DNA from: Methylorubrum sp. B1-46
GTDB taxonomy: Bacteria; Pseudomonadota; Alphaproteobacteria; Rhizobiales; Beijerinckiaceae
DNA: 64,000 bases
Direction: 5' to 3'
Assembly: GCF_021117295.1 (NCBI RefSeq)
Contig: NZ_CP088247.1
Coordinates: 4,665,001 to 4,729,000 of the forward strand
Below, piece by piece: positions 1-64,000 of the stretch (within the stretch, counting starts at the first letter, position 1; each line of letters starts with the position of its first letter). Made by a program: the position numbers and the translations under genes. Under the pieces are notes generated by a model. It was given only the letters and a program-made list of their open reading frames with translations, did not search any database and was not told the DNA's origin.

Positions 1-946
1 TCGCGGCGTGGACGCCGATGGCGACCGCCCGCGCCAGGGTCTCGGCCGCCACCGTGCCGAGGCGGGCGAGATCGGCCACCTCGTCGGCGAGCGGCACCGC
101 GCCGGTGGCGACCGCGAACACCACGTCGCCGTCGAGCGGCGTGTGCGCCGGGTGGATCGCGCGGGCGAGGCCGTCCTGGGCGGCGATGGCGAGGCGCTTG
201 GCCTGCGCCTTGGTGAGCCTCGCGTCGGTGGCGACGACGGCCAGCGTGGTGTTGGCGCCGGGCAGCGGCTCGCGCGGCCAGGACAGGGCGTCGTCGGGCA
301 CCGGCTGCGGCAGGCCGAGGCCGCCGAACTCAGCCCCGCGCTCGAACGGGGCGGCCCAGAAATGCGGCCCCTGCCCCATCGTCACCCGGCCGAACGCGTT
401 GACCGCCACCAGCGCGCCGACCTGCGCCGCGAGGCACGGCACCGCGCTCGAGGCCGAGCCAAGGCCGCCCTTGAGGTTGGCGGTGCGCGCCCCGAATCCG
501 GCCCCGACCGAGCCGAGAGGAATCGCGCCGCCGCGTGCGGCCTCCGCTGCCGCGTAGCCGAGGTCGCGGTAGGGCGGGAAGCGGCCCCAGGCCTTGTCGC
601 CGCCGTTGAGCAGGTCGAACAGGATCGCGCCGGGCACGATCGGTACCCGCGCGTCGCCGACGGCGAAGCCGCGCCCCGCTTGCCTGAGATGGGCGACCAC
701 GCCGGCGGCCGCGTCGAGCCCGAAGGCCGAGCCGCCCGACAACACCAGGGCGTCGACTGCCTGGACGGTGGAGGCGGGATCGAGCAGGTCGGTCTCGCGG
801 GTGCCGGGTCCGCCGCCGCGGACATCCACCGCGCAGGTGAAGGGCGTGTCGAACACGAGCGCGGTGACGCCGCTGGCGATCCGCCCGTCCTCCGCGTGGC
901 CGACGCGGATTCCCGGAATGTCGGTGATGCGATTGAGCCGGGTCAT
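1..946 (-). CDS. P1 family (S58, DmpA/NylC-like) peptidase, C-terminus cut by window edge
   Basis: The reading frame opens at ATG (946) and runs off the window without a stop, so the last residues are missing. The translation begins MTRLNRITDIPGIRVGHAED and contains GGGPGTRETDLL, VLSGGSAFGLDAA, GSVGAGFGARTANLKGG and, near residue 232, NTTLAVVATDARL. This is the pattern of P1 peptidases: Ntn-type enzymes that cut themselves and expose an N-terminal nucleophile. In NylC-type members the cut falls between Asn and Thr, which fits the NTT motif here. They act as aminopeptidases or amidases in the cytoplasm. The start overlaps the stop of the upstream transporter gene by 4 bp (ATGA), so the two are probably co-translated. 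The substrate cannot be told from sequence. Confidence 0.88.
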   Translation of the reverse strand, partial: MTRLNRITDIPGIRVGHAEDGRIASGVTALVFDTPFTCAVDVRGGGPGTRETDLLDPASTVQAVDALVLSGGSAFGLDAAAGVVAHLRQAGRGFAVGDARVPIVPGAILFDLLNGGDKAWGRFPPYRDLGYAAAEAARGGAIPLGSVGAGFGARTANLKGGLGSASSAVPCLAAQVGALVAVNAFGRVTMGQGPHFWAAPFERGAEFGGLGLPQPVPDDALSWPREPLPGANTTLAVVATDARLTKAQAKRLAIAAQDGLARAIHPAHTPLDGDVVFAVATGAVPLADEVADLARLGTVAAETLARAVAIGVHAA

Positions 947-1839
947 CGTCCCTCCAGTGCCAGGGCGGCTGCCCGCGCGGCCGGGAGTGCCGCGCGGCGC
1001 CGGCGCTCGTGGCGGATCGCATCGGTGGCGTAGAGCATCAGCGCCAGCCAGATCAGCCCGAACAGCACGACCCGATCCGGCGTCAGGGTTTCGCCGTAGA
1101 CCAGTGTGCTGAGCCCCAAAAGGCAGGAGGGCGCGATGTACTGCATCAGCCCGAGGGTCGCGAGGGTCAGGCGCGTTGCCGCGGCGGCGAACCAGATCAG
1201 GGGCAGCGCCGTGGTTACGCCGGTGAGCGCCAGCAGGCCCCAGGTGCGGGCGTCGTCGGGCACCGGCGGCGCGGCGAAGACGAGGTAGGCGAGAGCCGCG
1301 GGCAGGAGCAGGAAGGTTTCGGCGCAGAAGCCGACGGTGCCGTCGACGGCGACGAGTTTGCGCACCAGCCCGTAGAGCGCGAAGCTGACGGCCAGCCCGA
1401 GCGACAGCAGCGGCAGGCGCCCCGCCATCGCCACCGCGACCACCACGCCGAGCACGACGATGGCGACCGCGACGGTCTGGACCGGGCGCAGGCGCTCGCC
1501 GAGGACGAGGGCGCCGAGCGCCACCGAGACCAGCGGGTTGATGAAGTAGCCTAGGCTCGCATCGAGCATGTGCCCGCTCGATACCGCCACGAGGTAGAGC
1601 ATCCAGTTGATCGCGATGAGCCCCGCCGAGACGACGAGCAGGCCGTGGCGCGGCCGTAACGGAAACGGGTTGGCGAGCCGGTTGCGCAGGAGCGCGATCA
1701 GGCCGGTGACGAGCAGTGCCGACCACGCGATGCGCTGCGCCAGGATCGTGCCGGGCGGGATGGCGTCGAGGAGGCGGAAATGCACCGGGACGACGAGGCC
1801 CCAGCTCAGATAGGCGGCGAGCGCGTAGATCAGGCCCAA
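943..1839 (-). CDS. rarD: EamA/DMT family permease, RarD type
   Basis: This 298-residue protein is almost wholly hydrophobic, with about ten membrane segments, as in the drug/metabolite transporter superfamily. The N-terminus (ALAAYLSWGLVVPVHFRLLD, then ILAQRIAWSALL) matches the RarD subgroup, whose members resemble a chloramphenicol-sensitivity protein of unclear natural substrate. The frame opens with TTG at 1839, and I see no ATG or GTG near the expected N-terminus and no strong ribosome binding site. It precedes the P1 peptidase on the same strand with a 4-bp overlap, which suggests one transcript that may couple export with peptide or amide hydrolysis. The DMT assignment is firm and the RarD label is likely. 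Confidence 0.85.
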   Translation of the reverse strand: MGLIYALAAYLSWGLVVPVHFRLLDAIPPGTILAQRIAWSALLVTGLIALLRNRLANPFPLRPRHGLLVVSAGLIAINWMLYLVAVSSGHMLDASLGYFINPLVSVALGALVLGERLRPVQTVAVAIVVLGVVVAVAMAGRLPLLSLGLAVSFALYGLVRKLVAVDGTVGFCAETFLLLPAALAYLVFAAPPVPDDARTWGLLALTGVTTALPLIWFAAAATRLTLATLGLMQYIAPSCLLGLSTLVYGETLTPDRVVLFGLIWLALMLYATDAIRHERRRRAALPAARAAALALEGR

Positions 1840-1896
1840 GGTTGCACGGTCAGCGGCGTGGCGGGGCGCCGCTTGTAGCCCGGAGCGGCGGCGCGG

Positions 1897-2193
1897 TCAG
1901 CGCTTGCGGGCGGGGGCCGGGGCGATCTCGCCGCGCATGAGGGCGTTGAGGCGCTCGGTGTCGAAGCCGGTGAGCATGCGCTCCTTCTTCGACTCGGCCG
2001 CAGGGCCCTGCGTCACCGTGCCGGTCGTGACGGGATCGGGCAGGATCGGCGCGGCCCGCGCCATCGTCGGCGGCGGCACCGCGGCGACCGCCTGATGCGC
2101 GATGCGGTCCGCACTCACGAGGACGACCGACAGCGTGCCGAAGGCGATGACCGTGCCGAAGGTGATGACGCGCAGAATGCTCACGATAGGCAA
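1897..2193 (-). CDS. Small membrane-anchored protein of unknown function
   Basis: This is a 98-residue frame with one N-terminal hydrophobic segment (SILRVITFGTVIAFGTLSVV). A Pro/Ala-rich linker follows, then a conserved-looking charged tail (MLTGFDTERLNALMRGEIAP). The coordinates use a TTG start; a GTG three codons in (2184) is equally possible. I do not recognise a family. It lies 57 bp upstream of rarD on the same strand and could share its transcript. The likely topology is one membrane anchor with the tail in the periplasm or cytoplasm. Confidence 0.6.
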   Translation of the reverse strand: MPIVSILRVITFGTVIAFGTLSVVLVSADRIAHQAVAAVPPPTMARAAPILPDPVTTGTVTQGPAAESKKERMLTGFDTERLNALMRGEIAPAPARKR

Positions 2194-2337
2194 CTCGGAT
2201 ACGCGGGGTACGCGGGACCGTGAACGGCGGCCCCGGAAACAGGATGCGCCCGGTGTCGTTAATGAACCGAAGGGCGGACGCAGTGCGGACCGGCCCTATT
2301 CAGGACACCGGCACAGCAACGGGCAGAGGGCTTGACC

Positions 2338-2502
2338 ATGAACGAGCAGGCGACGGCGAGCGACAGTCCCTTCATCCAGGGCCGCAACGCCCGGCTCTAC
2401 GGCAAGAGCATCGATGAATGCCCCTATGCGGAGGGCTCCCAAGACCGCGCGGCCTGGATCCAGGCCTACGAGGAGGCGGCCGCCGACGACCCGGAGGCGT
2501 AA
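2338..2502 (+). CDS. Rmf-like small protein (ribosome modulation factor / CrpP family)
   Basis: This 54-residue frame starts at ATG (2338) and ends at TAA (2500-2502). Its core, QGRNARLYGKSIDECPYAEG followed by QDRAAWIQAYEEA, aligns well with E. coli ribosome modulation factor. Shared features are a G-x2-A-x2-G-K/RS spacing, a CPY motif, a Trp and a terminal W/Y-x2-A helix. Rmf dimerises 70S ribosomes in stationary phase; alphaproteobacterial relatives are short and poorly studied. Net charge here is acidic, unlike the strongly basic E. coli Rmf, so ribosome binding should not be assumed. The gene lies alone, 71 bp before metC. Confidence 0.72.
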   Translation: MNEQATASDSPFIQGRNARLYGKSIDECPYAEGSQDRAAWIQAYEEAAADDPEA

Positions 2503-2573
2503 GGGATGCCTTGACGCCTCCCGCCCCGGAGGGCTGAAAGGGCCGCAACGCCTGCTCACGTCCTCCGAGGCCG

Positions 2574-3758
2574 ATGTCCAAGACCCCTCCCCGCGATCGC
2601 GGCCGCTTCGGCGCCGATACCCGCCTCGTGCTGGCCGGGCGTGACCCCGGCGCCCAGCACGGCTTCGTCAACACGCCGATCTACCGTGGCTCGACGGTCC
2701 TCTACCCGACCTACGACGACATCAAGCACCGGCGCGGGCGCTACAATTACGGCACGTCGGGCACGCCGACGATGGACGCGCTGTGCGAGGCCTGGAGCGA
2801 GATCGCGGGCGCGGCCGGCACGGTGCTGGCGCCCTCGGGCCTCTCGGCTCTGACCCTGGCGCTGATGAGTTGCGTCAGCGCAGGCGATCACCTCCTCGTC
2901 ACCGATTCCGCCTACCGCCCGACCCGCATTTTTTGCGACGGCGTGCTGACGCGCTACGGCGTCGAGGTCGAGTACTATGATCCGGTGATCGGGGCCGGGA
3001 TCGCCGGGCTGATGCGCGACACCACGCGGGCGGTGCTCGTGGAGGCGCCGGGCTCGCAGACCTTCGAGATGCAGGACGTGCCGGCCATCGCCGCGGCCAT
3101 GCACGCCCGCGGCGGTACGGTGGTGATGGACAACACCTGGGCGACGCCGCTGCTGTTCCCGCCGCATGAGCGCGGCGTCGATCTGGCTGTGGAGGCCGGC
3201 ACCAAGTATCTCAGCGGCGGCTCCGACCTGCTGCTCGGCCTCGTCTCGGCCAATGCCGAGCACTATCCCGCGCTCAAGCGCACCTACGAGCACTTCGCCA
3301 GCTGCCCCGGTCCCGAGGACATCTTTCTGGGTCTGCGCGGCCTGCGCACCATGGGCCTGCGCCTGCGCGAGCACGGCGCCCGCGGCCTTGCCATGGCGCA
3401 GTGGTTCCAGGCCCGCCCCGAGGTGCTGCGGGTGCTGCATCCGGGCCTGCCCGACGATCCCGGCCACGCGATCTGGAAACGGGACTTCTCAGGCGCCTCG
3501 GGCCTGTTCGGGGTGATCCTCAAGCCGGTCTCGGAAGATGCCCTGGCCGCCTTCCTCGACGGGCTCGAACTGTTCGGGATGGGCTTTTCCTGGGGTGGCT
3601 TCGAGAGCCTCGTCATTCCCTTCGACCCGACCGTCTACCGCACCGCCACACGCTGGCAGCCGGGCGGGCCGGCGCTGCGCTTCCATATCGGGCTGGAGGA
3701 TCCGGAGGATCTGAAGGCGGATCTGGAGGCCGGGTTCGCGCGGATGGGGGCGGCCTAA
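2574..3758 (+). CDS. metC: Cystathionine beta-lyase (PLP-dependent)
   Basis: This 394-residue Cys/Met-metabolism PLP enzyme has the expected family length. Visible landmarks are the N-terminal RGSTVLYPTYDD, the substrate/cofactor segment YGTSGTPTMDAL, the PLP-stacking region APSGLSALTLAL, the cofactor aspartate in VVMDNTWATPL and the Schiff-base lysine near residue 211 in GTKYLSGGSDLLLG. The last motif is typical of the cystathionine beta-lyase branch, which splits cystathionine to homocysteine, pyruvate and ammonia in methionine synthesis. The stop overlaps the convergent PNPOx-like gene by 4 bp. Other gamma-family lyases are less likely given the SGGSD motif. Confidence 0.93.
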   Translation: MSKTPPRDRGRFGADTRLVLAGRDPGAQHGFVNTPIYRGSTVLYPTYDDIKHRRGRYNYGTSGTPTMDALCEAWSEIAGAAGTVLAPSGLSALTLALMSCVSAGDHLLVTDSAYRPTRIFCDGVLTRYGVEVEYYDPVIGAGIAGLMRDTTRAVLVEAPGSQTFEMQDVPAIAAAMHARGGTVVMDNTWATPLLFPPHERGVDLAVEAGTKYLSGGSDLLLGLVSANAEHYPALKRTYEHFASCPGPEDIFLGLRGLRTMGLRLREHGARGLAMAQWFQARPEVLRVLHPGLPDDPGHAIWKRDFSGASGLFGVILKPVSEDALAAFLDGLELFGMGFSWGGFESLVIPFDPTVYRTATRWQPGGPALRFHIGLEDPEDLKADLEAGFARMGAA

Positions 3759-4351
3759 GGCGCCACCCACGTTCCCGTCCAAGTCTCGGTTCCGCGGCGA
3801 AAAACTGCCCGCCGGTGCCCGCGCCGGTCGAGGTAGAGCAGATCCATCCGTTCAGCGCTTAGCACCACCGCGCAAAAGTTCTCGCGGCCGATGCGGGCTT
3901 CCGGGTCCTCGTCGGGCATGGTGTAGGCGTCGCCCGCCGTGAGCGCGGTGCCGGGGCCGGGTTCGACCCCGTAGCAGATCCGGCTCATCGTCAGAGCAGC
4001 GCCCCAGGCGGCGTCGGCCACCGCGTCGTCCTGGTGCAGGCGCGCCCGCCCCTCGACGCGGAGCTGGAGCTTGGCCCTCCCATCGTAGACGTGGAGGGCG
4101 GCGAGGCCGTTCTCGGCGATCTCCCGCGCCTTGTCAGAGCGCCGGTCGCAGTGGAAGCGCAAGGCTCCCGCCCCGGCGTCCGCCGCACGCAGCACCACCG
4201 TGCGCAGCCGCGGCCGGCCCGCCGCATCGACGGTCGCGAGAGACGGCGTATGGAACGGGCTGTACCGGTTCGTCACGCCCTCGGCGAGGCGGCGCCAGCC
4301 CTCGGCGCGGAAGCCGTCGAGGTCGTCGTAGAAGGAAGGCAGCGCATCCAC
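3755..4351 (-). CDS. Pyridoxamine 5'-phosphate oxidase family flavoprotein
   Basis: This 198-residue split-barrel FMN-binding protein opens with GTG (4351), 8 bp after a GGGAGAG ribosome binding site. RYSPFHTPSLATVDAAGRPR and LRTVVLRAADA, followed by FHCDRRSDKAREI, match the FMN-binding strands of the PNPOx family. It is distinct from the true PdxH elsewhere in this window, and I do not see the full PLP-binding C-terminus of PdxH (the final R-x-R-L-x-P). The role is therefore uncertain: an FMN or F420-like oxidoreductase of unknown substrate. It converges on metC with overlapping stop codons, so there is no room for a terminator between them. Confidence 0.85.
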   Translation of the reverse strand: MDALPSFYDDLDGFRAEGWRRLAEGVTNRYSPFHTPSLATVDAAGRPRLRTVVLRAADAGAGALRFHCDRRSDKAREIAENGLAALHVYDGRAKLQLRVEGRARLHQDDAVADAAWGAALTMSRICYGVEPGPGTALTAGDAYTMPDEDPEARIGRENFCAVVLSAERMDLLYLDRRGHRRAVFRRGTETWTGTWVAP

Positions 4352-4834
4352 GAAAAGGGCTCTCCCAGGCGACAGGCCGCGTTACTAGACGCCGGCCGGA
4401 AATCCGTTCGCGAGGCGGGCTTTACGGCATGCGGCGTCGATCCCGCGCCGCGGTGACCGGATGCTGGCGCGGTGGGTGCGCTCGTGCAAGGCGCCGACAG
4501 CCTCAAATCCCTCCGACCGGCCGACGTGATCGACGGTGTCGATCAAATGCCTTGGCATGGCCACCCGTTAGCGCCATGGCAGGCGCCGGGAACGCTTTCG
4601 ACGCGCCTTCCTGCCCCCGGCGATGGCACGGCGGGCCGGGTACCGCGTTGAATGCTCTCGAACACACGGTCTCGCTTCGCCCTTGTCCGTCCTCTTGTCT
4701 GCCTCCTTGCCCGCCCCCTCGCCCGCTTCCCTCTCGTCTCCGCGCTGGCCCTCTTGTCCGAATCTTCCCCGCTCGCTCGTCCTTCGGCCCCTTCCGCGTC
4801 CCGGCGAGCCGCTGCTGTTCCGGAAGGCGGCGGC
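4352..4834. other. Intergenic region with two adjacent palindromes and a pyrimidine-rich tract
   Basis: No convincing gene is seen in these 483 bases between the PNPOx-like gene and the kinase gene. Positions 4528-4544 hold a perfect 7-bp inverted repeat (GATCGAC, GGT, GTCGATC), directly followed at 4547-4558 by ATGCC-TT-GGCAT. Positions about 4675-4800 are strongly C/T-rich on the plus strand. The palindromes could be an operator for the downstream sensor kinase, but this is inference. Confidence 0.45.
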
Positions 4835-7800
4835 GTGAGCGCCATGCCCTACTTTCTCGCCGGCGGCGGCGAGACCGGTGCGCTGATGCGCGGGATCGAT
4901 TGGGCGAAGACCCCGCTGGGGCCGCCGGACGTGTGGCCGACCGCGCTCACGACCCTGGTCGGTGTCATGCTCGGCTCGCAGCAGCCGATGCTGATCGTCT
5001 GGGGCGAGGCCCATGTCACGCTCTACAATGACGGCTACGCGCCGATGTGCGGCGCCCGCCACCCGCACGCGCTGGGCCGCCCCTTCGACGAGGTCTGGCA
5101 CGACATCTGGGACGAAGTGGAGCCGATCCTGTCGCGGGCCTATGCGGGTGAGGCCACGCATATGGAGGACATCACCTTCACGATGCACCGCAACGGCTAT
5201 CCGGAGGAGACGCATTTCGCCTTCGGCTACACGCCGGTGCGGGTCGAGGACGGCAGCGTGGCGGGCATGTTCTGCGCCTGCTCCGAGACCACTGCCGCGG
5301 TGCGGGCCGGCCGGCAGATGCAGGCCGAGCGCGAGCGCTTCGCGCAACTGTTCGAGCAATCGCCGAGCTTCGTCGCGGTGCTCGACGGGCCGGACCACGT
5401 CTTCGCCTTCGCCAACGCCGCCTATCGCGGGCTCATCGCCCACCGCGACGTTCTCGGCAAGCCGGTGCGCGTCGCCCTGCCGGAGGTCGAGGGCCAAGGC
5501 TTCTTCGAACTGCTGGACGAAGTGTTCGCCAGCGGCCGCAGCCACACGGCGCACGGAGCACCGGTGACGCTCCTGCGCCAGCCCGGCGGCGTGCCCGAGC
5601 GACGCTTCCTCGATTTCGTCTACCAGCCGATGCGGGACGCGAGCGGGACGATCACTGGCGTGTTCGTCGATGGTTCGGACGTGACCGAGCGGATCACCGG
5701 CAACGCGGCGTTGGCCGAGAGCGAGGCGCGCTTCCGCACCATGGCCGACGACGCGCCGGTGATGATGTGGGTCACCGACCCGGACGGCGCCTGCCAGTAC
5801 CTCAACCGGCGCTGGTACGAGTTCACCGGCCAGACCGAGACGCAAGCGCTCGGCCTCGGCTGGCTCGAGGCCGTGCACCCGGACGACCGCGGCTGGTCGG
5901 GCGAGACTTTCCTGCGGGCGAACGCCCAGCACGAGGGGTTCAGCCTCGAATACCGCCTGCGCCGCCGCGACGGCGCCTATCGCTGGGCGATCGACACGGC
6001 GAGCCCGCGCTTCGCCGCCGACGGGAGCTTCCTCGGCTATATCGGCTCCGTGGTCGATATCGAGGAACGCAGGGCCGCCGAGCTGGCGCTCGCCGAGAGC
6101 GAGGAGCGCCTGCGGCTCGCCGTCGAGAGCGGCGAGATCGGCCTGTGGGACTTCGATCCGCGGGCGGGCACCCTGTTCTGGCCGCCGCGGATCAAGGCGA
6201 TGTTCGGGCTGCCGCCCGACATGGACGTGACCCTCGACGATTTCGCCGACGGCCTCCACCCCGACGACCGGGCGCGGGTCACCGCCGCCTTCGCCGCCGC
6301 GCTCGATCCCGCGACCCGCGCCCTCTACGACGAGGAGTTCCGCACGGTCAGCCGCAGCGACGGCGCTGTCCGCTGGATCGCGGCCAAGGGGCGCGGCGTG
6401 TTCGACGCGGAGGGGTATTGCCTGCGCGGCGTCGGCAGCGCCATCGACATCACCGCGCGCAAAATCACCGAGGAGCGTCTCGTCGAGACCACCCGCCGCC
6501 TCGACGCGGTGCTCGACAACGCGACGCAGGCCATCTTCATGATGGATGAGCGCCAGCACTGCGCCTACATGAACCGCGCCGCGGAGCGGCTGACCGGCTA
6601 CACCCTGGACGAGACGCGGGGACAAGCGCTCCACGACGTCGTCCACCATACCCGGCCGGACGGGAGCCCCTACCCGCTCCACGAATGCCCGATCGATCAG
6701 GCCTTCCCCGAGAACAACCAGGAGCAGGGCCAGGAGGTCTTCGTCCACCGCGACGGCTCGTTCTACCCCGTCGCCTTCACCGCGAGCCCGATCCGCGACG
6801 AGCACGGCACGCCGATCGGTACCGTGATCGAGGCGCGCAACATCGAGGCGGAGCTGCGGGCCAAGGCGCAGCTCGAGGCCTTCAACGCCAGCCTGGAGCA
6901 GCAGGTCGCGGCGCGCACCGCCGAACTGATGCGCACCGAGGAGGCCCTGCGCCAGAGCCAGAAGATGGAGGCGGTGGGCCAGCTCACCGGCGGCCTCGCC
7001 CACGACTTCAACAATCTGCTCACCGGCATCACCGGCTCGCTCGAACTGCTCCAGACCCGCCTGGCGCAGGGGCGGATCACCGAGATCGACCGCTACGTCA
7101 ACGCCGCGCAGGGCGCCGCCAAGCGCGCGGCGGCCCTGACGCACCGCCTCCTCGCCTTCTCACGCCGCCAGACCCTCGACCCCAAGCCCACCGACGTGAA
7201 CCGGCTGGTGATGGGGATGGAGGAGTTGCTGCGCCGGACCATCGGTCCCTCGGTCACCCTCGAAGTGGTGGCCGCGGGCGGGCTGTGGTCGGTTCTGGTC
7301 GATCCGAGCCAGCTCGAGAACGCGCTGCTGAACCTCTGCATCAACGCCCGCGACGCCATGCCGGACGGCGGTCGCATCACCATCGAGACCGCCAACAAGT
7401 GGCTCGACGACCGCGGCGCCCGCGAGCGCGATCTCGATCCCGGCCAGTACCTGTCGCTCTGCGTGACCGATACCGGCACCGGCATGAGCCCGGACGTGAT
7501 CGCCAAGGCGTTCGACCCGTTCTTCACCACCAAGCCGATCGGCCAGGGCACGGGGCTCGGCCTTTCGATGATCTACGGCTTCGTGCGCCAGTCGGGCGGG
7601 CAGGTGCGGATCTACTCGGAGGTCGGCCAGGGCACGACCATGTGCCTCTACCTGCCGCGCCATTACGGGGCGGCGGAGGAACCGGACGCGGCTCCGGATC
7701 TGGCTGCCGCGCCCCGCGCCGAGCAGGGCGAGACGGTGCTGATCGTCGACGACGAGCCGACGGTGCGGATGCTGGTGACCGAGGTGCTGGAGGATCTCGG

Positions 7801-8095
7801 CTACACCGCGATCGAGGCGGCCGACGGCCCCTCCGGCCTCAAGGTGCTGCAATCGGACGTGCGCATCGATCTGCTCGTGACCGATGTCGGGCTCCCCGGC
7901 GGCATGAACGGGCGGCAGGTGGCGGATGCGGGCCGCGTGCTGCGGCCGGACCTGAAGGTGTTGTTCATCACCGGCTACGCCGAGAACGCGGCGGTGGGCA
8001 ATGGCCACCTCGAGCCCGGCATGCAGGTCATCACCAAGCCCTTCGTGATGGAGGTGCTGGCCGCGCGCATCAAGGAGATGATCAACACGCGGTGA
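4835..8095 (+). CDS. Multi-PAS hybrid sensor histidine kinase with C-terminal receiver
   Basis: This is a protein of about 1086 residues. GTG at 4835 is chosen because GGAAGG lies 7 bp upstream; ATG at 4844 would give MPYFLAGGGETG. An in-frame extension to 4652 reads as low-complexity sequence and is rejected. Order of domains: an N-terminal PAS-like sensor (KTPLGPPDVWPTAL), then about four PAS/PAC units ending near residue 680, a short coiled coil, and the dimerisation/phosphoacceptor motif GGLAHDFNNLLTG with His near residue 723. The ATPase domain follows with NALLNLCINARDAM, DTGTGM and GQGTGLGLSM. A receiver domain (VLIVDDEPTVRML) closes the protein, with its Asp near residue 1016 in LLVTDVGLPGG. 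No membrane segment is seen, so it should be a cytoplasmic sensor. No partner regulator is adjacent; the ligand is unknown. Confidence 0.92.
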   Translation: MSAMPYFLAGGGETGALMRGIDWAKTPLGPPDVWPTALTTLVGVMLGSQQPMLIVWGEAHVTLYNDGYAPMCGARHPHALGRPFDEVWHDIWDEVEPILSRAYAGEATHMEDITFTMHRNGYPEETHFAFGYTPVRVEDGSVAGMFCACSETTAAVRAGRQMQAERERFAQLFEQSPSFVAVLDGPDHVFAFANAAYRGLIAHRDVLGKPVRVALPEVEGQGFFELLDEVFASGRSHTAHGAPVTLLRQPGGVPERRFLDFVYQPMRDASGTITGVFVDGSDVTERITGNAALAESEARFRTMADDAPVMMWVTDPDGACQYLNRRWYEFTGQTETQALGLGWLEAVHPDDRGWSGETFLRANAQHEGFSLEYRLRRRDGAYRWAIDTASPRFAADGSFLGYIGSVVDIEERRAAELALAESEERLRLAVESGEIGLWDFDPRAGTLFWPPRIKAMFGLPPDMDVTLDDFADGLHPDDRARVTAAFAAALDPATRALYDEEFRTVSRSDGAVRWIAAKGRGVFDAEGYCLRGVGSAIDITARKITEERLVETTRRLDAVLDNATQAIFMMDERQHCAYMNRAAERLTGYTLDETRGQALHDVVHHTRPDGSPYPLHECPIDQAFPENNQEQGQEVFVHRDGSFYPVAFTASPIRDEHGTPIGTVIEARNIEAELRAKAQLEAFNASLEQQVAARTAELMRTEEALRQSQKMEAVGQLTGGLAHDFNNLLTGITGSLELLQTRLAQGRITEIDRYVNAAQGAAKRAAALTHRLLAFSRRQTLDPKPTDVNRLVMGMEELLRRTIGPSVTLEVVAAGGLWSVLVDPSQLENALLNLCINARDAMPDGGRITIETANKWLDDRGARERDLDPGQYLSLCVTDTGTGMSPDVIAKAFDPFFTTKPIGQGTGLGLSMIYGFVRQSGGQVRIYSEVGQGTTMCLYLPRHYGAAEEPDAAPDLAAAPRAEQGETVLIVDDEPTVRMLVTEVLEDLGYTAIEAADGPSGLKVLQSDVRIDLLVTDVGLPGGMNGRQVADAGRVLRPDLKVLFITGYAENAAVGNGHLEPGMQVITKPFVMEVLAARIKEMINTR

Positions 8096-8139
8096 GGAGA
8101 AGGTAAGCCCCTGTTTTTGTCGGCGGACCGATGCCGAGG

Positions 8140-8168
8140 CCCCTTTCCCCGCGTGCGGGGAGAGGGGG
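8140..8168. repeat. Short GC-rich palindrome, copy 1 of the CCCCTCTCCCCGC family
   Basis: CCCCTTTCCCCGC and GCGGGGAGAGGGG face each other across a few bases. The same palindrome recurs between other genes in this window (near 23277, 28860, 32320, 54346, 55346 and, more diverged, 62139). Here it sits between the convergent kinase and glycosyltransferase genes and may act as a two-way terminator. Confidence 0.7.
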
Positions 8169-8189
8169 GAAGCTAGCCGGCACCGGCAC

Positions 8190-10415
8190 TCAGAACCGCG
8201 CCGGATCGAGCTCGAAGGTCGGCGGCAGCGCCTCGAACCACTCGCTGTAATAGGGGTCGTACGGGATCTTCTCCGCCCAGCGGGCACGAAAGCGGGCCTG
8301 CTCGTCCTCTGCCACGGTCCGGGCCCGGTTGCGGCTCTCGTAATGATAGAGCTCGACCTCCGCGCAGTAGACGCTGCGCAGGCCCCGCTCGCGCAGGCGC
8401 AGGCAGAGATCGACGTCGTTGTAGTTGACGGCAAACTCCTCGTCGAAGCCCCGGATCGCCTCGAAATCGGCCCGCCGCACCATCACGCAGGCGCCCGTCA
8501 CCGCGAGGTAGTTGCGGTTGCCCGCGGTCGAGAAGAAGTGGCCGGGATCTTCCCGCGGATAGGAGCGGCGGGGATGGTCGGGGGTCGCGTCGATGACGGT
8601 GACGCCGACATGCTGCAACTCGCCGGTCTCGAACAGCAGCTTGGGACCGACCGCGCCGACGCCGGGAATCTGCAGCAGCGCCAGCATCGCCTCGATCCAG
8701 TCGGGGCTTATGATCTCGATGTCGTCGTTGAGGAAGATCAGGACCTCGCCGGTTGCCGCCCGCGCCCCGAGATTCATCTTGGCGGCGACGTTGAAATCCG
8801 GCTGGTCCCAGGTGACGGAGCGGGCTCCGAACCGCTCCAGTGCGGCCTTCGTCGCCGGGCGCAGATCGCCGTTGTCGACCGCGACGATCTCGATCGCCTC
8901 GTAGCGGCTGCGCTCGCGGATGCTGGCGAGGCAGGCGGCCAGGAGATCGACGGTGCGGCCGCGAACCTCGCTGTCGCGCCCGGCCGTCGGGATCACGATC
9001 GAGACGAGGGGACGCTCCCGCAGCGGCCGGCGCAGGTGGAAGCTGCCCGCAAACGCCGTGGGGCGCACGACATCGAGCCCACCGGTGCGCCGCGCCCGAT
9101 CCTCCAGCGCCCGAACGGCGGCGGCGACCACGTAGCCCTTGTTGTCCATGGCCTGGGCGGTCGAGCCGGGGATGGCCCGCCAGTGATAGAGCACCTGCGG
9201 CACATGATGCACGCGGGTCGCGTGCTCGGTGTAGCGCAGCACGAAGTCGTAATCCTGCGCGCCCTCGCATTCGGCCCGGAAGGCACCGATGCGGTCCACG
9301 ATGTCCCGCCGGTAGAGCGCCAGATGGGCCGTGTACATGCAGGCCTCCAGCGTCTCGGGCGACCAGTCCGGCTTGAAGAACGGCTCGTAGCGCTCGCCGT
9401 CCACCGTGATCTTGTCCTCGTCCGAGTAGAGGAAATCGATCTGCGGATCGGCGTTCAGGGCCTCGACGAGGGCGAAGAGCGCGTGCGGCGGGATCACGTC
9501 GTCGTGGTCGATCAGGGTGATCCAGTCGCCGGTGGCGAGCGCCAGGGCGTCGTTGCTCGCCCCGACGATGCGACCGTTCTTGGTCCGCCGGTGCAGGCGC
9601 ACCCGCGGCTCCTCCGCCGCCAGCGCGTCGAGCATCGGCGCAATATGCGGGGCGGTGGAGGCATCGTCGCAGAGGCACAGCTCCCAATCGGGATAGGCCT
9701 GCGCCCGGATGCTGGCGAGCGCCGCCTCCAGATAGGGCCGGGGCGTGTTGTAGACCGGCATGACGATGGAGATGCGCGGGCGCCGGCGAAAACCCGCGAT
9801 CGCCGCCCGCATCGCCTCCGGCGTGGGCAGGGCCGGGCGCTCGACCTGCGCGATCCAGGCGGCGTAGGAGGCCGCCGCCGGGCGCGGCCGGGCGCTGTTC
9901 CAGAACGCCCGCCACAGGGCGGCGGGCCGGCGGCTCCGGGCGAGGCGGGCGAGGCGGCCGAGAAGGGCGCCGGGCCCCCTCTCCTCCTCCGGCAGCCGCG
10001 CCACGAGCCGGCGGGCGACGGCGAGCGCGGCGGCGGGACCCGGCAGAGGCTCCAGCGTGGCCCGCGCGAGACGGAACCGGCCGCTCGCAGCGAGCGGATC
10101 GAGGCGCAGGCCCCGCACCCGGCGCGGCAGGTGCACGAGGTCGTCGATGCCGCCGTCCCGCATTTCCAGGCGGACGGCCTCCTCCTCGCGAAAACCCGAG
10201 CCGTCATCGACGTAGAGGAGCGGCACCGGCTTCGTCGCGCCCAACCCTTCGAGGTCGGCGCGGATACGCACCCATCCTCCCGTGAGCCGGAACGGAAACA
10301 GCCGCCCGCCGCGGGGATGGGTCAGCCGGAATTGCGGATCGGACCCGGTGGAGCGCCAGACGCCCTCCCCCTCCGGCTCGATCTGTCCCTTCGGCTCGAT
10401 GCGACACGCGATCAT
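8190..10415 (-). CDS. Glycosyltransferase with two GT-A (family 2) domains
   Basis: This 741-residue protein has three parts. Residues 1-210 form an unassigned N-terminal region. A first GT2 domain starts near residue 214 (PRISIVMPVYNTPRPYLEAA; metal-binding IDHDD; acceptor-site EGAQDYDF). A second GT2 domain starts near residue 475 (PLVSIVIPTAGRDSE; LNDDIEI; NYNDVDLCLRL). Two-domain proteins of this kind transfer successive sugars in surface polysaccharide or glycan synthesis from nucleotide sugars. No membrane segments are evident, so it probably works at the cytoplasmic face. It stands alone rather than in a polysaccharide cluster, and the sugar is unknown. The start is the most upstream ATG and has no clear ribosome binding site. 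Confidence 0.9.
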   Translation of the reverse strand: MIACRIEPKGQIEPEGEGVWRSTGSDPQFRLTHPRGGRLFPFRLTGGWVRIRADLEGLGATKPVPLLYVDDGSGFREEEAVRLEMRDGGIDDLVHLPRRVRGLRLDPLAASGRFRLARATLEPLPGPAAALAVARRLVARLPEEERGPGALLGRLARLARSRRPAALWRAFWNSARPRPAAASYAAWIAQVERPALPTPEAMRAAIAGFRRRPRISIVMPVYNTPRPYLEAALASIRAQAYPDWELCLCDDASTAPHIAPMLDALAAEEPRVRLHRRTKNGRIVGASNDALALATGDWITLIDHDDVIPPHALFALVEALNADPQIDFLYSDEDKITVDGERYEPFFKPDWSPETLEACMYTAHLALYRRDIVDRIGAFRAECEGAQDYDFVLRYTEHATRVHHVPQVLYHWRAIPGSTAQAMDNKGYVVAAAVRALEDRARRTGGLDVVRPTAFAGSFHLRRPLRERPLVSIVIPTAGRDSEVRGRTVDLLAACLASIRERSRYEAIEIVAVDNGDLRPATKAALERFGARSVTWDQPDFNVAAKMNLGARAATGEVLIFLNDDIEIISPDWIEAMLALLQIPGVGAVGPKLLFETGELQHVGVTVIDATPDHPRRSYPREDPGHFFSTAGNRNYLAVTGACVMVRRADFEAIRGFDEEFAVNYNDVDLCLRLRERGLRSVYCAEVELYHYESRNRARTVAEDEQARFRARWAEKIPYDPYYSEWFEALPPTFELDPARF

Positions 10416-10426
10416 GAGGCAACGCG

Positions 10427-10512
10427 TTAGAGCGCATTCCGACGAAGTGGCAACCGGGTCGTCGCAAGAATGCGGTTCCTCGCAAGAATGCGCGCCACAA
10501 CAAGGATCTAGC
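10427..10512. repeat. Intergenic repeat beginning TTAGAGCGCATTCCGACGAA, with internal duplication
   Basis: This element fills the gap between the start of the glycosyltransferase gene and the end of the cupin gene. It contains TCGCAAGAATGCG twice (10462-10474 and 10480-10492, an 18-bp period) and GCGCATTC, the complement of GAATGCGC. It ends in GGATCTAGCGC, and the cupin stop codon (TAG on the minus strand) lies inside this end. Its look is that of dispersed Methylobacterium intergenic repeats. A genome-wide copy count is needed to confirm that. Confidence 0.5.
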
Positions 10513-10834
10513 GCGGCGCGCAGTGGACCGCGAGCCAGATCGTCGGATTGGCCGTGCGCTCGACGCGGTGCCGGCGGTGGGCCGGGATCAGCAGGTGGTC
10601 GCCCGCCGTGAGACGCCGCGGCGCGGGCTCGTCAGCGAAGCGGAGGTCGGCGCTGCCCTGAAGCACCGCCACCCATTCGTCCCCGTCCTGATCGTACCAG
10701 AAGCCCGGCGGGCTCGCTTGACCGGCCGAGAGGATGCGCTCGACCCGCAGGCCGGGCCGCGCGAGCAGCGTCTCGAAGATCTCTTCATCCGCCTGCGCCG
10801 GCAGGCCGGCGAACAGGTTGGGGCAAGCGGTCAT
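10508..10834 (-). CDS. Cupin domain protein
   Basis: This 108-residue single-cupin protein has the right length for the small cupin group. The start MTACPNLFAGLPAQADEEIF is at 10834; the frame continues upstream but reads as non-coding. Cupin motif 1 shows as YDQDGDEWVAVLQGSADLRF, with an acidic residue where many cupins carry a second metal-binding His, and motif 2 as LTAGDHLLIPAHRRHRVERT. WYDQDGDEWV-type proteins are common in proteobacteria and of unknown substrate. The first metal-binding motif is reduced (D/E rather than His-x-His), so metal binding is uncertain. It is divergent from the small frame ahead of pcm. Confidence 0.85.
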   Translation of the reverse strand: MTACPNLFAGLPAQADEEIFETLLARPGLRVERILSAGQASPPGFWYDQDGDEWVAVLQGSADLRFADEPAPRRLTAGDHLLIPAHRRHRVERTANPTIWLAVHCAPR

Positions 10835-10967
10835 GCGCAGGGTTCTCCTCGGGATGCAGGGAGCGGCCCGGATCGGGAACCGGATCCGGTATGCCACCGG
10901 GCCGTCCTCTCGGCGTTGATTCCGGGAAGGCGGCGCGCCCGGCACCGCCGCAGCTTGCGATGGATCG

Positions 10968-11117
10968 ATGCCCGAGACCAAACCCGCCCCGCTTCCGCCG
11001 GCCGACGAGGATGCCGGCCTGCCGACGCCGCCGAGCCCCGGCCGTCTGCCGCCGCCGACCCTGCCTCCCGCCGACGATTCGTCCGACGACCGGACGGTCG
11101 GCGCCGGCACGGAGTGA
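10968..11117 (+). CDS. Possible proline-rich small protein upstream of pcm
   Basis: This 49-residue frame runs from ATG 10968 to TGA 11115-11117, ending 4 bp before the GTG start of pcm. About a third of the residues are proline (PAPLPPADEDAG, LPPPTLPPADDSS). A GATGGATCG stretch precedes the ATG, and the ribosome binding site is weak. It could be a real leader peptide translationally coupled to pcm, or chance in GC-rich DNA. I do not recognise a family. Confidence 0.3.
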   Translation: MPETKPAPLPPADEDAGLPTPPSPGRLPPPTLPPADDSSDDRTVGAGTE

Positions 11118-11121
11118 GGCG

Positions 11122-11766
11122 GTGCCGGACGAGGCCCGCGCCCGGATGGTCGAGACGCAGTTGATCGCCCGCGGCATCCGCGATGCCGCCGTCCTCGACG
11201 CGATGGGAAATGTGGCGCGCGAGGCCTTCGTGCCGCCCGATGGCGCGGCAGAGGCCTACAGCGACGGGCCGCTGCCGATCGGTGCGGGGCAGACGATCTC
11301 CCAGCCCTACATCGCCGCCCTGATGATCGAGGCGCTGGCGCTGCGCCCCGGCGAGCGGGTGCTCGAGGTCGGGGCCGGTTGCGGCTACACGGCCGCCGTG
11401 CTGTCGCGGATGGGGGCGCAGGTCTACGCCGTCGAGCGCCAGGCGGCTCTGGCCGAGACGACGCGCGCCCGTCTTGCCGCCCTCGGTTTCGCCTGTGTGC
11501 GCCTGCGCGTCGGCGATGGCGGGGCGGGCTGGCCGGAAGCCGCGCCCTTCGACGCGATCCTCGTCTCCGCGGCGGGCCCCGCGATCCCGGAGGCGCTCAA
11601 ATCCCAGCTCAAACAGGCGGGCCGCCTCGTCATCCCGGTCGGCCCGCCCGGCGGCCAGACGCTGCTGCGGCTGACCCGGCGCGGGCCGGACCGGTTCGAG
11701 AGCACCGATTTCGGCCCGGTCTCCTTCGTGCCGCTGCTGCGGGGCGTGGCGGCAGAGAGCCGGTGA
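11122..11766 (+). CDS. pcm: Protein-L-isoaspartate O-methyltransferase
   Basis: This is a 214-residue protein when read from GTG 11122, the usual family length; ATG 11146 is an alternative. The sequence shows ARMVETQLIARGIRDAAVLD, the active-site loop GAGQTISQPYIAALM and the SAM-binding motif VLEVGAGCGYTAAVLSRMG. The enzyme methylates isoaspartyl residues in aged proteins so that they can revert to aspartate, using SAM in the cytoplasm. It lies just upstream of the heat-shock gene, which fits a protein-repair theme, although the two are 233 bp apart and probably separately controlled. Confidence 0.93.
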   Translation: MPDEARARMVETQLIARGIRDAAVLDAMGNVAREAFVPPDGAAEAYSDGPLPIGAGQTISQPYIAALMIEALALRPGERVLEVGAGCGYTAAVLSRMGAQVYAVERQAALAETTRARLAALGFACVRLRVGDGGAGWPEAAPFDAILVSAAGPAIPEALKSQLKQAGRLVIPVGPPGGQTLLRLTRRGPDRFESTDFGPVSFVPLLRGVAAESR

Positions 11767-11912
11767 GGCGGTCCCGCCCGTCATGACGGCATCCGGTCAG
11801 GGCAACGACCTCCCGCCTCGGGCCGGGACGGCAACCGAGCGCTCTCGTATCGAGATCCGCGAAAAGATGTCAGAAGCCCGGAACCCGGCCCAAGCCAGCG
11901 CGTTACGCGCGT

Positions 11913-11999
11913 GCGAGGCCCTGACGGGCTCGCGGGTTGGGCGCCGGATAGGGTGTCCGGCGGCCCTCGTCATCACGTTGCTCCAAGGAGGATGTGGTC
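11913..11999 (+). promoter_or_regulatory. Putative ROSE-type RNA thermometer in the hsp20 5' leader
   Basis: Three stem-loops can be drawn just ahead of the hsp20 start. Stem 1 is GCGAGGCCC/GGGCTCGC (11913-11933). Stem 2 is GCCGGA/TCCGGC (11943-11961). A terminal stem (about 11976-11995) pairs TTGCTC with the ribosome binding site AAGGAGGA. The segment TTGCT matches the conserved U-(U/C)-G-C-U of ROSE thermometers, where a G-G contact and a U-rich pair make the anti-Shine-Dalgarno helix heat-labile. ROSE elements are known ahead of hsp20 genes in rhizobia and their relatives. Folding by eye only; a covariance search would decide. Confidence 0.62.
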
Positions 12000-12485
12000 A
12001 TGAGAACCTTCGACTTCGCTCCCCTCTACCGCTCCACCGTCGGCTTCGACCGGCTGTTCTCCGGGCTCGACCAGGCCGAGACCTCGGCCGCGTGGCCGCC
12101 CTACGACATCGAGAAGCTGACCGAGGACGCCTACCGCATCACCATGGCGGTGGCCGGCTTCGCGCAGGACGAGATCGAGCTGACCCAGCACGACACCACG
12201 CTCCTCGTCCTGGGCCAGAAGAAGGGCCAGGAGCGTGAGCGGGAATTCCTGCATCGCGGCATCGCCGGGCGCACGTTCCGCCAGAGCTTCAACCTCGCCC
12301 AGCACGTCAGGGTCACGGGCGCCAGCCTGGAGAACGGCCTGCTGACGGTCGAGCTGAAGCGTGAGGTGCCGGAGGCGCTCAAGCCCCGCCGGATCGCCAT
12401 CGGCGGCGCGCAGACCGCCGTCGGGCAGGACAACGCGCCGAATGAGACGGCGGCGCAGGTCGCGGATCGCTCCAAGGCCGCCTGA
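12000..12485 (+). CDS. Small heat-shock protein, Hsp20/alpha-crystallin family
   Basis: This 161-residue protein starts at ATG 12000, 8 bp after AGGAGG; GTG at 11994 is in frame but too close to the binding site. The N-terminus MRTFDFAPLYRSTVGFDRLF is typical of class A rhizobial/E. coli IbpA-like proteins. The alpha-crystallin domain follows (PPYDIEKLTEDAYRITMAVA through the A-x-x-x-n-G-L motif, here ASLENGLLTVEL). The C-terminal PRRIAIG holds the I-x-I/V-like anchor. It binds unfolding proteins and keeps them refoldable. The leader carries a putative ROSE thermometer, so translation should rise with temperature. The next gene begins 104 bp downstream and may be on the same transcript. Confidence 0.93.
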   Translation: MRTFDFAPLYRSTVGFDRLFSGLDQAETSAAWPPYDIEKLTEDAYRITMAVAGFAQDEIELTQHDTTLLVLGQKKGQEREREFLHRGIAGRTFRQSFNLAQHVRVTGASLENGLLTVELKREVPEALKPRRIAIGGAQTAVGQDNAPNETAAQVADRSKAA

Positions 12486-12589
12486 CCCGACGCGCGAACC
12501 ACAGCACGAGCCGGCCTCCCCGGGAGCCTGCGCTTTCCGGGGATCGCTTCCTTTTCGCACGCCACTCCGTGCCTTCAGGGAGATGACCC

Positions 12590-13114
12590 GTGACGATGAT
12601 CGAGACGTTTTCGCACCATTCCGGCCCCATGAACCCGGCTGGCATGAACTCGGCTGGCATGAACTCGGCTGGAACGCCGGCTGCCTCGTTCGACGCGTGG
12701 CAGGCGCTCGTCGCCCCCGGCGACGTGTTCCGCCATCCGCGCGAGGTGCTGGCCCACCCGCTCCTGTCCCGTGCGGACAAGCGGGCGATCCTGGCCTCCT
12801 GGGCCTCCGATGCCTGCGCCCTGGAGAACGCGCCCGCGCTGCGATGCCTCGCCGGTTGCCGGGCCGAGCCGGTGCCGGTCGATGCCGTCCTCGCCGCGCT
12901 CGGCACCCTCGACCCGGAGCGTTCCCCGGCAAAGGCGGTCTCGCCGGGCGGCCGGGCCCTGCCCCGGCGGGCGCGGCGATCGTCGAACCTGCACCGATTC
13001 CTTCGCCGCCGCCGGAACGACGACGACGATCCGCCCCCCTGCCCGGCGGCGGCCATGCCGCGTCCGCGGACGCCGCCGAGCGGTGCGGCCCTGGCGGTCG
13101 GCATCCCGGCCTGA
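12590..13114 (+). CDS. Conserved protein of unknown function downstream of hsp20
   Basis: This 174-residue protein opens with GTG (12590) after AGGGAG. The centre, FRHPREVLAHPLLSRADKRA followed by ILASWASDACALENAPALR, resembles a family I recall from alphaproteobacteria that has no assigned role and often lies near stress genes. The N-terminus carries a perfect or near-perfect 15-bp repeat three times (12629-12673), giving MNPAG-MNSAG-MNSAG. The C-terminal third is Arg/Pro-rich and looks disordered. It may be co-expressed with hsp20. The function is unknown. Confidence 0.72.
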   Translation: MTMIETFSHHSGPMNPAGMNSAGMNSAGTPAASFDAWQALVAPGDVFRHPREVLAHPLLSRADKRAILASWASDACALENAPALRCLAGCRAEPVPVDAVLAALGTLDPERSPAKAVSPGGRALPRRARRSSNLHRFLRRRRNDDDDPPPCPAAAMPRPRTPPSGAALAVGIPA

Positions 13115-13139
13115 TGCGCGGTGGCGCCCCGCCTGAGCC

Positions 13140-15113
13140 TTACCGGCGGCCGAACAGCCGCTCGATATCGGCGAGCCCGAGCGTGACGAAGGTCGGGCGG
13201 CCGTGGTTGCACGAGCCGGAGAGCGGCGTCGCCTCCATCTCGCGCAGGAGCGCGTTCATCTCCTCGGGCTTGAGGCGGCGGCCGGCGCGGATCGAGCCGT
13301 GGCAGCTCATTCGCGACAGGATCGCGTCGAGGCGCCGGCTCACCGGGTCGGGATCGCCCGCGCCGGCCGGGCCGCCCTCCTCGACGCCGCTGGCTTCGAG
13401 TGCGTCGAGCACGTCGAGCACGAGCCCCTTCACCGAGCCGCCCGCGAGCGCCGAGGGCACGGCGCGTACCAGCACCGCCCCAGGGCCGAACGCTTCCAGG
13501 GTGAGACCCAGCCGTTCCAGATCGGGGGCGGCCTCGACGAGGCGGTCGGCCTCCTCGGGCGCCATCTCGACCACGTCGGGGATCAGCAGCCCCTGGGCGA
13601 GCACGCCGCCGCCGGCCCGCTCGCGCTTCAGCCGCTCGTAGACGAGCCGCTCGTGGGCGGCGTGCTGATCGACCAGCACGATGCCGTCGCGGGTCTGAGC
13701 GAGGATGTAGGTCTCGTGGATCTGCGCGCGGGCGGCGCCTAGCGGATGCGCGTCGGGATGGGCCTCGACTTCCGGGGCCGCTTCCGGCTCGGGCCGCAGG
13801 TCGGCGCCCGGCGGGGCGAGGTCGGCGGCGAACAGCGCCTGCGGCGTCTCGGCGAAACCCGTTCGCCCCGCGTCGAAATCCGGACGCGGCGCCGCTCGGT
13901 AGCCCGCGGGCGCGGCCACCGAGGGGCCGGAGAACAGGCGGCTGGCCGGGCGCGGGCTCAGGGAGCTCGCGGCAGAGGCGCCCGAATGCACGGCGAACCG
14001 GCCCGCCGCCATCGGCGGAGCGCTCCCGCCGGCGCGAAGCGCGTCCAGAGCCGCATGGGTGCCCGTGCTGGACGAGCGGGCGCCGGCCCGGCGCAGTGCC
14101 TCGTGGATCGCGCTGACGATCAGCGCCCGCACCAGCCCCGGCTCGCGGAAGCGCAGCTCGGTCTTGGCCGGATGCACGTTCACGTCGACGAGGGCGGGAT
14201 CGCAGGTGAGCGCGAGCGCCAGCACCGGATGCCGGTCGGAACTCATCGTGTCGGCATAGGCCCCGCGCACGGCGCCGAGCAGCAGCCGGTCACGGACCGG
14301 GCGCCCGTTGACGACGAAGTGGATGTGGTTGGCCGCCCCGCGGTGGAAGGTCGGCAGGCCGACATGGCCGGCGAGCGCGAACCCCTCGCGGGCCATGTCG
14401 ACGGGCACGGAATTGCCGGGAAAGTCCGGCCCCAGCACCGCGCCGAGCCGGCGCAGCAGCGCCGCCGGACCCGGCTCGCTCTCGGCGGGGAACACCAGCG
14501 GGTTGCCGCTCTCGGTGCGGAGCGTGAAGCGGATCTGCGGCTGCGCCACCGCGAGCCGGCGCAGGATCTCGGCGACGGCGGCGGTCTCGGCCCGGTCGGA
14601 TTTGAGGAATTTCAGCCGGGCCGGGGTCGCGGCGAAGAGTTCGGTGACTTCGATCCGGGTGCCGCGGGTCGCGGGCGCCGGGCGCACCGGGCCCTTGGTG
14701 CCGGAATCGATCGTCAGGCTCACCCCCTCCCCCTCGGCGGTGCGCGACGTGAGGGTGAGCCGCGAGACCGCGCCGATCGAGGGCAGGGCCTCGCCGCGAA
14801 AGCCGAGCGAGCCGATCCGGGTGAGATCGCCGTCGGGCAGCTTCGAGGTGGCATGGCGCTCGACCGCGAGCGCCAAGTCGTCGGCCCCCATGCCGATCCC
14901 GTCATCGATGACGCGGATCAGGCGGCGCCCGCCGCCCTCGATCGCCACCTCGATGCTGCGCGCACCGGCATCGATCGCGTTCTCGACCAGCTCCTTGACC
15001 GCGGAGGCCGGCCGCTCGACCACCTCGCCCGCGGCGATGCGGTCGACTAGGATCGGGTCGAGGCGGCGGACTGCGGCACGCGGCGGATCGCGGAAATCGG
15101 GGGCGGCGGACAT
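13140..15113 (-). CDS. mutL: DNA mismatch repair protein MutL, endonuclease type
   Basis: This 657-residue protein starts MSAAPDFRDPPRAAVRRLDP (15113); in-frame sequence further upstream is not MutL-like. The GHKL ATPase motifs are clear: VVERPASAVKELVENAIDAG, DDGIGM and GFRGEALPSIG. The C-terminal domain keeps VDQHAAHERLVYERLK near residue 478, which satisfies the nicking-endonuclease motif DQHA-x2-E-x4-E found in MutL of bacteria that lack MutH. CHGSIRAGRRL and CNHGRPT, two further metal-site motifs, are present. MutL links MutS mismatch recognition to strand incision. It is 70 bp from the acyl-CoA dehydrogenase gene on the same strand. Confidence 0.96.
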   Translation of the reverse strand: MSAAPDFRDPPRAAVRRLDPILVDRIAAGEVVERPASAVKELVENAIDAGARSIEVAIEGGGRRLIRVIDDGIGMGADDLALAVERHATSKLPDGDLTRIGSLGFRGEALPSIGAVSRLTLTSRTAEGEGVSLTIDSGTKGPVRPAPATRGTRIEVTELFAATPARLKFLKSDRAETAAVAEILRRLAVAQPQIRFTLRTESGNPLVFPAESEPGPAALLRRLGAVLGPDFPGNSVPVDMAREGFALAGHVGLPTFHRGAANHIHFVVNGRPVRDRLLLGAVRGAYADTMSSDRHPVLALALTCDPALVDVNVHPAKTELRFREPGLVRALIVSAIHEALRRAGARSSSTGTHAALDALRAGGSAPPMAAGRFAVHSGASAASSLSPRPASRLFSGPSVAAPAGYRAAPRPDFDAGRTGFAETPQALFAADLAPPGADLRPEPEAAPEVEAHPDAHPLGAARAQIHETYILAQTRDGIVLVDQHAAHERLVYERLKRERAGGGVLAQGLLIPDVVEMAPEEADRLVEAAPDLERLGLTLEAFGPGAVLVRAVPSALAGGSVKGLVLDVLDALEASGVEEGGPAGAGDPDPVSRRLDAILSRMSCHGSIRAGRRLKPEEMNALLREMEATPLSGSCNHGRPTFVTLGLADIERLFGRR

Positions 15114-15183
15114 GACGGGCGAAATATAGGAGGTCCAAGAACCGCCCGATAGCGAGCGGTCGCCGGTATCCTCACCTCTGACC

Positions 15184-16425
15184 TCATCCCCGCGGCAGCA
15201 TCCGGTCGCTGATGATGCGGCGCTGGATCTCGCTGGTGCCCTCGAAAATCGTGGTGAGGCGGGCATCGCGCCAGTAGCGCTCGATTCGCCGCTCGGTGGT
15301 GTAGCCGTTGCCGCCGTGGAGCTGCATCGCTTGGTTCGTCACCCGAACCGCCATCTCGGTGGCGAGCAGCTTCACCGCCGCCGACTCGCTCTCGGCGGGC
15401 AGGCCCTCGTCGAGGAGGTGGGCGACCTGCTGCCAGTAGGCGCGGGCCTGGGCCACCTCGGCCGCGATGTCGGCGAGCGCGAAGCGCAGGGCCTGGAACT
15501 GGCCGATCGGCTGGCCGAACTGCTCGCGCTCTTGCAGGTAGGCGGTGCAATCTTCGACCGCAGCCCGCGCCACGCCGACGGCCCGCGCCGCGGTGTGGAC
15601 GCGGGCGATGTTGAGGCCGCGTTGCACCGAGGCGAAGCCGCCGGAATCGGCGTCCGCCCCCTCGTCGCCGTAGAGGCCGGTGAGCCGGTCGCGCTCGGGC
15701 ACCCGAACGCCGTCGAGGCTCAGCTCGAAGGTGAGGAAGCCGTGGTAGCCGATCTTGTCGATGACCGTGCCCGTCACCCCCGGCGGGAAGGTGCCGGGCT
15801 CCTTGACGACGAGGAAGGGCTCAAGCCCGGCCGAGCGCGGCTCGCCGGGTTCGGGATCGCGCACGCGGGCCAGCACCTCGATGAAGTCGGCCCCTTGCGC
15901 GAAGCCGGCCCAGCGCTTGGTGCCCGTGAGCACCCATTCGTCGCCCTCGCGCACGGCGCGGGTCTGCACCCCGGCGAGATCCGAGCCGGCCGTGGGTTCG
16001 GACAGCGCGATCGAGCCGATCCATCGGCCCTTGGCGGATTTGGCGAGCAGGGCCCGGCGGCGCTCCTCGTCGAGGGTCTGCGTGCCGAGACCCTGGCCGC
16101 GGGCCAGGATCGAGCCGGTCGAGAGCCAGGCGCGGGCGAGTTCCTCGGAGACGAGGCAGTACTCGAACACGCCGAGCCCCATCCCGCCGTACTCGGCAGG
16201 AATGGTGATGCCGAACCAGCCCTTCCCCGCCATCGCGTCGATGAGCGAGCGGGGCATCTCGCCTTTCTGCGGGTCCAGTTCATCGGCGATGGGCAGGATC
16301 ACGTCGCGGGCAAACGCCCTTGCCTCCGCCTGAAGGGCGGCGCGCCTGTCCGTGCGCCAGGGCGAGAGCAGCTCCGGCGGGCGCGGCGCCTTGAAGTCCG
16401 GCTTCCCAGAATCGGGCTTGGCCAT
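15184..16425 (-). CDS. Acyl-CoA dehydrogenase family flavoprotein
   Basis: This 413-residue protein starts MAKPDSGKPDFKAPRPPELL (16425) just after GGAGGAACC. The order of parts is the usual one: an N-terminal helical domain, a middle beta domain with WIGSIALSEPTAGSDLAGVQ, and a C-terminal helical domain with REQFGQPIGQFQALRFALAD, QLHGGNGYTTE and IFEGTSEIQRRIISDRMLP. The IFEGTSEIQR segment holds the catalytic-base position of many acyl-CoA dehydrogenases. It oxidises an acyl-CoA with FAD and passes electrons to ETF. The chain length or branched substrate cannot be read from sequence. The long N-terminal extension suggested by an open frame is rejected. Confidence 0.93.
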   Translation of the reverse strand: MAKPDSGKPDFKAPRPPELLSPWRTDRRAALQAEARAFARDVILPIADELDPQKGEMPRSLIDAMAGKGWFGITIPAEYGGMGLGVFEYCLVSEELARAWLSTGSILARGQGLGTQTLDEERRRALLAKSAKGRWIGSIALSEPTAGSDLAGVQTRAVREGDEWVLTGTKRWAGFAQGADFIEVLARVRDPEPGEPRSAGLEPFLVVKEPGTFPPGVTGTVIDKIGYHGFLTFELSLDGVRVPERDRLTGLYGDEGADADSGGFASVQRGLNIARVHTAARAVGVARAAVEDCTAYLQEREQFGQPIGQFQALRFALADIAAEVAQARAYWQQVAHLLDEGLPAESESAAVKLLATEMAVRVTNQAMQLHGGNGYTTERRIERYWRDARLTTIFEGTSEIQRRIISDRMLPRG

Positions 16426-16684
16426 GGTTCCTCCGCGTCTTTTGTTGTCGTTCGTGCGAGCCGAACGCTCAAGCTGGCAAAACGTTCGCGCGGGGCGCTG
16501 CGGAGGGGGCTGATCCGCCTCCGACCGGACGGCCTCGATGAGGATGGCGGGGCCATCGGCGCATGGCCGAGCCGCCACAGCGCGACGCGCCTGCTCTCGC
16601 CGAACCGGCGGCCCCTTCGCCGGAATGGGCCGTGGGCGGCGGACACTCTTGCGCTGAGGCCCGCCCGCCCCCAGAACGCCGCCC

Positions 16685-18550
16685 ATGCTGCGCGTCAACG
16701 ATCTCACCTACCGCATCGGCGAGCGGGTCATCCTCGATTCGGCCACCTTCGCGATCCCCGACCGCGCCCGCGTCGGGCTGGTCGGCCGCAACGGGGCGGG
16801 CAAGACCACCCTGTTCCGGGCGATCCTCGGCGACTTGCCGACCGATGCCGGCGCGGTCTCGATCCCGAAGGGCATGCGCATCGGCGCGGTGGCGCAGGAG
16901 GCGCCGGCCGGCCCCGAGGCCCTGCACGAGGTGGTGCTCGCCGCCGACCTCGAACGGGCCCGGCTGATGCGGGAGGCGGAAGACGCCGACGGCCTGCGCC
17001 GGGCCGAGATCGAGACGCGGCTCGTCGATATCGGCGCGCATTCGGCCCCGGCCCGCGCGGCGGCGATCCTGCACGGGCTGGGCTTCGACGCGGCGGCCCA
17101 GGCGCGGCCCTGCTCGGACTTCTCCGGCGGCTGGCGGATGCGGGTGGCGCTCGCCGCGATCCTGTTCTCCGAGCCCGACCTGCTGCTTCTCGACGAGCCG
17201 ACCAACTACCTCGACATCGAGGGCACGCTCTGGCTCTACGACTACCTCGAGAAATACCCGCGCACGGCGATCATCATCAGCCACGACCGGGAACTGCTCG
17301 ACACGAGCGTGGACCACATCCTCCACCTCGACCGCGGCAAGCTGACGATCTATCGCGGCGGCTTCACCAGCTTCTCGCGCCAGCTCTCCGAGAAGCGGGT
17401 GCTGCAGGCCAAAGCGAAAGCCAAGCAGGACGCCGAGCGGGCCCATCTCCAGAGCTTCATCGACCGCTTCAAGGCCAAGGCGACCAAGGCGCGCCAGGCC
17501 CAATCGCGGATGAAGCGGCTCGCCAAGATGGAGCCGATCGCCGCGCTCCTTGAGGACGAGGCGCCGGTGATCCATCTGCCGAGCCCGGAAAAGCCGCTCT
17601 CGCCGCCGATCGTCGCCATGGAGCGGGTGCAGGCCGGCTACGGCGAGCGGGTCGTGCTCTCGGGGCTCAATCTCAGCCTCGCCCCCGACGACCGGGTGGC
17701 GCTGCTGGGCGCTAACGGCAACGGCAAGTCGACCTTCTGTAAGCTGATCGGTGGCCGGCTTCCCCCGCTCGCCGGCGAGCTGAAGCGCTCCTCCAAGATG
17801 GAGGTCGCCTATTTCGCCCAGCACCAACTCGACGAGCTGCGGCCGTCCGAGAGCGCGGTGGCGCATGTGCGCGATCGGATGCCCGACGCGCCGGAAGCGA
17901 AAGTGCGCTCGGCCGCCGCGCGCCTCGGCTTCCCCGCCTCGAAGGCGGATACGCCGGTCTCGCAGCTCTCGGGCGGCGAGAAGGCGCGGTTGCTGATGGG
18001 GCTCGCCGCCTTCGACGGGCCGCATCTCCTCATTCTCGACGAGCCGACCAACCACCTCGATATCGAGAGCCGGCAGGCCCTGGTCGAGGCGATCAACGAT
18101 TACGAGGGGGCGGTGATCCTCGTCTCCCACGATCGCTTCCTGATCGAGGCCTGCGCCGACCGGCTCTGGATCGTCGGCAACGGCTCGGTGAAGACCTTCG
18201 ACGGCGACATGGACGATTACCGCCGCCTCGTGCTGGCCGGTCCCGAACGGACGGACAGCGGGGGCGAAGGCACCGGCGGCCAGAAGGCCGAGGCGCGGCG
18301 CTCGGCGGTGGAGCGCCGCGCGGCGCTCGCGCCCCTCAAAAAGCGCCTCGAGGCGATCGAGGCGCGCATGGCCAAGCTCTCGGGCGCGATCGAGAAGATC
18401 GATGCGGCGCTCGCTGACGGCACCGCCTTCCTCAAGGACGCGGCCAAAGCCGGGGAACTGGCCCGCATGCGCGCCGAGGCGGCCGAGGCTTTGGCCAGGG
18501 CCGAGGAGGAGTGGCTGGAGGTGAGCGGCGAGATCGAGGCGGCGGCCTGA
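16685..18550 (+). CDS. ABC-F family ATPase (Uup/YheS-like, soluble)
   Basis: This 621-residue protein has two ATP-binding cassettes and no membrane segment. Walker A motifs are GRNGAGKTTL and GANGNGKSTF, signatures are FSGGWRMRVALA and LSGGEKARLLMG, and Walker B motifs are LLLLDEPTNYLDIEG and LLILDEPTNHLDIES. A linker rich in Lys/Ala (AKAKAKQDAERAHLQSFIDR) joins them, and a charged coiled-coil tail follows. ABC-F proteins bind the ribosomal E site and rescue stalled translation; some give antibiotic resistance. This one looks like a housekeeping YheS/Uup relative rather than a resistance type. It is divergent from the dehydrogenase gene. Confidence 0.94.
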   Translation: MLRVNDLTYRIGERVILDSATFAIPDRARVGLVGRNGAGKTTLFRAILGDLPTDAGAVSIPKGMRIGAVAQEAPAGPEALHEVVLAADLERARLMREAEDADGLRRAEIETRLVDIGAHSAPARAAAILHGLGFDAAAQARPCSDFSGGWRMRVALAAILFSEPDLLLLDEPTNYLDIEGTLWLYDYLEKYPRTAIIISHDRELLDTSVDHILHLDRGKLTIYRGGFTSFSRQLSEKRVLQAKAKAKQDAERAHLQSFIDRFKAKATKARQAQSRMKRLAKMEPIAALLEDEAPVIHLPSPEKPLSPPIVAMERVQAGYGERVVLSGLNLSLAPDDRVALLGANGNGKSTFCKLIGGRLPPLAGELKRSSKMEVAYFAQHQLDELRPSESAVAHVRDRMPDAPEAKVRSAAARLGFPASKADTPVSQLSGGEKARLLMGLAAFDGPHLLILDEPTNHLDIESRQALVEAINDYEGAVILVSHDRFLIEACADRLWIVGNGSVKTFDGDMDDYRRLVLAGPERTDSGGEGTGGQKAEARRSAVERRAALAPLKKRLEAIEARMAKLSGAIEKIDAALADGTAFLKDAAKAGELARMRAEAAEALARAEEEWLEVSGEIEAAA

Positions 18551-18603
18551 ACTCCGCGCCACACCCGTGTCAGCCGCTCGCAGCGTGCGCGGCCAAGGCT
18601 TCC

Positions 18604-18707
18604 AGAGCATCGTCCCGAAAGGTGGCCGTCGGCTTTCGGGAAAAGACGATGCAAAAACAATGATCTAGAGCATCGTCCTGGATCCGATATCCAGGATGAT
18701 GCTCTAG
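18604..18707. repeat. AGAGCATCG two-hairpin intergenic repeat, copy A
   Basis: About 104 bp holding two inverted repeats in tandem. The first pairs GCATCGTCCCGAAA with TTTCGGGAAAAGACGATGC. The second is GAGCATCGTCCTGGAT, CCGAT, ATCCAGGATGATGCTC. A second copy with the same layout lies at 29618-29722, differing at a handful of positions with compensating changes in the second stem (TCCTGG/CCAGGA here, TGCTGG/CCAGCA there). It follows the ABC-F gene and ends in CTCTAG. Confidence 0.85.
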
Positions 18708-18722
18708 GCAAGGCCACCACTC

Positions 18723-18854
18723 CTCATGCTGAGGTGTCGAGCCAAAGCTCGGCCTCGAAGCACCCCGGAACGGTCGATCCCACGGCATCGGGCTGCCGGG
18801 AGAAATGTCGCGGCGTGCTTCGAGGCTCGCCCGCCGCGAGCACCTCAGCATGAG
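18723..18854. repeat. Long imperfect inverted repeat with CTCATGCTGAGGTG ends
   Basis: The ends CTCATGCTGAGGTG (18723-18736) and CACCTCAGCATGAG (18841-18854) are perfect complements, and an inner pair, CTCGAAGCAC and GTGCTTCGAG, repeats the symmetry. The whole unit, about 132 bp, could fold into one long hairpin. It directly follows the AGAGCATCG repeat and stops 43 bp before the end of the MFS gene. Similar ends are, from memory, common in intergenic repeats of Hyphomicrobiales; it could be a non-autonomous miniature element. Confidence 0.75.
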
Positions 18855-18896
18855 AGGTGCGTCCAGAGTGCCGGAAACGGCGTGGGGAAGCGTCTC

Positions 18897-20273
18897 TCAG
18901 ACGGGTTCACGCGCGAGGCGCCCGCCATGCGGTTCGGTCTTTGCGCCCGACCGGCTGAGCAGGGCCGCGATCCCGGCCGCCCCCGCCGCAAGCCCGAGCC
19001 AGAGCTCGGTGGAGATTGCGCCGGGCGGAAGGACCAGGGCCGGGAGCTGCGTCAGATAAAGCGGGCCGAGGAGCGTCCCGATCCCGCCCGCGAGGACGAA
19101 CAGCCCGGTCGCCGCGGCATTGCGCTCGGGTGGCGCGGCTCGCAGCAGGGCCAGCGCGTTGGCGACGATGAACAGCCCGCGGCCGAGGCCGAAGGCGACG
19201 AGTCCGGCGACCGGAATCGGCCACGCGTCTATCGTCCCGCCGCCTGGGAGGCCCACGGCAAGGGCGGCGAGACCGGCCGCGGTCAGCCCCATCCCGATCC
19301 GGGCCAGCGGCGGTGCGCCGGACCGGCCGGCGAGGAAGCCCGCCCCGGCGGTGAGGGCAGCGAGCCCCAGGAACACGAAGCCGATGCCCTCCTGCGACAG
19401 GCCGGCGAAGCCGCTGAGCCGGGCGAGCAGGCCCGTATCCGCCGCGGTGAGCGCGACGTTGCCCGCGAACGCCGCGGCGAGCAGCCATCCGGTCTGCGGG
19501 CGCGCGAGAAGATCGAGCGGCAGCAGCGGTGCCGGCCGCCGCCATTGCTGCCAGATCCAGAGCGCCGACAGCATCAGGCCAAGATTGAGCACGAGCAGCG
19601 CTGCGACCGGCCGGATCACCGCGAGCGGCACGGCGGCCAGGAGCAGCCCGAGACAGAGCACCGACAGGACGGCGCCAAGCCCGTCGAAGCGCGGCCGTGG
19701 CGCGTCGTCCTTCGGCAGGGCGACCAGACCGAGGATCAGGCTCGGTAGAGCCAGGATCAGGGTGGGGACGAGGATGCCGAGGCTGCCCAGGAAAGAGAGC
19801 GCAAACCCGGCCCCCATCTGAACCAGCAGCAACGCCGGCAGGGCGGCGAGTTCCGCGCTGCCGAGGCCGAGCCCGAGGCGCGCCTCGCCGAAGAGGCGGC
19901 GCAGCAGGCTCCAGCCCGCGCAGAGGAGAAGCGCGGAGCCCGCCCCTTGCGCGAGGCGTAGGGCCAGCAGCGGCACGAGGTCGAGCGGCAGGGAAGCGGC
20001 GGGGACGAGGACGGCGAGCGCGAGGAGCGCGGCGAGGAAGCCGCGGCGCGGCCCCAGCCGCGCGGCGAGCGCCGCCATCGGCAGTGCGGCCAGGATCAGG
20101 CCGTAGGTATGCGCCGTCTGGATCACACCGGCCGTGGCGACCGGATAGGCCCCCTGCTGCATCACCCACGGCATCAGCACCGCCATCCCCGTGGTCGGCA
20201 GCGCCGCCATCCCGAGGCCCGTCAGGACGGCGGCTATCGCGAGGACACGGCGCTCGGGCTTGCGATCCTGCAT
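18897..20273 (-). CDS. MFS transporter
   Basis: This 458-residue protein has at least twelve hydrophobic segments. The N-terminal half shows VLTGLGMAALPTTGMAVLMP and an A-x-x-L-G-P-R-R-G motif (ALAARLGPRRGFLAALLALA) equivalent to the MFS loop 2-3 signature. It resembles drug/metabolite:proton antiporters in general layout, but the substrate is not predictable. No regulator is adjacent. The gene ends next to two tandem intergenic repeats, and its start faces away from the downstream hydrolase gene, leaving 144 bp for two divergent promoters. Confidence 0.88.
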   Translation of the reverse strand: MQDRKPERRVLAIAAVLTGLGMAALPTTGMAVLMPWVMQQGAYPVATAGVIQTAHTYGLILAALPMAALAARLGPRRGFLAALLALAVLVPAASLPLDLVPLLALRLAQGAGSALLLCAGWSLLRRLFGEARLGLGLGSAELAALPALLLVQMGAGFALSFLGSLGILVPTLILALPSLILGLVALPKDDAPRPRFDGLGAVLSVLCLGLLLAAVPLAVIRPVAALLVLNLGLMLSALWIWQQWRRPAPLLPLDLLARPQTGWLLAAAFAGNVALTAADTGLLARLSGFAGLSQEGIGFVFLGLAALTAGAGFLAGRSGAPPLARIGMGLTAAGLAALAVGLPGGGTIDAWPIPVAGLVAFGLGRGLFIVANALALLRAAPPERNAAATGLFVLAGGIGTLLGPLYLTQLPALVLPPGAISTELWLGLAAGAAGIAALLSRSGAKTEPHGGRLAREPV

Positions 20274-20417
20274 TCAGTTCCTTCCCCCCTTCGCTTCGAT
20301 ACAGGCTTAACGGGAAGCCGCCGCGGCGTGAACCGTGGGTGGCAGGCGAGTCATGGGCGATCGGCAACGCAGGGCCCCGCCCCGCGTTGTCCGTCGCGAA
20401 TCCCGAACGGAGGAATC

Positions 20418-21455
20418 ATGCGCGGCCCGAGCCATCCCGTGACCCGTCGCAGCGGCAGGGCTGGCGCCCTCGCCCTGCTGCCGCTCGCCGCGGCCGGCGC
20501 CTGGATCGCCTGGAGCCATCTCGGGCTGAACCGGGCCGGCCCCCTGCCCCCGGCCCTGCCGGGGCGGCGAAGCACCCTGCGCACGCGCTCCGGCCGGGTG
20601 AACCTCTACGCCGCGGATGCCCAGGGCGGGCGGCCGCTTCTCTTGCTCCACTCGATCAACGCGGCGGCCAACGCCTACGAGGTCAAGCCGCTCTACGAGC
20701 ATTACCGGGGGCACCGCCCGGTCTACGCGCTCGAACTGCCGGGCTTCGGCCATTCCGAGCGGGCGGACCGGATCTACACACCCCGGCTGATGACTGACGC
20801 GATCCTCGACGCGGCGGCCGAGATCGCCGACCGCCACGGCGGCGCCGGCCTCGACGCGATCGCGCTCTCGTTGCCCTGCGCCTATCTCGCCCGCGCCGCT
20901 CTGGAGCGGCCGGACCTGTTCGCGACCCTCGGCCTCATCAGCCCGACCGGCTTCGACGCCCGGCTGTCGGGATACGGACCCGAAGACACCAACCGCGGCA
21001 AGCCGCTGGCGCGCGGGCTCGCCGCCTTTCCGCTCTGGGGCCGCCCGCTCTTCGACGCGCTGGTCAGCCGGCCGAGCATGCGCTTCTTCCTCGAAAAGAC
21101 CTGGGGCAGCCGTGAGATCGACGAGGGCCTGCTCGCCTACGACCAGATCTCGGCCCATCAGCCGGGCGCCGAGCACGCGCCGTTCTCGTTCCTCTCCGGC
21201 TACCTGTTTCCCGACGACACCACGCGGGTCTACGAGGCCCTGCGCCTGCCCGTGTTCATGGTGCACGGATCACGGGGTGACTTCGTCGATTATCGCTATG
21301 TCGGCGAGGTGGCGGGCCGCCCGAACTGGACGATCCGGCGGCTGCCCACCGGCGCCTTCCCGCATTTCGAGGACCAAGCGGCGGTGACAGGCGCCTACGA
21401 CGCCTTCCTCGCCGCCCAGCCGCACCGGGATCAGCCGACCACCTCGATCCGGTAG
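20418..21455 (+). CDS. Alpha/beta-fold hydrolase, N-terminally membrane-anchored
   Basis: This 345-residue protein starts [20 protein letters not shown] at ATG 20418 after GGAGGAATC. Residues about 15-35 form a hydrophobic anchor or signal segment. The hydrolase core shows LLLLHSINAAANAYE (oxyanion region), LELPGFGHSERADRI, a nucleophile elbow read as IALSLPCAYLA, a likely acid in HGSRGDFVDY and a likely catalytic His in GAFPHFED. The usual G-x-S-x-G is changed to A-L-S-L-P, so the serine remains but both flanking glycines are lost. The substrate is unknown. It overlaps the convergent reductase gene by 25 bp. Confidence 0.85.
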   Translation: MRGPSHPVTRRSGRAGALALLPLAAAGAWIAWSHLGLNRAGPLPPALPGRRSTLRTRSGRVNLYAADAQGGRPLLLLHSINAAANAYEVKPLYEHYRGHRPVYALELPGFGHSERADRIYTPRLMTDAILDAAAEIADRHGGAGLDAIALSLPCAYLARAALERPDLFATLGLISPTGFDARLSGYGPEDTNRGKPLARGLAAFPLWGRPLFDALVSRPSMRFFLEKTWGSREIDEGLLAYDQISAHQPGAEHAPFSFLSGYLFPDDTTRVYEALRLPVFMVHGSRGDFVDYRYVGEVAGRPNWTIRRLPTGAFPHFEDQAAVTGAYDAFLAAQPHRDQPTTSIR

Positions 21456-22147
21456 CGCAGCCAGACGGTGCCGTCGTCGAACGGCTCGCAGGCGGTGCGG
21501 GTGAGGCGGCGCCGCGAGCCCATGGAATCACCCTCCCCGCCCTCGAAGTCGAACAGGGCCGGCGTGCCGATCACGCCGTCGACGGCGGGCGCCAGCAGCA
21601 GGCTGAGTTCGTCCACGAGCCCGGCCTTCAGCATCGAGCCGTTGATGCGTCCGCCGCCCTCGACCAGCAGCCGCTCGATGCCGAACAGGCGCTTGAGCTT
21701 GGCCAAAGCCAGGGCGAAATCGACCTCGCGCTCGCCGGCGATGATGTAGGATTGGCCCCCCGCCTTCAGGCAGCGAAGGCGGTCGTCGGAGACCTGCCCC
21801 GTGGTCAGCACGATGACGTGATCACCCTCGATGTCGTTGCGTGCACCCCAATCCATCGCGCCGCGGGCATCGAGCGCCACTGCGTAGCCGGCGGCGTCGG
21901 TGCGGGCGACGTGATCCTGACGGGAAACGGGCTCCTCTGTCGGCGCCGAGGCGAGCGGCTTCGCGCTGTCGGCATAGCCCTGCATGGTGATGCGCCCGCA
22001 CATCCAGGCATCGCCCTTCAGCCGCTTGTGGACCGCCTCGTATTGCGAATCCGCGTCGATGGTGGTCCAGCGCCGGACCTTGATGCGCCCGTCGACCGAG
22101 GTCGTCATGTGGCACAGGACGTAGGGGCGCTCCGAGGTGTCGGCCAT
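21431..22147 (-). CDS. RibD C-terminal / dihydrofolate reductase family protein
   Basis: This 238-residue protein starts MADTSERPYVLCHMTTSVDG after AGGAAG. MTTSVDGRIK is the substrate/NADPH entry loop seen in RibD reductase domains; DAWMCGRITMQGYA follows, and the cofactor segment is RLLVEGGGRINGSMLKAGLV ending in DELSLLLAP. These mark the RibD_C superfamily, which reduces pteridine-like or related heterocycles with NADPH. It lacks the deaminase half of RibD and stands outside a riboflavin operon, so the substrate is uncertain. The last 25 bp overlap the convergent hydrolase gene. Confidence 0.88.
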   Translation of the reverse strand: MADTSERPYVLCHMTTSVDGRIKVRRWTTIDADSQYEAVHKRLKGDAWMCGRITMQGYADSAKPLASAPTEEPVSRQDHVARTDAAGYAVALDARGAMDWGARNDIEGDHVIVLTTGQVSDDRLRCLKAGGQSYIIAGEREVDFALALAKLKRLFGIERLLVEGGGRINGSMLKAGLVDELSLLLAPAVDGVIGTPALFDFEGGEGDSMGSRRRLTRTACEPFDDGTVWLRYRIEVVG

Positions 22148-22280
22148 GGCGGCGGGCTTCCTGCTGTTCGGGATCGAAGGCCGGAACTAGACCGCCTTGA
22201 CCCGCCGGCCAGGGCCGATCCGGACGCCTTTGCCGGGCATGGCGCCGCGGATAGGCTGGCAGCAGCGAGGGAGAAGCATC

Positions 22281-22733
22281 ATGGCGACCTACACCGCGGA
22301 TGTCCGCTGGGCGCTCGCGGCGGGCGAGGACTTTTCCGCGGGGCGCTACAGCCGCGGTCATACCCTGCGCTTCGACGGCGGCGTCGAACTCGCCGGCTCG
22401 GCCTCGCCCCATGTCGTCGGCAAGTGGGCGGTGGCGGCCGCGGTCGATCCCGAGGAGATGCTGGTGGCAGCGCTCTCCTCCTGCCACATGCTGAGCTTCC
22501 TCCACGTCGCCCGGCTCGCCGGCTTCTCTGCCCGCACCTATCGCGATCATGCCGAGGGCACAATGGCGGAGATCGCCCCCGGCCGGCAGGCGGTGACGCG
22601 GGTGGTGCTGCACCCGCGCATCGCGTGGACCGGCCCGGCGCCCGATGCGGAGCGGCTCGCCGCCCTCCACACGCAGGCGCACGAGACCTGCTTCATCGCC
22701 AATTCCGTGCGCACCGAGGTGACGGTCGCCTGA
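22281..22733 (+). CDS. OsmC family peroxidase-like protein
   Basis: This 150-residue protein starts MATYTADVRWALAAGEDFSA after AGGGAGAAG. Two cysteines sit in the places expected for OsmC/Ohr enzymes, in LSSCHMLSFLHVARLAGF and HETCFIANSVRTEV. These proteins reduce organic hydroperoxides with a reactive cysteine pair in the cytoplasm. EEMLVAALSSCHM resembles the YhfA/OsmC-like branch rather than Ohr. It may be cotranscribed with the GlcG-like gene 68 bp downstream. The family is firm; the peroxidase activity is inferred. Confidence 0.92.
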   Translation: MATYTADVRWALAAGEDFSAGRYSRGHTLRFDGGVELAGSASPHVVGKWAVAAAVDPEEMLVAALSSCHMLSFLHVARLAGFSARTYRDHAEGTMAEIAPGRQAVTRVVLHPRIAWTGPAPDAERLAALHTQAHETCFIANSVRTEVTVA

Positions 22734-22801
22734 GGCGCGCTTGGCACAACCGGTCCCGCCGGTGCATGTCCTCGAAGACACGATCCTTCGAGGACATCCG
22801 G

Positions 22802-23239
22802 ATGACCGACCTGACCCTCGCCGCCGCCCAGACCCTCGTGGCGACCGCCCTGAAGACCGCCCGCGAACGGAATCTCAAGCCGCTGGCGGTGGTGGTCTAC
22901 GACGCCCGCGGCGCGCTCAAGTGCCTCGCCGCCGAGGACGGCACCTCGCTGCGCCGGGCCGAGATCGCCCGCGGCAAGGCCAACGGCGCGCTCGCGCTCG
23001 GTCTCGGCTCGCGGGCGATCGCCAAGCGCGCCGAGGAGCAGCCGCATTTCGTGGCCGCGGTGAGCCACCTCGTCGGCCCGGATGCCCTGGTGCCGGTGCC
23101 GGGCGGCGTGCTGATCCGCGACGCTGGCGGCCGCCTGCTCGGCGCGGTCGGCGTATCCGGCGACACCTCCGACAACGACGAGATCTGCGCGCTGGCCGGC
23201 ATCGAGGCGGCGGGGCTGAAGGGGGATACGGGGGCTTGA
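22802..23239 (+). CDS. GlcG/HbpS family heme-binding-like protein
   Basis: This 145-residue protein starts at ATG 22802 (MTDLTLAAAQTLVATALKTA). Motifs of the HbpS/GlcG/DUF336 family are clear: LKPLAVVVYDARGALKCLAA, the central ARGKANGALALGLGSR, PVPGGVLIRD, and GAVGVSGDTSDNDEICALAG. Members include a haem-degrading redox sensor (HbpS) and proteins beside glycolate oxidase. It has no signal peptide, unlike secreted HbpS. The neighbour is OsmC, which suggests an oxidative-stress context. Haem binding is inferred from the family and not visible here. Confidence 0.88.
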   Translation: MTDLTLAAAQTLVATALKTARERNLKPLAVVVYDARGALKCLAAEDGTSLRRAEIARGKANGALALGLGSRAIAKRAEEQPHFVAAVSHLVGPDALVPVPGGVLIRDAGGRLLGAVGVSGDTSDNDEICALAGIEAAGLKGDTGA

Positions 23240-23276
23240 GGGTCTGAAGGCAGTGTTTGAAGGCGCGCGCCGCGTG

Positions 23277-23306
23277 TCCCCTGCTCCCGCCAGCGGGGAG
23301 AAGGGA
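23277..23306. repeat. Short GC-rich palindrome, CCCCTCTCCCCGC family, diverged copy
   Basis: TCCCCTGCTCCCGC faces GCGGGGAGAAGGGA. The right arm supplies the purine-rich sequence just ahead of the GTG (23311) of the binding-protein gene, so the repeat may also serve as its ribosome binding site. Related palindromes occur at six other places in the window. Confidence 0.6.
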
Positions 23307-23310
23307 TGCT

Positions 23311-24927
23311 GTGGCAAAACGTGACCCGATGACCCTCCCTCGCCGCACCCTCCTGCAGACCGGCGTTGCGCTCGCCGCCGGGCTCGCCCTGCCCGCTTCC
23401 GCGCGGGCGGACTCTCCCGTCTACCGCCGCGGCAACGACGCCGACCCGGAAACGCTCGATCCGCACAAGACTTCGACGGTCGCCGAGGCGCATCTCCTGC
23501 GCGATCTTTTCGAGGGCCTGCTGACCTACGACAACCGCGGCGCCATCATCCCCGGCATGGCCGAGCGTTGGACCGTCTCCGACGACCGCCTCACCTACCG
23601 CTTCCATCTCCGCCCGGACGGACGATGGTCGAACGGCGATGCGGTGACGGCGGACGACTTCCTGTTCTCGCTGCGCCGCATCCTCGATCCGAAGACGGCG
23701 GCAAAATACGCCGAGGTGCTGTTCCCGATCCGCGGCGCGGCTGCCGTCAATGCGGGCGCGCAGCCGCCGGAGACGGTGGCCGTGGCAGCCTCCGATCCTG
23801 GCACCCTGGAGATCGGGCTCGCCGAGCCGGTGCCCTACCTGCTCGAACTCCTCACCCACCAGACCTCGCTGCCGGTCCACCGCCCGTCCCTGGAGCGCTG
23901 GGGCGATGCCTTCGCGCGGCCCGGCAACCTCGTCTCGAACGGCCCCTATGCCCTGGTCGATTGGGTGCCGAACGACCGCATCACGCTCACGAAAAACCCG
24001 CATTACCGCGACGCCGCCGCGATCCCGATCGAGCGGGTCGATTTCGTCCCGACCCCGGACCTCGCCGCGGCGGTGCGGCGCTATGCGGCCGGCGAGATCG
24101 AGTCCCTCTCCGACCTGCCCGCCGACCAGATCGCCTCGCTGAAACAGCGCTTCGGCGCGCAGGTGCGGCTCGGGCCGGGGCTCGGCCTGCTCGCCATCGC
24201 CTTCAACCTGCGCAAGAAGCCCTTCGACGACCCGCGGGTGCGCCGCGCCCTCTCGCTCGCCATCGACCGCGAGTTCCTGGCCGAGATCGTGTGGGGGCAG
24301 ACCATGGCCCCGGCCTATTCCTTCTGCCCGCCGGGCCTCGACAACGCCCTGCCGCCGCCGCTCCTGCCGGGGCGCGAGGACGGGCCGATCGACCGCGAGG
24401 AGGAGGCTTTGCGGCTCTTGGCGCAGGCCGGCTACGGGCCGGGCAACCCGCTGCGGGTCGAGTATCGCTTCAACGTCACCGACAACAACCGCAACACCGC
24501 GATCGCGCTGGCGGATGCGTGGCGCGGCATCGGCGTCGAGACCCGCTTCGTCTCCACCGACGCCAAGACCCACTTCGCCTATCTGCGCGACGGCGGCGCC
24601 TTCGACCTCGCCCGGATGTCCTGGGTCGCGGATTACTCCGACCCGCAGAACTTCTTGTTCCTGCTCCGCACCGGCAATGACGGCTTCAACGCGGGACGCT
24701 GGTCGAATCCGCGCTTCGACGGCCTGCTGAGCCAAGCCGCGGGGGAACGCGACGTGGAGGCCCGCGCGCGGATGCTGTTCGAGGCGGAAGAAATCGTGCT
24801 CGACGAGCTGCCCTGGGTGCCGCTGCTGCATTACCGCTCCAAAGCGCTAGTCTCGCCGCGGCTGCACGGGATGCATCCGAACATCCGCAACGTCGCCCCC
24901 ACCCGCTATCTCCGACTCGATCCATGA
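23311..24927 (+). CDS. ABC importer peptide-type substrate-binding protein (SBP_bac_5), Tat-type signal
   Basis: This is a protein of about 538 residues. GTG 23311 follows GGAGAAGGG by 5-6 bp; ATG 23329 (MTLPRRTLLQTG) is the alternative. The signal segment PRRTLLQTGVALAAGLALPA ends at ASARA and carries a twin-arginine pair, so Tat export to the periplasm is likely. The mature part shows DADPETLDPHKTSTVAEAHL, DGRWSNGDAVTADDFLFSLR, ALSLAIDREFL and FDLARMSWVADYSDPQNFL, all typical of OppA-like oligopeptide-binding proteins. It would bind an oligopeptide and hand it to the two permeases that follow. Confidence 0.92.
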   Translation: MAKRDPMTLPRRTLLQTGVALAAGLALPASARADSPVYRRGNDADPETLDPHKTSTVAEAHLLRDLFEGLLTYDNRGAIIPGMAERWTVSDDRLTYRFHLRPDGRWSNGDAVTADDFLFSLRRILDPKTAAKYAEVLFPIRGAAAVNAGAQPPETVAVAASDPGTLEIGLAEPVPYLLELLTHQTSLPVHRPSLERWGDAFARPGNLVSNGPYALVDWVPNDRITLTKNPHYRDAAAIPIERVDFVPTPDLAAAVRRYAAGEIESLSDLPADQIASLKQRFGAQVRLGPGLGLLAIAFNLRKKPFDDPRVRRALSLAIDREFLAEIVWGQTMAPAYSFCPPGLDNALPPPLLPGREDGPIDREEEALRLLAQAGYGPGNPLRVEYRFNVTDNNRNTAIALADAWRGIGVETRFVSTDAKTHFAYLRDGGAFDLARMSWVADYSDPQNFLFLLRTGNDGFNAGRWSNPRFDGLLSQAAGERDVEARARMLFEAEEIVLDELPWVPLLHYRSKALVSPRLHGMHPNIRNVAPTRYLRLDP

Positions 24928-24951
24928 TCCCGCTGATATGATCCCGCTGAT
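24924..24951 (+). repeat. Perfect 14-bp tandem duplication at the binding-protein/permease junction
   Basis: ATGATCCCGCTGAT occurs twice head to tail. The first copy contains the stop of the binding-protein gene (TGA 24925-24927) overlapping an ATG; the second supplies the ATG (24938) of the permease. Read from the first ATG, the frame stops almost at once, so only the second ATG works. Confidence 0.9.
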
Positions 24952-25861
24952 CCTGCGCCGGATCGCCCAGAGCCTGCCGACGCTGTTCCTCGTGGTGGCG
25001 GGCAGCTTCTTCCTGATCCGGCTGGCGCCGGGCGGCCCGTTCGATCTGGAGCGGCCGCTGCCGCCGGCGGCGATGGAGAATCTGCGTCGGGTCTACGGCC
25101 TCGATCAGCCGCTCTTCGTGCAATTCGGACGCTATCTCACGAGCCTGCTGCGGGGCGATCTCGGCCCCTCCTTCACCTTTCGCGACCTCACCGTCACCGA
25201 CCTGTTCGCCCGCGGCCTGCCGGTCTCGGTGACGCTCGGCGGCCTCGCGCTCGTCCTCGCGCTCGCCATCGGCCTGGGGCTGGGAAGCCTCGCTGCCTTC
25301 AACCGCGGCGGGACGGCCGACCGGATGGTGGGGCTCGCCGCCTCCCTCGGGCTCGCGGTGCCGAGCTTCGTCACCGCCCCCCTGTTCCAGATCGTGTTCG
25401 GCCTCGGGCTCGCCTGGCTTCCCGTCGGCGGTTGGGCCGACGGCGCGCCGCGAAACCTCGTCCTGCCGGTCCTTACGCTGGCTCTGCCCCACGCGGCAGG
25501 CATCGCCCGGCTCGCCCGCGCCTCGCTGGCTGAGGTGCTGATCCAGCCGCATATCCGCACGCAGCGCGCCATGGGGCTGTCGCGCGCCCGCATCGCCCGG
25601 CATGCGCTCCGCGGCGCACTGCTCCCCGTGGTCGCGACGCTGGGGCCGCTGGCGGCAGGGCTGATGACCGGCTCGGTGGTGGTCGAGACCATCTTCGGCC
25701 TGCCCGGCATCGGGCGCTACTTCGTCGAGGGGGCGCTCAACCGCGACTACACCCTGGTGATGGGCACGGTGATCCTGGTGGCGGTGCTGGTGATCGTCTT
25801 CAACCTGATCGGTGACCTGATCGCCGCCGCCCTCGACCCGCGGGTGAGGGTGACCGCATGA
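24938..25861 (+). CDS. ABC importer permease, OppB/DppB type
   Basis: This 307-residue membrane protein has about six transmembrane segments. The N-terminus ILRRIAQSLPTLFLVVAGSF, the periplasmic loop with LAPGGPFDLERP and VYGLDQPLFVQFGRYL, and the cytoplasmic EAA loop (ARASLAEVLIQPHIRTQRAM, GLSRARIARHALRGALLPVV) are diagnostic of the OppB/DppB family. The closing TGSVVVETIFGLPGIGRYFV is also typical. It forms a heterodimer with the OppC-type protein encoded next, with a 4-bp overlap. The start lies inside a 14-bp duplication. Confidence 0.94.
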   Translation: MIPLILRRIAQSLPTLFLVVAGSFFLIRLAPGGPFDLERPLPPAAMENLRRVYGLDQPLFVQFGRYLTSLLRGDLGPSFTFRDLTVTDLFARGLPVSVTLGGLALVLALAIGLGLGSLAAFNRGGTADRMVGLAASLGLAVPSFVTAPLFQIVFGLGLAWLPVGGWADGAPRNLVLPVLTLALPHAAGIARLARASLAEVLIQPHIRTQRAMGLSRARIARHALRGALLPVVATLGPLAAGLMTGSVVVETIFGLPGIGRYFVEGALNRDYTLVMGTVILVAVLVIVFNLIGDLIAAALDPRVRVTA

Positions 25862-26964
25862 GCCTCGTGCTCGCCGGTCTCGCCCGCCGCCGCCTCACCC
25901 GTGACCGGCCGGCGCTCGCGGCGCTGGCGAGCCTCGGGCTGATCGTGCTCGCCTGCCTGATCGGCCCGTCTCTCACCGGCCACCCGCCGGAGCGGATCTA
26001 TCCGGACTTCGTTCGGGTGCCCCCGAGCCTCGTTGCCCATCCGCGCCCCGACGCGCTGCGCCCGGCGCTGCAGCGCCTCGCCTTCCGGATGCGGGTGACG
26101 CTGGTGGACGTGGCGCAGGACGGCGATCGGGTGCGCCTGACGCTGACCGCGCCAAAACCCATCGACACGCGCGCCTTCCGCCTGCTGTCCCGCTCCGGCC
26201 TGTTCGGCGAGGCTAGAGTGCTGGAGCGGTCCGCCGACGGCCGCCGGATCGTGGCCGAGGCCCCGATCCGAAGGATGTACTTCCTCCTCGGCACCGACGG
26301 GCTGGGGCGCGACCTTCTCACCCGCTGCCTCGCGGCCGGGCAGGTCTCGCTGCTGATCGGGCTGACCGCGGCGCTCGCCGCGCTCCTCATCGGCGTCGCC
26401 TACGGCGCGGTCTCCGGCATGGCCGGGGGTACGGTCGATGCGCTGATGATGCGCCTCCTCGACATCCTCTACGCCCTGCCCTTCGTGTTCTTCGTCATCA
26501 TGCTGCTGGTGTTCTTCCGCGCCGGGCTGTGGCTGGTGCTGGTGGCGGTGGCGGCGGTCGAGTGGCTCGACATGGCCCGCATCGTCCGCACGCAGACGCT
26601 CTCCCTGAAGGGCCGCGACTTCGTCCGCGCGGCCTACGCCCTGGGGCTCTCGATGCGCGCGGTCATCGCCCGGCACGTCGTGCCCAACACCCTCGGCCCG
26701 ATCATCGCCGCGGCGACCCTGCTGGTGCCGCGGGTGATCCTGCTGGAGAGCTTCCTGTCGTTCCTCGGCCTGGGCGTGCAGGAGCCCGACACCTCCTGGG
26801 GCGTGCTGATCGCCGAAGGATCGCGGGCGCTCGAATCCGCGCCGTGGATGCTCGCCGCACCGGCAGGCTTCCTCGTCGTCACCCTGGTGGCGCTCAACCG
26901 CCTCGGCGACGGGCTCGGCGAGGCGCTCGACCCCAGGCTTCAGCGGGACTCGGCCGGCAGGTAG
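25858..26964 (+). CDS. ABC importer permease, OppC/DppC type
   Basis: This 368-residue protein is rather long for OppC because of a roughly 100-residue soluble segment between the first membrane helix and the core (about residues 45-145, starting HPPERIYPDFVRVPP). The core shows FLLGTDGLGRDLLTRCLAAG, the EAA loop TLSLKGRDFVRAAYALGLSM followed by VVPNTLGPIIAAATLLVP, and ESFLSFLGLGVQEPDTSWG. ATGA overlap with the OppB-type gene couples translation. No ATPase gene follows; a convergent gene overlaps its end by 25 bp. The importer must borrow ATPases coded elsewhere. Confidence 0.93.
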   Translation: MSLVLAGLARRRLTRDRPALAALASLGLIVLACLIGPSLTGHPPERIYPDFVRVPPSLVAHPRPDALRPALQRLAFRMRVTLVDVAQDGDRVRLTLTAPKPIDTRAFRLLSRSGLFGEARVLERSADGRRIVAEAPIRRMYFLLGTDGLGRDLLTRCLAAGQVSLLIGLTAALAALLIGVAYGAVSGMAGGTVDALMMRLLDILYALPFVFFVIMLLVFFRAGLWLVLVAVAAVEWLDMARIVRTQTLSLKGRDFVRAAYALGLSMRAVIARHVVPNTLGPIIAAATLLVPRVILLESFLSFLGLGVQEPDTSWGVLIAEGSRALESAPWMLAAPAGFLVVTLVALNRLGDGLGEALDPRLQRDSAGR

Positions 26965-27224
26965 CCCTGGTAGACGATGCGCACCGTGCGGCGCTCTCCG
27001 GGCAAATCCGATACGGGGATCGCCTTCGACCCGCGCAGGGCGGGGGCGGGCTCGATCGAGGCGGGTTCGGAGGCGGCGGGCGGCGCCTTGGGGCGCAGCG
27101 CCCAGCGCTCGGCCCCGCTGGCACTGGCCAGCGTGGAGACCGCGATCACGGCTCCCATGGCGGCCAGTCCGGCCGTCATCGGGGGGAGCAGGGTTCTGAC
27201 GGAACGGTGTGCGAAAAAAGTCAT
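26940..27224 (-). CDS. Small secreted or membrane-anchored protein of unknown function
   Basis: This 94-residue protein starts MTFFAHRSVRTLLPPMTAGL (27224). A hydrophobic stretch (TAGLAAMGAVIAVSTLASAS) ends at a plausible signal-peptidase site (ASA-SG). A proline/alanine-rich linker and a compact C-terminal segment, ERRTVRIVYQGYLPAES, follow. No family is recognised. Its last 25 bp overlap the convergent OppC-type gene. Confidence 0.62.
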   Translation of the reverse strand: MTFFAHRSVRTLLPPMTAGLAAMGAVIAVSTLASASGAERWALRPKAPPAASEPASIEPAPALRGSKAIPVSDLPGERRTVRIVYQGYLPAESR

Positions 27225-27355
27225 GGCGGGCGGCCCGGCGAATGGGGCCATTCCGCAACCTGAAGCGTTTCCGAACGCTGTCGCGCGCCCTCTGCAGACC
27301 CTTGCTGGGCCGGAATTGCGAACACTTTTGCCGAGTCAGGGTAAACGGAGGGTCC

Positions 27356-28834
27356 ATGACGAGCCGAGCGGAAGGTCAGGCCGGGGCGGTGGCGCCTGAG
27401 CGGGTCGCGGCCGGCACGGTGATCGACACCGACATCTCCGCCCGGCTCGACCGCCTGCCCTTCGGCCGCTTCCACACCCTCGTCATCGTCGCGCTCGGCA
27501 TCACCTGGGTGCTCGACGGGCTCGAAGTGACCCTGGCGGGCGCCCTCGTCGGGGCGCTGCGCAAGGAGCCGATGTCGTTTACCGAGTTCGACGTCGGCTT
27601 GGCGGCGAGTTCCTACCTGATCGGTGCCGTCGTCGGCGCCGTCGGTTTCGGCTGGCTCACCGACCGGATCGGGCGGAAGAAGCTGTTCTTCATCACGCTG
27701 GCCCTCTACCTCGCGGCGACCGCGGCGACGGGCCTGTCGTGGAATATCTACAGCTTCTGCCTGTTCCGCTTCCTCACGGGGGCGGGCATCGGCGGCGAGT
27801 ACACCGCGATCAACTCGACCATCCAGGAGTTGATCCCGGCCCGCGTGCGCGGCTGGACCGACCTCGTCATCAACGGCTCGTTCTGGATCGGCGCAGCGCT
27901 CGGCTCCTTCCTGTCGATCGCGCTCCTGCGCCCGGAATGGATCGACCCGGCCTGGGGCTGGCGCATCGCCTTCTTCGTCGGCGGCGGCATCGGCCTCGTG
28001 ATCCTGCTCTTGCGCACCTGGATCCCCGAGAGCCCGCGCTGGCTCGTCACCCACGGCTACGCCGCGGAGGCCGACCGGGTGGTGACGGGTATCGAGAAGC
28101 GCTTCACGGACGAGGGCATCACCCTACCCCCGCCCGACCCGTCGCGGCGCCTCAAGCTCAAGGTCCGCAGCCACACGCCGCTCTCGGAGGTGGCGCAGGC
28201 GATGTTCGTCACGAGCCGCCGCCAGACCATGGTCGGGCTCGCGCTGATGATCGCCCAGGCCTTCTTCTACAACGCCCTGTTCTTCACCTACGCCCTGGTG
28301 CTGGAGCGCTTCTACGATGTGCCCGGCGGCGATGTCGGCTGGTACCTGCTGCCCTTCGCGCTGGGCTCCTTCCTCGGCCCGCTGCTGCTCGGCCGCCTGT
28401 TCGATACGGTGGGCCGGCGCCCGATGATCGGCCTGACCTACGGCATCTCGGCGGTGCTGCTGGTGGTGGTCGGCCTCGTCTTCCGCGCCGACCTGCTCGG
28501 CCCCTGGGGGCAGACGGCCGCCTGGATGGGCGTGTTCTTCTTCGCCTCGGCGGCCGCGAGTTCCGCCTATCTGACGGTCGCCGAGACCTTCCCCCTCGAG
28601 ATCCGGGCGCTGGCGATCGCCGCCTTCTACGCCATCGGCACCGGCATCGGCGGCGTCTCCGGCCCGCTGCTGTTCGGAGCCCTGGTCGAGACCGGCTCGC
28701 GCGACCTCGTGCTGGTCGGCTACTTCATCGGCGCGGCCCTGATGGCGGTGGCGGCGGTGGTCGGCTGGATCTGGGGCACGGCGGCCGAGGGCAAGTCGCT
28801 CGAGGACGTGTCGAAGCCGCTGGCCTCGGCGTAA
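27356..28834 (+). CDS. MFS transporter, metabolite:H+ symporter-like
   Basis: This 492-residue protein starts MTSRAEGQAGAVAPERVAAG at ATG 27356 after GGAGGGTCC. Residues about 30-480 hold twelve membrane helices. Diagnostic pieces are DGLEVTLAGALVGAL in helix 1, the loop 2-3 motif GWLTDRIGRKKLFFITLALY, FRFLTGAGIGGEYTAINSTI in helix 5, and WIPESPRWLVTHGYAAEADR after helix 6. This layout matches sugar/organic-acid porters of the MFS. The substrate is not predictable. It stands alone and is followed by a short palindrome that may end transcription. Confidence 0.92.
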   Translation: MTSRAEGQAGAVAPERVAAGTVIDTDISARLDRLPFGRFHTLVIVALGITWVLDGLEVTLAGALVGALRKEPMSFTEFDVGLAASSYLIGAVVGAVGFGWLTDRIGRKKLFFITLALYLAATAATGLSWNIYSFCLFRFLTGAGIGGEYTAINSTIQELIPARVRGWTDLVINGSFWIGAALGSFLSIALLRPEWIDPAWGWRIAFFVGGGIGLVILLLRTWIPESPRWLVTHGYAAEADRVVTGIEKRFTDEGITLPPPDPSRRLKLKVRSHTPLSEVAQAMFVTSRRQTMVGLALMIAQAFFYNALFFTYALVLERFYDVPGGDVGWYLLPFALGSFLGPLLLGRLFDTVGRRPMIGLTYGISAVLLVVVGLVFRADLLGPWGQTAAWMGVFFFASAAASSAYLTVAETFPLEIRALAIAAFYAIGTGIGGVSGPLLFGALVETGSRDLVLVGYFIGAALMAVAAVVGWIWGTAAEGKSLEDVSKPLASA

Positions 28835-28859
28835 CGTCTCCAGAAGAGCAGGCGTGCAT

Positions 28860-28887
28860 CCCCCTCCCCGCTCGCGGGGAGAGGGGG
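28860..28887. repeat. Short GC-rich palindrome, CCCCTCTCCCCGC family
   Basis: CCCCCTCCCCG faces CGGGGAGAGGGGG in the gap between the MFS gene and a convergent gene of unknown function. The position after both genes fits a bidirectional terminator role. Confidence 0.7.
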
Positions 28888-28930
28888 AGCCCGGCGGATT
28901 ACAAACGATACATCTCGAAGACTTCGGTGC

Positions 28931-29506
28931 TTATGTCGGCCCTGAGAACGGTGCCGTATCCTTCCGCCGCAGCCAGATCGCCGAGGCCACCGCCAGCGCG
29001 TCGAGCGGCAGCGTCACGGGGCCCTGGCGCTTGCCCCACAGTTCGAGGCCGCCGAAGCCGACGCGCCGGATCTCCAGCCACGCGCCGAACGGGAACACCG
29101 TCTCCGTCCCCTCGCCCGGCCCGAAGCATTCCTCGAAGGCGAGGGGATCGACCATGATCGCGTCGTACTTGGCGAGATGATCGACGATCGCGACCTTCGA
29201 GCGGAACGGGCCGCGGTCCCGCCGGAACGAGGCGAAGCAGGGTTCGAATTCGGTCAGGGTCACCCGCAATTTGCCGGCGATGCGCAGGTAGGGCGGGTTC
29301 GAGCCGTCCGTGTCGAAATTCTCCGGCCCCCAGCCGGCTTCCCGCATGAGGGATTCGGCGAGCGTCACCGGTTCGCCGAGAGGCGCGACGGGTGCCTGCC
29401 CATCGAACGCAGCCGCAGGAGGGTCGGTTACGCCGCCCTCGACCAAGCCGCCGGGGTTCGCGCCGTTCGGGGGAGAGCCGCTCTCGGTCACGCCACCGTG
29501 GATCAT
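28931..29506 (-). CDS. Protein of unknown function, soluble, 191 residues
   Basis: The frame starts MIHGGVTESGSPPNGANPGG (29506) after AGGACG. Residues 1-45 are Gly/Pro-rich and look disordered. A folded part follows with TLAESLMREAGWGPENFDTD, PPYLRIAGKLRVTLTEFEPC and VDHLAKYDAIMVDPLAFEEC, ending in ALAVASAIWLRRKD. No signal peptide or membrane segment is seen. I do not recognise a family. The base composition and the ribosome binding site support a real gene. Confidence 0.62.
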   Translation of the reverse strand: MIHGGVTESGSPPNGANPGGLVEGGVTDPPAAAFDGQAPVAPLGEPVTLAESLMREAGWGPENFDTDGSNPPYLRIAGKLRVTLTEFEPCFASFRRDRGPFRSKVAIVDHLAKYDAIMVDPLAFEECFGPGEGTETVFPFGAWLEIRRVGFGGLELWGKRQGPVTLPLDALAVASAIWLRRKDTAPFSGPT

Positions 29507-29617
29507 GCCACGTCCTCGCGCCTGCCTCCGCTCCGCGAGAGCGGAAAAGAGGCATTATTTCGCATTTGGCGCGTAGGCGCGAGCAGTTTCTTTCAAGGGG
29601 GCGGCCGCTCACCCGCT

Positions 29618-29722
29618 AGAGCATCGTCCCGAAAGGTGGCCGCCGGCTTTCGGGAAAAAGACGATGCAAAAGCAAGAGGTGAGAGCATCGTGCTGGATCC
29701 GATATCCAGCACGATGCTCTAG
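29618..29722. repeat. AGAGCATCG two-hairpin intergenic repeat, copy B
   Basis: The same layout as the copy at 18604-18707: a first inverted repeat (GCATCGTCCCGAAA with TTTCGGGAAAAAGACGATGC), a spacer, and a second (GAGCATCGTGCTGGAT, CCGAT, ATCCAGCACGATGCTC). Compared with copy A, the second stem differs on both arms so that pairing is kept. It lies upstream of the unknown 191-residue gene and downstream of trcR. Confidence 0.85.
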
Positions 29723-29755
29723 CGGCGGCTGCGCAGCGTCGGCCTGGAAAAGACA

Positions 29756-30460
29756 TCAATCCTCGTCGTCGTCCTCGTCGATGCGGCTCATGCCCTTGAG
29801 CTTGGCGAAGACGGCGTCGGCGTTCAGATCCTCCTCCTCGCGGTCCTCCTCGCGCTCCGCGGCGGCCGGGGCAGTCGAGATCTCGGTCGGCAGCAGCTTG
29901 GCGCCGCCGTCGGTCGGCAGCACGGCGGGGCGGTCCTTGGCGGCGCGCTGCACCTCGAAGTCGAGGTCGATCTGCGAGCACAGGCCGAGCGTCACCGGGT
30001 CCATCGGCTGGAGCGAGGCGGAGTTCCAGTGGGTCCGCTCGCGGATCTGCTGGATCGTCGCCTTGGTGGTGCCCACCAGACGGATGATCTGCGCGTCCTT
30101 CAACTCGGGATGGTTGCGGATCAGCCAGAGGATGGCGTTCGGCCGGTCCTGGCGGCGCGAGAGCGGGGTGTAGCGCGGGCCCTTGGTGGTGCGCTTCACC
30201 TCGGGCAGCTTGACCTTCGAGACCGCGACCTTGAGCCGGTAATGCGGCGACTTCTGCGCCTTCTCGATCTCGTCACGGGTGAGCTGGCCGGTGGTGATCG
30301 GGTCGAGGCCCTTGATGCCGGCCGCGACCTCGCCGTCGGCAATGCCCTTCACCTCGAGCGGGTGCAGCTTGCAGAAGTCGGCGATCTGCTCGAAGGCGAG
30401 CGAGGTGTTCTCGACGAGCCACACGGCGGTCGCCTTGGGCATCAGCGGACCTTGGGACAT
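29756..30460 (-). CDS. trcR: Cell-cycle transcriptional regulator TrcR (DUF1013)
   Basis: This 234-residue protein starts MSQGPLMPKATAVWLVENTS. It has the DUF1013 pattern throughout: LAFEQIADFCKLHPLEVKGI, ADGEVAAGIKGLDPI, TTKGPRYTPLSRRQDRPNAI and VGTTKATIQQIRERTHWNS, which reads as a helix-turn-helix. The tail is acidic (EDREEEDLNADAVFA and a terminal run of D/E). In Caulobacter and Brucella relatives this protein acts in cell-cycle gene control and is found only in alphaproteobacteria. It supports the taxonomic placement of the window. It appears monocistronic. Confidence 0.93.
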   Translation of the reverse strand: MSQGPLMPKATAVWLVENTSLAFEQIADFCKLHPLEVKGIADGEVAAGIKGLDPITTGQLTRDEIEKAQKSPHYRLKVAVSKVKLPEVKRTTKGPRYTPLSRRQDRPNAILWLIRNHPELKDAQIIRLVGTTKATIQQIRERTHWNSASLQPMDPVTLGLCSQIDLDFEVQRAAKDRPAVLPTDGGAKLLPTEISTAPAAAEREEDREEEDLNADAVFAKLKGMSRIDEDDDED

Positions 30461-30643
30461 CGGACAAAGCTCCAGGCGGTTCTTCGTGGTTCGCGGCGGG
30501 GAGTGGCGCGGGAGCCCGGAAAGGCTCTCCCGCGGCCTCCGGCCCGGTCAGGTCCGAAGGATCCCATGTCGCGATGAATGAGGGGATCGCCGCTTATACA
30601 GGCGGGACCGGCCGTTGCGCAATCTGGTTCCGGGTCTGCTTCA

Positions 30644-31531
30644 TCATGCGGAACGGCCGCCCGCACGCCCTTCCATGGCCGGCCGCAAGGGGGCGACCTC
30701 GGCGGCGACGTGATCCATGAAGGCGCGCACCCGCGCCGCGTGGCGCAGGTCCGGATGGGTCAGGAGCCAGAGCGTGCCGGCCAACTCCGGCTCCGGTCCC
30801 GAGAGGCGGCGCAGGCCGGCAATCCGGTCGCCGCGGTAGCAGGGCAGCGGGCCGATGCCGACGCCCTCGCAAATCGCCTCGCACAGCCCCTGCACGCTGT
30901 TGAGACGAAGCGCTACGCGCTCCGGCCCGGCGCGGGCGGCGACGAAGCGGGCGAATTGGCCGCCGGCCACCGCCTCGCTCGGGCTGACCCAGTCGGCGTC
31001 GGCGCCGTCCGCCTTTCCCTGGGCGGGTCCGTAGACCGCCCAGGCGATGGTGCCGAGCCGGCGACCGACGAGGTTGGGCGGCGGCTCGCGGGTCGCGCGC
31101 AGCGCCACGTCGGCATCGCGGCGGGACAGGTTCAGCGCCTCCTCGGAGGTGATGAGTTCGATCTGGACTTGTCGGAAGCGCGCCCGGAAGCGGCCGAGCA
31201 TCGGCATCAGGAGATCGGTGACCAGCGTCGCGGCGGCGGTGACCCGCAGGAGGCCCGAGGGCGTTTGCGCCCGGTCGGCCACCTCCCGGTCGAACCGGGC
31301 GACCTCCTCCTCCATCCGCGCGGCTGCAGCCGCCATCGCCTCGCCCGCGGGCGTCGGCACGTACCCGGAGCGATGGCGTTCGAACAGGCGCGCGCCGAGT
31401 TCGGTCTCGACCGCGGCGAGCCGGCGGAAGGCGGTGGAGGGATTGATGCCGAGATGCGCCGCGGCCGGCGCCAGCCCGCCCCGATCGGCGATCGCCCGCA
31501 CGAGGCGAAACTCGTCCCAGGCCACCGGCAC
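30644..31531 (-). CDS. LysR family transcriptional regulator, divergent from wrbA
   Basis: This is a protein of about 295 residues. GTG 31531 follows AAGGAGGG; GTG 31525 is also possible and spaced better. The N-terminal winged helix is clear ([58 protein letters not shown]). The rest is the LysR substrate-binding domain ([20 protein letters not shown]). With 181 bp between the start codons it should share an operator region with wrbA and probably controls it in response to a quinone or redox ligand. The ligand is not predictable. Confidence 0.92.
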
Positions 31532-31712
31532 CGCGCCCTCCTTGCATCTTCGCAAGGACGATCTTGCACGGCAGGGCGTTTCTGCAAACAGGGCGAACCT
31601 TCATATGGGTGGTGCATTCGACGCTCGGGCTCGAATGGAGCGCCTCGCCTCCGTCCCAGGGCGGACACCCGTTTCGGGCGAGGCACAGGGCCCGCGAACA
31701 GGAGAGACGACG

Positions 31713-32312
31713 ATGGCGAAGGTTCTGGTGCTCTACTACTCGTCCTGGGGCCATGTGGAGCAGATGGCCAAGGCCGTGGCCGAGGGCGCCCGCGAGGCCG
31801 GGGCCGAGGTCGCGGTCAAGCGCGTGCCGGAACTGGTGCCGGACGAGGTGGCCCGACAGTTCCACTACAAGCTCGACCAGGAGGCGCCGATCGCCACCGT
31901 CGAGGAACTGGCCGATTACGACGCGATCATCTTCGGCACGCCGACCCGTTACGGCAACATGGCCTCGCAGATGAAGCAGTTCATCGACCAGACCGGCGGC
32001 CTGTGGGCCAAGGGCGCGCTGGTCGGCAAGGTCGGCTCCGCTTTCACCTCGACCGCCTCGCAGCATGGCGGCCAGGAGACCACGCTGACGAGCTTTCACA
32101 CGGTGATGTTCCACCATGGCATGGTGGTGGTGGGCCTGCCCTACAGCTTCGCGGGCCAGAACGGCGTCGAGCAGGTGAAGGGCAACTCCCCCTACGGCGC
32201 CACCACGATCGCCGACGGCGACGGCTCGCGCCAGCCCTCCGCGATCGAACTCGACGGCGCCCGCTACCAGGGCCGCCACGTGGCCGGCATCGCGGCCAAG
32301 CTCGCAGGCTGA
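31713..32312 (+). CDS. wrbA: NAD(P)H:quinone oxidoreductase WrbA
   Basis: This 199-residue flavodoxin-like protein, the family's usual length, starts [20 protein letters not shown] at ATG 31713 after AGGAGAGACG. The FMN-binding loops are visible: [31 protein letters not shown] and [15 protein letters not shown]. WrbA is a tetrameric two-electron quinone reductase that avoids semiquinone radicals. A LysR regulator is divergent. A palindrome directly after the stop may end transcription. Confidence 0.96.
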
Positions 32313-32319
32313 ACGCGTT

Positions 32320-32347
32320 CCCCTCTCCCCACCTATAGGGAGAGGGG
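32320..32347. terminator. Palindrome between convergent wrbA and dsbD-like genes (CCCCTCTCCC family)
   Basis: CCCCTCTCCC and GGGAGAGGGG form a perfect 10-bp stem around an 8-base loop. It lies 8 bp after wrbA and about 24 bp after the convergent gene's stop. It is the best-paired member of the repeat family and is placed as a two-way terminator; there is no strong T tract. Confidence 0.65.
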
Positions 32348-32370
32348 ACACACGGGGCTCTTGGAGCCCC

Positions 32371-34494
32371 CTACTGAGCCGCCGCGACGTCCTTCTGCCC
32401 GATCGCCGCGAGCACGATCCCTTCCGTCAGGATCTGCGGCAGCACCTGGGCCTCGCCCTGCCCGTGATAGACGAGGTAGAGCGGCACGCCGCTGCGGCCG
32501 TAGCGCTCCAGGAGGCGGGTGATCTCCGGGTTCTGGTTGGTCCAGTCGCCCTTGAGAAAGGCCACGTTGCCGGCCCGGAACGCCGCCTGCACGCCGTCGC
32601 GCGCCAGCACCGTGCGCTCGTTGACCTGGCAGGTGATGCACCACGCCGCCGTCATATCCACGAACACCGTGCGGCCCTCGCTCCGCAGCGCGTCGAGGCG
32701 GGCTTGCGTGAACGCCTCCTCGCCCTGGGCCAACGCGGTGCTCCGCGCGTCGGCGCGGTCGCCGTCGAGGAGGGCGACGAGGCCGAGCGCTGCGACGAGG
32801 GCCGCGACGGCGGCGGCCCGGCCGAGGCCGGTGCCGATCCGGCCGGCGCCGCGCGCCCGCTCCCAGGCCCAGGCGGCGAGCGCCACCAGCACGAGGCCGG
32901 TCAGCCCGGCGAGGAGCCCGTTGGGCCCGACCTGCTGCGCCAGGACCCAGACCAGCCACGCCACCGTGGCGTAGACGGGAAAGGCGAGCGTGCCCTTGAG
33001 CACGTCCATCCAGGCGCCCGGCCGCGGCAGCAGCCGCAGCGCCTGCGGGAACAGCGTCAGCCCGAGGAACGGCAGGGCGAGCCCGAGGCCGAGGCTGGCG
33101 AAGACGGTGAGCGCAGCGGGCGTCGATTGCGTCAGGGCAAACCCCACCGCCGCACCCATGAACGGCGCGGTGCACGGCGTGGCGACGAGCGTTGCCAGCA
33201 CGCCGGTGAAGAACGAGCCCTGATAGCCCGCCCGCCGGGTCAGCCCGTCGCCGAGGCCGACGATCCCGCCGCCGAGATGCACCGCGCCCGACAGGCTGAG
33301 ACCCATGGCGAACAGCCCGTAGGCGAGCAGCGCCACCACGACCGGCGATTGGAGCTGGAAGCCCCAGCCGATCCCGGCGCCCCCCGCCTTCAGCGCGATC
33401 AGGAGGCCGGCGAGCCCGAGGAAGCTCGCGAGCACGCCCAGAGTGTAGGCAAGGCCATGCAGGCGGACGCGGGTGGCGGATTCGCCCGCCTGCCGAACGA
33501 GGCTCAGCACCTTGATCGAGAGGACGGGGAAGACGCAGGGCATCAGGTTGAGGAGAAGCCCGCCGACGAGCGCCAGCCCGGCGGCGCTCCACAGCGTCAG
33601 GCTCTCGTCCTCCGGCGCGGCGGCCGGCGCCTCCGCGGTGGGAACGGCCGCGGCGGTCGTCGGTGCGGGGGCGGGCTCCAGCCCGAGGGCGTAGGCCTTG
33701 CGCACACCGTCCTCGGTGAGCGCGAGCACGCCGGCGAGCGCCTCCGGCGGCTCCTTGGCCTCGCCCGGCGTGAGCGTCAGGCGCAGGCCGCTGCCATCGA
33801 CGGCGAGATCCTGCGGCGCGGCGTTCTCGATCGCGCCCTCGGCGTAGGGGAAGAAGGCGGCGGCGCTCACGTCCGCGAGGCCCGGCCGGTCGAGATGCAG
33901 CACGAGGCGCTCGCCCTCGCGGGTGGTGCGAAACGCTCCGGGCGCCGCTTCCGGCAGGGCGGCGCGGGCGCGGGCGAACAGGGCGGCCTGCCCCGAGGCA
34001 GGCTCGGCGGAGGCCGCCACCGGCAGGTCGAGGCTCAGCTCCGACGAGCCCGGAATGCAGATCTCCTCGCAGACGAGGTAGGACAGCGTGCCGGCGAGCC
34101 GCACGGACTCGCCGACCCTCGCGCCTTCGGGCACGGTGAGCGGCACCAGCAGGGTGACGGCGCCCTCGTAGCCGAAATTCATCAGGGTCTGGACCGGGAT
34201 GCGCTCCGGGACCGGCCATTGCACCGGGCCGACCGTGTATCCGGCGGGCAGGCGCCAACCCATCTCCGGCGGCAGGCCGGAATCGCCGGGATTGCGCCAG
34301 TAGACATGCCAGCCCGGCTTCATCGCCATGTGCAGGCCGAGCGTCACCGTGCGGCCGGGCACCAGCGCCTCGCTCTCGGCCACGAGGCTGGCGCGGACGA
34401 GATCCTTGGCCTTGGCCGCCGTCATGGCACCCTGCGCCCCGGCAAGGCCGGGGGCGGCGAGCGTCAGGAGGAAGGCGAGGAGGAGGCGGAGCAT
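32371..34494 (-). CDS. DsbD/ScsB-type thiol:disulfide interchange membrane protein
   Basis: This 707-residue protein starts MLRLLLAFLLTLAAPGLAGA, a Sec signal peptide. The periplasmic N-terminal domain carries LSYLVCEEICIPGSSELSLD, the CxxxC of ScsB-like proteins. The central domain has eight or so membrane helices with LMPCVFPVLSIKVLSLVRQ and LVATPCTAPFMGAAVGFAL, the two redox cysteines of DsbD. The C-terminal thioredoxin-like domain has DMTAAWCITCQVNE. Electrons pass from cytoplasmic thioredoxin across the membrane to periplasmic thiol proteins. The layout fits ScsB/DsbD of copper-stress or cytochrome c systems; partners are not adjacent. Confidence 0.93.
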   Translation of the reverse strand: MLRLLLAFLLTLAAPGLAGAQGAMTAAKAKDLVRASLVAESEALVPGRTVTLGLHMAMKPGWHVYWRNPGDSGLPPEMGWRLPAGYTVGPVQWPVPERIPVQTLMNFGYEGAVTLLVPLTVPEGARVGESVRLAGTLSYLVCEEICIPGSSELSLDLPVAASAEPASGQAALFARARAALPEAAPGAFRTTREGERLVLHLDRPGLADVSAAAFFPYAEGAIENAAPQDLAVDGSGLRLTLTPGEAKEPPEALAGVLALTEDGVRKAYALGLEPAPAPTTAAAVPTAEAPAAAPEDESLTLWSAAGLALVGGLLLNLMPCVFPVLSIKVLSLVRQAGESATRVRLHGLAYTLGVLASFLGLAGLLIALKAGGAGIGWGFQLQSPVVVALLAYGLFAMGLSLSGAVHLGGGIVGLGDGLTRRAGYQGSFFTGVLATLVATPCTAPFMGAAVGFALTQSTPAALTVFASLGLGLALPFLGLTLFPQALRLLPRPGAWMDVLKGTLAFPVYATVAWLVWVLAQQVGPNGLLAGLTGLVLVALAAWAWERARGAGRIGTGLGRAAAVAALVAALGLVALLDGDRADARSTALAQGEEAFTQARLDALRSEGRTVFVDMTAAWCITCQVNERTVLARDGVQAAFRAGNVAFLKGDWTNQNPEITRLLERYGRSGVPLYLVYHGQGEAQVLPQILTEGIVLAAIGQKDVAAAQ

Positions 34495-34685
34495 CGATCT
34501 GTTTTCCGGGCGGCCCGGCGCCCCTCCCCCTGCGCGGATGTTCCGGTCTCCGGCGAGTCCGAAATCACCGAGGGAGGCACGCCTGTCGGGCCGGAGCGGG
34601 CCGGCCGTCATTAGCGAAGGGCTCTATAACAGACCTTCCCCGTCCCGTGAGCCGCGTCGCCCCGCGGCCTCGAACCGCGCCGCCT

Positions 34686-37433
34686 TCACCCCGCGGCCCG
34701 CTCCTTCTTAAGGCGATAGAGCGCGTCGAGCGCCTCGCGCGGGGTCAGTGCGTCGGGATCGATGGTGTCGATCAGCCGGCCGAGGCGGTCGTCCGGCTCG
34801 GGGCTCACCGGCTCCGGCGGGGGCGGTGGGGCAGCGGCGAGGCTTGCAAACAGCGGCAGATCCTCGATCGTGCGGCGGGCGGGGCGCTCGCGCTCGGAGC
34901 TTTCAAGCCCTTTCAGGATCGCGCCGGCCCGCGCCACCACGCTCGGCGGCAGGCCGGCGAGGCGGGCGACCTGAAGGCCGTAGGAGCGCTCGGCCACCCC
35001 CGGCACCACCTCGTGCAGGAACACCACGTCGCCGCGGTCCTCGGCCACCTTGAGGGTGGCGTTGTCGAGGCGGGGCAGGCGCTGGCTCAGCGCGGTCAGT
35101 TCGTGGAAATGGGTGGCGAACAGGGCGCGGCAGCCGTTCTTCTCGTGCAGGTGCTCCAGGCAGGCCCAGGCGATGGAGAGGCCGTCGAAGGTCGCCGTGC
35201 CGCGCCCGATCTCGTCGAGCACCACCAGCGAGCGGCGCGTCGCCTGATTGAGGATCGCGGCGGTCTCGACCATTTCGACCATGAAGGTCGAATGGCCCCG
35301 CGCGAGGTCGTCGGCAGCACCGACGCGGGAGAACAGGCGGTCGACCACGCCGAGCCGGGCCGAGGCCGCCGGCACGAAGGCGCCCATCTGCGCCAGCACG
35401 GCGATGAGCGCGTTCTGGCGCAGGAAAGTCGACTTGCCGCCCATGTTCGGGCCGGTGACGAGGCGGATGCGCCCGGCCTCGTCGCCGGAGAGGTCGCAGG
35501 CATTGGCGATGAAGGCCTCGCCGGCCCGCATCAGCGCCGCTTCGACAACGGGATGGCGCCCGCCCCGGATCTCGAAGGCGAGGCTGTCGTCGATGACCGG
35601 CCGGGTCCAGTCGAGTTCGACCGCGAGTTCCGCGTGGCTCGCCGCGACGTCGAGGCCGGACAAAGCCTCGGCGATGTCGGCGATTGCCTCCGCCTGCTCC
35701 CCTACCCGTGCAGCGAGACGGTCGAAAACCTCGGATTCGAGCGCCAGCACCCGGTCGGAGGCGCCCGCAATCTTCGATTCGAGTTCGCCGAGTTCGACGC
35801 TGGTGAAGCGCATCGCATCGACCATGGTCTGGCGATGCACGAAGTCCTGCATCAGTCCCTTGAGGCAGGCCTCGCCCACCGCCTGCGGCACCTCGATGTA
35901 GTAGCCGAGCACGTTGTTGTGCTTGATCCGCAGCGTCCGGCAGCCGGTGGCCTCGGCATAGCGCGCCTGGAGCGCGGCGATGACCTTTCGCGAATCCTGG
36001 CCGAGCCCGCGCGCCTCGTCGATCTCGGCGTGGTAGCCCGCGCGTACGAACCCACCGTCGCGACGGTTGAGCGGCAGGTCGTCGGCGAGCGCCCGAGCCA
36101 GCTCTTCGGCCAGTTCCCGGTCGGCTTTGTCGAGGCGGCGGGCGAGGCGGACGAGCCCGTCCGGCAGGTCCTCCCGCGATAGCCGCTCGCTGATCGTCGC
36201 GGCGGCCATGAGTCCGTCGCGGAGCGCCGCGAGGTCGCGCGGGCCGGCGCGGTTCAGGCCGATGCGGGACAGCGCACGGGCGATGTCGGGGGCCGCGTGC
36301 AGCGCGTCGCGCAGATGCGCGCGCAACGCCCCGTCCTGCGCCAGGAAGGCGACGGCGTCGTGCCGCCGGCCGATCTTCGTGAGATCCGTCAGCGGGCCGG
36401 CCAGATGCTCGGCCAGCAGCCGGGCGCCGCCGGCCGAGACCGTGCGATCGATGGCGTCGAGCAGGCTGCCCTTGCGCTCGCCCGAGAGCGTGCGGGTGAG
36501 TTCAAGGTTGGCGCGGGTGGCCGCGTCGATGGCGAGCGTCGCGCCGCTCGCCTCGCGGCTCGGCGCGGAGAGCGGCACGCGGGTGCCGAGCTGCGTGCGC
36601 TCGAGATAGAGCAAAGCCGCTCCGGCCGCGGCGATCTCTGCCCGGCTGAAATTGCCGAATCCGTCGAGGGTCTTGACGCCGAACTGCTCGCGGATGCGCC
36701 GCTCGGCCGAGGCCGGCTCCAGCTCCCCTTGAGCCAGCGGCACCACCGCCGCCTTGGTCTCGCGCCACAGCTTGGCCAGCGCGGAGTCGGCGTGGATGAC
36801 TTCCGAGAGCACGATCTCCCGCGGCTCGTGCCGGGCGATCGCGGCGGCGAGTTCCGAGCCCTCCACCTCGCTCAAGGAGAAGCGGCCGGTGGAGATGTCG
36901 AGGGCTGCGAGCCCGTAGGCCTCGCGGGTGTCGGAGACCTTTCGCCGGCCGATGGCGAGCAGCAGGTTGGCCCGCGTCGGGTCGAGCAGGCGGTCCTCGG
37001 TCAGGGTGCCCGGCGTGACGAGGCGGATCACCTCGCGCCGCACCACCGATTTCGGACCGCGCTTCTTCGCCTCGGCCGCATCCTCGGTCTGCTGGCAGAC
37101 GGCGACGCGATGGCCGAGCGCGATCAGCCGGTGAAGGTAGTCGTCGGCCCGCTCCAGCGGCACGCCGCACATCGGGATGTCGGCGCCGCCGTGCTTGCCG
37201 CGCTTGGTCAGGACGATGCCGAGCGCGCGGGAGGCGATCTCCGCATCCTCGAAGAACAGCTCGTAGAAATCCCCCATCCGGTAGAACAGCAGGCAGTCCG
37301 GATTGGCGGCCTTGATCTCGATGTACTGCGCCATCATCGGCGTGGCGCCGGGGATGTCGAGGGGCGAGGAGGTCACGGTATCCGCCGCCTGGGCACGCCG
37401 TTCGAGGGGTTGGGAGCGCTGGGGTCTGGGCAT
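34686..37433 (-). CDS. mutS: DNA mismatch repair protein MutS
   Basis: This 915-residue protein starts [20 protein letters not shown], a slightly extended N-terminus. Domain I has the mismatch-contacting [20 protein letters not shown] (F-x-E). The ATPase domain shows Walker [16 protein letters not shown] near residue 660, [15 protein letters not shown] and the ATHFHEL motif. The C-terminus ends [20 protein letters not shown], the dimer/tetramer segment. MutS finds mispairs and loads MutL, whose gene is about 20 kb away. A strong hairpin lies about 120 bp upstream. Confidence 0.97.
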
Positions 37434-37555
37434 GGAAACGAGGCTAGCAGCCCCGCCCCGGCCGGGCACCGCCGGCCACCCGTGAAGACCGTGGACAAGT
37501 GGACGCTCTCCCCAGCCGTCGCAAGCGGCGGTGGTGCCGGACCGTGACAACGGCA

Positions 37556-37588
37556 GGGGCCCGCCCGGCATCGCGCCGGACGGGCCCC
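37556..37588. terminator. Strong GC-rich hairpin upstream of mutS
   Basis: GGGGCCCGCCCGGC (37556-37569) pairs with GCCGGACGGGCCCC (37575-37588) over 13 pairs with one C-A mismatch and a 5-base loop, followed on the plus strand by TTT. It lies beyond the stop of the minus-strand secreted-protein gene, and probably keeps that transcript from running into mutS. Confidence 0.72.
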
Positions 37589-37681
37589 TTTCGTAACAAA
37601 TCCGATGGATCCCTTCGGGATGCGGATTTCGCTTCGCTCAGCGCCGCGCGGGCTTGTCGGTCCGTCCCGCTGGGGTAAGGC

Positions 37682-38005
37682 TCAGTAGCGGGGGCCGCCC
37701 GTGGTGTTGCCGAGCTGCTGCTGGTAGCCGGGCCGCTCCGGATTGCGGGCGTTCGGGTTGCCGTGGCGGTAGGTGTTCATGCGGCGGCGATGGCGCTCGG
37801 CCTTGGTCGAGTGATGGTGGCCCAGCACGCTGCGGTGGGACCGGTGCCAGCGCCGGTGGTGCCGGCCGTGGTCGCGCACGACCTCCATGGTGTCGCCGGC
37901 GATCACGCCGGGGGCGGGCATCGCGGGGGCGGCCGACGCGGCCCCGATTCCCAGACCGAAGCTGCCGAGCAGCACACCGGCTGCGAGTGTCAGGGCGATA
38001 CGCAT
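37682..38005 (-). CDS. Histidine/arginine-rich secreted protein of unknown function
   Basis: This 107-residue protein starts MRIALTLAAGVLLGSFGLGI after GGAGAGA. A clear signal peptide ends at ASA-APA near residue 25. The mature part holds RDHGRHHRRWHRSHRSVLGH followed by HHSTKAERHRRR, then a Gly/Asn/Pro-rich tail with ERPGYQQQLGN. The His cluster could bind metal ions or nucleic acid; that is inference. No family assignment is possible. It appears monocistronic with its own terminator. Confidence 0.75.
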   Translation of the reverse strand: MRIALTLAAGVLLGSFGLGIGAASAAPAMPAPGVIAGDTMEVVRDHGRHHRRWHRSHRSVLGHHHSTKAERHRRRMNTYRHGNPNARNPERPGYQQQLGNTTGGPRY

Positions 38006-38182
38006 CGTCGTGTCTCTCCGTCGCGTGCATCAGACGCACGCCGAGCCCACAAGTCGTAATTCGCTCGTCCGTTCCGCGTGGAAATCAAGCTATGTTAACA
38101 AATCTTCGTGGGCGGTTCCGCTGATGTCGTGACGGGGCCGGGGCGGTTGCGCCTGCGCGCGAACCGCGGCACCTCGCGGATC

Positions 38183-40672
38183 ATGTCGTCGCCCGCGCTC
38201 CCGATCGAAGCCGCCCTGCCCGCCCTGCGCGCGGCCCTATCTGAGCATGCCTCCGCCGTGCTCGTGGCGCCGCCGGGCGCCGGCAAGACCACGCGGGTGC
38301 CGCTGGCCCTCCTCGACGAGCCTTGGCTCGGGGGACGGAAGATCATCCTGCTGGAGCCCCGCCGGCTCGCGGCCCGCGGCGCGGCCGAGCGCATGGCGTC
38401 CACTCTCGGCGAGCGGGTCGGCGACACGGTCGGCCTGCGGGTCCGGCTCGGCTCCAAGATCTCGGCGCGCACCCGGATCGAGGTCGTCACGGAGGGCGTG
38501 TTCACCCGCATGATCCTCGACGATCCGGAACTGACCGGCATCGGCGCGGTGCTGTTCGACGAGTTCCACGAACGCTCCCTCGACGCCGACCTTGGCCTCG
38601 CCTTCGCCCTCGACGCGCAGGGCGCGTTGCGGGACGACCTGCGAATTCTCGCCATGTCGGCGACCCTCGATGGCGCCCGCGTCGCGGGGCTGCTCGGCGA
38701 CGCGCCGGTCGTAGAATCGGAGGGGCGTGCCTATCCGGTCGAGACGCGCCACCTCGACCGCGATCCGAACGAGCGGATCGAGGACGCCATGGCCGCCGCG
38801 ATCCTGCGGGCGTTGCGGGCCGATCCCGGTTCGGTCCTGGCCTTCCTGCCGGGGCAGGCGGAGATCCGCCGCACCGCCGAGCGGTTGGCCGACCGCCTGC
38901 CCGAGGACACCGACCTCGCGCCCCTCTACGGCGCGCTGAGCCAAGGCGAGCAGGACCGGGCGGTGGCGCCCGCACCGCCGGGGCGGCGCAAGGTGGTGCT
39001 GGCGACGTCGATCGCCGAGACCTCGCTGACGATCCAGGGCGTGCGCATCGTCGTCGATTCGGGCCTTGCCCGCGTGCCGCTCTACGAGCCTGGCAACGGC
39101 ATGACCCGTCTCGTCACCGCGCGGGCCTCGCGCGCCTCGGTCGATCAGCGCCGGGGCCGTGCCGGCCGCACCGAGCCCGGCCTGTGCTGGCGGCTCTGGC
39201 CGGAGGCGGCGACCGCCGCGCTCGAACCCTTCGCCCGGCCCGAGATCGTGTCCGCCGACCTTGCCGGCCTCACCCTCGACTGCGCCGCCTGGGGCGTCAC
39301 CGATCCGACGGCCCTTTCCTTCCTCGATCCGCCCCCGGCGCCGGCGCTCGCCGAGGCGCGGGCGATGCTGACCGAACTCGGCGCTCTCGATGCCGACGGG
39401 CGGCTCACCGCGACCGGGCACACCCTGCGCAGCCTGCCGCTGCCGCCCCGGCTCGCCCGGATGGTCGCCCGCGCCGCCGAATCCGGTCAGGCCCGCACGG
39501 CGGCCGATCTTGCCGCCGTGCTGGTCGAGCGTGGGCTCGGCGGCGACGCGGTGGATCTGTCCGAACGCCTCGACCGCTTCCGCCGCGACCGCGGCGGGCG
39601 GGCCGCCGACATGCGCCGCCTCGCCGAGGGCTGGGCGCGGCAGGCGGCCAAGGCGGCGAGCGGAGCGGAGGCCGGGGGCGATCCCTGGCTCGCCGAGCCC
39701 GGCGCCCTGCTGGCGCTCGCCTATCCCGACCGGGTGGCGCGGGCGCGGGGCCGGGAGGGCGCGTTCCTGATGGCCAATGGCCGCGCCGGCCTCGTCGATC
39801 CGGCAAGCCCGCTCGCCCGCGAGCCCTTCATCGTCGTCGCCGACCTCACCGGAACTGCTGCCTCCGCCCGCATCCTCTCGGCGGCCGCGATCGCGTCGGA
39901 GGCCATCGACGCGCTGTTCGCCGACCGGATCGCGTTCGCGCGCAGCGTCAGTTTCGACAGGGAGGCGCGCGCCTTGCGTGCCCGCGAGGGCCGGCGGCTC
40001 GGGGCCGTGACGCTGGACGAACGCACCCTCCCCGTCCCCGCCGACGAGGACTCCGCAAGAGTGCTCGCCCGCGGCATTGCCGGGCTCGGCCTCGACCGCC
40101 TGCCCTGGACGCCCGCCCTGGCGCAGTGGCGCGCCCGTATCCGCTTCCTCCACGCGGCGCAGGGGGGAACGGAGGGCGGGGAATGGCCGGACCTTTCCGA
40201 CGCGGCCCTGGCCGAAAATGTCGAGGAATGGCTGGCGCCGTCCATCGTCGGCCGCGCCTCGCTTGGCGCGATCACCGCCGACGATCTCGCCCAGGCCCTG
40301 CAGAACCGCCTGCCCTGGACGCTGCGGGCGCGCCTGGAGGCGGAAGCGCCGAGCCATATCGAGGTGCCGACCGGCTCGCGCATCCCGGTCGATTACGAGT
40401 CGGGCCCCGAACCGGTCTTGGCGGTGCGGGTGCAGGAGCTGTTCGGCCTCGACCGGCACCCGACGCTCGGTGGAGGCCGTGTGCCGCTGGTGCTCCACCT
40501 GCTCTCGCCGGCCCACCGCCCGATCCAGATCACCCGCGACCTGCCGGGATTCTGGCGCGGGTCTTGGAGCGCCGTAAGATCGGAGATGCGGGGGCGCTAC
40601 CCGCGTCACCCCTGGCCGGAGGATCCGCTCAGCGAAGCGCCGACCCGGCGGGCGAAGCCGCGGGGGACGTGA
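38183..40672 (+). CDS. hrpB: ATP-dependent helicase HrpB
   Basis: This 829-residue protein is read from MSSPALPIEAALPALRAALS (38183); the frame is open to 38108 (GTG). DEAH-box motifs are clear: VAPPGAGKTTRVPLALLDEP (motif I), LEPRRLAARGAAERM, EGVFTRMILDDPELTGIG, LFDEFHERSLDADLGLAFAL (motif II, DEFH), MSATLDG and VDQRRGRAGRTEPGLCWRLW (motif VI). The C-terminal HrpB domain includes SYE/DYESGPEPVLAVRVQELFG-like sequence. Its substrate in E. coli relatives is unclear. The 3' end overlaps the convergent membrane-protein gene by 44 bp. Confidence 0.95.
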   Translation: MSSPALPIEAALPALRAALSEHASAVLVAPPGAGKTTRVPLALLDEPWLGGRKIILLEPRRLAARGAAERMASTLGERVGDTVGLRVRLGSKISARTRIEVVTEGVFTRMILDDPELTGIGAVLFDEFHERSLDADLGLAFALDAQGALRDDLRILAMSATLDGARVAGLLGDAPVVESEGRAYPVETRHLDRDPNERIEDAMAAAILRALRADPGSVLAFLPGQAEIRRTAERLADRLPEDTDLAPLYGALSQGEQDRAVAPAPPGRRKVVLATSIAETSLTIQGVRIVVDSGLARVPLYEPGNGMTRLVTARASRASVDQRRGRAGRTEPGLCWRLWPEAATAALEPFARPEIVSADLAGLTLDCAAWGVTDPTALSFLDPPPAPALAEARAMLTELGALDADGRLTATGHTLRSLPLPPRLARMVARAAESGQARTAADLAAVLVERGLGGDAVDLSERLDRFRRDRGGRAADMRRLAEGWARQAAKAASGAEAGGDPWLAEPGALLALAYPDRVARARGREGAFLMANGRAGLVDPASPLAREPFIVVADLTGTAASARILSAAAIASEAIDALFADRIAFARSVSFDREARALRAREGRRLGAVTLDERTLPVPADEDSARVLARGIAGLGLDRLPWTPALAQWRARIRFLHAAQGGTEGGEWPDLSDAALAENVEEWLAPSIVGRASLGAITADDLAQALQNRLPWTLRARLEAEAPSHIEVPTGSRIPVDYESGPEPVLAVRVQELFGLDRHPTLGGGRVPLVLHLLSPAHRPIQITRDLPGFWRGSWSAVRSEMRGRYPRHPWPEDPLSEAPTRRAKPRGT

Positions 40673-41369
40673 TCGAGGACGAGGCGGGAACGCCGGGCAC
40701 CAGCCGGATCAGCAGCCGGTGGGTCGGCCACCAGATCAGCAGCGGCAGCCCGATCACCAGAGCGGTCAACCACGCCCAGGCCGGCACCATCGTCTGGGCG
40801 GCATGATCGCTCATCCCCCAGACATAGTTGATGTTGACCGGCGTCAGCCCCGGATCGGGCCGCGGCTGCGGCATGAGGAAGAAGCAGACGAACAGGACGA
40901 CGACCGCCAGCGCCGACCACGCGGTCCAGGCGCGGCGCTCGTAGCCGAGCCGCCAGACGAGGAAGACGAGCAGGAACGGCAGCCAGCCGTGGAACAACGA
41001 CAGCCCCCGCAGGAACGCCGAGGTCTCGCGGTTGAACATGTAGGCGGTCATGCCGGTCAGCGGGATGCCCGCAGCCTCGGCCACAAAATCGACGACCCAG
41101 AGCGTTTGCGGCGCGAGGAGGCCGACGGCGCAGACGGAGACGAGCAGCGCGCTCTCGGCCCAGATGCCGACGAGGGTCAGGATCAGGGCGATGTCGCAGA
41201 AATAGAGGAAGTTCGTGGGCCCGTAATGGGTGAGGTAAACCGGGACCAGCACCGCCATGAAGGCCGAGTAGGCGAGCTTGAGGCTCAGGGGGATGCGGGA
41301 ACGGACATGTCCGCTGCCCCGCTCGATCGCGGGGTGATCTGCCGTCGTCGCATTGCCGGAAGGACTCAT
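40629..41369 (-). CDS. Integral membrane protein of unknown function
   Basis: This 246-residue protein has about six membrane segments, including YFCDIALILTLVGIWAESAL, LFHGWLPFLLVFLVWRLGYE and WSALAVVVLFVCFFLMPQPR. The motif THYGPTNFLYFCDIAL and the later INYVWGMSD suggest a conserved membrane-protein family of unknown role found in diverse bacteria, but I cannot name it. Its last 44 bp overlap the convergent hrpB. No partner genes are apparent. Confidence 0.8.
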   Translation of the reverse strand: MSPSGNATTADHPAIERGSGHVRSRIPLSLKLAYSAFMAVLVPVYLTHYGPTNFLYFCDIALILTLVGIWAESALLVSVCAVGLLAPQTLWVVDFVAEAAGIPLTGMTAYMFNRETSAFLRGLSLFHGWLPFLLVFLVWRLGYERRAWTAWSALAVVVLFVCFFLMPQPRPDPGLTPVNINYVWGMSDHAAQTMVPAWAWLTALVIGLPLLIWWPTHRLLIRLVPGVPASSSITSPAASPAGSALR

Positions 41370-41601
41370 TGCCGCCCCCTATCGTTTCCGGCTTGACCGT
41401 GGCGGAGTTTCGTTTCGGAGAGCGTGAGGGAACGCACGCGGCCCGCGATGCCCGTGCGATTCCGATACCATTCTCGAGTGGTTCTTTCGGTCCTGCCTCC
41501 CCCTTCATTCCGGGTTCGCTTGTCAACGACCCCGAGACGGTGGTGGGATTGTACCGAACCAATCAGCCGCAAACCGTAAGAGACAGGAAGAAAACGGTTC
41601 G

Positions 41602-41970
41602 ATGCGTTCAACGGCCTGCCGCCTCTCCGGGCTCGCGCTCGTTCTCCTCGCCGCCGGAGCGGCCCGCGCGCAGACGCCACCCGACACGGGTGCTGCCCGG
41701 CCGCTGGTCATCCCCCAGCTTGAGGGCGAGCGCCAGGGTAAGATCCTGGGCCGGGCGCTGGCCTGCGGCGCGACGCGCGAGCGGGTCGAGGCGGTGCTTC
41801 GGGCCGGTCGCGCGCGCATGCTGGCGGCGGTCGGCCGGGCGCTGACCGAGGAGCGCTACGTGCTGGCGCTCGACGACGCGATGCGTTTGGAGACGAGCCT
41901 GCCGGCGCCTTCCGCGCAAGGATGCGAGAAGGCGCTGGCTGCCTTCGAGCGCCTGGAGAAGGCACCGTAG
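41602..41970 (+). CDS. Small periplasmic protein of unknown function
   Basis: This 122-residue protein starts MRSTACRLSGLALVLLAAGA after AGGAAG. The signal peptide ends near ARA-QTPP. The mature part (GRALACGATRERVEAVLRAG and SAQGCEKALAAFERLE) has two cysteines that could form a disulfide. It is short, helical and otherwise featureless. It stands alone between a membrane-protein gene and gloA. Confidence 0.7.
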   Translation: MRSTACRLSGLALVLLAAGAARAQTPPDTGAARPLVIPQLEGERQGKILGRALACGATRERVEAVLRAGRARMLAAVGRALTEERYVLALDDAMRLETSLPAPSAQGCEKALAAFERLEKAP

Positions 41971-41985
41971 CGTCCGGCAAGAAAC

Positions 41986-42381
41986 TCAGGCGAAGCGGCC
42001 GCCCTTCTGGATCACCTCGATCTTGTAGCCGTCCGGATCGGTGGCGAAGAAGAAGGTCGCGAGCGCGGTGTCGCCGTGCTTGAGGGTTTTGACCGGCGTG
42101 ACCGGAAGCCCCTCGCGCTCGAAGCGGGCATGCTCGGCCGCCGCATCCTCCACCACGAAGGCGAGGTGGCCGTAGCCGTCGCCGAGATTGTAGGGCTCCG
42201 CGCGGTCCTTGTTGACCGTCAGTTCGAGTTCGAACGGCGAGGACGGGTCGCGCAGGTAGAGCAGCGTGAAGTCCGGGAAGTCGAAGCGGTCGGCCGGTTC
42301 CAGGCCGAAGGCGCGGGCGTAGTAGTCGCGCGAGCGCGCCTCGTCGCGAACGCGGATCATGGTGTGGACGGGCTTGGCCAT
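41986..42381 (-). CDS. gloA: Lactoylglutathione lyase / VOC family protein
   Basis: This 131-residue protein, the usual glyoxalase I length, starts MAKPVHTMIRVRDEARSRDY after AAGGGAGAG. HTMIRVRD and YYARAFGLEPADR form the first beta-alpha-beta unit, FELELTVNKDRAEPYNLGDG and YGHLAFVVEDAAAEHARFER the second, and DPDGYKIEVIQKG the closing metal-ligand strand. The likely metal ligands are His (HTMIRV), Glu (FELEL), His (GHLAF) and Glu (KIEV), as in nickel-type GloA. It converts the methylglyoxal-glutathione adduct to lactoylglutathione, relevant to aldehyde stress in methylotrophs. Confidence 0.9.
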   Translation of the reverse strand: MAKPVHTMIRVRDEARSRDYYARAFGLEPADRFDFPDFTLLYLRDPSSPFELELTVNKDRAEPYNLGDGYGHLAFVVEDAAAEHARFEREGLPVTPVKTLKHGDTALATFFFATDPDGYKIEVIQKGGRFA

Positions 42382-42494
42382 CGGCCCTCTCTCCCTTGAG
42401 CGGATCGGCGCTCATCTGGCGCGAGGGCGGCCGCGCGGAAAGGGCCTTTCCGCTTAACCCTTCGTCAACCTTAAGGGATCTTTGCTCGTCGGCG

Positions 42495-43619
42495 ATGATG
42501 CGCGCCGCGTCCCCCCGAGCCGTCGATCCCGACGCCCTGCTGCCGCCGGGCGATGCCGCCCTGCGCGCGGCGGTGCTGGGCTGGCGTGACGCGCTGGTGC
42601 GGGAGCGGCGGATGGCCGCCAACACCGTCGAGGCCTACGAGCGCGACCTGCGCCAGTTCCTCGACCACCGCGCCGCCCGCGCCGGCACGCCGACCCTTGC
42701 CGGCCTGATCGCCCTCAAGCCCCGCGACCTGCGCGCCTTCATGGCCGCGCGCCGCGCCGAGGGCGTCGGCGGACGCTCCCTGATGCGGATGCTGGCGGGC
42801 CTGCGCTCCTTCGCCCGCTTCCTCGAACGCGAGGGGCACGGCAGCGTGGCGGCGCTCGGCGCGGTGCGCTCGCCCAAGGTCGAGCGGCGGCTGCCGCGAC
42901 CGCTTCCCGTCTCCGCCGCCCTGGCGATGACCGCGCCCGAGACCCGCCCCGACGACGCCCGCGCGCCGTGGGTGCTCGCCCGCGACGCGGCGGTGATCGC
43001 CATGCTCTACGGTTCGGGCCTGCGCATCTCCGAGGCGCTGGGGCTTTCCGCCCGCGACGCGCCGGTGCCGGGCATCGATGAGGTTCGGGTGACAGGCAAG
43101 GGCGGCAAGGTTCGCGCCGTGCCGGTGCTGCCGGCGGTGTCCGAGGCGGTGGCGGCCTATCTCGCGCTCTGCCCCCATTCCCTCGATCCGGAAGGCCCCC
43201 TCTTCGTCGGCGTGAAGGGTGGCCCGCTCTCGCCGCGGGTGGTGCAGTACGCCGTGGCGGCACTCCGCGGCGCGCTCGGGCTGCCCGAGAGCGCGACCCC
43301 CCACGCCCTGCGCCACTCCTTCGCGACGCACCTGCTCGCCCGGCAGGGGGAGCTGCGGGCAATCCAGGAATTGCTCGGCCACGCCTCGCTCTCGACCACG
43401 CAGATCTACACCAAGGTCGATGCCGCCCGCCTGATGAGCGCCTTCGAGGACGCTCATCCCCGCGCTCGCCGGCTGCCGCCGCGGCCCGAAGTGGGTCCGG
43501 CGTCGACGACATCCATTGACGCGGAGCAAGGCTCGGGCGCCGATGCCGGCTATGCTGCCCGGCCAAGCGGCCTGCGAGAACCGAACAAACATCACGGAGC
43601 GGAGCGCAGAAATGCGTGA
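42495..43619 (+). CDS. xerC: Tyrosine recombinase XerC
   Basis: This is a protein of about 374 residues read from ATG 42495 (MMRAASPRAVDPDALLPPGD); ATG 42498 is next. It has the N-terminal SAM-like domain (ERRMAANTVEAYERDLRQFL) and a catalytic domain with LYGSGLRISEALGLSARD, HALRHSFATHLLARQGELRA and LGHASLSTTQIYTKVDAARL: the Arg, HxxR, His and Tyr set is complete. YTKVDAARLMSAFEDAHPRA is typical of XerC/D. It resolves chromosome dimers at dif. The tail beyond PRARR (about 50 residues) is longer than usual and looks disordered. XerC over XerD is a judgement from the N-terminal half. Confidence 0.88.
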   Translation: MMRAASPRAVDPDALLPPGDAALRAAVLGWRDALVRERRMAANTVEAYERDLRQFLDHRAARAGTPTLAGLIALKPRDLRAFMAARRAEGVGGRSLMRMLAGLRSFARFLEREGHGSVAALGAVRSPKVERRLPRPLPVSAALAMTAPETRPDDARAPWVLARDAAVIAMLYGSGLRISEALGLSARDAPVPGIDEVRVTGKGGKVRAVPVLPAVSEAVAAYLALCPHSLDPEGPLFVGVKGGPLSPRVVQYAVAALRGALGLPESATPHALRHSFATHLLARQGELRAIQELLGHASLSTTQIYTKVDAARLMSAFEDAHPRARRLPPRPEVGPASTTSIDAEQGSGADAGYAARPSGLREPNKHHGAERRNA

Positions 43620-43718
43620 CTGTGCCCCGTTTACCTTGGTCTTGCCGCGATTGAGTGGCGGATTGTCATCAACCGGGCGGCGCGGCGCCGCCGAGTTAGA
43701 AGCTTCAGGGAGTGTCCG

Positions 43719-43853
43719 ATGCGCGTGAGCGGAATCTGTCTCGCAATCCTGCCCGTCGTCGCCGTCCTTGCCGTGACCGCGACGGTCAAGACGCTCCTCC
43801 TGCCCGTCACCGCCGTGCGGCTGCTCGCCCGCGGTCGCGCCGCGCGGGCCTGA
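43719..43853 (+). CDS. Possible 44-residue single-span membrane protein
   Basis: ATG 43719 to TGA 43851-43853, preceded by AGGGAG 6-7 bp upstream. The translation, MRVSGICLAILPVVAVLAVT then ATVKTLLLPVTAVRLLARGR, has one or two hydrophobic stretches and a basic C-terminus. The size, ribosome binding site and composition fit a real small membrane protein, but I have no homologue in mind. A degenerate tandem repeat begins just after it. Confidence 0.45.
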   Translation: MRVSGICLAILPVVAVLAVTATVKTLLLPVTAVRLLARGRAARA

Positions 43854-43868
43854 CCGGCCCCGGACGCG

Positions 43869-43950
43869 TCCGGTCAAGACACTTCGGCCAAGACACCTCG
43901 CCCAGGACACGTCTGGCCACGATACGTCCGGCAAGCGGCTCTGGACACCT
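43869..43950. repeat. Degenerate tandem repeat of about 14-15 bp
   Basis: Successive units read roughly CGGTCAAGACACTT, CGGCCAAGACACCT, CGCCCAGGACACGT, CTGGCCACGATACGT, CCGGCAAGCGGCT, CTGGACACCT. The similarity decays along the array. It fills the gap between the small membrane-protein frame and the convergent phosphatase gene. No function is apparent. Confidence 0.6.
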
Positions 43951-43993
43951 GCCCGCGCGGCAGCTTTTCCCTGTCCGCGCCTGTCTCGAAGGC

Positions 43994-44590
43994 TCACGCC
44001 CAGCGCCAGCCCTTGGGCTCGATGACGAGAATGCTGCCCTGGCGGATGCCGAGCCGCGGGGCGGCGTAGATGTCGAGATGGCCGAGGATGACCAGCAGCA
44101 CCCGGGCGACGCCGCCATGGGCGACCATCACGGTCGGGCGGCGTAATTCGGTCACCACCTCCTCCACCCGCGCCTCGACCATGGCATAGCTCTCCGCGCC
44201 CTCCCCACGCGGCTGGTAGCCCCAGCGGTCGCGGTCGCGCGCGGCGGCGCCCGAGGGATCGCGGCGCCGGATCTCGGCCCAGGTCTGGCCCTCCCAGGCA
44301 CCGAACCCGATCTCCTTCAGCCGTCCGTCGGCACGGTATCCGGCGGAGGGCAGGCCGATGCCGGTACGCAGGATCTCCATCGTCTTCCGGGCACGGGTGA
44401 GCGGGCTCGCCACGTAATCGGCCGTCGGCAGTTCGGCCCCGGCGATGCGGCGCAGGCGCTCGGCCGCCTCCGCCGCGTGGGCGAGCCCGCTGGCGTTGAG
44501 ATCGGTGTCGCGGTGGCCCTGAAGCCGGCCTTCCGCGTTCCAGTCGGTCTGGCCGTGGCGCACGAACCAGATCGTCGGCACCCCGCTCAT
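43994..44590 (-). CDS. Histidine phosphatase family protein
   Basis: This 198-residue protein starts MSGVPTIWFVRHGQTDWNAE (44590). RHGQTDWN is the catalytic RHG motif, SPLTRARKTMEI holds the second Arg, the region GRLKEIGFGAWEGQTWAEI supplies the acid, and VMVAHGGVARVLLVILGH the second His. The layout is that of phosphoglycerate-mutase-like phosphatases (GpmB/CobC type). The substrate is not predictable; probably a small phosphorylated metabolite. A long upstream open frame on the same strand is rejected because the phosphatase motif begins here. Confidence 0.9.
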   Translation of the reverse strand: MSGVPTIWFVRHGQTDWNAEGRLQGHRDTDLNASGLAHAAEAAERLRRIAGAELPTADYVASPLTRARKTMEILRTGIGLPSAGYRADGRLKEIGFGAWEGQTWAEIRRRDPSGAAARDRDRWGYQPRGEGAESYAMVEARVEEVVTELRRPTVMVAHGGVARVLLVILGHLDIYAAPRLGIRQGSILVIEPKGWRWA

Positions 44591-44749
44591 GCCGCCGCTC
44601 CGACGCGGCCGGCCCATCCCCGCGCGGACCCCGATGCGCCGGATCGGGAACGGCGTAGGCGGCGCATCTGTTGGGGCTCCAAGCTTTTCCCTTCCTGCGG
44701 GCCCGCATCGGTGGCCTCGCGAATGGCTCGTGAGCGGATAATCTTCGGT

Positions 44750-45748
44750 ATGGCGCGCAAGAACGGCAAGGACGGTAGAGGCTCCTCCGGTGACAATGCG
44801 GCCGACAAGGCCGTGGAAACAAGGTCGCAGGCGGGCTGGCGCGACCACCCGCCCTCCTTCGCCGGCTGGGCCCGGGCCGCGATCGCGGGCAGCGGCACGG
44901 CGCCGAGCCTGTCGCCGCATCTCCACCCGGTGCTGCCGCCGGCCGCGCCCGGCATCGTCACGGTCGAGCCCGGCCGGAGCGTCGATCTCGCCGCGATCGA
45001 TCCCAGCGCCACCGGCGGCCTCGACAAGGCCGAGGCCAAGGCCGCGCTGGAAACGCAGCGCGCACGGATCAAGCTCCTTCAGGAAAAGCTCTACGCCGAG
45101 CGCCGCCGCTCCCTGCTCGTGGTGTTCCAGGCGATCGACACCGGCGGCAAGGACGGCACCATCCGCCACGTGCTGGAGGGGGTGAACCCGCAAGGCTGCC
45201 GGGTCTGGTCGTTCAAGGTGCCGAACGCGGAGGAACTCGATCAGGACTTCCTCTGGCGCTACCACCTGCGCACGCCCGGCCGCGGCCTGATCGGCGTGTT
45301 CAACCGCAGCCATTACGAGGACGTGCTGGTGGTGCGGGTGAAGGGACTTGTGCCGGAGGAGACGTGGCGCGAGCGCTATGGGCTCATCAACGATTTCGAG
45401 CGGCTGCTGACGCTCTCAGGGACCGTGATCCTCAAGTTCTTCCTCCACATCTCCAAGGACGAGCAGAAGGAGCGCCTGGAAGCGCGCCTCGCCGACCCGG
45501 AGAAGCATTGGAAGTTCGACCCCGCCGACCTCGTGGAGCGCAAGAGCTGGGACGCCTACCAGACCGCCTTCAACGACGCGCTCGCCCGCTGCTCGACGCC
45601 CTACGCCCCCTGGCACGTGGTGCCGGCCAACCGCAAATGGGCCCGCAACGTCATGGTCGCCCAGACCATCGCCGACACGCTGGAGGCGATGGATCCGCGC
45701 TTTCCCGAGCCGCGCGCGGGGTTGGAGGGCATCAAGGTACCGGATTGA
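44750..45748 (+). CDS. ppk2: Polyphosphate kinase 2 family protein
   Basis: This is a protein of about 332 residues read from ATG 44750 (MARKNGKDGRGSSGDNAADK); ATG 44723 is an alternative, and neither has a strong ribosome binding site. The PPK2 core is clear: VVFQAIDTGGKDGTIRHVLE (Walker A-like GGKDG), RTPGRGLIGVFNRSHYEDVL (Walker B/lid), KFFLHISKDEQKERLEARLA and WKFDPADLVERKSWDAYQTA. Members use polyphosphate to phosphorylate nucleoside mono- or diphosphates. The class I/II/III preference is not decided by eye. It is divergent from the histidine phosphatase gene. Confidence 0.93.
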   Translation: MARKNGKDGRGSSGDNAADKAVETRSQAGWRDHPPSFAGWARAAIAGSGTAPSLSPHLHPVLPPAAPGIVTVEPGRSVDLAAIDPSATGGLDKAEAKAALETQRARIKLLQEKLYAERRRSLLVVFQAIDTGGKDGTIRHVLEGVNPQGCRVWSFKVPNAEELDQDFLWRYHLRTPGRGLIGVFNRSHYEDVLVVRVKGLVPEETWRERYGLINDFERLLTLSGTVILKFFLHISKDEQKERLEARLADPEKHWKFDPADLVERKSWDAYQTAFNDALARCSTPYAPWHVVPANRKWARNVMVAQTIADTLEAMDPRFPEPRAGLEGIKVPD

Positions 45749-45834
45749 ATTCGAGCGTCCTCACGGGAACGCCTTCCAGAATCGTTCTGGAGGCCGTTTA
45801 GATCGACGCCCACCCAGGCTTGAGGGAAGCGCCG

Positions 45835-46986
45835 ATGCCGACGGTTCGCGAGATCGAGGCGGCCGGCTACCGCTCGCTGAGGAGTATCCGCTTTCCGGTC
45901 GGACCGCTCACGGTCTTCGTCGGCGGCAACGGCACCGGCAAGACCAACCTCTACCGCGTGCTCTCCCTGCTCCAGGCGGCCGCCGCCGGCACGCTGACGC
46001 GGGCGCTTGCGGCCGAGGGGGGCATGGAATCCGTGCTCTGGGCCGGCGCCCGCCGCAGGGGCGAACCGGTACGGGTGCGGCTGTCCGCCGAGCTGTCCGA
46101 CGATGCGACCGGCCACACCTTCACCTACGCGGTCGAGGTCGGCCTCGTGCCGCAGGTGGGCGGCGCGACCTACGGGGCGGCCTTCGCCCTGGAACCGCAG
46201 GTGAAGACCGAGCGGCTCGTCGTGCAGGCCGGGACGCGGCCGGTCACGGTGCTCGACCGCGACGGGCCGGCTGGCTTCGTGCGCGACGAGGAGGGCCGCA
46301 AGCGCCCGTTCGGCACCGATCTGCTGCCGACCGAGACGGCGCTCGCCGCGTTGCAGGACGCGGTGCGCTTTCCTGAATTGCAGATCGTGCGGCAGGCGCT
46401 CGGCGCGTGGCGCTTCTACCACGACGTGCGCACCGATGCCGCCTCGCCGCTGCGCCGCCCCTGCCTCGCGGTGACGACGCCGATGCTGGCCTCCGACGGT
46501 GCCGACCTCGCTGCCGTCTTCGCGACGCTAGCCCATATCCGTGGCGACACGGGCGACCTCGACGCGGCTTTCGCCGACGCCTTTCCCGGCGCCCGCCTCG
46601 TAGTCCCGCCACCGGATCGCGAGGCGCGCTTCGGCGTGATCTTCTCCGAATATCCGAAGCGGATCTTCGATCCGTCCGAACTCTCCGACGGGACGCTGCG
46701 CTACCTCGCGCTCGCGGGCGCGCTGCTCGCCTACCGGCTGCCGCCCTTCCTCGCGCTCAACGAGCCCGAGGTCAGCCTGCATCCCGACCTGATGGAGCCG
46801 CTGGCGCGGATGATCGTGGACGCCTCGAAGCGCAGCCAGGTCTGGCTCGTGACCCATTCCGAGCGGCTCGCCGCGGCGGTCGCCGAGACCGGTGGCGTGA
46901 GCCCCCGCCTCGTGCTCAAGCGTGAGGGGGCGACGGCGATCGACGGCCTGCGGCGCTCTGGCGGGTTTTCCGACGAGGATTTGTGA
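45835..46986 (+). CDS. AAA family ATPase (AAA_21/RecF-like), role unknown
   Basis: This 383-residue protein starts at ATG 45835 (MPTVREIEAAGYRSLRSIRF). It has Walker A GGNGTGKTNLYRVLSLLQAA, an ABC-type signature LSDGTLRYLALAGALL, Walker B/catalytic FLALNEPEVSLHPDLMEP and the H-loop QVWLVTHSERL. That is the plan of SMC/RecF/OLD-type ATPases with a short insert instead of a long coiled coil. Some relatives sit in phage-defence operons, but here no nuclease or toxin partner is adjacent, only a MOSC gene 3 bp downstream. DNA-related action is inferred. Confidence 0.88.
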   Translation: MPTVREIEAAGYRSLRSIRFPVGPLTVFVGGNGTGKTNLYRVLSLLQAAAAGTLTRALAAEGGMESVLWAGARRRGEPVRVRLSAELSDDATGHTFTYAVEVGLVPQVGGATYGAAFALEPQVKTERLVVQAGTRPVTVLDRDGPAGFVRDEEGRKRPFGTDLLPTETALAALQDAVRFPELQIVRQALGAWRFYHDVRTDAASPLRRPCLAVTTPMLASDGADLAAVFATLAHIRGDTGDLDAAFADAFPGARLVVPPPDREARFGVIFSEYPKRIFDPSELSDGTLRYLALAGALLAYRLPPFLALNEPEVSLHPDLMEPLARMIVDASKRSQVWLVTHSERLAAAVAETGGVSPRLVLKREGATAIDGLRRSGGFSDEDL

Positions 46987-46989
46987 GCG

Positions 46990-47679
46990 ATGCGGATCGT
47001 GATCGGGGCCGTTCTGACCGGGCGCGTCGCGCCGCTCGGGGATGGGAGTGCGACGAGCGCCATCGCCAAGACCTCCGTGGAAGGACCCGTCGCGGTGGGG
47101 CCGCTCGGTCTCTCAGGCGACGCGCAGGCCGACCGCCGCTTCCATGGCGGCCCGGAAAAGGCCGTTCACCACTACGCCCTCGACCACGCCGCCGCCTGGC
47201 GAGCGGAGCTGCCGGGCCTGCCCGACCTGCTGGAGCGGCCCGGTGCCTTCGGTGAAAATATTTCGACCCATAGCCTCACCGAGCATGATGTCTGCGTCGG
47301 CGACTTGTGGCGCGCGGGCAGCGCCCTGCTCCAAGTCTCTCAGGCGCGCCAGCCCTGCTTCAAGCTGAACCTGCGCTTTGGCGTGTCGGACATGGCGCGC
47401 AGGGTGCAGGCGAGCGGGCGCACCGGCTGGTACTATCGCGTGATCGAGGAAGGGTTCGTGGCGGCCGGCGATGCGCTGGACCTGGTCGAGCGCCCGCACC
47501 CGGATTGGCCGCTGTCGCGGCTCCTGCACCACTTCTACGTCGATCGCCTCGATGCGGCGGCCCTGCGGGAGATCGCCGGCCTCGCGGCGCTCACCGAATC
47601 CTGGCGTTCGCTCGCCGCCCGCAGGCTCGCGAGCGGCGCGGTGGAGGATTGGCGCCGCAGGCTCGGGGAAGAGGGCTGA
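46990..47679 (+). CDS. MOSC domain protein (YiiM-like)
   Basis: This 229-residue protein starts just 3 bp after the ATPase stop, so the two are probably co-translated. The MOSC pattern is clear: GLSGDAQADRRFHGGPEKAV (with HYALDHAAAW), RPGAFGENISTHSLTEHDVC and the sulfur-carrying Cys in LQVSQARQPCFKLNLRFG. A C-terminal helical extension (YVDRLDAAALREIAGLAAL) follows. YiiM-type MOSC proteins detoxify N-hydroxylated compounds with molybdenum cofactor. The pairing with an AAA ATPase is unusual. Confidence 0.9.
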   Translation: MRIVIGAVLTGRVAPLGDGSATSAIAKTSVEGPVAVGPLGLSGDAQADRRFHGGPEKAVHHYALDHAAAWRAELPGLPDLLERPGAFGENISTHSLTEHDVCVGDLWRAGSALLQVSQARQPCFKLNLRFGVSDMARRVQASGRTGWYYRVIEEGFVAAGDALDLVERPHPDWPLSRLLHHFYVDRLDAAALREIAGLAALTESWRSLAARRLASGAVEDWRRRLGEEG

Positions 47680-47682
47680 GCC

Positions 47683-48510
47683 TCAGTCCCGCTCGCGGGT
47701 GATGTCCGGCGCGTCGGGGTTCTTCATGCCGACGACGTGGTAGCCGGCATCGACGTGGAGGATCTCGCCGGTCATGCCGCGGGACATGTCGGAGAACAGG
47801 TAGGCCGCCGTCTCGCCGACCTCCTCGATGGTCACGGTCCGGCGCATCGGCGCGTTGTACTCGTTCCACTTGAGGATGTAGCGGAAGTCGCCGATGCCCG
47901 ACGCCGCCAGCGTCTTGATCGGCCCGGCCGAGATCGCGTTGACGCGGATCTGCTTCGGGCCGAGATCCGCGGCGAGGTAGCGTACGGAGGCCTCCAGCGC
48001 GGCCTTGGCGACGCCCATCACGTTGTAGTGAGGCATCCACTTCTCGGCGCCGTAATAGGTCAGGGTCAGCATCGAGCCGCCCTCGCGCATGATCTTCTCC
48101 GCCCGCTGCGCCACCGCGGTGAACGAGTAGCAGGAGATCAGCAGCGACTTGGTGAAGTTCGCCTCCGAGGTCTCGAGGTAGCGCCCCGTTAGCTCGTCCT
48201 TGTCGGAGAAGGCGATGCAGTGGACGACGAAATCGATCCCTTCCGGGAACACCTCGGCGGTCGCCGCGAAGGCGGAGTCGATCGAGGCCGGGTCGGTGAC
48301 GTCGCAATGGCCGACCACGTGTGCGTTCAGTTCGCGCGCTAGCGGCTCGACGCGCTTCTTCAGCGCCTCGCCCTGGTAGGTGAAGGCCAGTTCCGCCCCG
48401 TGCGCGGCGGCGCTTCGGGCGATGCCCCAGGCGATCGAGCGGTTGTTGGCCACTCCCAGCACCAGCCCGCGCTTGCCCGCGAGCAGCCCGCCCGGCTTCT
48501 GTTCCGACAT
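47683..48510 (-). CDS. fabI: Enoyl-ACP reductase (NADH) FabI
   Basis: This 275-residue protein starts MSEQKPGGLLAGKRGLVLGV after GAAGGTGACG. The altered Rossmann motif GVANNRSIAWGIARSAAAHG, the NAD-contact LTYYGAEKWMPHYNVMGVAK (catalytic Tyr and Lys in Y-x6-K) and INAISAGPIKTLAASGIGDF identify FabI. It reduces the trans-2-enoyl-ACP in the last step of each fatty-acid elongation round and is the target of triclosan. It converges with the MOSC gene. Confidence 0.96.
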   Translation of the reverse strand: MSEQKPGGLLAGKRGLVLGVANNRSIAWGIARSAAAHGAELAFTYQGEALKKRVEPLARELNAHVVGHCDVTDPASIDSAFAATAEVFPEGIDFVVHCIAFSDKDELTGRYLETSEANFTKSLLISCYSFTAVAQRAEKIMREGGSMLTLTYYGAEKWMPHYNVMGVAKAALEASVRYLAADLGPKQIRVNAISAGPIKTLAASGIGDFRYILKWNEYNAPMRRTVTIEEVGETAAYLFSDMSRGMTGEILHVDAGYHVVGMKNPDAPDITRERD

Positions 48511-48837
48511 GCGTCACCTTCGCTTCGGCCGCGCGGGCGTCTCTCACGGGACGGCCCTGCGCCGGGGGCTTCCTTAGCGGAGGGTGGCCGGAGGGGGAAG
48601 CCTGAAGGCGCTCGCGATCGCCTCGGGGCGATCAGGGTTTTCTTGTTTCGGCCTCCGGCGCCGGCGGCGACCTCTGCGGGCATCCTCGGCGCCTTGGGCT
48701 TTCGCTCCGCTCGACGCCTCGGCAAAAAGCCGAGGCCGCTCCGCAGGCGCTCTTCGAGCCTGCCATACGGCACACTGGCTCTCACGCGGCTTCTCGGCTC
48801 TCACCCGTTCGGCGAGCCGCGAGGCTTGCCCGAGCTG
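48511..48837. other. Intergenic region with one short perfect hairpin
   Basis: No convincing gene is seen in these 327 bases between the fabI start and the end of the DnaJ-type gene. Positions 48717-48735 read CCTCGGC-AAAAA-GCCGAGG, a perfect 7-bp stem with an A5 loop. An Arg-rich minus-strand frame across the region looks like a by-product of GC-rich sequence. The region must contain the fabI promoter. Confidence 0.5.
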
Positions 48838-49776
48838 TTACGCCGTCCCGGCCTTCGCCTCGCGGCGGCGGCGGGCATAGTCAGTGAGTGCCGCGTCGTC
48901 GCCGGCCGGCAGGGCGATGGCGGTTGTGGCGAAGAGGTCGCCGCGGCTGCCGTCCTTCTTCGGCAGGCCCTTGCCGCGCAGGCGGAAGGTGCGGCCGGAA
49001 CTCGTCATCGCCGGCACCTTCATCTCGACCGCGCCGGTCAGTGTCGGCACCCGCAGGGAGCCACCGAGCACCGCGTCCTCCAGCGGCAGATCGACGGTGG
49101 CGCGCAGATCCGCGCCCTCCACCTTGAACACCGGATGGGGCAGGACGCGGATGGTCAGCAGCGCGTCGCCCGGCTCGCCGCGGGGGCCGCCCGCGCCGCC
49201 CAGGCCGCGCAGGCGGATGGTCTGGCCGTCAACGACGCCCTTGGGGATCATCACGTCGACGTCGCGCCCGCCGGGCAGGCCGATGCGCATCTTCTCCTCG
49301 CCCGCGATCTGTTCGAGCGTGACGCTGAGTTCGGCCGCGACATCCTCCCCGCGGGTCGGCCCGCCGCGGGAGAACCCGCCGGCCCCCGCACCGCCGGCGC
49401 GGAAGGCCTCGCCGAAGATGTGGCTGATGAAGTCCTCGCCGACCCCGCCGGGCCCGGCCCCGGCGCCACCGCCGCGCCTCTGCGTGAAGCCCTCGAAGTC
49501 GAAGCCGCCGCGCCCGCCGCCGAAGCCGGAAAAGCCCTCGAAGCCGGTCGCCCGCGGCTTGCCCTCGGCGTCGATCTCGCCGCGGTCGAACTGCGCGCGC
49601 TTCTCCTTGTCGCCGAGGATCTCGTAGGCCGTGTTCGCCTCCGCGAAGCGCTCGGCGGCCTTCGGATCCTTGTTGCTGTCGGGGTGGTACGCCTTGGCGA
49701 GCTTGCGGAAGGCCTTCTTGATCTCGGCCTCACCCGCGCCCTTGGGCACACCCAGAACGTCGTAGGGGTTTCGCAT
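48838..49776 (-). CDS. DnaJ-type co-chaperone (CbpA-like, no zinc finger)
   Basis: This 312-residue protein starts [20 protein letters not shown]. The J domain (residues about 3-70) has the catalytic HPD in [21 protein letters not shown] Gly-rich linker follows ([26 protein letters not shown]). The two C-terminal client-binding domains show [20 protein letters not shown] and [20 protein letters not shown]. There is no CxxCxGxG zinc finger, so this is a type II/CbpA-like protein that stimulates DnaK. In my recollection it neighbours pdxH and fabI in other Hyphomicrobiales. Confidence 0.93.
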
Positions 49777-49928
49777 CGGGATTCTTTTGTGGGGGTCGCA
49801 ACCGTGCAGGGATACGGCCTCTGCCGCTTGGCTTCAACGTGGGAAGCTCGTTGCGGTTCTGCAACACCCGCGAGGATCGTCATCACCGCTCCGCGGCCGG
49901 TTTCTTGCCTAGCCTCGCCGGGACAGCC

Positions 49929-50501
49929 TCAGGACTTCGCGTTGACGGAGGCGCGCAGCCGCTTCAACTCCCACTCGCCGCCGGAGGGCTTGCAGCCCGT
50001 GCCGCGCACGAAGCGGCTGTTGGCGCCGCCGACGACGGTGGCGAGGAAGTCGCGGCAGATCTCGTCGCCGGCGACGTAGGGCAGGCCGGTGGGGTTGATC
50101 GCGCCGCGCATGGCGGTCTCCGGATTCTCCCACTTCACCGGGCGCCCGTTGCCCTGCGGATCGAGGGCGACGGAGAGCGCGGCGTGGGCCCGGCGCCAAT
50201 CCTCGCCGTCGAGGTCGCGTCCGAAGCTCGCGGGCCGCTTCGGGATGCTGCCCGTCACGAGCGGTTCGGGGGCGGCCGGCGGTTCCTCCGCCTTGAACGA
50301 CAGGATCGGCCCGCTGCAGCCGCCGCAGGAGATCACGAGGCCGAGCGCCAGAAGGCCCGCGAGCCGGGCCGGGCCGCCATGCCGGGGCGCGGGCTCGCGC
50401 GCCGGACCGGACGTCCCTTCGCACGCCACTTCGCACGTCCCTTGGGACACCCCTTCGGCGGAGCGCGCACGAGCGAGGGCTTTACACGGACGCAGACGCA
50501 T
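49929..50501 (-). CDS. RT0821/Lpp0805 family surface lipoprotein
   Basis: This is a 190-residue frame from ATG 50501. A basic, probably spurious or very long N-terminus leads to GLLALGLVISCGGCSGPILS, a lipobox-like end with two candidate lipid cysteines. The mature domain shows HAALSVALDPQGNGRPVKWE, NPETAMRGAINPTGLPYVAG and CRDFLATVVGGANSRFVRG, which is the 17-kDa/RT0821-type surface antigen pattern. Residues about 15-30 are coded by a 12-bp imperfect tandem repeat (50411-50458), so the true start may lie within or after it. It sits between the DnaJ-type gene and pdxH. Confidence 0.82.
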   Translation of the reverse strand: MRLRPCKALARARSAEGVSQGTCEVACEGTSGPAREPAPRHGGPARLAGLLALGLVISCGGCSGPILSFKAEEPPAAPEPLVTGSIPKRPASFGRDLDGEDWRRAHAALSVALDPQGNGRPVKWENPETAMRGAINPTGLPYVAGDEICRDFLATVVGGANSRFVRGTGCKPSGGEWELKRLRASVNAKS

Positions 50502-50588
50502 TACACCTGAACTCGAGACAGAAACGGGGTCCGACGGGTGTGCTGCCCGACGTCGGTGCCCCCCGACCCGGCTGCCACAGGGACGAAA

Positions 50589-51233
50589 ATGGCCATCGAT
50601 CGGTTAAGAGAGGGTGATACCGGCGGAGATCCGGTCCACCCACAGGATTTCACGTTATCGTCAGACCCCTGGGCGCTGTTTTCCGCCTGGATGGCCGAGG
50701 CGGAAGCCGCGGAGCCCGTCGACGCCAACGCCATGGCGCTCGCCACCGCCGGCCCCGACGGCCTGCCCGACGTGCGGGTGGTGCTCCTGAAGGGCTACGA
50801 TCCGCGCGGGCTCGTCTTCTACACCAACGCCGAATCGGCCAAGGGCGAGCAATTGCTGGCCAACCCACAGGCGGCGACGGTGCTGTACTGGAAGTCCCTG
50901 GGCCGGCAGATCCGCGCCCGCGGCCCCGTCTCCCGCGTGACGATCGAGGAGGCCGACGCCTATTTCGAGAGCCGCCACCGCGACAGCCGCATCGGCGCCG
51001 TCGCCAGCCGTCAGTCGCGCCCGCTCCTCGACCGCCCGACCCTGATGGCCGAGGTCGCCGCCCTGTCCGAGAAGTACGAGAACGGCCCGGTGCCGCGCCC
51101 CGAGCACTGGCTCGGCTTCCGGATCGCCCCGGTGCAACTGGAGTTCTGGCAGAACGGTGCCTACCGCCTGCACGACCGCGTCCGCTTCACCCGCGAGGGC
51201 GACGGCTGGGCCCGCGCGCGGCTCTATCCCTGA
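50589..51233 (+). CDS. pdxH: Pyridoxamine/pyridoxine 5'-phosphate oxidase
   Basis: This 214-residue protein, the family's usual length, starts at ATG 50589 (MAIDRLREGDTGGDPVHPQD). Key pieces are DVRVVLLKGYDPRGLVFYTN (FMN site), YWKSLGRQIRARGPVSRVTI, SRHRDSRIGAVASRQSRPL, and the PLP-contact C-terminus EFWQNGAYRLHDRVRF ending RLYP. It oxidises PNP and PMP to pyridoxal phosphate using FMN and oxygen. It feeds PLP enzymes such as MetC in this window. The gene is divergent from the lipoprotein gene and followed by a hairpin. Confidence 0.96.
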   Translation: MAIDRLREGDTGGDPVHPQDFTLSSDPWALFSAWMAEAEAAEPVDANAMALATAGPDGLPDVRVVLLKGYDPRGLVFYTNAESAKGEQLLANPQAATVLYWKSLGRQIRARGPVSRVTIEEADAYFESRHRDSRIGAVASRQSRPLLDRPTLMAEVAALSEKYENGPVPRPEHWLGFRIAPVQLEFWQNGAYRLHDRVRFTREGDGWARARLYP

Positions 51234-51239
51234 AGTCGA

Positions 51240-51261
51240 GGCCCCGGACTCGGCCGGGGCC
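51240..51261. terminator. Hairpin between convergent pdxH and response-regulator genes
   Basis: GGCCCCGG, a 6-base loop, CCGGGGCC: a perfect 8-bp stem 6 bp after the pdxH stop and 2 bp before the response-regulator stop. It fits a two-way terminator. Confidence 0.72.
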
Positions 51262-51263
51262 CT

Positions 51264-51647
51264 TCACCGCATCACCGAGCGGATCGCCGAGATCAGGCTC
51301 TCCTCGGTATAGGGCTTGCGGATGAACAGGCCGTCGGTCGGCACGTCGCCGGGGGCGGGTCGCACCTTGCCCGAGGTGATGACGATGCCGATGTCCGGCC
51401 AGCGCCGGTCGATGCAGGCGGCGAGCTTGATGCCGTCGATGCCGAGCGGCATGTCGATGTCGGTGACGACGACGCAGACCGTCTCGCCCGATTCCTGAAC
51501 CGCGTCGAGCAGGCGGATCGCCTCGTTGCCGTTGCAGGCCTCGCGGACAGCAAATCCCGCCTCGGCGATCAGCTCCAGCGCGGCGTGCCGGATCACGGCA
51601 TCATCCTCCACGACGAGGACGGTCGGCCTCGTTTCCGCTTCGCTCAC
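51264..51647 (-). CDS. Single-domain response regulator
   Basis: This 127-residue protein starts at GTG 51647 (VSEAETRPTVLVVEDDAVIR) after AAGGGA. The receiver fold is complete: the acidic pair in VVEDDAV, the phospho-acceptor Asp in VVVTDIDMPLGIDGIKLAAC (near residue 62), Thr/Ser in GIVITSGKVRPAP and Lys in LFIRKPYTEESLI. There is no output domain, so it acts through protein contact, in the manner of CheY or DivK, or as a phosphate sink. A partner kinase is not adjacent; the hybrid kinase earlier in the window is a distant possibility. Confidence 0.93.
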   Translation of the reverse strand: MSEAETRPTVLVVEDDAVIRHAALELIAEAGFAVREACNGNEAIRLLDAVQESGETVCVVVTDIDMPLGIDGIKLAACIDRRWPDIGIVITSGKVRPAPGDVPTDGLFIRKPYTEESLISAIRSVMR

Positions 51648-51914
51648 GCGCGTCGCATCCCTTGTTCCGCCACTGGTCCGATCACGCGCCCGTTCCCTTG
51701 AACTCACGATCCCTGCCCTGGGGTTGCATGAAGGCCGCGGCAGAACAAGCGCGCAGAGCGGGCGGAGCCGCCGGCTTTCAGGCCGCCGCCTCTGCGGTGC
51801 CTTTCGCAATGCAGCGCCGCCCTGGATTTCCGGCAGGGCGCGGCTTATCCCTGGGGCGAAGACCCGCTCAAGCCCGCTTACCGCGGTGCGTGCGGGCAGC
51901 GAGGGATCCCGGCC

Positions 51915-52667
51915 TTGGCCTCATCCAACGACCGTCGACGGGTGATGCTGCTCACCGGCGCGAGCCGCGGCATCGGGCATGCCACCGTCAAGCGCTTCTC
52001 CGCCGCGGGCTGGCGCGTCATCACCTGCTCGCGCCACGCCTTCCCCGAGAACTGCCCCTGGGAGATGGGACCGGAGGACCACCTCCAGGTCGATCTCGCC
52101 GATGCGGCGGATACGGTGCGCGGCGTGCGGGAGGTGGCCGAGCGGCTCGCCGCCGAGGGCGGCCTGCTGCACGCGCTCGTCAACAATGCCGGCATCTCGC
52201 CCAAAGGGCCGGCGGGCGAGCGGCTCGGTGCGCTCACCACCGAGTACGAGGACTGGGCCCGTGTCTTCCAGGTCAACTTCTTCGCGCCGATCCTGCTGGC
52301 GCGGGGCCTGTGCGACGAGCTGAAACGCGCGCGCGGCTCGATCGTCAACGTCACCTCGATCGCCGGCTCGCGGGTCCACCCCTTCGCGGGTGCCGCCTAC
52401 GGCACCTCGAAGGCGGCGCTGGCCGGCCTCACCCGCGAGATGGCCGCGGATTTCGGGCCGCTCGGCGTGCGCGTCAACGCGATCTCACCCGGTGAGATCG
52501 ACACCTCGATCCTCTCGCCCGGCACCGACAAGCTGGTGGAGCAGATCCCGCAGCGCCGCCTCGGCACGCCGGACGAGGTCGCCAAGGCGATCTACTTCCT
52601 CTGCACCGAGGCCTCCTCCTACGTGAACGGCGCCGAACTCCACATCAACGGCGGCCAGCATGTCTGA
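51915..52667 (+). CDS. Short-chain dehydrogenase/reductase
   Basis: This 250-residue protein is read from TTG 51915 (frame MASSNDRRRVMLLTGASRGI, with AGGGA upstream); GTG 51942 and ATG 51945 would remove nine or ten residues. It has the cofactor motif LTGASRGIGHATVKRFS, NNAGISPKGPAG, the catalytic Ser in NVTSIAG, and YGTSKAALAGLTREM (Tyr, Lys). The unusual stretch CSRHAFPENCPWEMGPEDHL marks a particular SDR subgroup that I recall from Hyphomicrobiales and whose substrate is unknown. The 8-bp overlap with the next gene suggests an operon. Confidence 0.9.
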   Translation: MASSNDRRRVMLLTGASRGIGHATVKRFSAAGWRVITCSRHAFPENCPWEMGPEDHLQVDLADAADTVRGVREVAERLAAEGGLLHALVNNAGISPKGPAGERLGALTTEYEDWARVFQVNFFAPILLARGLCDELKRARGSIVNVTSIAGSRVHPFAGAAYGTSKAALAGLTREMAADFGPLGVRVNAISPGEIDTSILSPGTDKLVEQIPQRRLGTPDEVAKAIYFLCTEASSYVNGAELHINGGQHV

Positions 52668-53823
52668 ACGCCGGGCGGTTCTCTCCGCCCTGCTGACGCT
52701 GATCGCCCTCCCTGCCCTCGCGGCGGGGGACGGGACCCGGGAGCGGTCGCAGGTCGAGCCGGTGACGCTGCCCTTCGCGATCAAGGCGATGCGCGGCCCC
52801 GGCAGCGACGTGGCGCTCGCGGTCGCGACCTCCGGATTGCTACCGCTCGCCCGTGCCCCCGTCAGCGCCGACCCGAAGGCCAAGGCGAGCCTGTCGACCG
52901 CGAGCACCGCGCCGCCCGCCGTCGTCGTGGTCTGGGGCGAGGACGGCGGCGCCGTGCTCAGCCTCGACGGCGAACGTCTGCGCACCACGCTGATCGGCGC
53001 CGAGGCGATCGAGGGGTTCGCCGCCGCCGAGACGCCGCGCGGCGCCGTGCCGGGCTCGCGCCGCGCCCTCGACGGCCCGTTGAGTGCCTATCTCACCGGG
53101 CCGACGCGGGCTCTCGGCGGGGCGCCGGGCCAGGGCGCCGTGCTGACCCTGCGCGAGCGCCAGCCGCTCGGCGTCACCGCCGAGCCGAAGGCGGTGCCGG
53201 TGACGACACAGACCCTGGCGCCGGGGGACGACCGGGTCTTCGCCGGCCGCGCGCCGCGGATCACCCGCCTCGACGGCCGCCCGGCGGTGGTCGCCGTGAC
53301 CGCGCAGGGGGCGACCGGCTCCGGCTTGGCGCTGGCCGCGAAGGGCAAGGACGGCGCCTGGACGCTCGCGGCGCAGACGCCGCCGCAGGCGGGCAAAGAC
53401 GCCGACGGTGCGCCGCTAGCGCTTGCCGGCCTCGCCGACTTCACCGGAGCCGGCCAGCCGCAGGTCGCCGCGATCCGCGCCCCCGATGGCGCCGGCGTGC
53501 TTCAGCTCTGGCGCTTCGCCGACGGGGTCTTCAGCCTCGCCGGCGAGCGGCCGGGCTATGCCGGCCCGGCCGCGGGTGAGGGAGCGGATCTCGCCGCCGC
53601 CGTTCCCCGCACCGGCACGCCGCCCGATCTCGCCCTTCCGGTGGCGGGCCGCGGGGCGCTGGCTTTGGTCTCGCTCAAGGGCGGCACGCCGGAGGAGCGG
53701 GCGCGCATCCCCCTGCCCGCCCCGGCCGCCCACGGCATCGCCGTGCTCGAGGTCGGCGGAACCGCCCGAACCATTCTCGTCGGCCTCGCCGACGGCCGTC
53801 TCGTCGCGGTGCCGGCTCCGTGA
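52660..53823 (+). CDS. Secreted protein of unknown function, possibly beta-propeller
   Basis: This 387-residue protein starts MSERRAVLSALLTLIALPAL, a Sec signal with cleavage near ALA-AGD. The mature chain is rich in short beta-strand-like units separated by D/G turns (PAVVVVWGEDGGAVLSLDGE, GLADFTGAGQPQVAAIRAPD, LQLWRFADGVFSLAGERPGY, ARTILVGLADGRLVAVPAP). DFTGAGQPQVAAI resembles an FG-GAP/VCBS blade. A propeller fold in the periplasm is an inference. It overlaps the SDR gene by 8 bp and the NUDIX gene by 4 bp, so all three are likely one transcript. Confidence 0.8.
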   Translation: MSERRAVLSALLTLIALPALAAGDGTRERSQVEPVTLPFAIKAMRGPGSDVALAVATSGLLPLARAPVSADPKAKASLSTASTAPPAVVVVWGEDGGAVLSLDGERLRTTLIGAEAIEGFAAAETPRGAVPGSRRALDGPLSAYLTGPTRALGGAPGQGAVLTLRERQPLGVTAEPKAVPVTTQTLAPGDDRVFAGRAPRITRLDGRPAVVAVTAQGATGSGLALAAKGKDGAWTLAAQTPPQAGKDADGAPLALAGLADFTGAGQPQVAAIRAPDGAGVLQLWRFADGVFSLAGERPGYAGPAAGEGADLAAAVPRTGTPPDLALPVAGRGALALVSLKGGTPEERARIPLPAPAAHGIAVLEVGGTARTILVGLADGRLVAVPAP

Positions 53824-54308
53824 GCGGCGCCGGGCAGGAGGACAGGGGGCCGGATGACGGGCGGCTGTTTCCGGCCCGCCCGCTGATCGGCGTGTCGATC
53901 GCGGTGATCCGCGACGGCCGCGTGCTGCTCGCCGCGCGTGCCAACGAACCGGTGCGCGGCGTCTGGACCCTGCCCGGCGGCCTGCTGGAGGCCGGTGAAT
54001 CCCTTGCCGAGGGGGCGCTTCGCGAATTGCAGGAGGAGGTCGGCGCGCTCGCCGAGGTGGTCGGCCCGAGCCTGACGCCGACCGAGATCATCCTGCGGGA
54101 CGAGGCCGGCCGCATCCGCCACCACTACGTGATCCACCCTCATGCCGCGCTCTGGCGCGCGGTCGAGCCGGTGCCGGGGCCGGAGGCGCTCGCCGTGCGC
54201 TGGGCGCATCTCGACGAAATCGCGGGGCTGGTCACCACGCCGGGACTGATCGACACCCTGCGCGAGGCGTTCTCCCGCGTGGGTCAGGTGGCTGAAGGTT
54301 CGCAATGA
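53820..54308 (+). CDS. NUDIX hydrolase
   Basis: This 162-residue protein starts at GTG 53820, overlapping the preceding stop (GTGA). The NUDIX box is intact: GGLLEAGESLAEGALRELQE followed by EVGA (G-x5-E-x7-R-E-x2-E-E-x-G). Upstream, ANEPVRGVWTLPGGLLEAG resembles the ADP-ribose/NADH pyrophosphatase group. It hydrolyses nucleoside diphosphates linked to another moiety; the exact substrate is not predictable. It is third in the SDR/secreted protein/NUDIX cluster. Confidence 0.93.
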   Translation: MSGAGQEDRGPDDGRLFPARPLIGVSIAVIRDGRVLLAARANEPVRGVWTLPGGLLEAGESLAEGALRELQEEVGALAEVVGPSLTPTEIILRDEAGRIRHHYVIHPHAALWRAVEPVPGPEALAVRWAHLDEIAGLVTTPGLIDTLREAFSRVGQVAEGSQ

Positions 54309-54345
54309 GGGGTTCGATCGGTTCCCGGCGGCTTCCCGTGAATCC

Positions 54346-54371
54346 CCCCTCCCCGCACACGGGGAGAGGGG
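54346..54371. repeat. Short GC-rich palindrome, CCCCTCTCCCCGC family
   Basis: CCCCTCCCCG faces CGGGGAGAGGGG with a short AC loop. It lies between the NUDIX gene and the TIGR02301 gene, which run in the same direction, and may end the first transcript. Confidence 0.65.
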
Positions 54372-54442
54372 AGCCCCGCGCTCGATTCCATCGAGAGGCG
54401 CCTCTCGATGGCGGCGTAGGAGCGAATCTTTTCAGCTTGATC

Positions 54443-54889
54443 ATGCGGCTGATCCTCGCAACCTTGCTCGCCCTCATCCCGGCGGCGGAGGCGTTCGCCC
54501 AGCAGCGCTCGAGCCCAGCCCGATCCGCTCCGAAGCCGCCCGAGAAGGAGAAGGAGAAGGAGCCGCCGCCCCCGGCCGAGCCGCCGCCCGCGCCCTACGA
54601 CCGCGACCTGATGCGGCTCTCCGAGATCGTCGGGGCGCTCGCCTTCCTGCGCAGCCTCTGCGCCGAGCCGGACGCCGCCGAGTGGCCGGCGCAGATGAAG
54701 GCGATCCTCGACAGTGAGGGCGTCACCCCGAGCCGCCGCGACCGGCTGGCCGGCGCCTACAACCGGGGCTTTCGCGGCTACAGCCTGACCTACCGGATCT
54801 GCACGCCCGCCGCGGGCGAGGCCGCCCGCCGCTACATCGCCGAGGGCGAGCGGCTCTCGCACGCCATCGCCGGGCGGTTCGGCGGATAG
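54443..54889 (+). CDS. TIGR02301 family conserved alphaproteobacterial protein
   Basis: This 148-residue protein starts MRLILATLLALIPAAEAFAQ (54443), a signal peptide. A charged and proline-rich linker follows (PPEKEKEKEPPPPAEPPP). The conserved domain shows YDRDLMRLSEIVGALAFLRS, CAEPDAAEWPAQMKAILDSE and AYNRGFRGYSLTYRICTPAA, which matches TIGR02301. The family is of unknown function, probably periplasmic, and confined to alphaproteobacteria. It stands alone, with a weak ribosome binding site. Confidence 0.85.
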   Translation: MRLILATLLALIPAAEAFAQQRSSPARSAPKPPEKEKEKEPPPPAEPPPAPYDRDLMRLSEIVGALAFLRSLCAEPDAAEWPAQMKAILDSEGVTPSRRDRLAGAYNRGFRGYSLTYRICTPAAGEAARRYIAEGERLSHAIAGRFGG

Positions 54890-55060
54890 GGCAGCGTTTG
54901 TTGCGGGAGCGCCACACCCCGGAGCCGTTGCAAAATTCCTTCGCAATTGCCCCTTCGCATTAACCTCTTCGCAATTCCCTGCTTCCCGGCCCGTGAAGGC
55001 TGCCGTATCGTGGCGATGTCTTGCCGGCACCGTTCCGGCCGAGAAGCGAAGCCGTCCGCC

Positions 55061-55315
55061 ATGATCCACGATACCGACACCGCTGCCTTCGACGTCGATG
55101 CGGAGAGCAAGCGCCTCGCGCTCGGCCTCGTGACGGAGGCCTTCGCGGAAGGCTGTCTCGACGGGATCGACGGCGACTGCATGGCCCAGGCCGCCCTGTT
55201 CGCGGCCTTCCAGGAATTGGTCGCCACCTACGGCGAGGACGCCACCGCCCGCTACGCCGAGACCCTGCCCGAGCGCATCCGCGGCGGCGGCTTCACCACG
55301 ACACTGCAGCACTGA
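55061..55315 (+). CDS. Small acidic protein of unknown function
   Basis: This 84-residue protein starts at ATG 55061 (MIHDTDTAAFDVDAESKRLA); ATG 55016 is possible but reads as non-coding Arg-rich sequence. The core ALGLVTEAFAEGCLDGIDGD, CMAQAALFAAFQELVATYGE and ATARYAETLPERIRGGGFTT is alpha-helical and looks conserved. No signal or membrane segment is seen. I cannot name a family. Confidence 0.72.
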   Translation: MIHDTDTAAFDVDAESKRLALGLVTEAFAEGCLDGIDGDCMAQAALFAAFQELVATYGEDATARYAETLPERIRGGGFTTTLQH

Positions 55316-55345
55316 GAGGCCGTCTCGGCGATCGGACGGAGCCGG

Positions 55346-55373
55346 CCCCTTTCCCCATCTGCGGGCTGAGGGG
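55346..55373. repeat. Short palindrome, diverged CCCCTCTCCCCGC family copy
   Basis: CCCCTTTCCCC faces GCGGGCTGAGGGG, a partly decayed copy. It follows the 84-residue protein gene and immediately precedes a second, unrelated inverted repeat. Confidence 0.5.
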
Positions 55374-55413
55374 ATGCGCGGCTCATCCAACCTCCGCCTG
55401 ATCAGTTTGGTCC

Positions 55414-55515
55414 CTCACCGTCATCGCGAGCGTCAGCGAAGCGATCCAGCACCGCGACATTGCCGGACAGGTCGCGCCCTGGATCGCTTCGGCTTCGCCT
55501 CGCGATGACGGTGAG
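55414..55515. repeat. Inverted-repeat element with CTCACCGTCATCGCGAG ends (MITE-like)
   Basis: The ends CTCACCGTCATCGCGAG (55414-55430) and CTCGCGATGACGGTGAG (55499-55515) are perfect 17-bp complements; an inner pair, GCGAAGCGATCCAG and CTGGATCGCTTC, extends the hairpin. The GTCATCGCGAGC...GCGAAGCGATCCAG pattern matches a repeat I recall as widespread across alphaproteobacteria. It lies downstream of pyrC, between convergent genes. Confidence 0.82.
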
Positions 55516-55600
55516 AGACAAAGCCGAACGATCGACCGGAAGCGGTCTCACGACGGAATCGCCTCGAGCCAGATCGTAAGTTTCGCGGCTCGGGCGACGG

Positions 55601-56956
55601 TCAGGATCTTCCCGTCTCCGCCTGCGCCGGCAGCGCTTCCTCGAACACCACCGCCTCGCCCCGCGACGGGTTGGCCAGCTCGCCCTGCCACATCACAGGC
55701 GTGCCGCGCACCACCGTGCCCACCGGCCAGCCGGTGACGGTGACGCCGTCATAGGGCGTCCAGCCGCATTTCGAGGCGATCCATTCATTGCGGATGGTCT
55801 CGCGCCGCTTGAGATCGACCACGGTGACGTCGGCATCGTAGCCCATCGCGAGCCGCCCTTTCCGGGCGATGCCGAACAGGCGCTTGGGGCCGGCGCTGGT
55901 CAGGTCGACGAAGCGGGCGAGCGAGAGACGGCCGGCCGCCACGTGGTCGAGCATGATCGGCACCAGCGTCTGCACGCCGGTCATGCCCGAGGGAGAATCC
56001 GGATAGGGCTTGGCCTTCTCTGCAAGCGTGTGCGGCGCGTGGTCGGAGCCGAGCACGTCGACGATCCCTTGCGACAGCCCGCGCCAGATTCCGTTGCGAT
56101 GCCCGACATCGCGCACCGGCGGATTCATCTGCACCAGCGTCCCGAGCCGGGCATAGGCCTCGCTGCCGTCGAGGGTCAGGTGGTGCGGTGTCACCTCGAC
56201 GCTTGCCACGTCCTTGGCGTCGGCCAGGATCGGCATCTCGTCCCGGGTCGAGATGTGCAGGATGTGGATGCGCGCGCCCGTCTCCCGCGCGATCGCGATC
56301 AGCCGCTCGGTCGCCTTCACCGCAACGTCCGGCGAGCGCCAGACCGGGTGCGAAGCGGGATCGCCCGGCACGCGAAGCCCTTTCCGCTCCCGCAGCATCG
56401 GCTCGTCCTCGGAATGGAAGGCGGCGCGGCGGCGGATGCGGCTCAGGATCGCCCGCACGCCCGCATCGTCCTCGACCAGCAGCGAGCCGGTGGAGGAGCC
56501 GATGAACACCTTGATCCCGGCCGCTCCCGGCAGCCGCTCCAGCTCGGCCACCTCGCCCGCATTCTCGTGGGTGCCGCCGACCCAGAAGGCGAAGTCGCAA
56601 TGCATCCGGTGGTGCGCGCGGGCGACCTTGTCGGCGAGCGCCGCGGCGCTCGTGGTCTGCGGGTTGGTGTTGGGCATCTCGAACACCGCCGTGACGCCGC
56701 CCATCACCGCCGCGCGCGAGCCCGTCTCCAGATCCTCCTTGTGGTCGAGGCCGGGCTCGCGGAAATGCACCTGGCTGTCGATCACGCCGGGCAGGAGGTG
56801 CAGGCCGCGGCAATCGCGCCGCTCGGCAGCCGCCGCGCCCGAGAGATCGCCGATGGCTGCCACGCGTCCGCCGCGGATGCCGAGATCGGCGCTGTGCTCG
56901 CCGTCGTGGTTCACCAGCGTGCCGCCGGACAGGACGAGGTCGAAAGGCGCTTCCAT
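55601..56956 (-). CDS. pyrC: Dihydroorotase (class I)
   Basis: This 451-residue protein starts MEAPFDLVLSGGTLVNHDGE after GGGAGAG. The binuclear metal site is visible: HxH in IDSQVHFREPGLDHKEDLET, the candidate metal-bridging Lys in GAAGIKVFIGSSTGSLLVED, HSEDEPML, HILHISTRDE and the catalytic Asp in DVLGSDHAPHTLAEKAKPYP. SPSGMTGVQTLVPIML closes the site. It makes dihydroorotate in pyrimidine synthesis. Class I dihydroorotases and hydantoinases are close; the GSDHAPH and SGMTGVQT motifs favour dihydroorotase. It is divergent from ygfZ with 100 bp between starts. Confidence 0.9.
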   Translation of the reverse strand: MEAPFDLVLSGGTLVNHDGEHSADLGIRGGRVAAIGDLSGAAAAERRDCRGLHLLPGVIDSQVHFREPGLDHKEDLETGSRAAVMGGVTAVFEMPNTNPQTTSAAALADKVARAHHRMHCDFAFWVGGTHENAGEVAELERLPGAAGIKVFIGSSTGSLLVEDDAGVRAILSRIRRRAAFHSEDEPMLRERKGLRVPGDPASHPVWRSPDVAVKATERLIAIARETGARIHILHISTRDEMPILADAKDVASVEVTPHHLTLDGSEAYARLGTLVQMNPPVRDVGHRNGIWRGLSQGIVDVLGSDHAPHTLAEKAKPYPDSPSGMTGVQTLVPIMLDHVAAGRLSLARFVDLTSAGPKRLFGIARKGRLAMGYDADVTVVDLKRRETIRNEWIASKCGWTPYDGVTVTGWPVGTVVRGTPVMWQGELANPSRGEAVVFEEALPAQAETGRS

Positions 56957-57056
56957 CGGGCTCTCCCGGTTCGCATCATGCGATTGAGACGAGGATAGGC
57001 GCGGCTTATGTCAGGCGTCCCATGCACGCAACGCCGCTGCGCCCGAAGGAGATGCC

Positions 57057-57911
57057 ATGCCGATCGCCCTGCTGCCGGACCGTGCCGTCGTCGCCGTGTC
57101 GGGGCCGGACGCGCTCCCCTTTCTGCAAGGCATCCTCACCTGCAACGTCGAGACCCTGCCCGAGGGTGAGGCGCGGCTCGGCGCGCTGCTGACGCCCCAG
57201 GGCAAGATCCAGTTCGATTTCCTGGTGTCGCGCACCGGGGACGGCTTCCGCCTCGATGTCGCGGCCGAGCGCGTGCCCGATCTCGTCAAGCGGCTCGGCC
57301 TCTACCGCCTGCGGGCCAAGGTGAGCATCGCCGCCGATCCGACTCTCGGTGTCGCCGCAGCCTGGAACGGCGCCGAGACGGCTGCGGAAACCGTGCGCGT
57401 GCGCGACGGGCGCCTGCCCGCGCTGGGCGAGCGGCTGTACTTCTCGCAAGGCGCCTTCTCGGCGGATGCGACGGAGGACGCGTATCACGCCCACCGCATC
57501 GGCCTCGGCGTGCCGGAGGGCGGGCGCGACTTTGCCCTCAGCGACGCCTTCCCACACGAGGCGCTGATGGATCAGCTCGGTGGCGTCGACTTCAAGAAGG
57601 GCTGCTATGTCGGCCAGGAGGTGGTCTCGCGCATGCAGCACCGCGGCACCGCCCGCACCCGCATTCTGCCGATCGTCTACCGCGACGGTCCGGCGCCCGA
57701 GCCCGGCACCGAGGTGACCGCGGGCGCGCGCAGCCTCGGTGTCACGGGCAGCCGCGCGGGCGATCGGGGGCTGGCGACGATCCGCCTCGACCGTCTCGGC
57801 GACGCGCTTGCCGCCGACGAGCCGGTGCGGGCGGGCGGCACGGTGGCGGGTGTGATGAAGCCTGACTTCGCCACCTTCGCCTTTCCCTCCGACACGGCCG
57901 CCGCCGGATGA
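57057..57911 (+). CDS. ygfZ: Folate-dependent protein YgfZ (GcvT-like)
   Basis: This 284-residue protein starts MPIALLPDRAVVAVSGPDAL after GAAGGAGATGCC. The N-terminal folate-binding half has FLQGILTCNVETLPEGEARL and GALLTPQGKIQFDFLVSR. The signature is KKGCYVGQEVVSRMQHRGTA (K-G-C-Y-x-G-Q-E), with the conserved Cys. YgfZ helps maintain certain iron-sulfur enzymes in a tetrahydrofolate-dependent way. It overlaps tag by 4 bp and heads a run of overlapping genes. Confidence 0.93.
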   Translation: MPIALLPDRAVVAVSGPDALPFLQGILTCNVETLPEGEARLGALLTPQGKIQFDFLVSRTGDGFRLDVAAERVPDLVKRLGLYRLRAKVSIAADPTLGVAAAWNGAETAAETVRVRDGRLPALGERLYFSQGAFSADATEDAYHAHRIGLGVPEGGRDFALSDAFPHEALMDQLGGVDFKKGCYVGQEVVSRMQHRGTARTRILPIVYRDGPAPEPGTEVTAGARSLGVTGSRAGDRGLATIRLDRLGDALAADEPVRAGGTVAGVMKPDFATFAFPSDTAAAG

Positions 57912-58558
57912 GCGCGGACGCCTCCGGCCTCATCCTTCATCCCGACGGCTGCCCGCGCTGCTGGTGGCCAGGGCTCGACCCGTTCTACGTCGCCTATCAC
58001 GACACCGAGTGGGGCGTGCCCGAGTTCGACGCGCGCGCCTTGTACGAAAAACTAATCCTCGACGGGTTCCAGGCGGGCCTGTCGTGGATCACCATCCTGC
58101 GCCGCCGCGAGGGCTTCCGCCGCGCTTTCGCCGGCTTCGAGCCGGAGCGGGTCGCCCGCTTCACCGAGGCCGATGTCGAGCGGCTGATGGGCGACACCGG
58201 CATCATCCGCAACCGCGCCAAGATCCGCGGCGCGATCAACGGGGCGCGGGCATGGCTCGCGATCGAAGAGGCGGGGCCGGGCTTCTCGTCCTTCCTCTGG
58301 GATTTCTGCGACGGCCGGCCGATCCAGACGAAGGCGGCGAGCCGGGCCGAGATCGCGACCGAAACCGACGTCTCAAGACGGATGGGCAAGGCGTTGAAGG
58401 CAAAAGGCTTCACCTTCTGCGGGCCCACCATCGTCCACGCCTTCATGCAGGCGGTCGGCATGGTCAACGACCACCTCACCGGCTGCCACCGCCACGCCGC
58501 CTGCGCGGCTCTTGGCAAGAGTCTTGGCAAGAGTCTTGGCGAGGGCCGCCATCCGTGA
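57908..58558 (+). CDS. tag: DNA-3-methyladenine glycosylase I
   Basis: This 216-residue protein starts at ATG 57908, overlapping the ygfZ stop (ATGA). The zinc-binding Cys/His set is visible: CPRCWWPGLDPFYVAYHDTE at the N-terminus and GCHRHAAC near the C-terminus. FQAGLSWITILRRREGFRRA carries the base-pocket residues. It removes 3-methyladenine from DNA to start base-excision repair, sensible for a methylotroph exposed to alkylating C1 compounds. The C-terminus ends in a 12-bp tandem repeat (58511-58546) coding LGKSLGKSLGEG. Confidence 0.94.
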   Translation: MSADASGLILHPDGCPRCWWPGLDPFYVAYHDTEWGVPEFDARALYEKLILDGFQAGLSWITILRRREGFRRAFAGFEPERVARFTEADVERLMGDTGIIRNRAKIRGAINGARAWLAIEEAGPGFSSFLWDFCDGRPIQTKAASRAEIATETDVSRRMGKALKAKGFTFCGPTIVHAFMQAVGMVNDHLTGCHRHAACAALGKSLGKSLGEGRHP

Positions 58559-59169
58559 CAGCCACCGCGAAGCCGCCGCGCGCCTGGCAGCGGATGCTGT
58601 CGGGCCGGCGGCTCGACCTGCTCGACCCTTCGCCGCTCGATGTCGAGATCGCCGACATCGCCCACGGACTCGCCCGCGTCGCCCGCTGGAACGGGCAGAC
58701 GGCGGGGCCGCACGTCTTCTCGGTGGCGCAGCACTCCCTGCTGGTCGAAGCGATCGGCGGCGGCCTCGATCCGCGGATCGGGAGGCCGGAGCGGCTCGAA
58801 TTGTTGCTGCACGACGCGCCCGAATACGTCATCGGCGACATCATCTCGCCGCTGAAGAACGCGATCGGCGACGCCTATCGCAGCGTCGAGCGGCGCCTGC
58901 TCGCGGCGATCCGCCAGCGCTTCGGTCTCGGCGCGCCCTCCCCGGCCCTGTCGCGGCTGGTCAAGCGTGCCGACCGGATCGCCGCGGCGATCGAGGCGAC
59001 CCGGCTCGCCGGCTTCTCGCAAGCCGAGGCCGATGGGATCTTCGGTCGCCTTCCGGTCCTGCCGGAGCCGCTGTCCGCCGACATCGAGCGGCTGGTGGCC
59101 GGATGGCCGACGGCGGAGGCGGAGGCGTGCTATCGCACCCGCTTCGAGGCGCTCCAGCGCGGAGCGTGA
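58555..59169 (+). CDS. HD-domain hydrolase (YfbR-like nucleotidase)
   Basis: This 204-residue protein starts at GTG 58555, overlapping the tag stop (GTGA). The HD metal-site residues are HVFSVAQHSLLVE and LLLHDAPEYVIGDIISPL, ending with a distal Asp in KRADRIAAAIEA. YfbR-type proteins dephosphorylate deoxynucleoside monophosphates. The length and the motif HDAPEYVIGDIISPLK match that group. The substrate is inferred. It is translationally coupled to the DNA glycosylase gene. Confidence 0.88.
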   Translation: MTATAKPPRAWQRMLSGRRLDLLDPSPLDVEIADIAHGLARVARWNGQTAGPHVFSVAQHSLLVEAIGGGLDPRIGRPERLELLLHDAPEYVIGDIISPLKNAIGDAYRSVERRLLAAIRQRFGLGAPSPALSRLVKRADRIAAAIEATRLAGFSQAEADGIFGRLPVLPEPLSADIERLVAGWPTAEAEACYRTRFEALQRGA

Positions 59170-59182
59170 GACAGACAAGACA

Positions 59183-59695
59183 ATGCCGAGCCTTCACATC
59201 TGCCCTCTCTCGCGCTTGGCCGAGACCGTCGCTTCGAGCGGCGCAAGTTATCTTATTACCCTGGCGACGCTGGGCAGCACGGTAGAGCGTCCGGCCGCGA
59301 TCCGCCCGGAACACCATCTCCGGGTCGGCTTCAGCGACATCGCCGCGCCGCTGGAAGGCCACTTGCCGCCCGGTGAGGCGCATGTGCGGGCGGTTCTCGA
59401 CTTCGCGGCGGCGTGGCCGCGCGAGCGGCCGATGGTGATCCACTGCTACGCCGGCATCAGCCGCTCGACCGCGGCGGCCTATGCGGCGGCCTGCGCCCTG
59501 CGGCCATCGGTGAGCGAGGCGGACCTCGCGCAGGAGTTGCGGCACCTCGCGCCGAGCGCCACGCCGAATCGGCTGTTCGTGGAGATCGCCGACCGCCTGC
59601 TCGGGCGCGAGGGGCGGATGAGCGCGGCGATCGCCGGGATCGGGCGCGGCGCCGAGGCTTACGAGGGGGCGCCGTTCCGGATCGCCCTGGCGTGA
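59183..59695 (+). CDS. Tyrosine/dual-specificity phosphatase-like protein
   Basis: This 170-residue protein starts MPSLHICPLSRLAETVASSG, 13 bp after the HD-hydrolase gene. The catalytic loop VIHCYAGISRSTAAAYAAAC fits the C-x5-R signature of cysteine-based phosphatases, with Cys near residue 88 and Arg near 94. LRVGFSDIAAPLEGHLPPGE may supply the general-acid loop. Such short alphaproteobacterial proteins are annotated as protein tyrosine phosphatases; a phosphoprotein or small phospho-compound substrate is equally possible. It ends the ygfZ-tag-HD run. Confidence 0.86.
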   Translation: MPSLHICPLSRLAETVASSGASYLITLATLGSTVERPAAIRPEHHLRVGFSDIAAPLEGHLPPGEAHVRAVLDFAAAWPRERPMVIHCYAGISRSTAAAYAAACALRPSVSEADLAQELRHLAPSATPNRLFVEIADRLLGREGRMSAAIAGIGRGAEAYEGAPFRIALA

Positions 59696-59720
59696 TCGGC
59701 CGGGTGCGGAGAGCGGGGAT

Positions 59721-59755
59721 CGGTCGCACGCAATCGACCCGGGCTTGTGCGACCG
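59721..59755. promoter_or_regulatory. Perfect 9-bp inverted repeat between the phosphatase gene and xseB
   Basis: CGGTCGCAC (59721-59729) and GTGCGACCG (59747-59755) are separated by 17 bases. It could be a terminator of the phosphatase transcript or an operator for xseB-dxs, whose first start is 39 bp downstream. No T tract follows, which makes an operator or a decayed terminator the better guess. Confidence 0.4.
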
Positions 59756-59793
59756 CACGTCGCCCGTCATAACGCGCGCCAAAAGGAATCCGG

Positions 59794-60057
59794 ATGAACG
59801 ATCATACACCCGACGCGTCGGCGGCGGCGCTGGACGATCTGCCCTTCGAGCGGGCGATGGAGCAGCTCGAGGAGATCGTGCGCCGGCTGGAGCGCGGCGA
59901 CGTGCCCCTCGACGAGTCGGTGGCGATCTACGAGCGCGGCGAGGCGCTCAAGCGGCACTGCGAGACGCTGCTGAAGCGGGCCGAGGCGCGCATCCAGAAG
60001 ATCGCGATCGGGCCGGACGGCCGGGCCGCGGGCACCGCGCCGCTCGATATCGAGTAG
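59794..60057 (+). CDS. xseB: Exodeoxyribonuclease VII small subunit
   Basis: This 87-residue protein, the usual length, starts [20 protein letters not shown] after [49 protein letters not shown] and [12 protein letters not shown] are the family's helical hairpin. It binds XseA (not in this window) to form the nuclease that degrades single-stranded DNA. The order xseB-dxs is widely conserved in proteobacteria. Confidence 0.96.
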
Positions 60058-60145
60058 GCGGCCGGGTGCGGTTCGAATCCATACGAAACTCATCGCGCGC
60101 AAGGGTTTGCGCGCTGTTCCTCACTTCGGGCATGAGGCTGGTCCG

Positions 60146-62122
60146 GTGGCACTAGCGGACACGACGATCCTAGAGGGTCTTGAGACGCCGGATCGTCTCC
60201 GGCTTCTGCCGGAGAGCGAGCTGCAGACAGTGGCCGACGCGGTGCGCGCCGAGATGATCGACGCGGTGTCGATCACCGGCGGCCATCTCGGCTCGGGCCT
60301 GGGCGTGGTCGAACTCACCGTGGCCCTGCACCACGTGTTCGACACCCCCGACGACCGCATCGTCTGGGACGTCGGGCACCAGTGCTACCCGCACAAGATC
60401 CTCACCGGACGGCGCGACCGCATCCGGACGCTCCGCCAGGGCGGCGGGTTGTCGGGCTTCACCAAGCGCTCCGAGAGTGAGTACGACCCCTTCGGCGCGG
60501 CGCACTCCTCCACCTCGATCTCCGCCGCGCTCGGCATGGCGGTGGCCCGCGACCTCGACGAGGCGGAGGCCAAGGCCAAGGGCGGCCCGGCGCCGAAGCG
60601 CCGCAACATGATCGCGGTGATCGGCGACGGCTCGATGTCGGCCGGCATGGCGTATGAAGCCATGAACAATGCCGGCGCGCTGCACTCGCGCCTGATCGTC
60701 ATCCTCAACGACAACGACATGTCGATCGCGCCGCCCGTCGGCGCCATGTCGGCCTACCTCGCGCGGCTGGCCTCCGGCGGCACCTACCGTTCGCTCCGCG
60801 AGACCGCCAAGCAGCTCGGCAAGCTCTTGCCGAAGGCGCTCTACCAGCGCGCGGCGGCGGCCGAAGAGTATGCCCGCTCGCTGATCGTGGGCGGCGGCAC
60901 GATGTTCGAGGAGATGGGCTTCCACTATGTGGGCCCCGTCGACGGGCACAACCTCGATCATCTGCTGCCGGTCCTGAAGAACGTGCGCGACTCGGATCAG
61001 GGCCCGATCCTGCTTCACGTGGTGACGCAGAAGGGCAAGGGCTACGCGCCGGCTGAAGCATCCGCCGACCGCTACCACGGCGTGGTGAAGTTCGACGTGG
61101 TCTCAGGGGTCCAGGCCAAGGCCAAGGCGAACGCCCCGGCCTATACGCGGGTGTTCGGCGAGAGCCTGATCAAGGCGGCCGATGCCGACCCGAAGGTAGT
61201 GGCGATCACCGCGGCGATGCCCGGCGGCACCGGCATCGACCTGTTCGGCAAGGCGCATCCGGACAAGACCTTCGACGTCGGCATCGCCGAGCAGCACGCG
61301 GTGACCTTTGCCGGCGGCTTGGCCACTGAGGGCTACAAGCCGTTCGTGGCGATCTACTCGACCTTCCTGCAGCGGGCCTACGATCAGGTCGTGCACGACG
61401 TGGCCTTGCAGAACCTGCCCGTGCGCTTCTGCCTCGACCGGGCCGGTCTCGTCGGCGCGGACGGGGCGACGCATGCGGGTGCGTTCGATCTGGCCTATCT
61501 CTGCTGCCTGCCGAACATGACGGTGATGGCGGCGGCCGACGAGGCCGAGCTGGTGCACATGGTGGCGACCTGCCACGCGCATGATTCGGGCCCGATCGCC
61601 CTGCGCTATCCGCGCGGCGAGGGTGTCGGCGTCGAGTTGCCGGAGAGGGGCGAGCCGCTCGCCATCGGCCGCGGGCGCGTGGTGCGGCGCCCCGAGGGCG
61701 CGCGGGTGGCGCTGCTGTCGCTGGGCACGCGCCTGTCGGAGGCGTTGAAGGCGGCCGACGCGCTGGAGGCGGAGGGTGTTGCGGCGACGGTGGCCGATGC
61801 GCGCTTTGCCAAGCCGCTGGACGCGGAGCTGATCGTCGATCTGGCCATGCACCACGAGGTTCTGGTGACGGTGGAGGAGGGCTCGGTCGGCGGCTTCGGC
61901 GCGATGGTGCTGCACCTCTTGTCGGAGCGGGGCGTTCTGGATGCGGGCCGTGTCCGGGTTCGCACGCTGACGCTGCCGGACCTGTACCAGGACCACGACA
62001 AGCCGGAGAAGATGTACGCCGAGGCCGGTCTCGACGCCGAGGGCATCCTCAAGGCCGTGCGCGCCGCTCTGCCGGAGAAGGCGGTGCAGCGCGAGGGCAG
62101 CGTGGTGAGCCTGAAGCGGTAG
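60146..62122 (+). CDS. dxs: 1-deoxy-D-xylulose-5-phosphate synthase
   Basis: This is a 658-residue protein read from GTG 60146 (frame [20 protein letters not shown]); an in-frame TTG at 60107 is less likely. The thiamine diphosphate site is clear: [58 protein letters not shown] and [14 protein letters not shown], with [20 protein letters not shown] in the second half. It condenses pyruvate and glyceraldehyde 3-phosphate, the first step of the MEP isoprenoid pathway that feeds carotenoids and hopanoids. A good intrinsic terminator follows. Confidence 0.96.
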
Positions 62123-62136
62123 CCCGCACGGAGAGG

Positions 62137-62165
62137 AACCCTCCCCCGCAGAGGGGGAGGGTTTT
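62137..62165 (+). terminator. Intrinsic terminator of dxs
   Basis: AACCCTCCCCC, a 5-base loop and GGGGGAGGGTT form an 11-bp stem directly followed by TTT (62162-62165 is T4). It starts 14 bp after the dxs stop. The arms resemble the dispersed CCCCTCTCCCCGC palindrome, so it may have been derived from that repeat. Confidence 0.85.
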
Positions 62166-62174
62166 GCGTCGCCT

Positions 62175-62786
62175 TTACTTGATCACCGCGCAGCCGATCC
62201 GTGGGCCCGCCCCGCCGATGGGCTGGCTGGTGTGGTCGTCCTCGTTGGCGTGGATGATCAGCGCCGAGCCGTCGCCGTCGCGCAGGCCGCCCTCGCCGGT
62301 CAGCGGGGTCTCGCTCGACACTTCCGCGTTCACCGAGCCGTCGGCGTTGGCGTAGACGTTGGGCAGGTCGCCCTCGTCCGGACCATCGGGGTTGAGCAGG
62401 CCGTGCTTGCTCTGGTCGTGATTCACGTGAGCCTTCGACTTCTCGAACTTCTCGGTGTCCGAGCAGTCGCCAACCGCGTGGAAATGGATGCCGTGCCAGC
62501 CCGGAGGCAGGCCGCCGGGCTGAATCGTCACCCGCATGGCCAGCGAATTCGCCCCGTCGCGGATCATGATCTTGCCGATGGTCTCGCCCTTGCCGTTCGT
62601 GATCCCGCTCTCGTAGGTCTGCGGCGCGCCCGCAGCCTCCGCCTTGGCGGGCGGCTGGGCCGTCTCCTTCGGCGCTTCCTTCGGTGCCTCCTTGGCGTCT
62701 TGCGCGAAGGCGGGTCCGGCAAGGCCCGCGAGCAGGGCTGCGACCAAGGGGATGTGGCGGACAGCAGGCATCGTGGCCCTTTGCAT
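62175..62786 (-). CDS. sodC: Cu/Zn superoxide dismutase family protein, one zinc ligand replaced
   Basis: This 203-residue protein is read from ATG 62786 (MQRATMPAVRHIPLVAALLA) after GAGAGG; ATG 62771 and 62801 are alternatives. A signal peptide ends at AFA-QDA, followed by a KEAPKEAPKET linker. Copper ligands are present: GIHFHAVGDC (two His), the bridging His in AHVNHDQSKHG and the last His in LIIHANEDDH. The active-site Arg and both disulfide cysteines are present (GDC, GPRIGCAVI). In the zinc loop the usual His-x-Gly-Asp reads DEGDLPN, so one zinc His is Asp. It is periplasmic; dismutase activity needs testing. Confidence 0.9.
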   Translation of the reverse strand: MQRATMPAVRHIPLVAALLAGLAGPAFAQDAKEAPKEAPKETAQPPAKAEAAGAPQTYESGITNGKGETIGKIMIRDGANSLAMRVTIQPGGLPPGWHGIHFHAVGDCSDTEKFEKSKAHVNHDQSKHGLLNPDGPDEGDLPNVYANADGSVNAEVSSETPLTGEGGLRDGDGSALIIHANEDDHTSQPIGGAGPRIGCAVIK

Positions 62787-63148
62787 GATGGCACCTCTCA
62801 TGAACCGACTCACTCCGTTGCTGCGACCCGGCGGTCCCGTCCGGCATCCCGCCACCGCTTGAGGCGGTGCGCGATCCAGGCTACCCGGCAAAAGCGGATT
62901 TCGCATCGCCCTTGATCGGACGAGCCGGCACGCGCCGTCTCAGGTGATGCTCTAGGTAACGCGAAGCGGTGCGTTTCGACAGGGGACGGGCTATCCGTCC
63001 GATCACTTGCGCATCGTTCCGAGGGGCGATGACCGGTTCTCGTAAAACAGCCGGTGCGGAATCGAGGCCCGCGGCGATCGGCCCGGATCCGATGTCAGGG
63101 CGGCCGTCGCGGCTGCGGCGGAGCGGTTTTCGAAAGAGGAAGGACCCG
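62787..63148. other. Intergenic region between sodC and tlyA with decayed repeat sequence
   Basis: No gene is supported in these 362 bases. Around 62946-62956 GATGCTCTAGG matches the right end of the AGAGCATCG repeats. Farther on, GCATCGTTCCGAGGGG, TTCTCGTAAAA and GGATCCGATGTCAGG loosely follow the inner order of those repeats, which suggests a degenerate copy at about 63010-63100. It must also contain the promoters of sodC and tlyA. Confidence 0.4.
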
Positions 63149-63898
63149 ATGACGGGTGAGCGGCGGCGGGCCGACCTTTTCCTGGTCGAGAACGGGCATT
63201 TCCGCAGCCGGGCGCAGGCGCGGGCGGCGATCGAAGCCGGCCTCGTCCGCGCCGACGGCTGCCTCGTCGCGCGTCCCTCCGACCCCATTGGCGCAGGCGC
63301 GCGGATCGAGGCGACGGCTCCCCACCCTTACGTCTCCCGCGGCGGCCTGAAGCTCGCGGCGGCGCTCGATGCCTTCGGCCTCGACCCCACCGGCCTGCCC
63401 TGCCTCGATGTCGGTGCCTCGACCGGGGGCTTCACCGACGTGCTACTGCGCCGCGGTGCCGCCCATGTCCACGCCGTCGATGTCGGCCGCGACCAACTCG
63501 ACGCGCGCTTGCGCGCCGACCCGCGGGTGACGAGCCTGGAGGCTACCGATATCCGTGGGCTCGTCCCCGGCGCGATCCAGCCCGCGCCGCGTCTGGCCAC
63601 CATCGACGTCAGCTTCATCGGCCTGCGGCTGGTTCTGCCGGCGGTTACCGAGCAGCTTGCCGATGAGGCGGCCATCGCCGCGCTGATCAAGCCGCAATTC
63701 GAGGCCGGCCGCGAGCGCGTCGGCCGCGGCGGCCTCGTGCGCGATCCGCAAATCCATGCCGAGGTCTGCGAAGGCGTGCGCGCCGTGCTCGTCGGCCTCG
63801 GTTTCACCGTCGCCGGGCCGATCCCCTCCCCGATCGAGGGCGGCGACGGCAACCGCGAGTTCCTGGTCGCCGCGAGGCGTTCCTCCCATGATGGATGA
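63149..63898 (+). CDS. tlyA: TlyA family rRNA 2'-O-methyltransferase
   Basis: This 249-residue protein starts MTGERRRADLFLVENGHFRS at ATG 63149 after AGGAAGG; an upstream open frame is Arg-rich and rejected. An N-terminal S4 RNA-binding domain (ARAAIEAGLVRADGCLVARP) leads to an FtsJ-like domain with SRGGLKLAAALDAF, DVGASTGGFTDVLLRRGAAH (SAM site), ATIDVSFIGLRLVLPAV and LIKPQFEAGRERVGRGGLVR. TlyA methylates cytidines in 16S and 23S rRNA in mycobacteria; members here may act on 23S only. The stop overlaps the next gene by 8 bp. Confidence 0.93.
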   Translation: MTGERRRADLFLVENGHFRSRAQARAAIEAGLVRADGCLVARPSDPIGAGARIEATAPHPYVSRGGLKLAAALDAFGLDPTGLPCLDVGASTGGFTDVLLRRGAAHVHAVDVGRDQLDARLRADPRVTSLEATDIRGLVPGAIQPAPRLATIDVSFIGLRLVLPAVTEQLADEAAIAALIKPQFEAGRERVGRGGLVRDPQIHAEVCEGVRAVLVGLGFTVAGPIPSPIEGGDGNREFLVAARRSSHDG

Positions 63899-64000
63899 CA
63901 TGTCCGACGTGACCGAAGAGAGCCGCCCCGAAGAAACCCTGACCATCGCCCGGCTCGGCGCCCGCGGCGACGGCATCAGCGAGGACGGGCTCCCCGTGCC
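63891..64000 (+). CDS. RNA (uracil-5-)methyltransferase, RlmD/TrmA type, N-terminus only
   Basis: The frame opens at ATG 63891 (or 63888 or 63900), within the tlyA end, and is cut by the window edge after about 36 residues. The visible part, SRPEETLTIARLGARGDGIS, matches the N-terminal TRAM-like strand of class I SAM-dependent RNA methyltransferases (LTIxRLGxxGDGI). The order tlyA followed by this gene is common in alphaproteobacteria. Only the family-level call is supported. Confidence 0.75.
   Translation, partial: MDDMSDVTEESRPEETLTIARLGARGDGISEDGLPV

Follow-up and report, generated by a model that had tools for sequence, protein, structure and literature searches.

The 64-kb window, by which we mean the whole stretch of 64,000 nucleotides that was analysed, contains a gene for a small heat-shock protein (hsp20) behind a short, hairpin-rich leader, which raises the question of whether that leader senses temperature and which promoter supplies the mRNA on which it would act. 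A preliminary description, made from the letters of the sequence, had proposed that the leader is a putative ROSE RNA thermometer.

A ROSE element covers the start site of hsp20

An Rfam scan bears out this proposal. The ROSE family RF00435 covers 11912-12006 on the + strand with 55.5 bits against a cut-off of 45, and the match is end to end, with model positions 1-94 of 94 aligned and an E value of 1.1e-7 for the 501 bases searched or 1.4e-5 for the whole 64-kb window. No Rfam family other than ROSE rises above its own cut-off in the window. The span first given for the element, 11905-12002, was right as to its location and a few bases off the Rfam boundaries at its ends. The features of the leader and the gene behind it are as follows.

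11912..12006, + strand: ROSE RNA thermometer, whole element (RF00435, 55.5 bits)
11912..11934, + strand: ROSE hairpin 1 (minimum-energy fold; both-side changes in 7/9 pairs among 25 aligned sequences)
11939..11965, + strand: ROSE hairpin 2 (minimum-energy fold; both-side changes in 7/11 pairs among the 25 aligned sequences)
11966..12004, + strand: ROSE hairpin 3, the presumed thermosensing stem, with the Shine-Dalgarno sequence and the AUG (minimum-energy fold)
11978..11983, + strand: UUGCUC (TTGCTC in the DNA), anti-Shine-Dalgarno strand with the ROSE motif U(U/C)GCU, G11980 bulged
11985..11992, + strand: Shine-Dalgarno sequence AAGGAGGA
12000..12485, + strand: hsp20, small heat-shock protein of 161 amino acids (PF00011, 62.4 bits)

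As expected of a ROSE element, the small heat-shock gene starts at 12000, within the 3' hairpin that bears the Shine-Dalgarno sequence. In the 5.5-Mb genome from which the window comes, 150 of 425 candidates were scored and this was the sole RF00435 match above the cut-off; above-cut-off matches occur in 18 of 41 genomes (this one and 40 relatives), with matches at E<=1 in 24 of the 41. The runner-up in the same genome (L002, C1:3422186-3422260, 23.4 bits) was considered as a second ROSE element and rejected as a chance match, there being no hsp20 at the locus; its end also lacks a Shine-Dalgarno sequence followed by an AUG, which counts against it as well. We conclude that 11912-12006 is a true ROSE RNA thermometer concealing the start of a small heat-shock gene and that, as an RNA element, it is an ordinary new member of its family.

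The predicted fold and its conservation

At each of seven temperatures from 20 to 50 C the three hairpins come out as the minimum-energy fold of 11912-12006, and the whole leader has a predicted folding energy of -51.2 kcal/mol at 37 C. In predicted hairpin 3, CUC pairs with the GAG at 11988-11990 and UU with the GA at 11991-11992; G11980 is bulged, the loop contains the AAG of the Shine-Dalgarno sequence, and the stem takes in the AUG (12000-12002) together with the two bases after it. Both the three stem-loops ahead of the hsp20 ATG and the pairing of TTGCTC with the ribosome-binding site in the last of them, as first described, are thus present in this fold. The preliminary description had also named a covariance-model search as its check, and a failed search together with an unpaired AAGGAGG as the outcome that would speak against it; what was found is a significant RF00435 match, and in the fold most of the Shine-Dalgarno sequence is paired. 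When longer stretches were folded (11880-12030 and 11860-12060), hairpin 3 was unchanged and bases of hairpins 1 and 2 were partly paired with sequence upstream of 11912, a pairing that matters only if the 5' end of the mRNA lies well upstream of 11912.

Conservation of the fold was judged on an alignment of 25 sequences, consisting of the window and 24 of the other 40 RF00435 places from the 41-genome scan. These 24 comprise 20 places above the cut-off that have a locus, three slightly below it (L024-L026), and L027 (28.5 bits), which was kept in the set with a poorly aligned 5' half; four above-cut-off places without a locus and the remaining weak places were left out. In L027 a short repeat seems to sit between hairpins 2 and 3. 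With the window fold imposed on all 25 sequences, 92.6% of cells pair, compared with 89.2% (sd 0.4) in shuffles and 41-51% in a control with slid partners. Both-side changes occur in 15 of 36 pairs of the whole structure, and none of 500 shuffles reaches the observed values. Helices 1 and 2 covary across the aligned sequences. For helix 3 taken alone, 98.5% of cells are paired against 39-64% in the slid control; 7 of its 16 pairs are invariant, one has a both-side change, and no covariation beyond that of shuffles was detected, with 22 of 500 shuffles matching its pairing percentage. The compensatory change expected of a ROSE element is therefore seen for the structure as a whole and not for helix 3 by itself, where conservation and the slid control, rather than covariation, argue for the predicted stem. 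The UUGCUC motif is invariant in 25/25 aligned sequences.

A sigma-EcfG type promoter motif lies directly upstream of the element

Next to the element stands a GGAAC/CGTT block, which has the form of a sigma-EcfG motif.

11880..11884, + strand: GGAAC, -35 box of a putative sigma-EcfG type promoter (exact GGAAC-N16-CGTT match)
11901..11904, + strand: CGTT, -10 box of the same putative promoter, ending 7 nt before ROSE

The motif GGAAC-N16-CGTT spans 11880-11904 with a spacer of 16 and fits the consensus GAAC-N16,17-C/GGTT given for sigma-EcfG of M. extorquens in a passage of PMC4814048. Because a single match is close to chance level in 64 kb, with 0.72 matches to GGAAC-N16-CGTT expected in the whole window, the case for this promoter rests on conservation. 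This was assessed in 34 Methylobacterium loci, that is, the window and 33 others with a ROSE match to R1, a model built from the 25 aligned ROSE sequences. Of the 34, 30 have the motif in the 70 nt ahead of ROSE (window included; L051, L060, L062 and L067 lack it), and shuffles of the same loci gave a mean of 0.05 and a maximum of 1/34 (n=200). In all 30 loci with the motif, the distance from the start of GGAAC to the first base of ROSE is 32-33 nt. An alignment of the sequences upstream of ROSE, made for 26 of the 34 loci, likewise shows the GGAAC...GTT block standing beside ROSE amid surroundings that have diverged, the mean column identity being 43%, with the first G and the AAC invariant and the second G nearly so. 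The motif therefore keeps a fixed place in orthologues beyond what chance would give. Genome-wide there is no enrichment (66 matches in the window's own genome versus 58 in a reversed control), so that positional conservation alone is used here as evidence.

The same genome encodes NepR (61.2 bits), whose gene is surrounded by a cluster of six GGAAC-N16,17-CGTT matches at C1:3131220-3133249. A sigma70 scan of 11700-13200 called no promoter; shuffles also gave 0.0, so this result says little. Transcription most likely starts from a sigma-EcfG promoter of the PhyR/NepR general stress response, presumably at about 11910-11913 if the usual promoter spacing applies.

An alternative that we consider unlikely, and yet the most serious competitor, retains the ROSE thermometer and has a housekeeping or heat-shock sigma factor do most of the transcribing, with GGAAC/CGTT a coincidence or a minor promoter and heat the sole signal. 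Of the 13 loci from other genera, one has the EcfG motif (a Devosia MAG, L075), and 11 carry at the same spot a sigma32-like CTTGAA...CCnAAT, a pattern that we wrote down after inspecting these sequences. It is found, however, in 0 of the 34 Methylobacterium loci. A sigma32 consensus with CTTGAA is quoted in part of PMC3669281; a passage of PMC3989490 describes the small heat-shock genes of S. meliloti as RpoH-dependent and a sigma70-like promoter as predicted for the M. loti operon. These reports, like the missing genome-wide enrichment of the EcfG motif, speak for this alternative, but the EcfG boxes of Methylobacterium hold their position and spacing while their surroundings diverge, which favors a sigma-EcfG promoter at this locus.

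Modelled temperature response and the proposed two-input gate

ViennaRNA calculations leave the GAG core of the Shine-Dalgarno sequence at most 10% unpaired up to 60 C; the wobble base G11991 alone loosens, with an unpaired fraction of 0.15 at 25 C and of 0.54 at 60 C. The leader of E. coli ibpA, which part of PMC3669281 names among the best-studied ROSE-like thermometers, served as a control thermometer and showed no clear opening in the same calculation either, so the modelled closed state is uninformative, rather than negative, on opening by heat. Hairpin 3 of the window has a predicted energy of -15.9 kcal/mol at 37 C as compared with a mean of -9.4 in relatives from other genera (n=10 of 13), and given this greater predicted stability it might open at high temperature only. 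That translation would be released on heating is inferred from membership in the ROSE family.

These calculations bear on a second and quite improbable alternative, in which the hairpins sense no temperature and serve as a static attenuator of translation or stabilise the mRNA. The stability of the fold (-51.2 kcal/mol at 37 C) and the pairing of most of the Shine-Dalgarno sequence at every modelled temperature would suit such a role, but the ibpA thermometer does not melt in the same model either, and the full-length match to a thermoregulator family with its conserved U(U/C)GCU and bulged G argues for a sensing leader. That the hairpins arose by chance can for practical purposes be dismissed: strong hairpins are common in GC-rich DNA such as this leader, but the window-wide E value of 1.4e-5, the failure of all 500 shuffles and the above-cut-off matches in 18 of 41 genomes speak against it.

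The best joint explanation, which we hold with considerable confidence, is thus a ROSE thermometer leader transcribed from an EcfG promoter and acting as a two-input gate. ROSE would account for all, or almost all, of the 5' leader on the hsp20 mRNA, with the putative sigma-EcfG promoter, whose -10 box ends 7 nt upstream of hairpin 1, driving its transcription. At normal temperature hairpin 3 would pair the Shine-Dalgarno sequence and start codon and keep translation off; on warming, its imperfect stem, with a bulged G and several G-U pairs, would loosen and let the ribosome enter. General stress would in this way cause the mRNA to be made, and heat would cause it to be translated.

Two types of ROSE-hsp20 locus in the genus

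When 59 genomes of the genus were searched with R1 at E<=0.05, 76 places were found in 48 of them, and 11 genomes gave no R1 match under the strict filters used. One of the 76 (L185) has no Shine-Dalgarno-AUG pattern and an encoded start unlike that of Hsp20, and is probably a chance match. At this place (G158:C1:2847803-2847902) an EcfG-type motif and a weak match to the ROSE model (31.2 bits) precede a gene that does not resemble hsp20, and no UUGCU was seen.

The remaining 75 loci fall into two types. A second hsp20 type, whose protein starts with MRQFDLAPLYR or close variants, accounts for 19 of them, and the 56 without a match to this N-terminus are referred to as window-type. The EcfG motif is present in 48 of the 56 window-type loci, a count made without a shuffle control and one in which loci are not independent trials, since they are related by descent and the 34-locus and 56-locus sets share genomes. 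Of the eight window-type loci without it, L128, L137, L157 and L164 retain GGAAC with an altered -10 box, L160 and L163 show CTTGAAACC together with CATTAT, and L166 and L168 are more divergent. In the second type, 18 of 19 loci (the exception being L181) have a sigma32-like CTTGAA...CnGATAT. Their ROSE elements score 30-35 bits with R1; four were also tested against Rfam, giving two matches below the cut-off of 45 (35.0 and 35.4 bits) and, for L179 and L186, no match at E<=0.1, the 41-genome scan having given 28.4 and 28.1.

The two types also differ in the predicted strength of the lock on the Shine-Dalgarno sequence. Specifically, the hairpin that holds it averages -13.3 kcal/mol at 37 C in the window-type (sd 1.7, n=56) versus -8.5 in the second type (sd 1.2, n=19), and among genomes with both types the window-type hairpin is predicted to be the more stable in 15 of 16. 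Common descent means that these counts, too, are not made up of independent trials. In a tree of hsp20 built on 49 rows, a selection of those found, the second type falls outside the group of window-type and Mesorhizobium-like proteins with 88/97 support; as its forks are weakly supported and the bootstrap is unsettled, we claim no direction for the promoter change.

Several further ROSE matches were noted. The genome of the window has a degenerate one (L004; R1 25 bits, E 0.02, not among the 76) with no Rfam ROSE match at E<=0.1 and a promoter region that fits neither pattern exactly. Another genome of the genus (G021) has five ROSE matches above the Rfam cut-off, on contigs C72, C138, C166, C193 and C208. 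In Methylobacterium sp. WSM2598 a degenerate ROSE-like match (L069 1693-1810, 34.2 bits) lies about 0.4 kb ahead of an intact one, with a fragment of the same -10 region in front of it, and is a possible duplication relic. The ROSE matches at L052 2267-2393 and L048 2216-2328 are about 16-32 nt longer than usual.

A conserved gene of an unnamed family follows hsp20

Two features lie downstream of hsp20.

12517..12543, + strand: strong intergenic hairpin after hsp20, lacking a U-run (fold judged by eye, no shuffle control)
12590..13114, + strand: uncharacterised gene, member of a conserved family marked by the tail DDDDPPPCPA

A terminator scan of 11700-13200 called none, and GC-rich hairpins were seen, again by eye, in most of 20 folded intergenic regions between hsp20 and the downstream gene. 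The hairpin at 12517-12543 may be a processing or attenuation site.

Neither Pfam (E<=0.001) nor NCBIfam (E<=1) gives a match for the product of 12590-13114. Its homologues number 1897 at E<=1e-3, and those among the 120 matches listed are named hypothetical or uncharacterized protein; in its own genome the gene is single-copy among the 150 of 205 candidates scored. DDDDPPPCPA is invariant in 17/17 proteins chosen for a family alignment (A2). Tail variants are DDDEPPPCPA in L042, L043 and L047, DLPPCPA in L048 and CPV in L062, and the tail is missing from L066 and from nine distant members of L100-L108. In L066 (2263-4314, Methylobacterium sp. J-026) two frames of the family stand behind hsp20 genes, the first of them without the acidic-proline tail. 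The predicted structure of the window's protein (mean pLDDT 66, pTM 0.45) is confident for helices around residues 50-77 and 97-107 only.

At 46 of the 48 loci of the downstream family found in named genomes there is an hsp20 upstream on the same strand, with ROSE before it in 46/46 (R1, E<=0.002), in a search that favors close relatives because its queries were exact peptides from the protein encoded in the window. Of the two loci that depart from this order, L068 lies on a contig that begins shortly upstream, and L083 matches in the tail region only and has no hsp20 within 3 kb upstream. In an even sample of 121 genomes of the order, the family profile matches 16 places in 15 genomes. Seven of the 16 lie downstream of an RF00435 match at E<=0.01, one (G093) lies about 0.5 kb upstream of such a match, and eight have no ROSE match, one of these (G047) adjoining a contig end. 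Of these eight, G082 was also checked with R1, and it is the one place among them with an hsp20 nearby. Conversely, this sample has 11 ROSE places at E<=0.01, and for three of them (G029, G050 and G052) the genome gave no family match at E<=0.001, although in G029 a weak one adjoins the ROSE unit. The idea that the family is always tied to ROSE was accordingly rejected, the association holding for 7 of 16 places in the even sample.

Two unusual arrangements were noted. In two genomes of the order (L109, 3415-4485, and L110, 3409-4149) the third gene after ROSE-hsp20-hsp20 fuses NDUS4 (PF04800) with a weak match to the family core. In L101 (G093:C61, 3398-4463) a family gene lies just upstream of ROSE with a seemingly shortened hsp20, and the divergent genes look by eye like groES and groEL.

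Judging from the conserved gene order, hsp20 and the downstream gene are probably carried on one mRNA, and this order makes their co-induction more likely. We would guess that the downstream protein is a partner of Hsp20.

A wider proposal can be offered tentatively, and we hold it with more doubt than belief: the ROSE-hsp20 loci of Methylobacterium would be of two kinds, one with a sigma32-type promoter and a loose lock and the other with an EcfG promoter, a tight lock and the unnamed gene. The unit with EcfG would then act as a gate with two inputs, in which stress, for example on the leaf surface, preloads the mRNA and heat releases its translation, with the DDDDPPPCPA-tail protein as the partner of Hsp20. 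Two types of ROSE-hsp20 within one genus that differ in promoter motif and predicted lock strength offer a natural comparison of how transcriptional and RNA-level temperature control combine. The locus also connects a protein family that lacks annotation with the small heat-shock system.

Comparison with known systems

What looks new here is the setting: in related operons one and the same position before the thermometer is taken by a promoter motif of either heat-shock or general-stress type, and within one genus two ROSE-hsp20 types differ in this motif and in predicted lock strength. A search of open-licence PubMed Central returned no paper joining the general stress response, an RNA thermometer and EcfG, none combining hsp20, Methylobacterium, heat shock and EcfG, and none combining a ROSE element, an RNA thermometer and Methylobacterium; two papers there mention Methylobacterium along with an RNA thermometer, and PMC8092242 mentions EcfG, with the ROSE element in its reference list only. 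Many subscription papers fall outside this search, so the novelty of the EcfG-ROSE pairing is not established by it.

The hallmark of ROSE-like elements is, according to part of PMC11342760, U(U/C)GCU with a bulged G; deletion of this G is reported there to cause a marked drop in heat induction, and changing a second base as well a complete loss. The same source describes a G-G pair in the NMR structure from B. japonicum and a bulged G instead in the crystal structure from P. stuartii. The small heat-shock operons of M. loti and S. meliloti are stated to carry ROSE in a passage of PMC3989490.

With ROSE elements such as ROSE1 of Bradyrhizobium japonicum hspA, the element described here shares the three stems, the UUGCU anti-Shine-Dalgarno strand with its unpaired G and a small heat-shock gene directly after, a likeness judged on the RF00435 model. 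It differs from its ROSE relatives in other genera in having an EcfG-type motif where they have a sigma32-like one, and in a Shine-Dalgarno hairpin that is predicted to be more stable. The ROSE-like elements of Pseudomonas and of E. coli ibpA are also leaders of small heat-shock genes whose 3' hairpin blocks the Shine-Dalgarno sequence through a U(U/C)GCU-type stem; those of Pseudomonas, however, have two hairpins and a sigma32 promoter, as described in part of PMC3669281. Finally, the putative promoter of this locus shares GAAC-N16,17-C/GGTT with the sigma-EcfG promoters of M. extorquens, as these are given in PMC4814048. It differs from them in that its -10 box stands directly against a thermometer.
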